From Pachyseris speciosa (lineage: Eukaryota > Cnidaria > Anthozoa > Scleractinia > Pachyseridae): 64,000 nt of DNA. A model generated the notes under the pieces. The model was not told the origin of the DNA. It searched no databases and saw only the letters and a program-made list of their open reading frames with translations. A program made the position numbers and the translations under genes. The stretch is from positions 305,001-369,000 of the forward strand of contig JAEMWC010000249.1 in the NCBI GenBank assembly GCA_016490735.1, written 5' to 3'. Shown piece after piece: positions 1-64,000 of this stretch (position 1 is the first letter of the stretch; each line of letters starts with the position of its first letter).

Positions 1-3000
1 AATTATCTTTCAACGCACCCTAACAGGGCAAACGTTTTTCAATAGAACATTTCCTTGCAATCATTCGGATACCACTGAAGCTCTCTAATCTTTTAATCAA
101 TGATGTCGACTCTTAATGGAATACTGCGGTAATCTGAATATCAGGTGCTTACTGCTTCACTAAGAACAGTGTTGCAGTTTGCGAACATGTTACAATAGAG
201 TTCGCGTTTTTTATCAAATTCGCGACACAAGGATCGCATTCCTAACCGTATTTTCGCAGCGACGAGGAAAGAAAGATCAGAATATTTCCTTTCACTCGTT
301 AAGTCAAAAAAGATACCTCTTTTACAAGAGGGAAGTCAAATTCAGTGCAGCGCGATATTGATGTGAGTATGTCGCTAAAAGGAAAACTGATTACCTTGAT
401 AGAGAGCAAACTTGTCTCGCAAGAACGCTTGTTTACAATTTCGAGTGCCATCAATGTTGTTAGGCTCTTATTGCTAAGAAAAAGTCGTGTTTGCGCTTTT
501 CGAAATTCATTTCTTCATAATTTTTCGTTTATCGCAGAGAGTATGCGCTATGAAATCTGCAAAGGTCTAATCGCTTCTTTAAGAACTGGCTGAGCTGGGC
601 AAATGGATCTGCATTCGCCAAAATCAGTTAATAATCAGGTGTTAGTGCGGTTATCATTAAATGCTCGCGACTTCGCGTGTCCGCGCGTGAGCGCCCTCAA
701 GGCATTGTGGGTAGAGGCGCCATGTGCTTTTTGGGAACAGTTGACAATTCAAGGATTAACGTTAAGATTTCAACGTCAGGACACAGATGTAAGTGTGTTC
801 GCTCCACTCTTATTTGTACTTTTCGTTTTTTTTATTGTAAGTTTCTGTTTTTGTCTTTTCTTTTAGTTTTTGAAACCGTCTAATCGCGTATCATCGTATC
901 ATCATATTATCGTATCAACATATCAACGTACCAACGTGCATACTGTACTCGTCTTCGAAGGGTCTGCATTAAACTTACCGTATCCCTGTGAGAGCATCGT
1001 TTTTATCGTTATTTGGCGCTCACATCAGGATTCTTTTCAAAAACCAAACTTACCAGACGAAGCAAACGACGCTCCTTATGACTGGTAGCTTCTGAAGTGT
1101 GTTCTGTTACATTGCGCAGCTCAATTAATTAGCTTGCGCAGTGCATTTTGGTGAGAAGCCACCAACACAAAACCGAGGCGTAAACAGTTCTTTAGACAGG
1201 TAAGGAACAATGCATCCGATTAATTGTACATGTCATCAAAATAAATATACAGAGGCCGAAAGATGCAACCTGAGTAAACTGCAGACGATATCTGACATTT
1301 GCCTACTGGCTGAATTTTTATGTGCGCCTTAAAAAACTCATTAATTATTCATAAAGGAAATACAAAAGAAATTAATTTTTAACTATGCGGACGATTGTTC
1401 AGTGGCTGTGACTGTTGAGTTCTACCGCCACAATCTTCTCTTTTTAATGTCGGCTTTTGATTGAATACTACGGCAATCTGAATACCAGGTGCTCACTGCA
1501 TCACTAACAACAATCTTGAACTTTGCGAGCTTATTACAGTTGAGCCGGTTAGCTATTTTCATAACGCATTTTATGCATCAAAAATAGCCGCACATTCTCA
1601 ACCGTATTTTCGCAGCCAAGGTGCAAGCGGAAAGATAAGAATATTTACATGAATTTTCCCTTTTTTCGCTCGTGATATATTACAATTTTTGGCTAATTTA
1701 ATTATAAGAGGCCACGCAAAGTATGATTGACTATCAGCTTTTAGCTTGAAAATGAACGATTCAGTTCTGAAAACAAGACGCTTACGCGGATGATTGTTCA
1801 GTGCTGTAAAAGTTGAGGTTTGACCGCCACAATTACTGAGAAAAACACCAAGGCGTTAAAGAGACATTGTGACCAAGCAGTAAAAGCGAGTCCGAGTCCC
1901 ACGCTGGCCGCCAACTGGAGTTGTTTCTCGGCAGTACCGAGTTCACTCCTCTGCCACGCTTGTAAGTAGCCAGTTGGTTCGCTTCCTGTCGGTTGGCTTT
2001 CTTAACCCTGTTATGGTTATTTGAATTATTTGTTTCACGTATTTGAGCGCCCCATTAGCCTTTGCGCTATAAATAACGGCGCGGGTAAATAAAGGTTATC
2101 TATTATTTGTTTATTTATTCATTTAAATGTACTGACTAGTTGAGAGAAACCAAAGATCAAGTGAACTTGAAAAGGTGAGCTGTGCCTCTTTAATTACAAT
2201 AGGAAGTCCAAAATAGGCAAGAACGAACAATGTAGTCTACTACTTAACCATTAATGGCCAATTTAATTACAACTGACAAATGGTCTACTTTTTAAATAAC
2301 AACTGATATTTGAACTGCTCCATCCAGACCCTCCAGGAGGTCATTAATGGTTGAAAAACGAGAAAAGCTTTTTTCTGACAATTTTTCCAACGAGCTTAAG
2401 TATTCAGGTCAGTTCAGTGTATTATAAACATTACTAGCTAAGCTGCCAGCTTTACGGGTGGCACCCCTCGTATAGTTAAGCTACTGTAACATAGCTATGA
2501 GCAGTTAACAACCAGCTCTCCCGTGTGCCAAGAGCCGGTCTAAAATGGCTGTTGGCACACCTCGTACTGTTCAGTATGACATTTAAAATACTAATCACAA
2601 AGTCAGTTCTTGTTTATTATTTTATTCGGCCTGAACTGGCGGGTGGCACACCTTACACATTTCAGTGTAACATAAAAATACTAATCATGTGGACAGCGAT
2701 CGCTTACATTTATTCTGGTCTGACTCTCCTGGGTAGTGTATATCTGATGCTCGCATATAACTTCTTTTTTTCATCAACTTGCTTGCAAGGCAGCTACGGT
2801 TACCCTTGCGCTCGGATAGCCCTAGATACCTTGTAAACTCTCTGCTAGCCTACCCGGGCTATTCTTTTAATTGTTTCCAGACCCTTTGAAAGTTGACAAC
2901 AAACGGCCATCATGGCGAACCGAGTACAACGCAGGGCTCAAGGCGTTATAATCTTTCTTTTCTCTAAGAAACTGAAAACTTTTCTAGTGCAAGGAAGGCA

Positions 3001-3156
3001 AGCATCCCTCCCTCGAATAACTTAGCTTGACAAATAACATAGAGTCTTCGGTCTTGTGGACCAGCCAAATCTCTTTAATAACTCCTTTCATGGAATAACG
3101 AGATCGACTTGACCTCCTACGCTCCGGATTTTGCAAAAACCACGTACAAAACGTCG
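1..3156. other. Non-coding left flank with diverged duplications
   Basis: No ORF here resembles a known protein. Positions 101-270 and 1446-1640 are diverged copies of one sequence (shared blocks around 'aatctgaata', 'caggtgctcactg' and 'ttttcgcagc'). Positions 1384-1440 and 1784-1840 are copies of another (both contain 'gattgttcagtg' and 'gaccgccacaat' or close variants). Positions 884-936 are a short imperfect tandem repeat built on 'tatcgtatcaac'. About 1860-2110 resembles the 3' tail of a retroelement and ends in AATAAA-like sequence. Positions 2400-2720 hold loosely repeated segments containing 'ggtggcaca' and 'ttcagtgta'. Confidence 0.5.
1860..2110 (+). repeat. Probable retroelement 3' tail
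   Basis: The segment is non-coding and ends in 'gggtaaataaagg' followed by AT-rich simple sequence, as the 3' end of a LINE-type element often does. The text around 'ccaactggagttgtttctcgg' looks like a dispersed coral repeat, but that is an impression from memory. A search against a repeat library would decide. Confidence 0.3.
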
Positions 3157-3345
3157 TGTCGAAAACTGGGTCCAACTATCACGTGAGTTCTCATGTTACA
3201 CCCCCCATGAACTCAACATTGAACTCTTGCAGTTTTCTGAGAATGTCGTCTTGTGAATAATGTGAAGTCTTATTCTCGATCTTAACTCTGAATACAGTCT
3301 AGAATTATCTCAACGAAGTTGTCCTACGTGTACATGGTTTATACA
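3157..3345 (+). repeat. BEL 5' LTR
   Basis: The LTR is 189 bp, starts TGTCGAAAAC and ends TTATACA. It aligns end to end with 14573-14760, with about seven substitutions and one 1-bp indel by eye. It starts TG and ends CA as retroviral-type LTRs do. No clear TATA box was seen. Confidence 0.93.
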
Positions 3346-3347
3346 TT

Positions 3348-3365
3348 TGGTGCCGAGGCCCGGGA
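3348..3365 (+). promoter_or_regulatory. BEL primer-binding site
   Basis: TGGTGCCGAGGCCCGGGA lies 2 nt inside the LTR. It begins with TGG, the complement of the CCA end of tRNA, and would pair with a tRNA ending GGCACCA. The tRNA species is not assigned. Confidence 0.85.
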
Positions 3366-3456
3366 ACTCAGAAATCTGGAGTTATTAAAATCGCCTTCGA
3401 AGTGGTCTTATGAGCAGATTGTTGTAAAAGGGCGAATCTGACGACTCGCGGGAACC

Positions 3457-6400
3457 ATGAATGGGAACAAGATGCTGAAGAATCTGATAAAGTTTCGCGA
3501 CAGCCATCGAAATTTTGTGAGGAAAACAATCGCTCATGCTCAAGAATTAATCGCTGGAGGGAATCCCATCGAAGTGAGAAGGCTGAAACTTCTTCGTACC
3601 GCTCTTCAAACCAAGTGTTCGGAGTTTCAGGTTCTGGATCGCGACATAGTCGAGCTTCTAGAGGATGAGTCAGAGATTGATACTGATGTTTCTGAGAGCT
3701 GTAATCTAACAAGTGATATCCAGGTGTCTATAGTGGATTTAGAATCTGCATTGACAGCGCAAGAATCTCAAGGACAGAATCAGCAATTGCCCCCAGTCTC
3801 GCAGCAATCCATTTCTCCAGAAAGCGCGGGAATTTCCCAAAGTTGCACTTCGAAAGTTTACACGCACGCAAAGCTACCTAAGCTTGAGCTGAGAAAATTC
3901 CACGGAAACCCCATCGAGTAGTATCCCGTTTGGCAATCTTTCGAGTCAGCAGCTCACAAGAATCCAAACCTGTCCGGAGTGAATAAATTCAACTATCCAA
4001 AGTCTCTCCTAGCAGGCACTGCCCAAAGTGTGGTCGCTGGCCTTGCCCTGACGAGCGCTAACTACGAAAAGGCAGTCGAATTGCTCAAACGAAGATTCGG
4101 AAACCGACAGATTGTGATCTCTAGCCGTATGGAGGCGCTCACAAAAATTCCCAAGGTGACATCGATAAGTGAAGTTAAGCGTCTTCGAAGCTTGTACGAT
4201 ACAGTGAAGTCGCATGTTCGTGGGTTAGAAAGTATGGAAATTTCCTCTGATATGTTTGGTTGCTTCTTAACGCTGATTATTATGCAGAAATTACCGGAGG
4301 AATTCAGAATTGCTATTTCACGGAATTAGGAATCGGAAACGTGGGAATTGAAGGATATTTTGCGTGAATTTCACAAGGAACTGCAATTACGAGAACAATG
4401 TGTGGTGAACTCTAAGGATATCAGGCCCTCAAGCTCGTGTCAAAGAGGTGAGTCACACTTTTCTACTATTGCTTTGTACTCTGACAGCGCTAGGAACAAG
4501 CAGTTCTCTCGTGTATGGTGTTCGTTTTGCAATCAAGACCATCAGAGCTCTAAATGTAATGTTGTCACAAGTGCTGAGTCTAGAAAGCAAGTTCTTAGGA
4601 GGAAGGTCAGATGTTATCTTTGTCTCAAACCTGGGCATCTGTCACGCAACTGTAAGACCACTGTGAAATGTTTCAATTGTCAAGGAGCCCATCATGTAGC
4701 TATTTTTGATAGTTATGAACAAACTCTGGGAGAGCAAGAAGTTGTAGGTCCAGACAATGACAGCCATCCACTAAATCTCCGTCTCGTTTTTGATTCGTGC
4801 AGTCAGCGATCTTATGTGACTCAGCGTGTTAAAGACAAACTGGATCTACAAGTTCTTGGTAAAGATTCACTTCTGATCAAAGCTTTTGGAAAATCAGATG
4901 CCAGGCTACGAACATGTGAAATTGTTCAAGTGGGCATCAAAACCATATGTGATGCAACTGTGTATATTCAAGCTTATGTAGTACCAGTGATATGTGGCCC
5001 CCTGACTCAACAATCCACCGAGCTTACTCAGTGTAGCTACGAACATCTCCGTGATCTTCCTCTGGCTGACAGGGCTGGTGGAGGAGACGTAACAGTCAGT
5101 ATTCTCATTGGTGCTGACTACTACTGGTCCTTGGTTGAAGGTACTATCATAAGGGGTGCGCCATGGGAACCTGTTGCCTTAGCTACAAAACTAGGATTTG
5201 TCCTCTCTGGACCCACTATGGTCATGACTGACAATGGCCATGCCAACACTGTGAATCTTACCGCGACTCGTGTCCTGAAAGTAGAATCAAGTGTTGTCCA
5301 TCATGATGAGCTTGCATCTGAACTGAGAAAATTCTGGGACTATGAATCTCTTGGAATCCAAGATAACAGTGTGACTCTGTACGACAAGTTTGTCAGTGAA
5401 GTTGAATTCGTGGAAGGAAGGTATCAAGTGCGGCTACCCTTTAAGGAGGATCATGAGCTTCTTCCAGATAATTTTGTGTTATGCAAATCGAGGCTGGTGT
5501 CACTCTTGAAGCGACTGAGTCTTAAGCCTGATGTGTCAAGGCACTACAATGATGTCATACAAGAGAAGCTGAAAGAAGGAATTGTTGAACCAGTGTAACA
5601 AGGGACTAACATTGGTGTGGGAAAGGTGCATTACATCCCTCATCATGAAGTGATTGGTGTTGATAAGGAAACCACGAAGTTGCGCGTGGTTTATGATGCC
5701 AGTGCTAGAGCAGAAAGAACCACACCTAGCCTTAATGACTGTCTTTATGCTGGTCCACCGCTGTCTCCCCTTATCTATGACATCCTGTTGAGGTTCCGTG
5801 TTCATAAGGTGGCCATCACAGGAGACATTGAGAAAGCCTTTCTGAATGTTTCAGTTGACCCAAGAGATCGTGACTATCTTCGCTTCCTGTGGGTTGATGA
5901 CATCACCAGCAAACACCCAAATCTTCAAGTTTATCGATTTGCAAGAGTTGCTTTCGGCGTTTCTTCAATCCCCTTCTTGTTAAATGCAACCATTCGTCAT
6001 CACCTAACCTCCACTGACATTTCCAAAGAATTTGCTGAGAGTGTGTTGAAAAGCTTGTATGTGGATGACTTTGTTGGCGGAGACAATTCTGATGATCTAG
6101 TTCTCGAGATGTACAACAATCTGAAGTCATCCTTCAAGAGTGGAGGATTCAATATGCGAAGGTGGGTTTCTAGCTCTGCACTAGTACAGGAAAGAGTTGA
6201 AGAATCTGAAAGTGAGTTGCTCCAGGTCAATGAAGTTCCAACTCAATCTGCTGAAGAACACCAGGTTCAAGAGGAAAATCAGACTTTCTCAAGTTCTCTG
6301 TTCGAGACAAGGAACAACACCAGCACTGTAAGGTGTAAAGTACTTGGAGATGGATGGGACAGTCAGAAAGATGTGCTCTCCCTGGACCTGGCCTCTCCAT

Positions 6401-8822
6401 TGGGATCCAAAAGTAGTGATCCTGTTACAAAGAGAACTATTCTTGGTACGACAAGTAAGCTGTATGACCCCCTTGGTCTACTGAGCCCGGTCATCATTCT
6501 GTTGAAGATCATCTTCCAATCTGTTTGTAAGTCTAAGATGGACTGGGACGACCCTGCTGATTCATTTCTTCATGAACAGTGGCTGAAGTTTGTTCAAGAT
6601 GCGAAGGAAGTCGGAGCAGTACAATTGAAGAGGCATTATTTTCATGGTTCGTCATCAGTAGAATTGCAAGGCGTCCAATTCCATGGATTTGCTGATGCAT
6701 CTGAGAAAGCATATGGAGCAACTGTCTATTTACGCATTAAATTAACTGATGGAACTGTATTCACCCAGCTTGTGTCATCGAAAACTCGAGTTGCACCCAT
6801 CAATGGAGACACTATACCCCGACTGGAATTACTGGGTGCTCTGATTTTGGCTCGATTGATTAACACTGTCTTGACAGCATTTGAAGGAACACTGAACGTT
6901 GATTCGGTATTCTGCTGGTCAGATTCTCAAATTGCTCTGTGGTGGATTTGGGGTGCAAACAGAGAATTTAAGCAATTCGTTCAAAGTAGAGTGGTGGAGA
7001 TTCGTCGACTTGTGAAGCCAACTCAGTGGGATTACTGCCCCTCAGATTCTAATCCAGCTGATATCTGTTCTCGTCGTTCATTGGCTTCTAAGCTTGTGAC
7101 CAATCACTTGTGGTGGAATGGCCCTGAGTTTCTTCTGAAGAGTAAGGAGGTCTGGCCGCATCTTCCAAAGAATTCTGAGGCCACAAGCAATGAATCAGAT
7201 CCTCGCCTTGAACTGAAGAAAGGAACTTTGACTAGTCGAAAGAAAAAGCGTAACAGTACCGTTCTTGCGAACGTTGTCTCTAATAGAGTAACGTCAGGGA
7301 ATCCAGTAACTCTTGGCCGCATCATTCTTTTGGAAAGGTTCAGTAGTCTACAAAGACTAGTACGAGTTACCGCGTATGTTTTGCGTTTTGTATCTAATCT
7401 GAAGCGAAGACGAGTCAAGAAGGAGTTGATTGTTGGAGAATTAAAGCTAGAAGAGCTTGATCAAGCTAGAGAACTTTGGATTAAGGAGGTGCAAAGAACT
7501 GTTCTCGAAGACAAGACATTTGACCAGGTCAAGGTCTCGTTATCACTCTTTACAGATGACAAGGGAATTCTGAGGTGTGGAGGCCGTCTCAAGAATGCAC
7601 CAATTCCATTTAACGCTCGCTTTCCGATATTTCTGCCAAGATTGTCTCACTTCACAGACTTGGTGATCAGGTTCTACACAACGGTGTTAGAGAGACACTG
7701 ACAGAGCTAAGGTCCTGCTTCTGGGTGACAAAGGGAAGACAAGCTGTCAAGACTGTGATTAGAAGATGTTCTGTTTGTAAGAAGATAGAAGGTAGAAACT
7801 ACGCAGTTCCTCCTTCCCCTCCTCTGCCTGATTTCCGGTTAAGCGATGAGTTTGCATTCACGCGCGTTGGAGTGGATTTTGCTGGTCCCATGATTGTCAG
7901 GGACGTATTTTATAAGAAAGGAGAGATGAACAAAGTGTACATAGCCTTGTTCACATGCGCTACAAGCTGAGCTGTTCACCTAGAACTTGTGCCAAGTCTG
8001 AATGCAGAAAGTTTTATCGGAGCCCTTACTCGATTTAAGGGAAGACGCGGAACCCCAACCTTGATTGTCAGTGACAATCGAAAGACATTTAGGGACTCAA
8101 GGGTGCAGGCCTATTGTCAGCTTGATGGCACGAAATGGAGGTTTAATGTCGAAGCAGCCCCTTGGTGGGGTGGTTTTTTTGAACGGCTGGTAAAATCTGT
8201 CAAGTTAAGTTTGAAGAAGTGTCTACGCAATGCTCCATTGAACTATGACGAACTGTCTACTGCCCTGGTAGAAGTTAAAGCGGTCTTGAATTCGCGTCCA
8301 CTGACTTACGTCTACAATGAAATCGATGAGCCACTGACGCCTTCTCATCTGGTGATTGGCCGTAGAATTCTGTCAATTCCATCTAAGAGCTCTTCCAACG
8401 AAGTTTCGCAAACGAAGGAAACGCTCACAAAGAGAGCAAGGTACTTGCAGCGCATCCTGGATTATTTCTGGAACCGATGGCGATCGGAGTATCTGACACA
8501 ACTAAGAGAAAAACATCATTGTTCTAAGAGTGTAAACTCGCTGCGTAAGGTTCAAGTGGGAGATGTAGTGTGCATACATGAGAACAAGATTCCAAGACAG
8601 CTGTGGCGCCTTGGAAGGGTTCAGCGTTTACTTCCTGGTCGAGGTGGTGAGGTGCGAAGTGCAGTAGTGAGAGTAAAGTCCGGAAATTCGCCTACTTCAG
8701 AATGGAGACGTCCTGTGCAGAGGCTCTACCCCTTGGAAGTGATCGAGCTGGATACCGAACCTGCCAACCCTGAGCCTCAGAGAGCAAACGTTATTCCTAT
8801 TAGAGTCGTGAGGGATAAGGAT
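3457..8822 (+). pseudogene. BEL/Pao Gag-Pol polyprotein, broken
   Basis: This is the single long reading frame of the element. Seen in order: Gag (3457-4440) with the DUF1759-type stretch KLPKLELRKFHGNP; two cysteine/histidine knuckles (about 4520-4690); a DUF1758-type aspartic protease (about 4770-5180, FDSCSQRSYVT); reverse transcriptase (about 5600-6300) with the catalytic YVDD at 6058-6069; an RNase H-like region (about 6650-7100); integrase with CSVCKK zinc residues, catalytic D in GVDFAGP, D in VSDN and E in GGFFERL (7750-8240); and a DUF5641-type C-terminus (8460-8740). Breaks: TAG at 3919, TAG at 4327, TAA at 5596, a frameshift near 7680-7700 and TGA at 7968. The frame then runs into the Gypsy LTR at 8826. 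Past that insertion the frame resumes and stops at 14469-14471. The domains and order are known family features; the breaks are read directly. Confidence 0.93.
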
Positions 8823-8825
8823 GTC

Positions 8826-8977
8826 CGCCAGCAGGCTGTGCCTGCGGCAATGTTTGTTGTATATGCGTGCGCATGTTGGCCTCGTGTTGTGTTACAGACG
8901 GCCATTTTTAGTTAGGGCTGTATTAAAGCTGCTACTGTTTACTTCGTTGTGGCGTTCTCGTCTCCTTAACACTGGCG
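8826..8977 (+). repeat. Gypsy 5' LTR
   Basis: The repeat is 152 bp, with termini CGCCAG and CTGGCG forming a perfect 6-bp inverted repeat instead of the usual TG...CA. It differs from the 3' copy at three sites (a/g and c/t around 'gttac.gacggc.att', and 'ctactgtttac' versus 'ctactatttac'). Confidence 0.93.
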
Positions 8978-8988
8978 TGGTGGCAGCG
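8978..8988 (+). promoter_or_regulatory. Gypsy primer-binding site
   Basis: TGGTGGCAGCG directly follows the LTR and is complementary to a tRNA 3' end reading CGCTGCCACCA. Its position fixes the right end of the LTR. Confidence 0.8.
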
Positions 8989-9148
8989 TCATCCAATCTA
9001 CGCCCCCGAGAGATAGATTGCCCGAGAGTCCGAGAGTCGTCTCGCTAAACCAAGCATCAACGAGTCAATCTATCCTGTGGTTGAGTGAACTCGGTGCAGC
9101 TCATCATCTAAAGGAAAGTATCACATCACTGTTCCTTATCGTTAAAAT

Positions 9149-10775
9149 ATGAATTCTAACAGAGCTCCAAAGCAATGGTCCCTCACGAAGCACGAAACCA
9201 TTACAACATTCGAAGCCTGAGGGCAGAATCTCCAGTATTCCCTCTCCCTGGACGCCAATTTCGCCCCATTTTTAGCTGACAATTTTTCGTGGCAGAAAAC
9301 GTCGTCCACTTCCCCCCAGAGAGGACTTACGTCTGATGGAGAAGACGTCCCAATCTCCCGTCGACGTACCGCTAATCAGAAGAACGTGCACCTGGAGCTC
9401 ATGTTGGGTCAAATATCAAATTTTTGCCCCGTCATTTCACGTAATACCATCGTGAAAAATTCCACATCTTTCAAGTCCATCTGGCAAGCCATAAGGGCCC
9501 ACTACGGTTTCCAGTCTACCGGTGCCCACTTTCTCGATTTTGCTAGCATTAAGCTTGATGTCGATGAACGCCCAGAAGATTTGTTCCAGCGGTTAATGTC
9601 CTTCATCGAAGATAATCTCCTTATTGCCAATAGCAGCATTACCCATCACGGTGACGTGATTACAGCTGATGAGGAGCTGAGCCCCACACTCGAAAATTTA
9701 GTGGTTTTAACATGGTTAAGGCTCATACACCCCGATCTCCCTGGTCTCGTAAAGCAGCGTTATGGCACAGGCCTCCTTAAAACCGGAAATTTCACAGGCT
9801 TTAGACTCCCTCCTCGGAGAGACTCGCTCCAGCGCAGACTCCAAAGTCCTACGTACCACCGCCGCAAGGTTCAGACAGTTTCCTCCTCGCCCTTCTTACA
9901 AATCGCCTCCTCAGCCATGGGCTCCCATCAAGCGACCAAAGTCTTTTCCATTATGTAAACAGGCAGGGCGCAATTACCAGCACTTCCTAAGCGCTTGCTC
10001 GTATTTACCTCCGGAGGACCGTACATATCTTTCTCGTTCTCGTCTCACTTCTGCCCTTGACGATGAGGACCCTGACTACGCCGAGTATATACCCTCACCT
10101 TTTCTCGACGAAGACGACCACACTCTGTGCGCCTCTGCACGTACAGTTTCACGTCGCGTCAGCACTAAACAGTCGCCCCACTTCAAGGCTTTCTATAAGC
10201 ATCATCCGCTACGACTCACCCTTGACACAGGCGCAGAGACTAGTATGATTAAATCTTCCGTGGCCCGTTCTATCGGTGCTCCCATTAAACAGTCTTCCCA
10301 GCAGGCCTTGCAGGCCGACGACCTAACTCCGTTAGCCGTAGCCGGCGAAACTCACCTCATCTCATCCTGAGCAGATAAACAACTCGCTCTTGACGCCCTC
10401 GTTGTTGATGACCTAGACGTAGACATTCTAGCAGGCACACCCTTCCTGATTACCAATGACATTACCGTCCGCCCCGCTAAGTGCCAAGTACGTATTCAGG
10501 ACTCTGAAATCATACATTACGATCCTACAGATGATACAACCACTGGTTTCCCTGCTGTGCGGCGTGCACACATTTTCATCCTACGCGCTCCCTCTTCTGC
10601 GACTGTTGTGTGGCCTGGAGAGTACTTAGAGCTGGACATCCCCCCTGACCTGAGAGATGATCCTATATTGGCACTTCAACCACGTTCAGACACCCCCATC
10701 TCAAAGCATGCGAAACCTGCCCACATCTGGCCTGAGCCCAAATCTTGGAAGCTGTCGGATCCAAAATCCGTTTAG
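9149..10775 (+). pseudogene. Gypsy Gag and protease region, broken
   Basis: The probable start is the ATG at 9149, because the Gag frame is open from there except for a TGA at 9218-9220 in a context (FEA-stop-GQNLQ) that suggests a former Trp. Gag continues in that frame to about 9765, where the homologous reading moves to another frame. A knuckle-like [15 protein letters not shown] follows near 9950-10000, but the expected first Cys is Phe (FPLCKQ). The protease active site LTLDTGAETSMI is at about 10215-10250. A TGA at 10368-10370 (TCC-TGA, plausibly from CGA) interrupts the protease region. The frame is lost again near 10745, where pol begins. Domain names are family knowledge; the breaks are direct observation. 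Confidence 0.85.
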
Positions 10776-13636
10776 TCAACACTTCCGACAAGCCTAAAGC
10801 CATCAGTCGCCACGAGCACCTCAGCCAGATCCTACCCACTGTAGGTGCCCCGTCACCTACCCCCATCCAGATACCCACAGACCAACCGTCTCCCGTGCGG
10901 CCCAAGTGTTCACCACCCTTTTCGTCTGCTGTGTCCGTTGATCCTGACAACTTACTACCAGATGAGTCCCGCCTCAAATTTCAGCAGCTGCTGCAAGAGT
11001 ACGACCGCGTCTTTGATCCCCGGATAACCGGTTACAATGGTGCAGCTGGTCCCATTCAAGCCACTGTAAACATTGGTCCAGTACAGCCCCCTCAGCGCAA
11101 AGGGCGCATCACGCAGTACTCGCGCAGCCAACTTGTAGAGCTGCAAGCAATGTTCGATGAGCTTGAACAGGCCAAGGTCTTCCGTCGTCCCGAAGATCTT
11201 GGCATAACCGTTGAGTACCTTAACCCGTCATTCCTAGTTAAAAAGCCTTCAGGTGGATACCGTCTCGTGACTGCCTTCCCCGATGTCGCACGATACAGTA
11301 AACCTCAGCCTTCCCTTATGCCAGACGTCAACTCAACCCTGCGTACCATCGCACCCTGGCGCTATCTGATCAAAACCGATCTCACACAGGCCTTCTGTCA
11401 AATCCCACTCTCTCAGTCTTCTCTAAAGTACTGTGGCGTAGCAACACCCTTTCGAGGAATTCGTGTTTACACCAGATCAGCAATGGGTATGCCTGGCTCT
11501 GAAACCGCTCTAGAAGAAATGATGTGCCGCGTTCTTGGTGACCTTATCCAAGAAGGCTGCGTGACTAAACTTGCAGATGACCTCTACTGTGGTGGCGATT
11601 CACCTGAAACCCTTCTATCCAACTGGAGACGTGTACTTGAGTCCCTCGACCGTTGCAACCTTCGTTTGTCTCCTACCAAAACCATCATTTTCCCGAAATC
11701 CACCACCATCCTTGGCTGGATCTGGTCCCAGGGCACTCTGTCAGCTAGCCCCCACCGTATCACCGTCCTGTCTTCATGCCCTCCTCCCCAAAGTGTGAAA
11801 GGCCTCCGTTCCTTTATTGGCGCCTATAAGGTTCTCGGCCGCGTGCTCCCAAACTGCTCAGACGTAGTGGATCCCCACGAGTGCGCTCTCACCGGCCTCC
11901 AGTCTAATGACAAGCTACTGTGGGACGAGAATCTTACCCTCAAGTTCAAGACTGCACAGGAACACCTATCTAGGCACAAATCCATAGTTCTTCCATGCCC
12001 CTCAGATACCCTTTGGATCGTCACCGATGGATCCGTTACCAAGAGAGGCCTCGATGCTACATTGTATGTCTCGCGTGCCGGTCGTCTTCACTTAGCTGGC
12101 TTCTACAGTGGCAAGTTGCGCAAACACCAAGTCACCTGGCTTCCCTGTGAGGTTGAGGCACTATCAATTGCTGCTGCTGTCAAATACCTCTCTCCATTCA
12201 TCATCCAGTCGCATCATCCCACGACTGTATTAACCGATAGTAAACCATGTGTTCAGGCGATTGATAAACTTTGCCGTGGAGAGTTTTCGGCGAGTCCCCG
12301 AGTTACTTCCTTCCTAACAACCGTCAGCCGTTACCAAGTCCGCCTACAACACCTGGCTGGGAAAGCGAACCTACCGTCTGACTTTACTAGTCGCAACGCC
12401 CCCGTCTGCAACGAGTCCAACTGCCAGATTTGCACATTTGTCCATGACTTGGAAGACTCCGTTGTGCGGGGCGTCTCAATCCAGGACATCCTCGACAATA
12501 AGTCCAGTCTCCCATTCTCCACAAGGTCAGCCTGGCTACAGATCCAAAGCGATTGTCCCGACCTCCGGAGAGTTCACGCCCATCTCAAACAAGGCACTCG
12601 TCCTTCAAAGAAACTTACCAATGTTCGTGATGTCAAGCGTTATCTTAACTGTACTTCCATTGCTAAAGACGGGGTTCTCGTGGTCAAACGCAGTCAACCT
12701 TTTGTTCCAGTTATTGAGGCCATCGTCGTACTCCGGTCCGTGCTGGACGGTTTGTTAACTGCCCTTCACATCAGGCTTAACCATCCTTCCCGCCATCAGT
12801 TTCAAATGGTGCTTCAACGTCAGTTCTTTGCTTTGGACATGAACGATGCCATTTCCCGCGTGAAATCCGCCTGCCCCACCTGTGCCTCCCTTCTGTCGTT
12901 TCCCCCCTCTTTGGTCTCCCAGTCTTCTGATGACCCCCCTGAAGTCGTAGGAGTCTCCTTAGCCGCTGATGTCATCAAGCGTCTTCGTCAATCGATCCTA
13001 GTCCTCCGAGAATGCACAACATCCTTCACTGCTTCTTGTTTGATATCAGACGAGAGACATGACACTCTCCGAGACGCCCTCACACGGCTAATCATTGGTC
13101 TACACCCTCTTGATGGTCCTAGAGCGATTGTACGCGTAGATCCTGCTCCTGGCTTTGTGTCCATGAGTAACAATGACTCACTCAAACATTTAAACGTCAC
13201 AATCGAGGTTGGTCGCGTTAAGAACAAGAACAAGAATCCCGTCGCCGAGAAGGCTGTTCGTGAACTTGAAGAAGAGCTCATTCGTCAAGAACCAGGAGGA
13301 CGTCCTGTTAGTGAAGTTGGCCTCGCTATCGCCACTGCACGTCTTAACTCCCGTCTCCGGTTTTCCGGCTTATCGTCTCGCGAATTGTGGACTCAGCGGA
13401 ACCAGTTCACCCACGAACAGTTTCCATTCTCCGATTCTCAATTTATACTCGCTAAACATGACCTGCGTTCTTCTAACCATTCCTTCAGCGAGAAGTCCAA
13501 GAACCCCCGTGGACTTGTTCCAGATTCACCACAACTCCAAGTTGGAGATCTTGTCTACCTCGTCTCAGACAAGGACAAGTCACGTGCTCGTGACCGCTAC
13601 ATCGTCGTCTCCACAGACCCCCCTGGTGTTTCGTGA
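10745..13636 (+). CDS. Gypsy Pol: reverse transcriptase, RNase H, integrase
   Basis: This is an uninterrupted 963-codon frame (the first codon is TTG; it is the continuation of an upstream frame, not a true start). Reverse transcriptase covers about residues 120-330, with LIKTDLTQAFCQIPL and the catalytic box as KLADDLYCGG, that is LADD instead of the common YVDD or YIDD. RNase H covers about residues 420-550, with IVTDGSVTKRG and LTDSKPC. Integrase follows with an HIRLNH...CPTC zinc finger (residues ~680-720), catalytic D in AADVIK, D in VRVDPAPGF and E in NPVAEKAVREL (residue ~840), then a C-terminal QVGDLVYLV segment. It copies and inserts the element's cDNA. The frame ends by a 1-bp shift in a run of six C at 13618-13623. 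Confidence 0.9.
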   Translation: MEAVGSKIRLVNTSDKPKAISRHEHLSQILPTVGAPSPTPIQIPTDQPSPVRPKCSPPFSSAVSVDPDNLLPDESRLKFQQLLQEYDRVFDPRITGYNGAAGPIQATVNIGPVQPPQRKGRITQYSRSQLVELQAMFDELEQAKVFRRPEDLGITVEYLNPSFLVKKPSGGYRLVTAFPDVARYSKPQPSLMPDVNSTLRTIAPWRYLIKTDLTQAFCQIPLSQSSLKYCGVATPFRGIRVYTRSAMGMPGSETALEEMMCRVLGDLIQEGCVTKLADDLYCGGDSPETLLSNWRRVLESLDRCNLRLSPTKTIIFPKSTTILGWIWSQGTLSASPHRITVLSSCPPPQSVKGLRSFIGAYKVLGRVLPNCSDVVDPHECALTGLQSNDKLLWDENLTLKFKTAQEHLSRHKSIVLPCPSDTLWIVTDGSVTKRGLDATLYVSRAGRLHLAGFYSGKLRKHQVTWLPCEVEALSIAAAVKYLSPFIIQSHHPTTVLTDSKPCVQAIDKLCRGEFSASPRVTSFLTTVSRYQVRLQHLAGKANLPSDFTSRNAPVCNESNCQICTFVHDLEDSVVRGVSIQDILDNKSSLPFSTRSAWLQIQSDCPDLRRVHAHLKQGTRPSKKLTNVRDVKRYLNCTSIAKDGVLVVKRSQPFVPVIEAIVVLRSVLDGLLTALHIRLNHPSRHQFQMVLQRQFFALDMNDAISRVKSACPTCASLLSFPPSLVSQSSDDPPEVVGVSLAADVIKRLRQSILVLRECTTSFTASCLISDERHDTLRDALTRLIIGLHPLDGPRAIVRVDPAPGFVSMSNNDSLKHLNVTIEVGRVKNKNKNPVAEKAVRELEEELIRQEPGGRPVSEVGLAIATARLNSRLRFSGLSSRELWTQRNQFTHEQFPFSDSQFILAKHDLRSSNHSFSEKSKNPRGLVPDSPQLQVGDLVYLVSDKDKSRARDRYIVVSTDPPGVS

Positions 13637-14055
13637 AGAAATTTAGTGGTTCCCAACTTAGAGACTCTTCCTACAAAGACAAATTATCTGAGTGCTTCCC
13701 TGTGCCTCCCTCCTTTGTAGTGTCCAACCACCCAGGGCTACCAGTTTACCAAGACACGGACGAGGAGCCTTTACCTTTAGCTCCTGCGGCTCCTGCCGCC
13801 CCAGTACAGCCAACGTTATTCCCACCTGTACCTCCAGAGCTTACCACCGTGCCCTCTGACGATGAACAATCCTCTTCCTTGGCCAGTGCTGACACAACGC
13901 TTGATGTTCCGTTCCATATCCCGTCTCCCGCCGTCGCCCCTGAAGAGCCGTGCACCAATGTTGCTACTGACCAAACATCAAGTTCCTCCCATGTTCATCA
14001 CCAGAACCTCCTGGTCCAAGACCTCAAAGACAGCGCAGACGTCCTTCATACTTAA
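13624..14055 (+). pseudogene. Gypsy Pol C-terminal tail, out of frame
   Basis: From 13624 the coding frame shifts by one base and continues (FVKKFSGSQL...) for about 140 codons to a stop at 14053-14055. The tail is rich in Pro, Ala and Ser (EEPLPLAPAAPAAPV), a low-complexity extension after the integrase. The frame change sits at a C-homopolymer, a common site of replication slippage, so this is probably the end of the same polyprotein. It has no recognised domain. Confidence 0.75.
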
Positions 14056-14271
14056 CTGACTATATAAGATTTTGGCCTGCCCGTTGCTCCTTCAGCTCTG
14101 CGGTTCAGTACTAGGTTCCCTCCTTTATGTCATACATGTATTTCCAGAGACAGTGACATTCAGTTAGTCCGTTTTCATCTATGTTCATTTGATTTTATGA
14201 TTCATATTTCCTTAACTCCTGTAATCCCTGCCCGTTGATTCATAACCGTCAACTAGTTCGTGTTTCCTTTT

Positions 14272-14287
14272 AGAGGGAAGAAGAGGA
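14272..14287 (+). promoter_or_regulatory. Gypsy polypurine tract
   Basis: AGAGGGAAGAAGAGGA lies immediately before the 3' LTR, where plus-strand DNA synthesis is primed in LTR elements. The two intervening bases match the LTR border inferred from the repeats. Confidence 0.8.
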
Positions 14288-14289
14288 TG

Positions 14290-14441
14290 CGCCAGCAGGC
14301 TGTGCCTGCGGCAATGTTTGTTGTATATGCGTGCGCATGTTGGCCTCGTGTTGTGTTACGGACGGCTATTTTTAGTTAGGGCTGTATTAAAGCTGCTACT
14401 ATTTACTTCGTTGTGGCGTTCTCGTCTCCTTAACACTGGCG
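14290..14441 (+). repeat. Gypsy 3' LTR
   Basis: The 152-bp copy has the same CGCCAG/CTGGCG termini as the 5' LTR and about 98% identity to it. It is followed by 'gtcc', the target duplication, and then by the displaced end of the BEL pol frame. Confidence 0.93.
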
Positions 14442-14561
14442 GTCCCTGTTGTAGTAGTTAACTCTAACTAGATTTCGCAAGTCAACTGTATTTTTTTTGC
14501 GATTAGCCTTTTGTGTGAGATTTTCTTAAACTTTTAACTTTGATTGATGATATCAATCAAC

Positions 14562-14570
14562 GAGGGGGAG
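14562..14570 (+). promoter_or_regulatory. BEL polypurine tract
   Basis: GAGGGGGAG lies two bases before the 3' LTR, in the expected position for the plus-strand primer. Confidence 0.75.
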
Positions 14571-14572
14571 TG

Positions 14573-14760
14573 TGTCGAAAACTGGGTCCAACTATCACGT
14601 GAGTTCTCACGTTATACCCCCACGAACTGAACATTGAACTCTTGCAGTTTTCTGAGAATGTCGTCTTGTAAATAATGTGAAGTCTTATTCTCGATCTTAA
14701 CTCTGAATACAGTCTAGAATTATCTCAACGAAGTTGTCCTACGTGTAAATGGTTTATATA
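14573..14760 (+). repeat. BEL 3' LTR
   Basis: The 188-bp repeat starts TGTCGAAAAC and ends TTATATA. It matches the 5' LTR except for about seven substitutions and one indel, several of them C/T changes. Confidence 0.93.
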
Positions 14761-15026
14761 TGTCGGTAGATAAAGGGTTAATATTGCAACTTGATGTCGT
14801 TGTGTAGAAACAAGAGGCTACAGTTAGCCTAAACTCGCGCCTGCAAAAATACCTGATTTAGCGCTAAACAAAAGAAAAGCGAGAAGTCTGGTGTCCTTCT
14901 TACATCGGACGCATTGTGCAAGTGTTCGTGTCTATCAGTCTTTGCAGTGTATGTCCATAGACCCCCATCAACATATATCCCTTTAAAATTGCAAAATTGT
15001 TTTATAACTCAACCACTGATAATTAA

Positions 15027-15220
15027 CAAATAAAGAAGCCTCGCCTGTGACCTGTTCTGTTGTAAAGCACGCAGGAAGCGGATAGAGCACGAAAGAAGTG
15101 TAGGGGAAACACCAGACGTAGTCGAGTGTTTTCCCTACTTCTTGGGTGCTCTATCCGCTTCCTAAGTGCTTTACAACAGAACAGATCACAGACGAGGCTT
15201 TTTTATTTGTTTTATAATAA
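15027..15220. repeat. Foldback (hairpin) element
   Basis: Left arm 15027-15108 and right arm 15128-15220 are near-complementary along about 80 bp. Examples are 'gttctgttgtaaagcac' against 'gtgctttacaacagaac' and 'ggaagcggatagagcac' against 'gtgctctatccgcttcc'. A loop of about 20 bp separates them. No coding sequence is present, as in a MITE or foldback transposon. Confidence 0.85.
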
Positions 15221-15529
15221 AGAACTTCTTAATTTCCTCACGCATTCGGCTAAAATTTTCGGAAAACTTTATTTTCCAAATCGTACGATCGCGAGTGGCG
15301 TCAGCCGTACATCCTCCGTACATCTGTATTCTGATAAGGTACACTAAAACAGGCCAATCACAATCCTTGTTAGAATGGTTCAAAACATTTTATTGGTTGA
15401 AACAAACCAAAGCTGTCAAAATGTCAAACCATCAAAGTTGAGAAACCATCAAAGTGCGAGTAGTTTTTTGGCCTAAAATCGCGATCAAAAAGCAAATTGT
15501 TCAGTAAAATCCGACTGAAATTCGCTAAA

Positions 15530-16205
15530 GAAGCTGTAAAGATCAAGACCTAGATTTAAAAGATACTCAGGAAGATGAATTTTCGAATGAAAAACGGAAA
15601 AGCAAAAGAGTTTTCTCGTGAAGAGCTTAAAACTTGGATCGACTTCGATGGAGCCCGGCGTAGCTGAATTGTGTGGTTGAAAAAGAAAATGATTCAACGC
15701 CTCAAGGGCTTTTACTTTACCACGGCATCTTGCAGCTCACCAAAAAAGGGTCACAGAACAGTTTGCCATTAATGAGAGGAACAAGTAGCTCAAACTAGGT
15801 GGAAACCGTTGGGACAAACCGTTTGTTGTTTACGAAGGCCTGTTTTTAAGTGGATGTGTATAGTATTTTCAAGTGGTGGAAACCTCAGTCTACAGCACAG
15901 GTAAATTAAATAAATTGAAGCTTTGAACATTTGGTTTAATCTTTGTTACTTTTGTTCAGGACTGAAACTCGTATTTATCTCTCGACTGGATGTAAATAAT
16001 AATCATCTACTCTCGTTTTGGACGCAAATTAAAAAAGGAGTTGAGTTGTTTGTTTGTTTGTTTGTTTGTTTGTTTGGCTTGCGAAGGAAAGTGTTTTTAA
16101 TTCGCTTGGCTGACTGTTTCTCGACGTGCCTCGGCATTGTTAAGAAAATATTACCCTTTTGTTTTTAACACGTAATTGGAATGAGTCCTCTTAAAATTAA
16201 GGGTT
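15530..16205 (+). repeat. Dispersed ~670 bp repeat, copy 1
   Basis: It aligns collinearly with 54185-54835. Shared blocks include 'aagatcaaga', 'agatactc.ggaaggtgaattttc', 'ttcaacgc.tcaagggctttcact', 'acatttggtttaatc.ttgttac' and 'cacgtaat.g.aatgagtcct'. This copy has a (tttg)n run at 16047-16076 that is much shorter in the other copy. It is non-coding; the family is unknown to me. Confidence 0.8.
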
Positions 16206-16654
16206 AATATCACTTGTTTTTCCAGAGGTTGCTGAAATTGCCCTTGTCGCTGCGCGACTCGGACAATTTCAGCAACTTCTAATTCTGAAAACACCCATGA
16301 TATTAATATCACGCTGTTATTTGTGATGTTATTCGCAAAAGCATCTTCCAAATCCATTGAGGCTAAGAGCTCGTTTTCATACTCGATTTCTGGGTCGTAT
16401 AAGACGTCTCACTCAAAATAAGGGAAAAATTCGAGGGAAAAATTCAGAAATTGGTCGGCCAGTTTTCATTTGGGTCGACTCGATTTGCGTGAGACCGTAG
16501 CTGGCCGTGCATCTGTACTCTGATAAAGTACGCTGTTTTAACCAATCAGAGAGCGCGTTATATCAAAACTTTATTATAACAATAATTATAACACTTGTCA
16601 AGAATATCAAAATAAAAAAGAAGAAGAAGAAGAAAAAGAGACACGCGAAAAAAA

Positions 16655-16735
16655 ACAGTGCCGACAGCAGGAGTCGAACCCGGACCATGTGTATAACAAG
16701 CGGTGACGATGACCGCTAGGCCACGGTCATTCAGC
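16655..16735 (-). repeat. tRNA-like sequence with pol III boxes
   Basis: On the minus strand it reads TGGCCTAGCGG (A box) and GGTTCGACTCC (B box), spaced as in a tRNA. The presumed acceptor halves pair poorly, so a functional tRNA is unlikely. It is better read as a tRNA pseudogene or SINE head. Confidence 0.6.
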
Positions 16736-17142
16736 ATAGCTAATGAGGTAAAAATAGTGTACTACTTATTCCAAAATGACTACTTTTAGTTAGACCTTAC
16801 GCAGAAAGGCCAGAAATGAGCTTTGTGGATGAGACACGACGAAGAAAAACTGAGCTCAATTTCAGACTCGGGCGGCGTTCCTAGCCCGAGTAATAGGGAG
16901 ATAACATAACAGCATTCCATAACACTAGAAAGCAGCAATAACAGGCAGTACAGACAGGCGAATCGAAGTACTTAGCAGAACTCTTCCCTTGTAGGTCATT
17001 TTCTTTGCGGTTAAGTTGTCCCGGTTGGTAGGGTAACCCCACGTGTGAAATTTTGCTTGTAACCCCGGGCTATTTTTGACCCTCCTGCTAGGATAACCCT
17101 AACACTATGGTTACCCGGCTCCCTGCATGTAAACAGGACCTA

Positions 17143-17470
17143 CTGTAAAAGCTCTATTAAGCCACGGGGGGGGGGGGGGGGGCTTATTTAATTTCAGGCC
17201 TCTTTAACGGGGGGCTTATTAGAGAGGTGTGCTTATTTCAAATCGTTTTCGTTTTCAAATAGTTTTTGTACAAAGCTCAAACGACTGCAGTGAACTTTAT
17301 CATTTAATAAAGAGCAGTAAATAGAGATATAGAGGTTGTGTTTTGAGTTTATATTTGTTTATAAACAAACCCACTGGGCCGCATGAAGTGGATTTCGTAA
17401 GAGGGAATAGGAGAGAGAGGAGAGAGGATGGGGTTAATAGAGACGGAAGGCTTTATAGAGCTTTTACGCT
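17143..17470. repeat. G-rich inverted-repeat element (MITE-like)
   Basis: The ends 'tgtaaaagctctattaagcc' and 'ggctttatagagcttttacg' are inverted copies. The interior starts with a run of 17 G (17166-17182) and contains 'ggggggcttatt' repeats. It is non-coding. Confidence 0.6.
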
Positions 17471-18087
17471 GCTTTTACGGTAACCCTGTACCTTCGCTGT
17501 TATTAACCCTTATTTCAACTGCTCTTATTTAATGGTTGGACCAAACAAATGATCACCTATAACAACCTTGATACAATTACTTATTCCAATTTTATTTATT
17601 TCTCAACAAACATGACTGTCTTGTATTATAAATCGCAACAATGAATTGAGAAATTGCTAACGTTTTCAAAGTGCAAATAAGATAAAGGATGCAAGCCTAG
17701 GCCCGGACTGAGGGAGCCTCTACGTTTTGATTAATCTCAAGCGCCGTTCCCTACAATTGGACCTTCATGTCCAAGAAATATTGAGGATACGCGTTGGCTT
17801 TAGAGGACGTCTGTCCATGAAGCTACAATGAGGATCATAAGTCCTGAAACTGACAGTTCCCGTTCCCCCAGTCCAATGTTTTACTAAAAGGGGAACAATA
17901 GGTACTGATATACGAATGGACGTATCCACTGACTAGTTTGCTAGTTTAACAGGTGTTCTAAGGTCTTAAGACCTGCATTGTAGCCTCAAGACTGCGATCT
18001 CTAACTGGTGCTTCAAGCGTAAATGAAAATTCCGTCATAACTCGAAAAGAAGGTGCAGTGTTTTGTATATCCTCCAAATGGGGCAAC

Positions 18088-18093
18088 TTTATT
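18088..18093 (-). terminator. Polyadenylation signal of the channel gene
   Basis: AATAAA on the minus strand, 75 bases beyond the channel's stop codon at 18169. Position and sequence fit a canonical signal; no transcript evidence is available here. Confidence 0.6.
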
Positions 18094-18168
18094 TATCAGT
18101 CTGTGATTTGCTCCCAAGAATTAAACCATCCCCTCCAATCCAACGACACGCTCAGCTTCCAAATATGA

Positions 18169-29757
<11,589 letters not shown>

Positions 29758-31741
29758 CTAGAAACATAATTAGTCACGAAGCAACGGTTATTCTGAATGA
29801 CAAGTTAAAGTGCACACTTGTTCGGGTAAGCTTATATTTTTCTCCCGAGTGTACGGCTCTAACTATCTTTTTTTATATAATAATGGAGAAAAACGTTTCA
29901 AAATAGCGACAGCTAGTGTTTGTAAACTGCTCGCCGTCAACCCTGCAAATGTAAAGTTCAAAATGGTTCATTTTCTACATGCAAACAAGGCTTTATATAA
30001 AGAGAACACTAAAACTCTTGTTCTAGTTGAATTGGAACCTTTGAAAGTTATGGTTTGTAGGATACGCTTTGCTCATAATTCGAGATCTCCTAGTTCAGGG
30101 TAGATTTAAATTGTGTGGTAGTGCTTTATGACGACCAATGCACAATGCAAGTTGCAATTAAATTTACGAGGGCACAAATAAATTCAAAGCGCCCGGAGCT
30201 AGACAATCCCATCTGAACGTTTCATTTTAATGCCTTCACGTTTTTACCATATTTTCGTTAATATCATACTACTTCTACTGAAGAACTTTCACTTGAAACG
30301 GAAAATCGAGAGAATAGCAGACGAACTGTCTTCAAAGAGTTCGCCTATTATTTAGTTCCTGTTCTTTGAAAAGCTTTGGAAGGCGTCGCGCATCGTAGTG
30401 TAACATTATTCTATAGTAAAAGAAAAATGGAATCTAGCCTCTTCCCTATGTCTACCACTTACTTTAATTCTGATGAGCAAACGGCTTGGAAGACGCAACA
30501 TAGTAAATGCGAAATTCTCCAAATATTGCTGCACATGTCACTCCCTTTAAAGAAACGACAGAAGTTCCTTGAATTAATAATGCTTGTCTGAAAACTCCTC
30601 CAATGGAACAGTGGGTTTGGTGATTAGGATCACAGTCAGGACTTATTTTAACAAGGAACATGCCCGACAGTTTGTGTTTTACGATTTTCAGTTTATGCTT
30701 GCACCAAACATGTAGTGGGTTGAACATTATTTTTGAGGGCATTAAATCTTCCGTTTCGGTGTAAAATTTAAGATTTAATTTCAGTTGGCAGCTTTAACGT
30801 ATTTTTGCTTAATAATTTCCAAATTGGATAGCATGTTATCTTATTCACATTTATACAAAACTATAACAGCCTAAACAGTGTGAGGTTTCAAGAAAATTTC
30901 GAAACCTCCGGCCTAACTGATGTACGTGGGGAAACATGCGTTTCTCAAAGCATGCGTTTCTCAAAGCTCCAAAAAACGCTTCGGGTCCGATAAACTATTT
31001 TACGTGGATCTGGTTCATTACCAGAAATTCGTTTTCTAATATTTTTACCACTCTTTTAGGAAAGCGCGCTATGAAAATAAGTAGTACACAGGGTTAGTTT
31101 GCCCCAAAAACTAGTACCAAGCTATAAAAAACCGAAAAAGTACTTCTTGAGCCCGGTGTTTTGAGAAACGCACGCCAGACAAGTAGATATTACGAGACTT
31201 CCTTCCCATCTTTTCTATCTTGAGAGAACGAAATGAAAAGGCAATTAGGGTACAACTGGAGGAAAGCAAGATGATCTACGAGAAAAGGAATCTTTTCATT
31301 GTAGACCAGGTTTTGCTCTCTTGTAATAACTCTAGGAGTAACAAGAAAATATGTCCAACACAGCAGTACGAAATTGTGGCACGCTTACCTTTAAACCGCT
31401 TTCTTCCGAGCAAACTGGCAAATCGTTCCGGTAAAGATTAGCAGCTACACAAATGAGCGTTTTCGTCTAAATAAATTATTAACTGCTTTATAAGCCAGTA
31501 AAATCGCCTTTGCAAAGCCATATGTATCTGTTTAGCATTACAATTCAAAGTAACGTTACAGCTAGTCTAGAGGACAATCCTATGTCTATTACCAGAGTCA
31601 TTTTCTCTCGAATCATTTAAAATGTTCAGAATAAACTACAAAATAAATGGAATTTGTAATTATTTCCATGTTCATTAAATGTTGAGTTGACCGCCCAATG
31701 GCAGGGTAATTTAAAGCTTTTCAGAGTGAATATATGAGCTA

Positions 31742-31924
31742 TAGACCCTTTTCATAATGGCGCCCGACAAATTATTCTTTTATTCTTATGATAATGAGCC
31801 CTACTAGCCTCGTCAGCATGTGCAAAATTCAATAGAATTTTTTCATTAAAGTGAGGTTAGTAGGGCTAATTAACACATATACAAAAGAATAATTAAAATC
31901 GTCCGCCATTATGAAAAAGGTCTA
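31742..31924. repeat. Hairpin MITE (family M1, copy 1)
   Basis: Inverted arms beginning TAGACCCTTTTCATAATGGC and ending in the complement. Internal blocks 'attattcttttat' and 'agggctaatta' are shared with 42718-42906. Confidence 0.8.
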
Positions 31925-32539
31925 TTCATGGCAATGGTCTCTCAATGTATCACGGTAAGACTGGGAACGAAATAGATCCCTGATGAAAGGTTAATTTTGG
32001 TTTGGAAACGTTTTATTTTGGAAATCATTTTATTGCGCGCACGTTGGCTGGAAATCTCCCCAAGACAAAAATTCAAGGTAGAGTTTTGCTAGCGAGATTA
32101 CACTTTCAATGGACATCCGTAAATTATTAACAAAGTTAAAAAACATCTATTGTTTGGTCGGTGTTTGGCAATGACGGCACCCATTCGAATGCAAAATACA
32201 ACGAATTTGCTCATGAAACAACGTTGAGTTGAAAGAGTTAACGTCGACCAATTATAGATACAAGCTGGCGAAATCCTTGTGAAAGCCGCAAAATTGGACC
32301 ACTGAAGCAAGTTCAAAGTGCTTAAACCATTTTCCTTGGCCAATGAAGAGACACAGTTACGGCAGCCATGGAATTCAAATGCACTTTATCACATTCACGT
32401 TATTTCCTCTTCAAACGAAAAATGCTGCTTTTAAAACATGCGCATTGTATGTGGGGAGGCTGGAAAGGAGTCTTTTCATTGTTACAATGTTTGTGAAACG
32501 ATAAATGACTACCAAAAGGGATGAATATCTTAACAACTC

Positions 32540-32660
32540 CTATGTCCGGCAATACTTGCCTATGCCTGGCAATGCTTGCCTATGCCTGGCAATACTTGCC
32601 CATGTCCGGCAATACTTGCCTATGCCTGGCAATGCTTGACTGGCAATGCTTGCCAATAAG
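32540..32660. repeat. 20-bp minisatellite
   Basis: About six imperfect units of 'ttgcctatgcctggcaatac'. Confidence 0.88.
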
Positions 32661-33149
32661 TTTTAGTTTGCCTTTTTTCTTTTCTTTTTTTTTTCCTTAG
32701 TTTATATTCGCTGTGGCTGTGATTGTAAATATTTAAGTACGAAAACGGCTACATTTATGCAAATTATGAACTTTCTTACTTGTCCATGCCATCAAATAAT
32801 TTGCCATCACAGTTACCTAGGAGGCTCAATGTGCTACTAATGATAATTCCTTACACAGAGAATAAAGTCTTGATCAATAATGGTTTCTTTAAACATATGA
32901 TGAGTAAAGAACAATAAATGAATGTTTCTCGGTTCTGGCCGTAGCTGGCCTGAGAAAGGCTAAAGAGTGTATTATAACCAAAAGCCAAACAGCGCAAGCT
33001 TAAGTATAAGAATGCTTTGTAAAAACGCCTTGTAATTCTACCAGTCCCCTTACAGAGGTTTGCGCCCAAAACAGGCAACGTTTGAAGACAATAAATATTG
33101 CATCGTGTGGTTAAGTGTACAAGGGAGACAGCCTTCAGTGTTACGTCAT

Positions 33150-33155
33150 TTTAAT
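33150..33155 (-). terminator. Possible polyadenylation signal of RPAP3
   Basis: ATTAAA on the minus strand, 207 bases beyond the RPAP3 stop. It is a common variant signal. No AATAAA was seen closer, so this is a weak assignment. Confidence 0.3.
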
Positions 33156-33361
33156 ACCCCGTTTGGGGGAATGGATATTAATTATTAACAGATCCCATTG
33201 TACTTTCGTGTTAAAAGGACGAAAAAACACGCTCTTAATTATGCACGAAGGCATAAATGAATCCTACTATCAAGTTCTTATTCTCAACGCACAGTCAGCT
33301 GAGCATATGTTGTCAGTAACAAGCGTCAACCAATTTGTTGCAGCCCGAGCTGTAACCTTGT

Positions 33362-33462
33362 TTATGATGCTCCATATTTCTTCGCCAAATTAGCAACATC
33401 CTCTTCATTTAACTCCAATGCTTCCTTGCTTTGTGTTACATTTTGAAAGAGTTCGTTTATAA
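33362..33462 (-). CDS. RPAP3: RPAP3 last exon
   Basis: Acceptor 'gttttgtattgcag', phase 1. It encodes VINELFQNVTQSKEALELNE and EDVANLAKKYGAS, then TAA at 33362-33364. It matches the '..LF.......S...V..L.KKYG' end of RPAP3. Confidence 0.93.
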
Positions 33463-34091
33463 CTGCAATACAAAACAAAGTAAATGAACCTTTGCGGCTG
33501 AGTCGCTTACAGTTAAGCCTTTCTTGGCCACAAGTGGAGTATTAAATACAGTAAAAATGACAGAGTTCCAAAAAGAAGAAAAACACAAAGTGTCTAATCT
33601 ACGTTTCACCGGCTTCAATTCCCACACACACAACTACTTAGTTCCTTCACAATACTAAGCACATACAGTCCACTACAGCACTGCTACGCCCCCACCCCCC
33701 CCCCACCCCCACCCCCACCCCCCCTACTACAAAAATTGAAGTGGAAACGCAAATTGTAATGACGGCTGGGAACATGTACTTCTGGAATCACTCGAACGCC
33801 GCACTAAAATAAAACTTACAAAATTTTGTCCACACGGAACAATGGCCTTTTAAGGTGGCTGTCACAGTCTACCAGCACTTTCCAGCACTTGTGAACGCAA
33901 TTTATGCAATTGCGAAAAGAAGCCTGAAAAAAAATTCAGGACTTGCAATTGCATAAACTCCGTTCACAACTGCAAGGATCATTCTTCATTTGATTTCATT
34001 TCCGCAGTTCATATGTGATTCATTTCATATATCATTCACACTCATTTCTTTCCCGGGAACATATGAACCCACAATTGACCTGCTCCCAACA

Positions 34092-34122
<31 letters not shown>

Positions 34123-36302
34123 ATCGCACCGGTAATCGCGAGGTCACGGGTTCAAACCCCGTTGAAGTCCTGAATTTTTTTCAGGCTTCTTTTCACAATT
34201 GCATAAATTGTGTTCACAACTGCAAGGATCATTCTTCATTTGATTTCATTTCCGCAGTTCATATATGATTCATTTCATATATCATTAACACTTTCCAGCA
34301 CATTAATTGGTTAGATCTTTACTACCAATCTTTATACACGTTTGTTGTGACCCACCTTAAAGTACTAACAGGGGCACCCAACGAGCCAAACCAGCCAAAA
34401 GCTGTAGAAAGGCATTTTTAATTACCTTATGGTGTTTGAAGTCTGTTTAAAGTGATGTTTTGGTTAGCTAGAAAACTTTGATCTGTTCGGATTCCCTAGC
34501 TGAAATGTTAATTGCCCGAAAAGTTTAGGGAACAAAATCTTTCTTTGAGAAAACACTAGCTGAAATGAACTTTCTAGGGAACCTTTTTTCTTTCCGAAAA
34601 TGCTAGCTGACGTTTTTTACTGCCAAAAACAGCAATAACGACCTTTCCGAAAACCTCAGGGGCTATGATTGCCACATTACGAATCTTTTAGGCCACGTTT
34701 TACTTACGAAAATCCGAGTGCACTCTTTAATCGACGCCGAAAGCCTTACCCGAACTACCCTCCACCGAACAGATATCTACCGAAACTTGTCGTTGGGTGC
34801 CCCTGTACTAAGAATACTACTCGATAATACACCTATCACTTTGTAAGGACACTTAAATCAGGAAGAGCAAGATTAGAGACTTTTATTTTAGCGTGAAGCC
34901 TATACCAGACACATTAAAGTAAAGTATTTGTTCTCTGTCAGATTTCCCATCTGTCAAAAAAATAGCCGAAACGCGCTAACTTCAAGAAAAATTTGCGACC
35001 ACTTTTACTGTGGCTAAAAACCCGAAAAACGCCTCATTAATATCACAGTGAAATCTCAACTACAAAACCCATATGCTAACTATAGGGCGTATGCACGTTA
35101 CGTCATCACCGCCATGTTGGTGTACCGTGAACAAAAGATTTCTCATTAGCTTCTTTTGTTATTGACCACCAACATGGCCGCCAACCCATTGTCATTCGAA
35201 TCTCTAGAGACTGGTTGCATAGCCTCTATAAGGAAACGTAAATGGGCGTCTCAAAAATACAGAAAACGTACGTGCCGTTAGCCGGTTTTCTCTTTTGTCT
35301 CAGTGGCCGTCTGGTACCCTCATTGAGTTTGAATTGTGCGCTAGGCATTAGAGTCCCGGATGTGTCGCGGCAGCAGTTCTGAGTTGAGTTGCTCGAAGCA
35401 TGGTTAGCGCTAACCATTGGTTAAGATGTATTAAAACCTATAGCTTGTTATGGTATTTAACCCGGGTAAGTGCAAACCATGCTTCGAGCAACTGGGCCCT
35501 GGGTGATAAACTGATAGGCTAAGCACTGTTGAAGCACTCGACGCCGTGCAATAATTATTAAATATTCACCTTTTTTATCCTTCTCAGAAAGAAACATGGC
35601 AGCCATACTAAAGCGTTTTACTTCAGAAAGGTGCTTCAGCTCCTTGTAGACAGGAATACCATTTCTGCAAAAACACACAGTAGAGTTACCCTCAGACTGC
35701 CTTCCAGATAACCAGCTTCAAAGATATCACTTCAGGTCAGCTGCAATAGTCGCATTTAAAGGAAATGAAACGCGAAAATTTGGTTTATCAACGGAGTTGA
35801 TAATGTAAATTGACCACCGTACGGGGATTCAAAAAGCTGACGTTTGGAGCGTTAGCCCTTCGTCAGAGCGAATCGAGGAATGCACCATTTTGCTGGTGAT
35901 CAGTTCCTTGTGAATTGTGGGTAAATCCAGTCCTTTGTGGGGGCAAACGGTCAAAATTACAACTTCAAATTACGTCCTAAAATGGCCGTTTGCCCCCACA
36001 AAGGACAGATCTACCCACAGTTAACCAGGAACTGATCATTAGCAAGATGGTGTATTGTGGGTTGTGTATGGTTTATTTATTATATGACTGGCTCTTTCAG
36101 CGGTCAAGGTGAATCAATTCTCCTGCTGTGATTGGCTACCCGCGAGGTCAAGCTGGAGTCATCCTGACCGCTCGGGATAGCCCGTTCGTCCCGCGGTTTA
36201 CTTCCTTTTAATACCGTCCTTTGAGTCATATAATACATCTTTTATTAACCAAGCTTGTTCGGTCAAGATGGCGGGATATTGGCCTCGTTCTTTTTTTACG
36301 TG

Positions 36303-36335
<33 letters not shown>

Positions 36336-38670
36336 CACGCAAAAAAAGAACTTGGCCAATATCCCGCCATCTTGACCGAACAAGCTTGGCCAACAACCCA
36401 TATATACAGAATAAGGAGCTACGATATTGGTGGTAACATGATAACGTGAAAAACAGAAATACATTAATTGAATGAAAAGCGTTCTTTGATACCGTGGGGA
36501 TTAAGAGTGCCGATTTGAAAGATAAATTTTTGCTCTAGATTTTTACGGCTTTCCGTGGTACCTTGATGTAGGGAAAGGCCGGAGATCGACAAGACGAAGG
36601 GCTAACGCTCGAAACGTCAGCATTTTTAATCCCCGTACGGTGGTCAATTTACACCAAATTTTGGCGTTTCACTCCTCCAGCGACGCAGCACCCGCACAGT
36701 TTAACCCCCTTATTTAAACGGAATGGATCAGTCAGAACTTAAAGCAAACACAACAACCGCAACCAAGAACGAGAAACCCCTGAACACTAAAGCAAACACT
36801 AATCCAACTGTTTTCATCGGCAGCAAGGGATACCTGCATGTACATACCTGTACGACTACAATATACCTCATTCGAATTCTCCGTAATGAGTTGAAACTAG
36901 CGTGCACACGAGGCTTAAACGGGGGAATCTTTTCATTTGTAAATGCATTCCCCAGCAAGAGCTTCCACGTCATGCTAGATCCAGTTCAATACCACGAATA
37001 CGTCAATATGGTCTATTGTATACTGTATATTGTCACCATCACTGCCACTGCCACTGCCACTGCCAGTGTCAATTCCTCACTGTCACTGTCACTGTCCCTG
37101 TCACTGCCACTATCGCTGTCAATTTTCCACTGTCACAGTCCCTTTCATTTACTGTCATTGTCACTGTCCTTGTCAGTGTCTCTGTCACCGTCAAATCACT
37201 GTCACTGTCAATATTCACTGCCATTGCCATTCTCACAGTCATTATATTCTCACATCCAGTGATAAACTGAGAAAGCTGACAGCTATACAACATGACACAC
37301 TTGAAAATGAAAATCAGTTTCATAATGCCATGAAACACTTACGGTATGTAGAAGTCCCGTAGAAGATGAACAATTTTCACCAGCATGTCTGGCTCAATTG
37401 ACTGTTGGAACAGCTTGGGATAAGATATTGGATTTATATTCTGGAAAGATAAAACAATGGTGTTTATACTATAAAAAACGTATGTTAAACAGAAGCAAAA
37501 GGTTACTCTTTCAACTATAATAAACAAAAAAAACAGTGTGAATGATTGGCATATGGAGCATGATAACCACAGAGGAAAGCTACCTATGTCCAGGTCTGGA
37601 ATAACTTGGAAATCCATCTCTTTGATATCGCCAATAACATACTTTACAACGTGTCAAAAAATAAAATTAATGTTCTTATAATACAGTGGCAAGACCATGT
37701 GAGCAAACGCTGGAAGTCACCGGTTCGACCAGTGTTGGGGAATTTAGATTTCCTCTCTGAACAACAACAGCAAATACGTAGCAAGCCGAAACTTGTGTGC
37801 AACGGCGCTGCGAAACAAGTTTCAGCAGGCGTTGCATCGTGTAACATGGTCGGTTTCGTGAAACTTTTTCGAACTTTCGTTGCGAAACAAGTTTCACGAG
37901 AAGTAGAACCACTTTCTACTTCTGCAACGATCGCAATGGTGATAAAAACAAGAGTTTTACCGTGTAATACCACTTCGTGAAACTGGTCTCGCTCGGTCTA
38001 TCATCGCCGTTGCACACAAGTTTCAGCTAAAAGTTTCAACGTGTAACAGCGGCTTTAGAGAAGAGATAATGCTCTTCGGACTGCTAATAAGCCACTGCAC
38101 CGGTATCGCAGAGGTCATGGGATCGATTCTAACACAATCCGGGGAATTTTTATTTTTTTCAGGCCCCCTACGTATCTCCTACTGATGAAGTAGCTTTCAT
38201 AACTACAATGATCTTTCACATCTTAAACCTACAATTATTATGGACAGCTAAGCATCTTCAAGTATAAACACAGCTGTGGATACAAATTTATCAAAAAAAA
38301 AAACTATTGCAGTGGAGGCCTGTTAATACGGAAACCAAAGGGACTTTCCAAAGTGTGTAATTATCCAGATGTCTGTATTAATTTATACGGTGTATGTCGG
38401 GACAAAAAGAAAACTGTCCGTTATAAGCGAGTGTCCGTAGAGTGGGGCTCCGCTGTATACCTACCGTGTACTGTTTATATTTGTGAATGTCCTGCACGTG
38501 TTTTAACATTTGGTTCAATGTTATCCTTAATCAATTACTGCACTGTAATCTTAACTTGCATCGACGATAAACTGTATCCTTAATATATTTCTTACGTTCT
38601 GATCACCGGTTCATACCAGCGCTTTTTTTATGTTAAAATCGCTGATCGGTTTTTTCAGTTTAAATAAAGC

Positions 38671-38755
<85 letters not shown>

Positions 38756-41700
38756 GTTGTTGTTGTTGTTATTATTATTATTATTATCATCCTTACTTTT
38801 CAATTATTTTACGGAAGCTTCTAAGCGTCATATTATGGACAGGTTACAAAGGAATTAACGATTCAGTTACAGGTGCAAGTAAACAATAATTGTTTTTGAA
38901 AACAAGCTTATCACACCATGTAAGTTACATGTGTGTAATACATGTAGCAGTCCCCAGAAGCATAGACTACTTAACAATTAGATTATGAGCACGAGATTTC
39001 TATCGCGTGATAGCTGATGAGGGCGCAGCCCGAATCAGCTATCACGCATAGAAATCGAGAGTGTTTTAGTATAAATCTTAGTATAAATCTTTAGTATAAA
39101 TCTTAGTATAAATCAAATTTTCCTCACAAACACTTCGAAAATGCGAAGAAGCGTGCGCCATTTTGTTGACAACCGCTACTCACTATTTATCACAAAATAG
39201 ATAGCGAGTAGCGTAGCCAATCAGAGAACGGCATTCGTGATAGAACGCTAGTAGATTCATACTAAAAAAAAGTAGCAAGCGCGTGCCATTACAGTGCAGT
39301 AATTGATTTCGTCTGTAAATGTCAACCTAAAGGTAAAACACTTGTCTCTGGACTGTCTTTCAAACATTAAGAAAACACAACACTGACTTGCATGAAAACA
39401 CAGGGGTTGAAGATACCTTAAAATATTGAAAAAGCCGCTCTGGTTGCTTCTGCAGTGCTCTCCAATCTGCTTGAAACTGCCCAGATGACTTTGGTACAGT
39501 GAATGCCTTGCAAATAGACTGGCACTGTGATAATGTGGATGTTGATGTTGTTGATGACGTTGATGTTGATGTTACTGTTGAGGAAGACAGTGGCATTTTA
39601 CATGGGATGTCTTTAGACTCCAATTTTGTGTTGTTATCCTGATCTGAGGGCGCTGTTAACAGCGCTTGCTGCACATTTGTTCGTTCTTCCTCAGTTGACA
39701 CAGAAGGCGTGGATTGTGCTACGGTGGACACTTCAGCTGAATCATCGTCACTTTCACTCGCAGAACCAATTTCTTCAATGACAATCCGCTTAAGGGGTTT
39801 CTACAGTGTAAGATGCCATAAAAAAGTTGAGTGTTGAGTTCTGTATTAACTAAGCCAGAAGAACACACACATAAACAGATAACAGGAACTTGTAAACTAA
39901 ACAGTACTATATAGCCTATAATTATGCACTTGCTTTCTTCTACTAAATTCTGTAGCGTGCATTAGATGTAGCAAACAGCAAAGCCACAAGGAGCCGCAGG
40001 AAACTAATACCTCCTTGTTCTCTTTAGTAATTTGCATAATTTTATTTCCGTTCATGCCAGTGATTTGAGGAAAAAAGTACAACTGCTCACAGTCTAGCTA
40101 CACATGTATTCAAAAGTACATGAAAAGTAACCTTTTTCTTGGCTTCATCTTCATTTAGCTGAGTTTTTGTTTCTGGATCTTTTTTCTTCTCATTCAGTAG
40201 CTAAAGAAAACAAAAGTTTAGTACATGTACACTGTAGATCATGTGAGACATCTGTGCTACAGTATTTATCTAGTGACTGCAATAAAACAATCAAGCAATG
40301 ATGCCCTGCAATTGGTAAGAACCAGGCATAAAAATAGAGATATAAAAGCAACTGATGTGAAGAAAAGAACATCTTATGCAACATTAGTTTATCACAATGT
40401 TGATCAAAAACAGACAATTTTACCCCTCCACCTTCTGGTAGATCGGGGAGTGCCATATTGTTGGAAAAGGGATGTACAAGACAGAGATAAAAGGAAGAGA
40501 GGTCCATCAGAACGACCTCGAAAAGAGTTTTAGAAATGCCACATAGGGTATGGACTGGAGTAGTAAGTGTTAGCCTATCTCCAAACTATTTTAGAGGTAA
40601 TTGGTTGGCTTGATTTCTACTGCTCACCTAGGTCCAGGCTATCCTCCCTGAGAAGGGAGCCTTTGGGGGTTGAGCATGGGCTCATTTCCCAAAACAGCAG
40701 CTGGTAATCAAGCCTAAGAAATAAGTGAGAGCAGGCACAGAGCACACTACTAGAGAATGAAGTACAAGATACATTACTCTCATGTTTTACATGCAGTCTC
40801 CCTCCCTCCGTGTACAGTATCTCAAGAAATCTTCTGTATACAGTCTAGTAAAAATGGCCCCTTTTAGAAACAATTTGATGACACATAATTCAATTCAATT
40901 CATTTCAGCTGAACTGCTTATAGAGAGCAGACAACTAACAAAGAAACTCCAAGCAAAGTTCACCTTGGTAATATTCCTCAGTTCATCCTGAGCCTGTCTA
41001 TTGTTTGGTTCAAGTCTCAGCGCCTTTCTGTAGTCAGCCTCTGCCTCTTGTACTCTTCCCAGCTGAAAACGTGCTGCACCTCTCCTTAGATACGCCTTCG
41101 TGTAAGATCCATCTAGAGACAATGCATGGTTACAATCTGCTTCAGCAGCCCCATATCTGAGTAACAAGAAAAATGAATGCCTGTTAAATGAGGCATTTAT
41201 TGGATGAAAAGCCCAAGTGATAACTGGGTCTGTGCATTATAATGCCACAACTGCAACATAGGACTGTCATATCATTTAGTCTTTATTTCCAGTTTTGTAC
41301 TTTTTATGGGCTTCAAAACTTACGATAAGCTAAGCATCATTATTTTGGTACATGACCGAGTCAGAAGGAGAGTGGACATACAGTGTACACTGTATTCCTG
41401 ATTTGACATCACACACTGCTTTGCATGCATGTTTACAAAGACTTCCCATGTTCAATGCAAATCAACTTGTGACATCAAATAGACCCATGCCCCTTAATAT
41501 GTACACTAGCTCAGTCATGTGACAGATTATGGCTAGATTTTGTAACTTTTACAGCCTATAAAAAGTCAGGATTTGGTGTTAAAAGGTGCAAAAAGGTGCA
41601 ATGTGTTTTGAAGAGTTTCAAAGATTTATTTCATCAAAAAAAGGCATTTTGGGATTATGGGCACTTTAACAGCTGCTTGACCGAGGTGATCACGTTTGAG

Positions 41701-44700
41701 ATACACATTACTCAGGTACCGAGTTGAAAAATGCATTAGATTTCAGTCTTTTTTTCCTGTGCAACAAAATGCACAATAGAATTACATGGCAGGGTTTTGA
41801 TTGGCCCGTGCGCAACAGAAGGCACATGACAGTGTTTTCATTGGTTAAAGCAAATCCAAAGGTCAAAAGCATTACATCGTGCACCAGTTGTTTTGAAGTT
41901 ATGTAAAGTTATCATGTACATGAACTTTTCAAATCTTCTCATTAATTTTTGTTTACAGTTACTTGAGGACGGCACCTTTTTCAATGTAGACATGCAAAAA
42001 GAAGGAAATGAAGTAAACTCTGTTCTGCTTAGGGTTTTTCTCAGCTTCTCAAGCATGTAATGACTAATAAGTGAATTTATCGGTCATGTTTAGTGGAAGG
42101 TTTCAAGTTACATACATCAAGTTACATAGCCAGCAGTTTTGCAGTTTTATGCAAATTCATGGTCTGAAAGCAAAACAGTAAACAGTCACTAGCCATTTGT
42201 TTGTGGCGAACTAGCTAACAAATTTAGAAAATTTGTCATTTTGTTTACAAGAGGGCTGTGCCATTTTGATTTGTGAACACCTAACTGATGTATGTATTTG
42301 AACAATAGCTACATTTGTAACACGCTATGCAAAAGTAATCAGAAATCAATGTAAAAATTTTTCGCTTCACTGACACACACGACGTGAATCAGGAAGCAGG
42401 CAATGCCATTCATATCATGCAGGAAAGGCAATGCAACTGGCAACTTACTTTTGAGTGGTAGTGGTTTGTAAGAGGTAAACAATACCAGTATTACCACTGA
42501 TATATTTGCAGTTGGTAATCACTTTCGATGGCAACTCTCAAAACAGTTTTACGTGCTTTGCTCTTACATGAACAAGAAGGCCTTGAGCAAACCCCAAAAC
42601 CATGTTCAATTTTTCAAGAATGAGAAAGCGCATGTTTGACTTTGCATTGTGAGGTATCCTGAGTAAACAAGCATCTTGTTGGCATCTTGTTGGTATTAAA
42701 ACCAGTATTACCATAGTTATACACCTTATTCCAATATGGCCACCAATTTATTATTCTTTTATTTGCATGTTAATTAGCCTTCTTTGCCTCGTCAACATGT
42801 ACAAAATACAAAAGAATTTGGAAGTGAAAATGAGGCAGAAAGGGCTAATTAGCATGCAAACAAAAGAATAATGAATTAGCAGCCATTTTGGAATAAGGTG
42901 TATAAGGCTATAAGATGCACTCAGTTATACATGTAAGATGCACCCCAACTTAAGAAACCAACCATCTCAAATTCCCACAGGGGACACAGAGGAGGATCGG
43001 CGATGATGAATTAATAGACAATGAATTTGAAACAGATAGCGAGGGTGATGAGTAGGATTTACACTATGTCTATCAATAAACGATTCCTTTCAGAGCCACC
43101 CCAGTTCTTTTCAGAACAACCAAAATTAATCTTACAAAAGTCAATAACCAACAGTGATTGTCTTTAGTCCTTGTGAAGTGGCCATCGCTTAGCAACGAGC
43201 CGCTTCTAGTAATACCAATTTTTTTTTTTATTTTTTTTTTTTTGTCCTGGTGTCTGCCGAGAGGCCCGTGCCCCTCTCGGCCAGAGGAAGAAACAATTAC
43301 ATAAGTAAAGAAATAAATTTTCTACTACTGGCACCGGGACTTGAACTCGCAACCTTCAGATCCCAACCTCGGCCCCTTATCCAATTGCACTAATGAGACA
43401 TCTCTTGCGGATACTAGAGAATTTTGTAGTAAATAAAGTCATTAGGTCGGTCACACATCATCTCTTTAAAATCCGTTTCAATGCCCAAGGGTTACAGAGA
43501 AAAGAAATGTTTGGTCAGAATTGAATTACTCCAATGTAAGAGCATTTGAGAGCGTTTGTTTTGAGCAGTATTTCAGAACACCGATTAGTGGGAGTCCGAT
43601 ATTTTTGGACAAAATAATTAATTCAGCAAAATCAAATCATTTATCCGATCTTAACTAAAGCTATTCAGAAGACCGTAAATGTTTTTAAACTGAACTTGTA
43701 GATTTTGGTGGCCATACAATACAGGGGTCAGAGTCAGAAATCCTGAAAGCCTTTCTCAAAGAAATGTTTAGTCAGAATTGAATTGAATTTGAAGATAAAC
43801 AAGTGATGGTGCAATACCGGAAGTGAAATCGAAAACACACCTCTTTTGATTGCGTGGCGTTGTTTGAACGTAGCTTAGTGTTGGATATATTTATTTGAAT
43901 CCAGCTCGGATGGTCAAATAGGCCACTTCAAAATTCTCGAAGAATTTCTTGTTTTACTTAAAAGAAGGGAGGAAGTGGGATTTTTTTAAATACAGTCAAA
44001 GCTCGATTATCCAGACCTCGATTATACAGAATTCTCAAATATCTGGACTATTTCCTCTGGTCCCATATTTTTACATGAATATTAACAAGGCATGATGAAG
44101 ATCCCTAGAAACTCATTTGTGACTTATCTTTAATTCAGGCATTGAAAAGAGCATTAAAAACAGATTTGTTTTCCTTCCAAAGAGTGAACATTTTACACAA
44201 AAGTGTTTACATGAAGTTTGTTTTTACAATACAGTACGCTATCATGTTAAATTCCAATTTCCTACAGTGTAATTGATTCAGTTTAATGTATTTTGTCTCC
44301 TTAATATTCATATTTTCAATGATCCGGACTCTCAATTATTGGGACCTAATTACTCCAGTCCCGGCAAGTCCGGTCAGGTTCAACTGTAAGGCTATAAATG
44401 CCACCCTGAGTTTGGCACCAATTTTCCATGAGAGATTCATCACAATATCCAAACACCTCAAAGACAGTAAAAAAAATTAGCAGTGTCTTGTTTTTTCAAC
44501 CCGCTTATCTGTGTGTTTGGATATCTACATGTGGTCTGGATAGTAGCAAACAATTGTTACCATTTTAAGGAAATTCACGACAGTTTTAAGTACACTGTAT
44601 CACAACATTTTTTTTTTTAATTTAAAAACATGTTTCAACACAAACTTCTGTCATCTTCAGTTTAAATTACAAAGTACAGAGTTGCATATATAGTGTACGC

Positions 44701-47700
44701 AAAATGCTAATTAGCTATAAGAACAAATGTAATGTTATACATTGTCATGTTTCTTTTTGTTCTTATAGCTAATTAGCATATTGCATACACTATATATTCA
44801 ACTCTGTACTTTGTAATTTAAACTGAAGATGATAAGTTTCTGTTGAAACATGTTTGTTGTGCATTTCCTTTATATCTGCATGTCAAATGTTACTGCATTT
44901 GAAGTTTAAATGATATAAATGTGTACAATTCTCATCATGGCAGCTACATGCACCCTTAATTAATCAGTTACACTGTATTTTCATTATTACTGATCCCTGT
45001 AAAACCCTGAGAACTCATATACTTAACTTAATAATAAATTAAAAAGGACACAAACCTCTGTAGTTTTAGAAGGCACATAGCTCTGTTAGAAGGTAGAACA
45101 GCATTTGTTGGGTCAAGTTGGATTCCTGTAGTGTAACAGTTTATGGCTTCTTCATACTTGCCTTCCTTGAAAAATGCATTACCCTAAACAATGAAAGAAA
45201 GAATGATAAAAATTTAAACTTAACTGCAGGAAGCTGTAATCCAAAATAATTACTGGTACACATTATAACACCACTTGCTTTGCATTGTCAGGTGTTTGAG
45301 TAACATTTAAAATAATAATATTACATATCATGGCTCCCATAATGGATTTAATATGTGAATGATCATCGCAGTTTTGAACACTACTTACACAGTCCTGAAA
45401 ATAAAGCCTGAAAAAAAATCAGGCTTGTACAGGATTCAAACCCACGACCTCTGCGATACCGGTGCAGTGCTCTACCAACTAAGCTAACAAGCCATCTGGG
45501 AGCTGGTTATTTTGTTGGTTCATAGTATATATTACCCGTGAGAGGTGAATATGTATGAGAATGAATATATGAAAATCATATATTTGAACTGCGGATTAAT
45601 GATTGAACATGTGAATGATCATAGCACTGCTACTTAGGTAGCAGTGAAACTAAAGCCCTGAAAACAAATTCAGGCTTGTACAGGATTCGAACCCATGACC
45701 TCTGCGATACCGGTGCAGTGCTCTACTGACTGAGCTAACAAGCCATCTGGGAGCTCCCAGATGGCTTGTTAGCTCAGTCGGTAGAGCACTGTCATGGGTT
45801 CGAATCCCGTACAAGCCTAGTATACCCATGAGAGGTGAATATATGAGAATGAATATATGTGACCCTCCACAGGAAAACAGGGATAAAGGTGATAGCATGC
45901 TCACAACACGCTAACACAGCACGCTTAGTGTGTCCTAAGACACACTTTATGCGCATATTTAATTCGTTGAACAATAAAGGACACATTAGGTTTTGTTTAG
46001 GATATGTTAACACGCTAAACCTTTTGTTGGATTTGCGTGCTAAACCTTGACATGCTTAGCGTGCAAGTTTGTACACTAAAACACACTACAGCATACTAGG
46101 GCAAAAAGAAAAATGGCAGAAATGTTTCAATATCTTGTCCAAATACCGTATTTTTATTAAGTTTAACGAATATAAATTCTCACAAAGAAAGAAGAAAATC
46201 GACTTTGTAAGGAAATCACTATAAGCGTCCCATCAGACGGCGACGAAAACAGAGACTCTATCAGAAAGAAAACTTAACAGATTGATCACCTTTTAAATAA
46301 AATCTAAGTGATGTACTTGAAATGGAAGAATTATTATGAGTATCACCTTTCATATTTTCTTACTTCGCCGTCCAGCGTGCAAGATTGCCGTTGCTCTATC
46401 CACGGTCGTCAGGTGATATTTAAACACACACACACACACAAAAAAAAAAACATTATCAAACCATCGCTAACCAGTATACGTTTATCGTCTTATTATCATG
46501 GAGAGTTCAAGAACAGAAGTAACTGTTTTGTATTTGCAAGTCATGTTGGAAGATGTCCAAAGTTTTGATGAAGTTGCCGAGTTATACTTTGAAGCGCAAG
46601 ACAATGTTGACAATGAACGAAGAATCACTGTGGGACGATGAGTCAGAGAGCGACGAAGGATTCTATATGCATTGACAGCCTGGAAACAGACTTATTGGAG
46701 AAAGTTAATAACTTCATTCTGTCAATAATACGTGCAACTGTAAATTCGGCGAAAATAAGAAACCGTGTAGCGCTGGCCATCAGTCAAATTGCACGTGCAG
46801 AATTCTGTAAATTTGCATATGCGCGAGAACTTTTCGAACATTCCGCAGTAGCAGATGCACGCGTAAAATTGGTCTTTCGGTTAAAAAGATTGTATTTCTT
46901 TGCTAGTTCTTTTTTACTGCTGATATTTTGTGGGTAATGGGTACAACTGTTTTGATGAAGTAACCTTCTCGCCGCCGCCGCCGCCTGTTGGTAGGGAAAT
47001 AACTTTCAAAACAATACTACGGAAGCGAGTTGGAGTGGTTTTCTTCACTTCAGTTCGGGACGAAAAAAATGCATTTGCACTGAAAGGCATTGAAGTTTTA
47101 TGGCGCTTAATACAACATTTAGATCGACTCATAAGTCATGTATTCTTTATTTGGTAAGGCAAATGAAAACATGAAATTGATGAAACACACCAAACGTGCC
47201 TGCCATGATCCTCTTCATAGTTGACTATTTATGTTTCTTCTGAGTAGGGAGGTTCGATGGATAGGTCGACCTCATAATCGAAAAGGAAATTTGTAACGGA
47301 TTATCCGCCATGCTTGAAACTGCTTTGGGCTACTCATTCAATCGTCGCCTCTTGGAAGCCGCCGGAAATTTGATTGACGGAAGCAAAAAATGCAGTTCTT
47401 GGTTGAGGTTTGAGCTTCAAAGTTTGCATGTTATTGAATAGTGCAGTAAACTGAGACAAATCTAAACAAATCATATCAATTTTTGTTGCTCGATGTTTTC
47501 TTTTAAATCCAAGAGGGGAAATGGAACTGTGAGTTCAGCACGCGTTAGTCAAGCTCGGTCAAGTGTTGTTCCTTCCGGCTGACATACTAGTAAAAATTTG
47601 AGTTCGAGAATTGAGCGACAGTGAACAAACGTTTGGATACGTTGTCGATCTACAATCAAATCCGAGAAGCTTTAAACGTGCGGCCATTTCATGGACAGTG

Positions 47701-50700
47701 AGTTTCACAGAACAGTAAGTAATTGTTTGCATCGCTAATCTCTGGGGGGTTTTTTCGGAAACTCTTTCAGCACGCTAGTTAAATTTTTTAAAGTTACACC
47801 TCGCACGCTAAGCGTGTTGTGTTATTTCGCACACTAACTGTGTTCTCGCACGCTAGCTTTTGTTTTCAAACCTTAACACACTTCTTTGTTTGGCTTCATT
47901 GTTCGTGTGCACATGCTTTATTGTTTTAATAAACAAAGAAGTTTGCTAATGTAGTGTGCTCCTGAACACACTTTAAGCGTGTTAAACCCAATTTCTTTTG
48001 TTTTAAAGTGGAAGCGTGTTGTGAGCATGCTATCACCTTTATCCCTGTTTTGCCGTAGAGGGTCACATATGAAAATCATATATTTGAACTGCGGATTAAT
48101 GATTGAATATGTGAATGATCATCGCAGTTATGAACACTACTTAAGTAGTAATGAAAATAAAGCCTGAAAAAAATTCAGGCTTGTACAGGATTCGAACCCA
48201 CAACCTCTGTGATGATCATTCACATATTCAATCATTAATCCGCAGTTAAAATATATGATTCTCATATATTCATTCTCATAATGTAATTAGCTACACAAAG
48301 GAGACTGGAGAATGGAGCTGATTAAACATCCAGGAAACTACATGTGGTACCGCCATTTTATAATGCTTCTTCAATTGATTGAGAAATACCTTTAGTCATT
48401 TTTAGACAAAAGTCAAATTAATGACAAAAAGAGATCATGGCTGCTACTTCGGGGTTGAAAGGCCATGACATACTGATGATTTGCAAGGATTGCACAAAAG
48501 CTGGAAAGAAGAACTCATTCATGAAGGATGAAAAAATTCCAACAATCGGCGCTTGTATGACACATGAATCGGGTGGATACTACTACTAGCTTTACGCTTT
48601 CATTGCTTGTTTTATTGATATGTGGGTACTTGAAGCCTGAGCATTAGCTATGCCATGCTGATGAGGCCTAACAAGGCCGAAACAGCTGTCCATGGCTGCT
48701 AATGCTTGGGCTCAATCTTTGCTTTGGTAGATTTAAGGGGTAATGCCCGCTACCTTGTGGCCTTAGTGCCCTTAGAGTGGCTTCAGCTTACTAATGATCA
48801 CATTAGTTTGTGAAGTACAGTGTATCCTTGTCACTCCAGCCGCATCCCACAAGCTTTACATTTTCATTTGAATGATAATAGGGATACCTTATGTGTGACA
48901 TTGAGCACTACTCATCTGTTATATCACACTGGACAAAAATTGTTGTCGTGCTTTATAATGTATGCCTTACTGTAAGTTAACGTTTTCAAAAGAAAAACAA
49001 TAAATTAATTTCGAAGTAAACATTATTTAAGGATGAAAGTAATTTACTATGTAAACTCTTTCTTATAACAAAAGCACTAGTATTTCATAGGTGGAATATA
49101 GGTCATCAAGATTTTGGAACCCCCTACAAAATGCTTGGGACCCCAATTTGGCCAGACATACAGCTGTACATTGTACTATTACAGTACAGTATGGGTCCCA
49201 GCACCCAGATTGAAAACACTAGTGCCATCACAGAAATTCTATTATTTCAATACCTTATCCTTTTCAAGCAATGCCCTTTGTAATAGTCTTTCATTCTCCA
49301 CATCTTCATCAGTTTCATCATTTTCATCTTCAGAACTGGAAAATGTTTTCATTTCCTCTTCTTCATCCATGTCTTTTAGCATCTTGTCCTGGTAACAGAC
49401 AGTAAAAAAAAACAATAAATTTCAAGGCTGTGCTCTAAGAAAAAAAAATTGGGAGCCCAAAACTCTCAACCTTTGAAATCCAGGGTGCCCAACATAGTAA
49501 TTTTGTGCAAAAACTAAGATTTCCTTGTTGTCCAAAGGTAAAAGCAAGTCGCCAGGGTAGCACAGTCCTGAATTTACTCTTTGCTTCCAGTACTATGTAA
49601 CAGAACATCTGGTTTTCTGCAAGGCACACTAATTTTTTTGGACAAAAAGAGAATCCTAACCAAAAAACATAATAGAGAGATTAAGATACAGGTTTGGCCA
49701 TCTTACCGCAAACGGCAAACCGCGGTTTGCGGTTAGCGGTTTTACGTTTACCGTCTGCCCATATTCGGGGCTTAAGATTCGTGGTTGGTTCTAACAACAA
49801 ATAGCCGGCCGCCATGTTTGTTTTCATTCATTCGTTCACTTCTATCTGAGCTGAGAAATCGTCTTCAAAATTACGTTTCTATGAAAAAGAATTCGATAAT
49901 CAATAAGCGAAAGAGTTATAAAAGGTAGCATTTCCTCTCAAACGTGGGATTGTGATGTTTTAGGATGCAAAAAACCTTGCGGTAAATCACTTACCTCTAG
50001 AGTGTGGTCTAGCAGTACAAACGTGAACCTCAAACCGCAAACCTGACGGCAAGGCACTGGTCACATGACTTCTTGACGTTCGCGGTTCGCGGGAAAAGCT
50101 GAAAAACCTCGAACTTAATCTCTCTAATTATTCATTTTTAACTTTAAGCTTATTACTGATAACATTACCAGTTCTACTGAATAGCAGGTCATCAATACCC
50201 AGACCAAAATTTGTTTTTTTGTTGTAAGAGATTAAAAAATCTTTGTAAACAGAGAAAAACCTCTCGGGACAGGAGAAAGAACCAACTACAAACTCAACCC
50301 AAGGCATAGTATAGCTCGGAGATAAGCGAACTACGCAGACACAAAATATACAAGCGTTTTTTGCATATAAAGCAATTTTTTGAAGTGTCTAAAATTGCGT
50401 ATCGTATACACATCTGGCCTTTGTTATTCGTAACCATAAGTTCTCTTTGTGTGTAATAATTTTTTTCAGAAACAATTTACCGCCAAGAAGCAAAAATTTG
50501 CATAATTAGAGCATGAATTTGTGGCCTCACAACAAAGTAAAATATGCATCTCTGGTTCTACAAGGCGCACAGAGACGATTGAATCGGCAAAATACTCTGT
50601 CTTAAATGCTCAATTTCGTCAGAAAAGTGCTTATGATGCGCCGTTTTATATTGAAGAGTTGTTTCTTTGGAGGCAATTAGTTTTCTTTTGCACAACGGTG

Positions 50701-53515
50701 AATGTAAGAGTTTGTGCCATCACAAACAAAAATGTGACATCTCTGGTTCTACAAGGCCCACAGAGATTATTGAAATGGCAAAAATTATTACTCTGTCTTA
50801 AACGCTGAATTTCGTTACAAAAGTGCTTACATGTATGATGTGCCATTTGGAGGAAAAAAAATTATTAGTTTTGAGTTGTTTATCTTTTCATTGCATGCCG
50901 GTGAACGTGAATTTGTGCCGTCACAACAGACAATAAATCTGACATCTCTGGTTCTACAAGGCACACAGAGACAATTGAAACGACAAAATACTCTTTCTTA
51001 AACACTGAATTTCGTTACAAAAGTGCTTATGATGCGTCATTTATTGAAAAGTTGTTTCTTTGGAGGAAATTAGCTTTCAAGTGTTTTAGTATAATCCTTT
51101 CATCGCTCACCGGCGAAGGTGCATTTGTGCCATCACGTCACAACAAACAAAAATGTGATATCTCTGGTTCTACATAGCACCCAGACTCCACAGAGACAAT
51201 TGAAACGGCAAAATACTCTGTTTTAAATGCTGAATTTCGTTAGAAAAGTGCTTATGATGTGCCGTTTATTGAAGAGTAATTTCTTTCAAATACAAGCGTA
51301 CAGTGTAGGTTATAGAGTTTCTTTATTTAGCATGGTCCGGCGAGCATGATCACAATGAGCAAAATTTCTATGATTGAAGCGGCAAAAATACTGTCTTACT
51401 TAATGAATATTCAGTATACATGTACTTTAACTCTTGCTATTCAGATTATTCAAAATTGACAATGACACAACAACAAAAGGAACACAATGAGTAAGTTCAT
51501 ACCTACTAATGAGCCATTTGCGTACGTGTAGATGTGCATCTTTATATTTTTTGACTCGTGTATGTGGCTGTTGTATGCATACTTTTTGCGTATATTTTAT
51601 ATGCGAGCAGTACTGTACATGTACACTAGCAGGATATGAGTACTTCCTCACACTGCACTGTTGATCTCTACCCTCCCCCTGCCCTTCCCCCCTAGGATTT
51701 TCACCTAATACACTGTACCTACAGTAATGATGTTATTTTGATAACATCATTACTGTGATGCCCGGAAATGCTGAACAGTAGAAAGATGCCTTTGCAAACA
51801 TCTACATCAGCAAGCAACCTCACTCTTACAGAACATAAAAATAACACTTTCGCAGCTCCAGTGAATCAAAACAACCTGGACATTTTTGATAATTTCTATA
51901 GCCAACCATGAAATGAAACCTCAAATGACAAGAAATGTAGATGTTGTAGGTCAAAATGATTTAATAACCTAGGTCAAAATGAAATTCCTTAATGTCTTCT
52001 CACCCTAATTATTCACGATTCATGAATAATTAAGTTCACTTTGACCTACATGTACAACATAGACAAACAAACAAATAATGATGAAGCCCCTAAGAAAATC
52101 TTTTGCCTTTCTCTTTCACAGTCCCAAGTGCTCACATCTCAAGTCCCTCAGAAGCTGGTACATGTACAGTATCTGCAGAAAACAAGATGGTATGGTGTTT
52201 GCAGTGTATCTTGATCAAGTCTAGGAATCTGATAGCAACTCACAACATCAAATTTATCCCAGCATCTGTAGTCATATGAACTTATTCTAGTTCCTTCTTT
52301 TTGTTTGTCATCTTTTTTCACATCTGGTGATGGTTCTTGTTTTTTCTTCTTCTTTCTCTTTGTCTGATTCCTGACAGGAGGCAGATTCTGCTCATGAAAA
52401 GACAAGACATGTAGGCAGGTCAGTAACACATACAGTAAATAGTTTACATACTTTACTTACTGTGAATAGAAAACAAAACAAATTATTATTGTGACAGTTA
52501 TGTTAACATTTTTTAGCTAGATTGTAAAACAAATATAATAAGTTTGGAAAGCAAACAAAAGAAAAGAAACAAAGGAGAGTGTTGATTTTTAGAGACAGCA
52601 GCAGTGGCAGGTGTTACAGGGTAATGTTTTAATGATGCTGTTTGCTATGTTTCAAGGTTAGTACCTAGCAGTGTTTCCCTGAGTTTCCTGAACAGTAATT
52701 GTTTGTACCCATTTTCAACATGGTAAAGAAAGATTATATGAAGTTCTTTCCTTTCTAAGGAAGTATGACATGATGGTGATACAACAGTGTAACATACCTG
52801 CATCAGTCTGCCGTTCAACTGGTACATATATACATTGTACAATAAGAATAATTATAATCACTAAAATTAACTCAACACCCAAAGTGAAATGAAAAATTTA
52901 TGTAACACAGAGGAATTAATGTCCATACAGGATGTTCTTAAAAGTATGCGGTGTAAGTGGCTTGACTAATAATGCCTGTACTGCAAGTTTTATATCATAC
53001 AGGTGGTGGTGTAAGTTGCTTACATGTACTGTATTGTCTTGTTATGTACTGTATTTGATTGTGATGTCAGAATAAAAAAATAATAATAATGCCTGTCGAA
53101 TGGCTCCTAATACAACAATTCTTTAGTTTCGTCCTCTGTCTGATGCGATTTTTAAATAGAGTTAATTATATAAACGTAGCTTGGAGTCGACTTGAGTTGT
53201 GATCTGTAAATTTTGAGCATTATTGTGAGCCCTTTGCCAAAGCTGACAGTGTAATAATAACACCAAAATATATTTGATACCCATAGGTCCATTAATCCCT
53301 CACTTTGTCCAGAAGGAGCGGAACATTAAACACGCTTGACCCGTACACAACAAAAGATTTCAGAACCGAACCTGTTTGTTAACTATCTTTGAATTACGAA
53401 GCTCATTATCCTTGGCTTTCATCTCGTCCTGCCAGGTGTCCAAATCTTGCAGGATATCCTGTAATTCTTCAGCATTTTGCCGAATATTCAGTTGCAGTTT
53501 CAACGCGTCCGCCAT
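33362..53515 (-). CDS. RPAP3: RNA polymerase II-associated protein 3 (R2TP co-chaperone, TPR protein)
   Basis: RPAP3 links HSP90/HSP70 to the RUVBL1/2-PIH1D1 R2TP complex, which assembles RNA polymerases, snoRNPs and PIKK kinases, mainly in the cytoplasm. Ten exons: 53515-53372, 52387-52244, 49388-49254, 45183-45056, 41156-40964, 40200-40132, 39800-39417, 37440-37343, 35664-35570 and 33462-33362; all phases match and the total is 496 residues. Seen: the N-terminal NAEELQDIL motif, a lysine-rich segment then SSYDY, an acidic linker, one three-repeat TPR block with the K/N, N, K and R residues of an EEVD-binding clamp (DKGNAFF, SNRAM, KAYLRRGA), the KPLKRIVIEEIG motif and the RPAP3_C domain (LFQYFK, PKLFQQSIEPDM, LSEVKRFSMAAMFLSEKDKK, C-terminal AKKYGAS). 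Human RPAP3 has two TPR blocks and 665 residues, so this form is short. Confidence 0.96.
34090..34300 (+). repeat. tRNA-derived SINE (family 1), most tRNA-like copy
   Basis: Positions 34098-34170 read almost as a tRNA. GGCTTCA and TGAAGTC pair as acceptor, GCTC/GAGC as D stem, ACGGG/CCCGT as T stem. The anticodon stem (TCGCA ... TCGCG) does not close, and the loop CCGGTAA suggests a former GGT (Thr) anticodon. It is followed by the family tail CCTGAATTTTTTTCAGGCTT. It is a SINE, not a working tRNA gene. A truncated tail copy precedes it at 33895-34050. Confidence 0.85.
34369..34805. mobile_element. Non-autonomous element with CAGGGGCACCC termini
   Basis: CAGGGGCACCCAACGA at the left is matched by TCGTTGGGTGCCCCTG at the right. 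TACTAA occurs directly outside both ends (34363-34368 and 34806-34811), a 6-bp target duplication. The interior is non-coding. The CAGGGG terminus resembles hAT elements, but those duplicate 8 bp, so the family is left open. Confidence 0.75.
35570..35664 (-). CDS. RPAP3: RPAP3 exon 9: RPAP3_C domain
   Basis: Acceptor 'tgtttttgcag', donor AAAG|gtgaat, phase 1. It encodes NGIPVYKELKHLSEVKRFSM and AAMFLSEKDKK. Confidence 0.96.
35879..36057. repeat. Hairpin MITE nested in the larger element
   Basis: The left arm 'aatgcaccatttTGCTggtgatcagtTcct' pairs with the right arm ending '...aagatggtgtatt'. Inner arms 'gtcctttgtgggggcaaacgg' type also pair. About 80 bp per arm. Confidence 0.8.
36249..36392. 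repeat. Near-perfect 144-bp palindrome
   Basis: The arms start 'accaagcttgttcggtcaag' and end in its complement. They meet at 'gacctcgacttcgtctcggtc' with almost no loop. Only a few mismatches are seen. Confidence 0.88.
37030..37230. repeat. CACTGY minisatellite
   Basis: Imperfect hexamer array (CACTGC, CACTGT and variants), about 200 bp. The Ser/Leu- and Cys/His-rich reading frames over it are not genes. Confidence 0.9.
37343..37440 (-). CDS. RPAP3: RPAP3 exon 8: RPAP3_C domain
   Basis: Acceptor 'ttttatctttccag', donor CC|gtaagt. It encodes NINPISYPKLFQQSIEPDML and VKIVHLLRDFYI, matching 'YPKLFQ..L.PD....I..IL.DFY' of the family. Confidence 0.96.
38310..38455. mobile_element. pogo/Tigger-like MITE
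   Basis: CAGTGGAGGCCTGTTAATAC at the left and an inverted partner ending CTCCGCTG followed by TA at the right. The text is typical of short pogo-type elements (cagtgg.... ttataag..gtgtccg). The left TA has mutated. Confidence 0.6.
38672..38790. repeat. (ATT)n/(GTT)n microsatellite
   Basis: About 30 ATT units with an inserted block of GTT units. It directly follows 'tttaaataaagc', so it may be the tail of a retroelement. Confidence 0.97.
39417..39800 (-). CDS. RPAP3: RPAP3 exon 7: linker and start of RPAP3_C domain
   Basis: Acceptor 'cttacactgtag', donor AAG|gtatct. It encodes KPLKRIVIEEIGSASESDDD, a Ser/Thr-rich region (SSTVTSTSTSSTTSTSTLS) and QFQADWRALQKQPERLFQYF. Confidence 0.94.
40132..40200 (-). 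CDS. RPAP3: RPAP3 exon 6: charged linker
   Basis: Acceptor 'ttttgttttctttag', donor AAG|gttact, phase 0-0. The 23 residues LLNEKKKDPETKTQLNEDEA plus KKK are a charged, low-complexity linker. It is supported by good splice sites and phase. Confidence 0.8.
40964..41156 (-). CDS. RPAP3: RPAP3 exon 5: TPR motifs 2-3
   Basis: Acceptor 'cttgttactcag', donor AAG|gtgaac. It encodes YGAAEADCNHALSLDGSYTK, AYLRRGAARFQLGRVQEAEA and RLEPNNRQAQDELRNITK, the latter being the capping helix. Confidence 0.96.
42718..42906. repeat. Hairpin MITE (family M1, copy 2)
   Basis: Arms TATACACCTTATTCCAA and TTGGAATAAGGTGTATA bound it. The inner blocks 'ttattcttttatttgcatg' and 'agggctaattagcatgc' mirror each other and are shared with 31742-31924. 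Confidence 0.85.
43335..43402 (-). repeat. tRNA-like sequence
   Basis: On the minus strand TTAGTGCAATTGGA (A-box-like) and GAGTTCAAGTCC (B-box-like) are spaced as in a tRNA. The cloverleaf was not convincingly closed by eye, so a tRNA pseudogene or SINE head is preferred. Confidence 0.5.
43993..44386. mobile_element. pogo/Tigger-like element with TA duplication
   Basis: CAGTCAAAGCTCGATTATCC at the left and an inverted partner ending GGTTCAACTG at the right. TA is present on both sides (43991-43992, 44387-44388). The inner ends carry further inverted text (cggactctcaattat against attatccagacctcg). It contains no transposase. Confidence 0.75.
44629..44855. mobile_element. Large hairpin element
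   Basis: Two ~100-bp inverted arms run from ACATGTTTCAACA to TGTTGAAACATGT. They share 'tttaaattacaaagtacaga', 'agctaattagcat' and 'ttcttatagctaatta'. Each arm's outer end contains CTGAAGATGA...GAAACATG. Confidence 0.85.
45056..45183 (-). CDS. RPAP3: RPAP3 exon 4: TPR motifs 1-2
   Basis: Acceptor 'cattgtttag', donor AG|gtttgt, phase 2. It encodes GNAFFKEGKYEEAINCYTTG and PTNAVLPSNRAMCLLKLQ. Confidence 0.95.
45345..45500 (-). repeat. tRNA-derived SINE (family 1)
   Basis: Minus-strand head with B box GGTTTGAATCC and family tail AGCCTGATTTTTTTTCAGGC. It ends with 'cgatgatcattcacatatta'. Confidence 0.85.
45545..45775 (-). repeat. tRNA-derived SINE (family 1), full-length
   Basis: The most complete minus-strand copy. 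The head 'gttagctcagtcagtagagc' (reverse complement of about 45720-45745), B box GGTTCGAATCC, GTACAAGCCTG linker, 'ttcaggg' stem and the AT-rich tail to 'ttcatatattcattc' are all present. Confidence 0.88.
45753..45818 (+). repeat. SINE head fragment in inverted orientation
   Basis: CCCAGATGGCTTGTTAGCTC followed by AGTCGGTAGAGCACTG and GGTTCGAATCCCGTACAAGC. It faces the preceding copy head to head, sharing the palindromic 'gggagctccc' at the junction. Confidence 0.88.
45859..48066. mobile_element. 2.2 kb non-autonomous DNA transposon with 54-bp terminal inverted repeats
   Basis: GTGACCCTC... at 45859 and ...GAGGGTCAC at 48066 are inverted for 54 bp with three mismatches. ATAT flanks both ends (45855-45858, 48067-48070), and joining the flanks rebuilds the SINE tail seen in other copies, proving an insertion. 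Subterminal clusters of CACGCTAA-like sites occur within about 250 bp of each end (for example 45908, 46009, 46060, 47770, 47806, 47851, 47967, 48013). There is no transposase. The longest candidate frames (46498-46641, 46638-46937) resemble nothing known. Family unassigned. Confidence 0.9.
48067..48290. repeat. SINE tail split by the transposon, plus an inverted tail
   Basis: Positions 48067-48204 continue the minus-strand SINE begun at 45819 (tail, CAGGC stem, B box GGTTCGAATCC). From 48205 the tail sequence restarts in plus orientation ('gatgatcattcacatattc'). The A-box half of the head is missing. Confidence 0.82.
48634..48712 (+). ncRNA. Hammerhead ribozyme, type I, with 3-bp palindromic helix III
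   Basis: The core reads CTGATGA (48658-48664), helix II GGCC-TAACAA-GGCC (48665-48678), GAAA (48679-48682), helix III CAGCTG (48683-48688) and the UC of the GUC cleavage triplet (48689-48690). Helix I is closed by CCATG (48653-48657) with CATGG (48691-48695) and, after a TATG/CT internal loop, GCATTAGC (48641-48648) with GCTAATGC (48698-48705); it extends to 48634/48712 with G-U pairs. All invariant core residues are present. A loopless self-complementary helix III is the form described for Penelope-like elements and animal retrozymes, which may cut as dimers. It lies antisense in an RPAP3 intron. Confidence 0.9.
49254..49388 (-). CDS. RPAP3: RPAP3 exon 3: acidic linker
   Basis: Acceptor 'ctgttaccag', donor AAG|gtattg, phase 0. 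It encodes DKMLKDMDEEEEMKTFSSSD, a further Asp/Glu-rich stretch and LLEKDK, the last residues entering the first TPR helix. Confidence 0.9.
49673..50127. mobile_element. 455-bp MITE with TAGAGAGATTAAG termini
   Basis: TAGAGAGATTAAG at the left and CTTAATCTCTCTA at the right are inverted. The interior carries imperfect 'gcggtttgcggttagcgg' repeats at the left and their inverse ('gcaaacctgacggc') at the right. It is non-coding. Confidence 0.75.
50510..51310 (+). repeat. ~200-bp tandem repeat, about four copies
   Basis: The block 'atctctggttctacaagg' recurs at about 50550, 50740, 50943 and 51160 (spacing about 190-217 bp). Each is followed by 'cacagaga...attgaa...caaaa...actct' and 'tgaatttcgttacaaaagtgctta'. 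A weaker fifth piece follows near 51345. The unit has no coding frame. Confidence 0.88.
51721..51756. repeat. Perfect 16-bp hairpin
   Basis: ACAGTAATGATGTTAT, loop TTTG, then its exact complement. Confidence 0.9.
52244..52387 (-). CDS. RPAP3: RPAP3 exon 2
   Basis: Acceptor 'catgagcag', donor GTT|gtgagt. It encodes NLPPVRNQTKRKKKKKQEP and on to ISSYDYRCWDKFDV. The 'NLPP.RN' and 'SYDY..W.K.D' motifs match vertebrate RPAP3. Confidence 0.94.
53372..53515 (-). CDS. RPAP3: RPAP3 exon 1
   Basis: The start codon is at 53515 (context AAAAGATGGCG). It encodes MADALKLQLNIRQNAEELQD through IVNKQ; donor CAG|gttcgg, phase 0. The start is fixed by alignment to the known N-terminus and by stops upstream. 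Confidence 0.93.
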
Positions 53516-53636
53516 CTTTTTTGCTTTGTAGCCTCGCTACCCGGCCATAAGAGACGGTTCAGTGTAAGCTCCTATGACGTCTTTTTTTAGCGGAGCTCCG
53601 ACGGCCCCAAGGGCCGTCAAGCGGAGCACCATACCT

Positions 53637-53668
<32 letters not shown>

Positions 53669-53703
53669 AAAATGGCTAGCGGTATTGCTCGTGGGCGCGT
53701 ACG

Positions 53704-53704
53704 C

Positions 53705-53759
<55 letters not shown>
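53704..53759. repeat. (GAC)n microsatellite
   Basis: About 18 perfect CGA/GAC units, roughly 190 bp upstream of the RPAP3 start codon. The poly-Arg frame over it is an artefact. Confidence 0.97.
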
Positions 53760-53763
53760 AGTC

Positions 53764-53794
<31 letters not shown>

Positions 53795-54184
53795 CATAAT
53801 AATCCAACATGGCGGCCATACTCCACCTGGCCCAGTTGACCAGCTACTTTACAGCGTACATCTTTGATACTGGACATCCATCTTATAGCCAATTGACACC
53901 TGTCAAAACAAGGTATCCGCTGACCAGTGTAACGTGACCATATCGCGGGCTCAAGTTAAGACCTCATCGAGGTCAGCTGTTTTTTTGAAGTTGACCGCTG
54001 ACCAGGTACTTGCTTTCGATTGGATCGCAGGCTCAAGCCAAGTGTGGGACACCCAAACCAAATGGAGGCCGTTAAAATTTTTCGCGCGCTTTCTGCGGCT
54101 GGTAATTTCACATTCAGTTGGTTTCTTTATTTTGAGCAAAACAACTTCATCTTCTTCGATCGAAGTTTGTCTTTCGCGTAAAAA

Positions 54185-54835
54185 GCATAAAGATCAAGAA
54201 CTTGTCAAAAGATACTCCGGAAGGTGAATTTTCAAGAGATGAAAGGAAGGACGGAAGATTTTTCTCAGGAAAAGCTTCAAAGATTGTGCGGTTGAAAACA
54301 GTATAATTCAACGCTTCAAGGGCTTTCACTTCACCGCGGCATCTTGCATCTCACCAAGAAAAGTCACTTAACAGTTCACCGGTATTAATGGGAGGAATGA
54401 GTAGCTCAAACTCTGTGGAAGAAGCTCTTTCTTTGGACAAACCGTTTGCTATTTTTGCGGATGCTTGTTTTTACTTTACTGAAGCTTACGCATTTTCAAG
54501 TGGTAGAAACCTCTACAACACAGGACAGTGAGGTAAAATAAATAAATAGAAGCTTAACATTTGGTTTAATCGTTGTTACTTTTGTTCAGGAATGAAACTT
54601 GTATTTTTCTCTCGAATGGATATAAATAACAATCATCTGTACTCGTTTTGGACGCAAAGAAGTAGTTGAATTGTTTGTTTGTTTTGTTACGTTGTTTTCT
54701 TTGCAAGCGAACGAGTGTTTTTACTCGGCTTGGCTGACTGTTTTTCGACCTTGGTTCCTCAACAGCGTTAAGAAACTTTTGCCGTTATCTTATCAACACG
54801 TAATCGCAATGAGTCCTCGTAAAATTAAGCATTAA
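54185..54835 (+). repeat. Dispersed ~670 bp repeat, copy 2
   Basis: It is collinear with 15530-16205 and in the same orientation. Both copies include 'aagggctttcacttcacc.cggcatcttgca' type text and end 'cacgtaatcgcaatgagtcc'. Confidence 0.8.
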
Positions 54836-56062
54836 AGGGGGAGACTCGAGCTCGAGTAAAAATAAAAAATCCGATCAAATGCATGTGCATGTGCACTTCT
54901 CAAAATCTGACATTAAGTTGTCAAAATGCTGCCAAAACAGTCAAAACCCAGCGCGCTTCACTTCGTCAAGTCTTTAAGAGATCTTCGTCGAAAGCAGCCT
55001 GTAAACAACAATTAAGTTTCGCCGTCTTTAAACATGACGTTTGTTTGAACCGGTAAGAATCAGCGTTTGGATGTTAAAAACAGCGAAATGGGTTGACTGG
55101 CTGGCTGGTTTTGATAAATTTTAAAGTGGACGGGTCTGCGAGAGAAATGCTCTTTTGGTTTGGCAAGCGCTTTCTTCGTTATCTGGATGATGTTTTGCCA
55201 CTGAGAATCATTAATTGAAGAAGGTTCTTCGGAAGACATGGGAAGTAACAGTAAAACCATCAAAGCACTTAAGTGTTTTGTGTAAGCCAAGGAAAGATTT
55301 TGTGGGAAATGGCTCTATTATTCAGCTCTGTCGCATTCCGAGTGATTGCTGTCTCAGTGATTCCTGTTGACTACTCTAAACGATCAGGTACGGACCTCTT
55401 TTTTGTCTTTTCTACGGACATTTATGTCAAATCTGCTAAGGAAATTTTCTAGCTTAATACAAGATAGTTTTGTTATCTGTCCAATTTCTGCACCTTCTCC
55501 AAGAATCTTCGAAGAAATATTATTCATATTGTGCTTTGTTTTCTTGTAATAAGTCTTATGTTTGTTGTTATATTGTTTCTGAACCGCGGTCAATTCCTGT
55601 TGACTGCTGTAAACGAAGAGTTTGTACCCTTTATTTTTTTTTTCTAGGGGCATTTATGTCAAAATAAATACCGATTTTCCTAGCTTTATCATTACAAGCT
55701 ATTTTAATTACTAGCTAGTCTTGTTTAATTTCTCCACCTTCTCCTTCTTCGAGCAAACACTCGCCGGCATCGTACTTTGTTCGCTTGCAGTGTTTTTGTT
55801 TTTTTGTTTTTTTTTTTTGATCCGCTTTGAATCCCTTTACGCTTTCATCTCAAAGTAGTTAGACTCAAGAATGTCCGTCTTTTTTTTTTTTTTCTTTTTT
55901 GCAAACGTTTACTATCGAAAACTCTTCGTTTTCCCTGCTGCTGCTCAATTGTTTTGGACACAAATTAAACTGGCCCAAATAAACTCTTGCGAAGTTGCTC
56001 GGTGAGAGTGTGCAGCTCCGATTCTAGGCTTGGCATGGCTAAATATATATATGGCCTTCAGC

Positions 56063-56510
56063 TTTTCTTTTTTTAATCGCTACATAACAGACTGGAATGG
56101 TGTTCCATCGAACATCATGCATGCACCTTCTTTAAGCAGTTTTAAGTCCTATCTATTACATTATTGGTGTCAATTTTAAATCAGATGTAGCTTGTGAGTG
56201 ACAAGTATGTAATTTAATTAGGTTTGCTTTGGATTACTTCATGATTTTTAGTCTCAATCTCAAATCAGGGGTGACTTGTAAGAGACAAGTATTTGATTTA
56301 ATTTGATTAGGTTAGCTTTTGGCCACGTTTAAATTTCACCTCTTAGTTTTTAGAATGTGTAATATTAGATAATATTCTTTGTATGGGAATTTAGTTTCTC
56401 CCAATTATTCTCCAGTCATGCACTTTTTTGTTTTGTATCAACTTAGTTGTATTCACATGACAAAGTATTATTAAACTTAAAACTTAAAATTAAACTTAAA
56501 GTAAGCTCTT
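56063..56510 (+). pseudogene. LINE-type retrotransposon 3' end fragment
   Basis: The frame 56063-56179 reads FSFFNRYITDWNGVPSNIMH then APSLSSFKSYLLHYW and a stop. This matches the usual C-terminus of CR1/L2/Rex-type reverse transcriptases ('F..R....WN.LP..I..A.S...FK..L'). A ~330-bp AT-rich 3' untranslated segment follows, ending in repeated 'aaacttaaa', a typical LINE tail. It is 5'-truncated. Confidence 0.75.
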
Positions 56511-59500
56511 TCTCATCAATGTACACATCCTTTGGACTTCCTCCTCCTGCATACAGTCTTTCAATTAATTTTATTAGTAGCTGGTCACACCAATCTTGTG
56601 GGATGTTTGGATGACATTTGGCATTAATGTTTAATGGAATCTCTGATGTTTGATGAAGTATGTTAAGATCAAGTTAAGATGGCTAACGGATTTCCAGCAC
56701 TTTTGCTTTGGTGAATCACCTTGATAGTGGTATCAACCAAATGCCCAATATATTATTATCAAGTTGTTTGGTCTTGCACTTAACTGGCCAGAAGCTAAGA
56801 GCAGCTGCATTTCTTTTTGAAAACACTGTAGGTGCATTGAGTGATGAGCTTAATGTTAGCAAGCAGGTTTTTTTTGTGATAGTAACGTCAAGAAGTAATT
56901 GATCAAAATAAATATCTTGGTCTTAATTCATGGCATCTAAATATTTTTATTGATTTCCATGTATCTTTCTTTCATAATTTTTGTGAGGCATACATATATC
57001 CAGAGGATACACAATTTCCGATTTCTGACTGTCTCATGGGAGGCTGTGGATAATTGAAATTGCATTCATTATGAAGTGATGATCTGAATCACTATATATC
57101 TGATGTGATACTGATTCCAAGGAGCAATCACCAGGCTTCTCCACCAATTTCTAGTGGCTCTAAACCATACCTAAGTATGTAACTAAGTTGCCTACAGTTG
57201 AACGGGGAAACAGACCTGTCCTTAGGTATTGCTCTAAGATGTTAAGAAATGTTTTGTTTTAAAAATTTATAGATGAAAACTAGCTTTGAGGTTCTTTTTT
57301 ACACAAGGTATTAAAGATTATTTTAAAAAAAACCTACCTCAATATTTTTATTTTGCTTTTTTAACATCTCCAAACTCAGTTTGGAAAGGAATTTTTATTA
57401 CCTTACTCAATAGAACGCTTGTTTTTAGGAGGGGTGGGGGTCCAAATTCGTAAAAGGGGATTCATATCTGCTAGCAGTTCTGGACTAGGGGGTCCAAATC
57501 TGGTCCACAAGCAGATCTGGACTTGACGGTGCAAATCCATGTGGGGTCCAAATCCACTGTGCCACTGGCTCAGATCACCTTTCCATACTATTTTCTACAG
57601 CATTGGGTCTGTAGCTTGAGTGAGGTCAGATGGGTGATATGACAAGCAGACTATATGTAAATGCCAGTAGAAAAAGAATGCTTTTGGAGCTCCGCTTTTA
57701 GGCTTGGCTAAATATATATATTAAGATTTTTGTCCCAAGGCCTGAGCCAGCTCATGGATGGATCTTGCTACACTAATTGCGATTTACACTTGACTAGTAA
57801 TGCAACCTCTTTCCCAGAGTCTATCTAACTTATTGTTCAAACTAGACTGGTTGTGATGTATTCTCGCCCGCATGCAACCTCCCATTAAAGAGTGTTGTGT
57901 GACACCCCAAAAGTTATATTTGTGCCACAATATTGAATTACTTTCAAAAATAATTTTCATACTGATCGTTATTTAAGCCAAAGGAAAAAGACTTTCTGAA
58001 CAAGATCGGTGATTTGGCTACTAGATTTCAGAATACGCGGGTATTTCATTTACTATTCATGGCCTCCTGATTTACATACCATTGAATAACAATAGCCGCC
58101 ATTGTAATATGCCTCCGACTTGGAAAGCTATTTCAGACATTTCAAAAATCATCATTCGTGAGCAATTTTCGAACTCGTCTTCGATAGATAAGAATTCATT
58201 ACGCGCCTGTCTCAGTTTAAGCAGTAAAATCGATCATATTTTTCCCCCAAAACAAATGTGTTGCATGTCTAAATACGGGTTTTTGGTATTAAAGCTCTGC
58301 TGGTTACTTTGTTTACGTTGCGGATTCAGTGTAGTGATTGCGACGTTGTATGTTGTGTCAAACATAAGATCTAAGCTTTAACCTGGTATGCAACAACACG
58401 CAGTACTCATCGTGCAACGGGGCATTCAATCCATTGCTGAATGTTCCAACAGTTCCAATCCTTTGCTCAAACAAATTAGCTGCTTTTGGTCCTTGTCTAA
58501 AGCGCCTAAGCATAGGAAATGTCTTGTTTCCTCGCTTACGGTCGCAAGAAAGTTATTTCCAAACACTCAGTGGTCATAGCATGCCTAATTTTGTTATATA
58601 AACATATGCTTTTGGCGTTGTTTTCTCTCTGCTTTCTTGTCTTGAACTCCAACCGTGCCCTTCAGTGCTAGTGGCATCGATATAACTTGTTTTGATTATT
58701 AAAACATTCATTCCTCCTGATGCATTCTTTCTTCGGGTGACAAGAAAAATCGTCGATAGGAAAAGCAATTTCATCATCGTTTTTAAGATATAAGCGTGCA
58801 ATTTTCGTCGTTTCCATCTTCAGTTCTCGAAGTGCCTCCTATACCTACGTCATCCATGAGCTAAAAAGAAGGAGAGGGATGCAATACAAATAACATAGTG
58901 TCTACTGTTGCATATCAACAGCAGCCACAAGAATTCTTGTATGTCTTCACCAGTGTGAACACCGAGTATCTCTCCTACTTTCGTGCTGTTACAAAGGTTT
59001 ATGTAATTCATGTTCAGTAAGATAAAACGAAATGTTTTGCTTGGAAAATTAAACTGTTCGCCTAAGATGGGAGTGATCAGTCCTGACAGTCCTAATATTA
59101 AAACTGTACCGTAAAATTGTAATTACTAAATTTCCACACATTTCCCATCCTTTCTGATAAACAATTCGTTAAACCGCGGCAAAGTTTATTCTGCTCCATT
59201 TTCTTTCTTCTTTTTCCATAAAAGTAATCGAGCCATGTTTATTTTGTGGTGCGAGAGTCAAGCAAGTTTCCTTTCATATTTCGGCATCGGCGGGGCTACA
59301 GTACAGGTCACAGGTCACAGGTCAAAAAATAACATAAAGAAAATTAAAAATTAAAAATATTCTTAACAAAACTTTCTTAAATAATTCAAGTAACTATACT
59401 GTCTCTTTTTACACTGATCCCATTCAAGCCTTCAGTAATTAGTATTGCCTTATATATACCCATTTAAAACAAAAGTTCTATTCATATTATTGTACGAGGA

Positions 59501-59548
59501 TATTCAAAAGATGTCTTATCTAGAAATTTAAAGATTATGTCCTACGAC

Positions 59549-59957
59549 ATTGGCCCGATTTATACTGGAGACGGATCATCCGTCCAGACGGATCATCCGT
59601 CTAGTATAAATAGGGGAAGGACTATGAGACGAACTATCGGTGTGTCGAGTGGCTCGTCCCACGTTTATACTCAGACGAGCCCTCTGGAAGGATTTCGGGG
59701 AAAGCACTACAAAAAGGTATAGTTTTCGTGGATAGTTCGTCTTCAGCCCGCATTTATACACAAAGACGGATCATCCGTCTTGACGAGTTATCCACGATAG
59801 TTCGTCTCACAAGAAGGATTATCGCGCTAGCTCGTGTGGATGGATGATCCGTCTGCTTGCCCGTATTTATACACAGACGGATTATCAGACGAGCTACCCT
59901 TCTTTGCCCAAGCTCGTCCCAGACGGATGATCCGTCTCTAGTATAAATACAGCCAAT
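59549..59957. mobile_element. MITE with repeated palindromic 'GACGGATGATCCGTC' motifs
   Basis: The ends ATTGGC...ATTTATACT..AGACGG and their inverse ending GCCAAT bound 409 bp. At least six copies of gacggat(c/g)atccgtc or its half-sites lie inside, together with four 'ttatac' boxes. It is non-coding. Confidence 0.78.
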
Positions 59958-59974
59958 CAACGATATGTTTAAAT

Positions 59975-60117
59975 ATGTGACTGATCATCGCAGTTATGAA
60001 CACTACTTAAGCAGTAGTGAAAATAAAGCCTGAAAAAAATTTCAGGCTTGTACGGGATTCGAACCCACGACCTCTGCGATACCGGCGCAGCGTTCTACCG
60101 ACTGAGCTAACAAGCCA
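59975..60117 (-). repeat. tRNA-derived SINE (family 1), left half of inverted pair
   Basis: Reverse-complement head with B box GGTTCGAATCC and A box GCTCAGTCGG, and tail 'aagcctgaaatttttttcagg'-like, ending at 'actgcgatgatcagtcacat'. Confidence 0.88.
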
Positions 60118-60300
60118 TCTGGGTAGCTCAGTCGGTAAAGCGCTGGCGTGGGTTCGAATCCCGTACAAGCCTGAAATTTTTTCAGGCTTTATTTTCACTA
60201 CTGCTTAAGTAGTGTTCATAACTGCGATGATCAGTGACATATTTAATCATTAATCCGCAGTTCAAATATATGATTTTCATACATTCATTCTCTCTATATG
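60112..60300 (+). repeat. tRNA-derived SINE (family 1), right half of inverted pair
   Basis: It starts inside the A box (TAGCTCAGTCGGTAAAGCG) and lacks part of the anticodon arm. It continues through GGTTCGAATCCCGTACAAGC to the complete tail. With the left half it makes a ~300-bp palindrome. Confidence 0.88.
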
Positions 60301-61937
60301 TTTTATTGTACACCCAAAACATAAATAAGCGAGTTAAGGAAAGATGACAATTTTTTCAATTATTTAATATCGCTGTTTTAAAAGTAGTCATTTAATTTTA
60401 TTTTCTATATTAAATGAGCTCTCTCCGAACAAGCTTCCATGTGTTTCCGTTTTATGGGGATTGGATTGTCGTTGCTTAAATATTTCGCGCACATTAAGCT
60501 TGTGTGTTAAATTTTTGTTCTCTGTTTTAACGTCAGCCATTTCTATTTTGATAGCTTGGGAAGCCGACACCTGGTTCCGTTCATTTTAAATACTAATGGC
60601 GGTTTTTTGGAATCAGCTGTTCATTCCGCATAAAAAACACCACTATATCGTAATTGAGTTTGTCAGACTTTTTAAGAAAACCTAGCTGAAATAATCCCTT
60701 ATATTATTTATAATAATCCATGTTTCATCTGCAGAAATTATGAAATGGCAGTGGGAGGGCCAGCCTGCTGATTCCAAGACGATTAAACGACTGATATTTC
60801 TGCATCGATTGGCAGACGGTATTCAGTAAGATATGCGTTTATAGTGGTAACTAGTGCGAGTGATAACAGACTAGATTTGTTAGTAGTAAGGGCTACAATC
60901 GATAATTGAACTGGTTCCCACTGAGACAAATAACTTTGTTACTTCATTTCTTGTTCTTCCTTTTCACATAACCTCGTATTAATGATAAATTCGCTGTTGA
61001 CCTTAACAGTGTGAAAGTCGTTTAAATAAAGACGAACCGGCGGAATTCATTGCCCGTTGCTCATTAGCTCAACCAATAAAAGGAACCCTCAGGGATGTGA
61101 AATTAAATATTTGTGGGGTAGCTTGTTACTTAGAAGATGAATGATTTCCTGAGTGCCTTTTTAAACTATACCATATACATAAATACCATTATCGCTGTCT
61201 CTTTTAGTACCACCTGTCATTTTTAGCATGAAATGCTTAAATAACATATCGCAATTGAAATTCAGGACTATACAGAGACACTTTGGTCCATGCGCGATTG
61301 TAAGGTATGGATTTCCTTCTTTTTGATTTTACGTTTTGGTAAATCGTGTCAAACCAAGCAACATCAGTGAACTTAAAGCTATCAGGTTTACCAAGGAAAT
61401 GGAGCGAGACAAGCCTGTGAGCGATATTGAAAGCGAGTTCAAGGCTCGTACTTGAAGACAAATGCCTATGTAATCTCGGAAAATTGAACTAATTCTTAAA
61501 GCAAGAGATCATAAAGCGAGTTAGTCGTTTGCAACGTATCTTCTTCAGTCAAATTTGGTAACAAAAAAGCTTGAGAGCCTTCGAGGCTTCCCTTAGTTTA
61601 GCTTTCATGTGAGTGTTTTATGAATAAGCGAAAAACTATATAAATTCGCTTTGAGAACAAATAAGTACAATTTTCATTTACGAGGGACACTTCAAATAAC
61701 ATTTCATTTTCGAAGGATTCAAAGAAATCAAAATCTTGTGCAGGTTTGTCTACATTTGTTACCTTAATTTACATGTAGCCTAAATAATCGATATCGTACA
61801 AGCCTTATTATTTTTTCCAGGCTTTAATTTCACTGCTGCTTCATATATTCACTGAAAAACGATTATCGGTTCAATATACACGCAACTCGATTCAGCCAAC
61901 GTCCATAGAGCCTGACACTTACATTTATCCTACGCTT

Positions 61938-62172
61938 AAGCCTGCCTTTCACTAGCGACGCAAGCATAAGCGTAAGCACAAGAGCGCTTATTTCACTGTG
62001 AAAACGGGCTTAACGCAAGCATAAGCGCAAACACAAGCGCAAGGATCAAATTTTTTTTCTTTTTCTTGTGCTTGCGCTTATGCTTGCGTTTGCTTGCGTA
62101 GTGTTCGTTTTCACTTGGCATAAGCTACTTATGCTTACGCTTGTGCTTGCGTCGCTAGTGAAAACCAGGCTT
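61938..62172. mobile_element. MITE with CACTAGCGACGCAAGCA termini
   Basis: AAGCCTG...CACTAGCGACGCAAGCAT at the left is inverted at the right (...GCGTCGCTAGTG..CAGGCTT). Internal 'gcttatgcttgcg' and 'cgcaagcataagc' sites repeat many times in both orientations. It is non-coding, about 340 bp before the carboxypeptidase start. Confidence 0.82.
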
Positions 62173-62512
62173 TATCCTTGACCTTCAATGCTCATCCACC
62201 AAGATAAAATAGGTAGTGCAGCTGAAGTCAGTCGTGAGTGATTTTACTGAAAACCTTCCTTTTTAAACGAAAGCAAAAGTACTCGCAAAATTCAGTGTTG
62301 CCCGTCACTATTTATGAATTCAAGAGGCACTGGCCACTAAGAGCTTCTTCATAGTAAAGCGCAATAGTTGATTGTAAATAAGGCACTAAACAGTGGATAT
62401 GTTGCACACAGGGCACTAAACTGTTATCTGCCAACTCTTCCCTTATCACAGGCAATAAATCCACAAACCTGCACTACTGAAAAAAGAGGAACTGAGTGAA
62501 ATCAATAAAGAT

Positions 62513-62604
62513 ATGAGATGTCCTTTCACTGCGATGGCCTTTCAGGCTTTGATCCTGCTGGTGTGCCTGTTTCCACGCGTCATCACAAGGCAGCTGTACT
62601 ATGG
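62513..62604 (+). CDS. Carboxypeptidase exon 1: signal peptide
   Basis: It encodes MRCPFTAMAFQALILLVCLF then PRVITRQLYY. The hydrophobic core ALILLVCLF followed by a polar stretch fits a secretory signal. Confidence 0.82.
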
Positions 62605-63302
62605 GTACGTTTTTCGTTATCATTATTATGATCTATTATTTTTCTCTAACTCTTTTCTTTTTTGTATCGTATTTCTCAGAGCCTTTTTCCGCTTACTCAG
62701 TATTTATTTGGTTCTAGACATTTGGTAAACAGGGCATTTCCCATCCGTTTAGGGAACTCTATATTTTGTCAGTTGATTTAACAATTTAGCAATCATCGCG
62801 AAATAGTTACTATTGGTATTCCAGTTCTTTACATTCCAATACAAAATCCTTTATGTTCACCGACGTTTTGTTATTTAAGCTTTGTGCTTCAATGGCAATA
62901 TGATTTTTAATTTCACTCATAAACATAACTGCAAGTGATTGTAAAATTCTTTTGAAGGCATGTCCCGGTACCTGGCGATGGCATTTGAGTATACCGAAAC
63001 ATGTCTCCAGCAGAATATAGAAAAATATAATACAAATTGTTTGTGAAAAATGGTCAAAAGAGTCACCTTCGTTTGTTGCCATTAACTACAGCTTGAGCTG
63101 TCACACGGTAGCTCAGAAAATTAGCATCTTAAGTTGCTTGTTACTTGTCGAATTGTTGCGGTTTTCCGGTCCAGTATATTTTTTAAAACTGTTTTACCAT
63201 TTTAATCAATCTTTCAGACACAAAGTTATTCGAGTGATCCCAGAGACGAAGAAACACTTGAATGTTTTATCCTCACTGGAAAAAAGATTTAGCAGTAAAG
63301 AT
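62513..63302 (+). CDS. M14 metallocarboxypeptidase zymogen (A/B type), 5' part only
   Basis: Secreted zinc exopeptidases of this family are made with a signal peptide and an inhibitory propeptide. Exon 1 is 62513-62604 (ATG at 62513, donor GG|gtacgt, phase 2) and exon 2 is 63218-63302 (acceptor 'tcaatctttcag', donor GAT|gtaagt, phase 0). Joined, they encode a signal peptide (FQALILLVCLFPRVITRQ) followed by YYGHKVIRVIPETKKHLNVL and SSLEKRFSSKD. The latter is the start of the carboxypeptidase A propeptide (Y.GH.V.RV.P....L..L..LE). The zinc-binding catalytic domain lies beyond 64000. A/B specificity cannot be told from this part. An in-frame ATG seven codons in (62534) is an alternative start closer to the hydrophobic core. 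Confidence 0.85.
63218..63302 (+). CDS. Carboxypeptidase exon 2: propeptide
   Basis: It encodes GHKVIRVIPETKKHLNVLSS then LEKRFSSKD. It has clean GT-AG borders and matches the M14 activation-segment motif. Confidence 0.87.
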
Positions 63303-64000
63303 GTAAGTACTCAGTTTTTAAAAACGCTTGTCAGCTTATGTCTTTAAAAGCCTGTTGTTCAAAGAACTCTAGAAGAACTCAACCTTTGTAGTACAGTCTC
63401 TTAGCGAGATTGCTAGGTTGGGGGGGGGGGGGGGGTCTTTCTATTCTGGTTATACCTATGTCGGTTTAAGAATGAAAGAAAGAATACCTGGAATAAGGTT
63501 TTCAAAAGACGACATATTCTGAAAACAGAATTCTCATAGGGGAGGGGACCTAAAACCATCGCGCGGAATAGACTGGACCGAGCGTCTGAACCTGTCTTCA
63601 GTGACATGACTTGGGTTTCGCGGGCTTCGTGGGCTTCGCGGGCTCCGTACAATTTTCCCGCCAAAACATTTTCCCCAGACGAACGCTTATTCTATGCATT
63701 CCAGGAAAATCGCGTTCCGTTCATTCTCTACAGTCTGTTAACAGCAGCATAATCTACGGAACGCTTCCGAAACGCAATAAGTCCCTAGAGAACATTCCCT
63801 ACAAACGCACTCTTATTTTTTGTGACAACGAGTTTAAGAGATTATGATGACAGTAAAGAGGCCTCAAAGATGTCTCATTGTCACGTTGATGTTGCTTCAA
63901 ATTTTTAACTTTAAAGGCATCGGCATTGAGTAAAACTAGTGTTGCCTAAAACGGCTCAAAGGTCGCCTTTACTTTCCCTTTATCTGTCCTAGGGATGATA
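63303..64000. other. Carboxypeptidase intron 2 (runs off window)
   Basis: No further propeptide exon is recognised. It contains a 16-bp G run (63420-63435). Confidence 0.6.

Follow-up and report, generated by a model that had tools for sequence, protein, structure and literature searches.

Deep in the 64,000-nucleotide window of Pachyseris speciosa DNA analysed here lies a hammerhead-bearing retrozyme copy, of a family probably spread by a Penelope-type insertion from two start sites that yields two arms, of which the copy in the window has one; the probability of this reading is put at roughly 0.7. Its main support is a two-ended, mirror-image footprint that occurs both in the retrozyme family and in a Penelope-like element of the same genome, which makes the reading open to testing at predicted start sites. 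The footprint also suggests a simple rule for how Penelope-like elements insert: each of the two start sites gives one arm.

The type I hammerhead, long helix I included, occupies 48634-48712 on the plus strand. Its core (48652-48696, +) comprises, all on the plus strand, CTGATGA (48658-48664), a GGCC/GGCC helix II (48665-48668 with 48675-48678, around UAACAA), GAAA (48679-48682), the palindrome CAGCTG as helix III (48683-48688) and the cleavage triplet GTC (48688-48690), with the predicted cleavage point between 48690 and 48691. The first-pass annotation had claimed that all core positions are present, that helix II is perfect and that helix I is long and paired around an internal loop, and the sequence and folds bear out all three statements. 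Helix I is made of a 6-bp inner helix (GCCATG/CATGGC), a UAU/U internal loop and a fully paired 15-bp outer helix (AGCCTGAGCATTAGC/GCTAATGCTTGGGCT). The loose core pattern CTGANGAN{8,30}CGAAACNNNNGTC has one match in the window and 0 in 100 shuffles, while the fold of 48630-48716 (z = -6.07) was equalled by 0 of 200 shuffles.

The covariance check proposed in the annotation gave a divided result. The Rfam model Hammerhead_1 (RF00163) scored 33.9 bits on the core (E = 1e-6, 551 bases searched), just under its cut-off of 34 by 0.1 bit, and the model that Rfam names HH9 (RF02275) scored 32.5 bits over 48637-48715 (E = 2.9e-4, window searched), well under its cut-off of 52. Both models thus matched and both matches were under the cut-off, and the hammerhead at 48634-48712 was not among the matches of an Rfam search at gathering thresholds. 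Core residues are conserved, three helices are present and helix I is the open one, as in type I hammerheads; judged from its sequence, the feature is a real ribozyme motif.

Folding models favour a dimer for the palindromic helix III. In RNAcofold two copies form two hammerheads with a common 8-bp ACAGCUGU helix III (-41.5 versus 2 x -18.8 kcal/mol). For the monomer, RNAfold favours a non-hammerhead core pairing (-46.5 kcal/mol) over a hammerhead without helix III (-38.6 kcal/mol), and a hammerhead with a two-pair helix III is predicted at -37.6 kcal/mol. These predictions agree with the earlier proposal that the palindrome points to a dimer, and it is fair to predict action as a dimer. The claim that helix III has no loop does not necessarily hold, since A-U and C-G pairs could form beneath an AGCU tetraloop. 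Such a two-pair monomer is likewise possible, and passages of Cervera and de la Pena 2020 on the non-LTR retrozymes of stony coral, mussel and axolotl (PMC7229834), in which the two-pair tetraloop form is compared with invertebrate hammerheads, describe efficient cleavage by a coral monomer hammerhead, so that the dimer may be dispensable. Among sampled copies the helix III palindrome is kept (GAAAC followed by AGCTGTC in 91 of 101), loop 2 is TAACAA in 91 of 101 and, of the 97 copies with GTC, 80 keep every pair of the inner helix I; the internal loop and the hexaloop, putative partners in a tertiary contact between loops 1 and 2, are present and mostly conserved.

The ribozyme had been described as a single copy. 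This is true of the window but not of the genome (984 Mb, 2368 contigs), in which exact matches to the core pattern CTGATGAGGCCN{2,12}GGCCGAAAC number 6,748 (3413 + 3335), with 0 matches to a reversed-pattern control over the same sequence. Some of these matches stand in tandem, mostly 254-259 bp apart, which is the arrangement that the annotation had proposed to look for. The unit of 254-256 bp has a GC content of 46% and, given its length, no coding capacity. The family therefore has the marks of retrozymes: a type I hammerhead, a non-coding unit within the range of about 170-400 bp, and tandem copies from dimers upward, although the window copy itself has only 1.1 units. A type I hammerhead in a retrozyme-type unit also supports the earlier remark that this design is known from Penelope-like elements and animal retrozymes.

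Relatives were also sought outside the coral. Four viral contigs (L001-L004), those matched in a first scan, carry a different hammerhead-like motif in a nearly identical context, and on that scan viral contigs were rejected as a source of relatives. A second scan gave at least 120 matches. The prokaryote genomes scanned for relatives gave 0 matches.

Insertion anatomy was read from 74 loci, consisting of the window copy and 73 loci from the first 100 listed places (contigs C1-C6) among the 6,748 matches; as these were picked by exact core, decayed copies are missed. Half of them (37/74) are head-to-head, with a minus arm on the left and a plus arm on the right. The 111 outer 3' ends fall at two sites about 40 nt apart, A (47 ends) and B (45 ends), with 19 elsewhere, the class limits (A = u122-140, B = u160-182) having been set after the ends of the loci had been seen. 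Inner 5' ends fall mostly elsewhere (A 9, B 11, elsewhere 91, of 111). In the 37 head-to-head loci the outer ends are A/B in 27, A/A in 0 and B/B in 0, and in the other 10 an end lies outside both classes. The order of the two ends is even (13 A-left, 14 B-left), and 27 unlike pairs out of 27 would have a probability of 7e-9 if ends were independent and even. One-armed loci, also 37, end at A (15), at B (14) or at other positions (8).

Target duplications of at least 9 bp flank 32 of the 74 loci (shuffled flanks mean 0.15, largest 3) and those of at least 12 bp flank 22 (shuffled flanks 0). Read off the list, 25 of the 27 A/B loci have a duplication of at least 9 bp, one of which (L070) is a TACA microsatellite. 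L006-L008 have a common right flank and L076-L078 have both flanks in common; of these loci, L007 alone belongs to the A/B set. Three further loci depend on the scoring rules: L022 and L074, whose second arms lie about 210 and 310 bp off, were scored one-armed under a 60-bp rule, and L072, which ends at u121, one base beyond class A, was scored atypical. A match of at least 7 nt near the 5' end, as expected of a hidden arm, was found in 4 of 29 one-armed loci compared with 10 of 203 control windows. A few one-armed loci thus appear from their sequence to be really two-armed, at least L035, which has the clearest match (18 nt). Between A and B a stem-loop is weakly predicted (-2.5 kcal/mol).

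The same anatomy is found in a resident Penelope-like element, which has RVT_1 and GIY-YIG in one frame and a minimal hammerhead downstream of the endonuclease. A search of the genome with the GIY-YIG profile PF01541 gave 150 scored matches among 5249 candidates; where two listed matches lay less than 6 kb apart on a contig, a count by eye gave minus-then-plus in 20 of 21 cases and plus-plus in 1. Nine loci of the resident element were looked at, of which L095 (masked stretch) and L105 (cut) were unreadable for outer ends, and 7 of 7 readable head-to-head loci were A/B, with shared flanks or duplications of 11-12 bp. Two end classes, one longer by a tail, as expected of a client of Penelope-like machinery, are therefore common to the retrozyme and the resident element, with an A-B distance of about 40 nt in the former versus about 90 nt in the latter. 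Common end sequences were not found: the retrozyme unit had no convincing similarity to 30 fetched GIY-YIG loci, the one match being of 25 nt (E = 0.057). A further locus found through its GIY-YIG domain, L108, was set aside as not Penelope-like, since its frame joins this domain to a superfamily 1 helicase-like domain.

A biochemical basis for two ends is available from passages of PMC11167929, in which a Penelope-like protein cleaves and extends both target strands from two adjacent internal starts within an AC-rich stem-loop region. What lies between these starts corresponds to the tail, which is there termed unique to Penelope-like elements. As the start sites in that account do not differ between the strands, it leaves the strict A/B pairing unexplained.

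Head-to-head arms with target duplications are also produced by L1 twin priming. This, and the fact that copies of a tRNA-headed repeat in the window are head-to-head as well, can be taken to favour insertion of the retrozyme by LINE-type machinery with frequent twin priming. In L1, however, the 3' end alone is fixed and the inverted end is variable, whereas outer ends here lie at two sites and are unlike wherever both could be classed (27 A/B, 0 alike). The resident Penelope-like element has the same pattern, and a LINE-type origin is unlikely. Since the tRNA-headed repeat is head-to-head too, this orientation alone is not diagnostic; more weight falls on the two clustered, unlike ends.

The tRNA-headed repeat is about 250 bp long and lies head-to-head in the window at 45396-45818, 48067-48280 and 60003-60292, with a tandem arrangement of 251-bp period at 45396-45744. 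Its core has 230 + 246 exact matches genome-wide; among the first 100 matches listed, same-strand neighbours 248-262 bp apart occur four times and close minus-plus neighbours twice. The repeat may be inserted by the machinery that serves the retrozyme.

Rare variants reveal the source of the arms. They are common to the two arms of one insertion (Jaccard 0.461 within 25 insertions versus 0.048 between insertions) and, within an arm, to consecutive turns (0.396 in 60 comparisons), of which the longest arm has at least 4; this comparison omitted arms shorter than 60 nt or below 85% identity, so that 70 of the 74 loci were kept. Because arms and turns share rare variants, both arms come from one template or source, and the template was circular or multimeric, two forms that the variants do not tell apart. 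Inverted arms could instead be made by snap-back self-priming of a single cDNA, which was proposed for bdelloid Penelope elements and is preferred for head-to-head copies in the discussion of PMC3846280. Simple snap-back predicts inner ends near the same unit position, but the inner ends of paired arms are unrelated (median circular distance 54), only 2 of 27 lying within 10 nt compared with 2.2 expected. As it does not predict two unlike outer ends either, snap-back is very doubtful for this family.

The observations to be accommodated (the family with its copy number and unit, two fixed ends with A/B pairing, target duplications, the common source of the arms and the anatomy of the resident element) can be arranged in a model of Penelope-type insertion. 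The hammerhead, probably in dimeric pairing, would cut multimeric family transcripts to units of about 254 nt, which would be closed into circles. An enzyme of Penelope-like type would cut the target on both strands, and both 3' ends of the target would then prime reverse transcription on the RNA, one at A and the other at B, about 40 nt apart. Both cDNAs would travel round the template, sometimes for several turns, until their free ends are joined head-to-head, with target duplications of about 9-18 bp as a result. Synthesis of a single arm would leave a one-armed copy like that in the window. In this scheme we infer cleavage, circularity and the responsible enzyme and, from the anatomy, regard the family as presumptive passengers of Penelope-type machinery. 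With somewhat less confidence, it also seems probable that animal retrozymes as such ride Penelope-like machinery, with both strands priming and always A with B, and that obligatory pairing of unlike starts is general to Penelope-like enzymes and perhaps extends to the tRNA-headed repeat.

The copy in the window is an insertion of about 1.1 units of 254-256 bp at 48585-48868 (+), which blastn matched to the tandem unit over 284 bp (93%, one arm). It runs from unit position 150, through its one ribozyme, round to about 169 and terminates at site B; the 39-nt segment between site A (after 48827) and site B (after 48866), as placed from the end classes of the 74 loci, is at 48828-48866 (+). The copy has one arm only and no clear target duplication. 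GGATACT at 48575-48581 (-) is a possible 7-nt remnant of an opposite, A-ended arm but is not significant, and a short hidden second arm was rejected since a match of this length is no better than those in the 10 of 203 control windows. The copy differs from the majority base by 2.6%, which is the sample median (rank 36 of 70 loci). The window feature is, by sequence comparison, an ordinary copy of a non-coding animal retrozyme.

Its location antisense inside an RPAP3 intron, as originally annotated, was confirmed by three minus-strand exon translations: joined manually, they match RPAP3 chains of solved structure (best 6fo1_G, E = 4e-82). As the ribozyme is on the plus strand and the RPAP3 exons are on the minus strand, it is antisense to the gene, within the intron between an open frame with the upstream exon (49242-49421, -) and one with the downstream TPR exon (45028-45183, -). 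The annotation was also right that no reverse transcriptase is nearby. The window does contain reverse transcriptase frames, but these belong to LTR-type elements about 35 kb from the ribozyme; the nine window frames scanned include two reverse transcriptase hits, both of this type, and no GIY-YIG. At 284 bp the insertion could not encode a reverse transcriptase and GIY-YIG of its own, as a Penelope-like element would. Elsewhere in the window, the stretches 3442-8915 and 10736-13636 hold BEL/Pao-type frames (Peptidase_A17, DUF5641) and another one with reverse transcriptase and RNase H domains.

The intact core, the intronic location and the match to the HH9 model, though below its cut-off, would suit a ribozyme domesticated to regulate RPAP3 in the manner of amniote intronic ribozymes. 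Against this, the ribozyme is on the strand opposite RPAP3, has median divergence for its family and is one of thousands, which makes such a role highly improbable. The annotation had also allowed for an orphan ribozyme, which is contradicted by 6,748 core matches genome-wide and by the nature of the window copy as a 1.1-unit insertion; on copy number and antisense strand, an orphan or domesticated intronic ribozyme was rejected. With thousands of copies, neither the intron position nor the antisense orientation needs a special explanation. Palindromic repeats can misassemble, and a DNA transposon might be suspected where ends are constant and interiors vary, but assembly artefacts or DNA-transposon rearrangements are scarcely credible given the matching target duplications, the different flanks of the 27 A/B loci (bar a one-flank repeat common to L038 and L047 and another common to L060 and the one-armed L049) and the presence within a duplication of one-armed copies whose 5' end varies (L027, L028).

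Compared with the non-LTR retrozymes of coral, mussel and axolotl as described in PMC7229834, the family is alike in its type I hammerhead, small tandem unit, GC content below 50%, thousands of copies and duplications of more than 4 bp. Its unit is 254-256 bp compared with 220-245 bp in the Acropora millepora retrozymes described there. Half of the sampled insertions here are head-to-head with unlike ends, a feature without mention in the main text of that paper, supplements aside, and no report of a two-ended anatomy in retrozymes was found in the open-licence PMC literature. HH9 and its relatives, the amniote intronic hammerheads described in PMC6155905, are alike in being type I and intronic, with an HH9 match of 32.5 bits here; unlike them, the coral ribozyme is under the HH9 cut-off of 52, antisense to its gene and repeated thousands of times. 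The retrozyme differs from Penelope-like elements in having a unit much too short to encode their protein, and its ends are unmatched to those of the resident element. Penelope elements are described in passages of PMC3846280 as having inverted parts, most commonly head-to-head, an optional 31-bp tail and duplications of 8-10 bp. In the accounts of PMC11167929 and PMC3846280, Penelope-like elements resemble the family in their head-to-head inverted parts, the optional tail at one end, these duplications, the hammerhead and two start sites for reverse transcription. It is Penelope-like elements that are named in PMC7229834 and PMC7761336 as likely or strong candidates for moving animal retrozymes.
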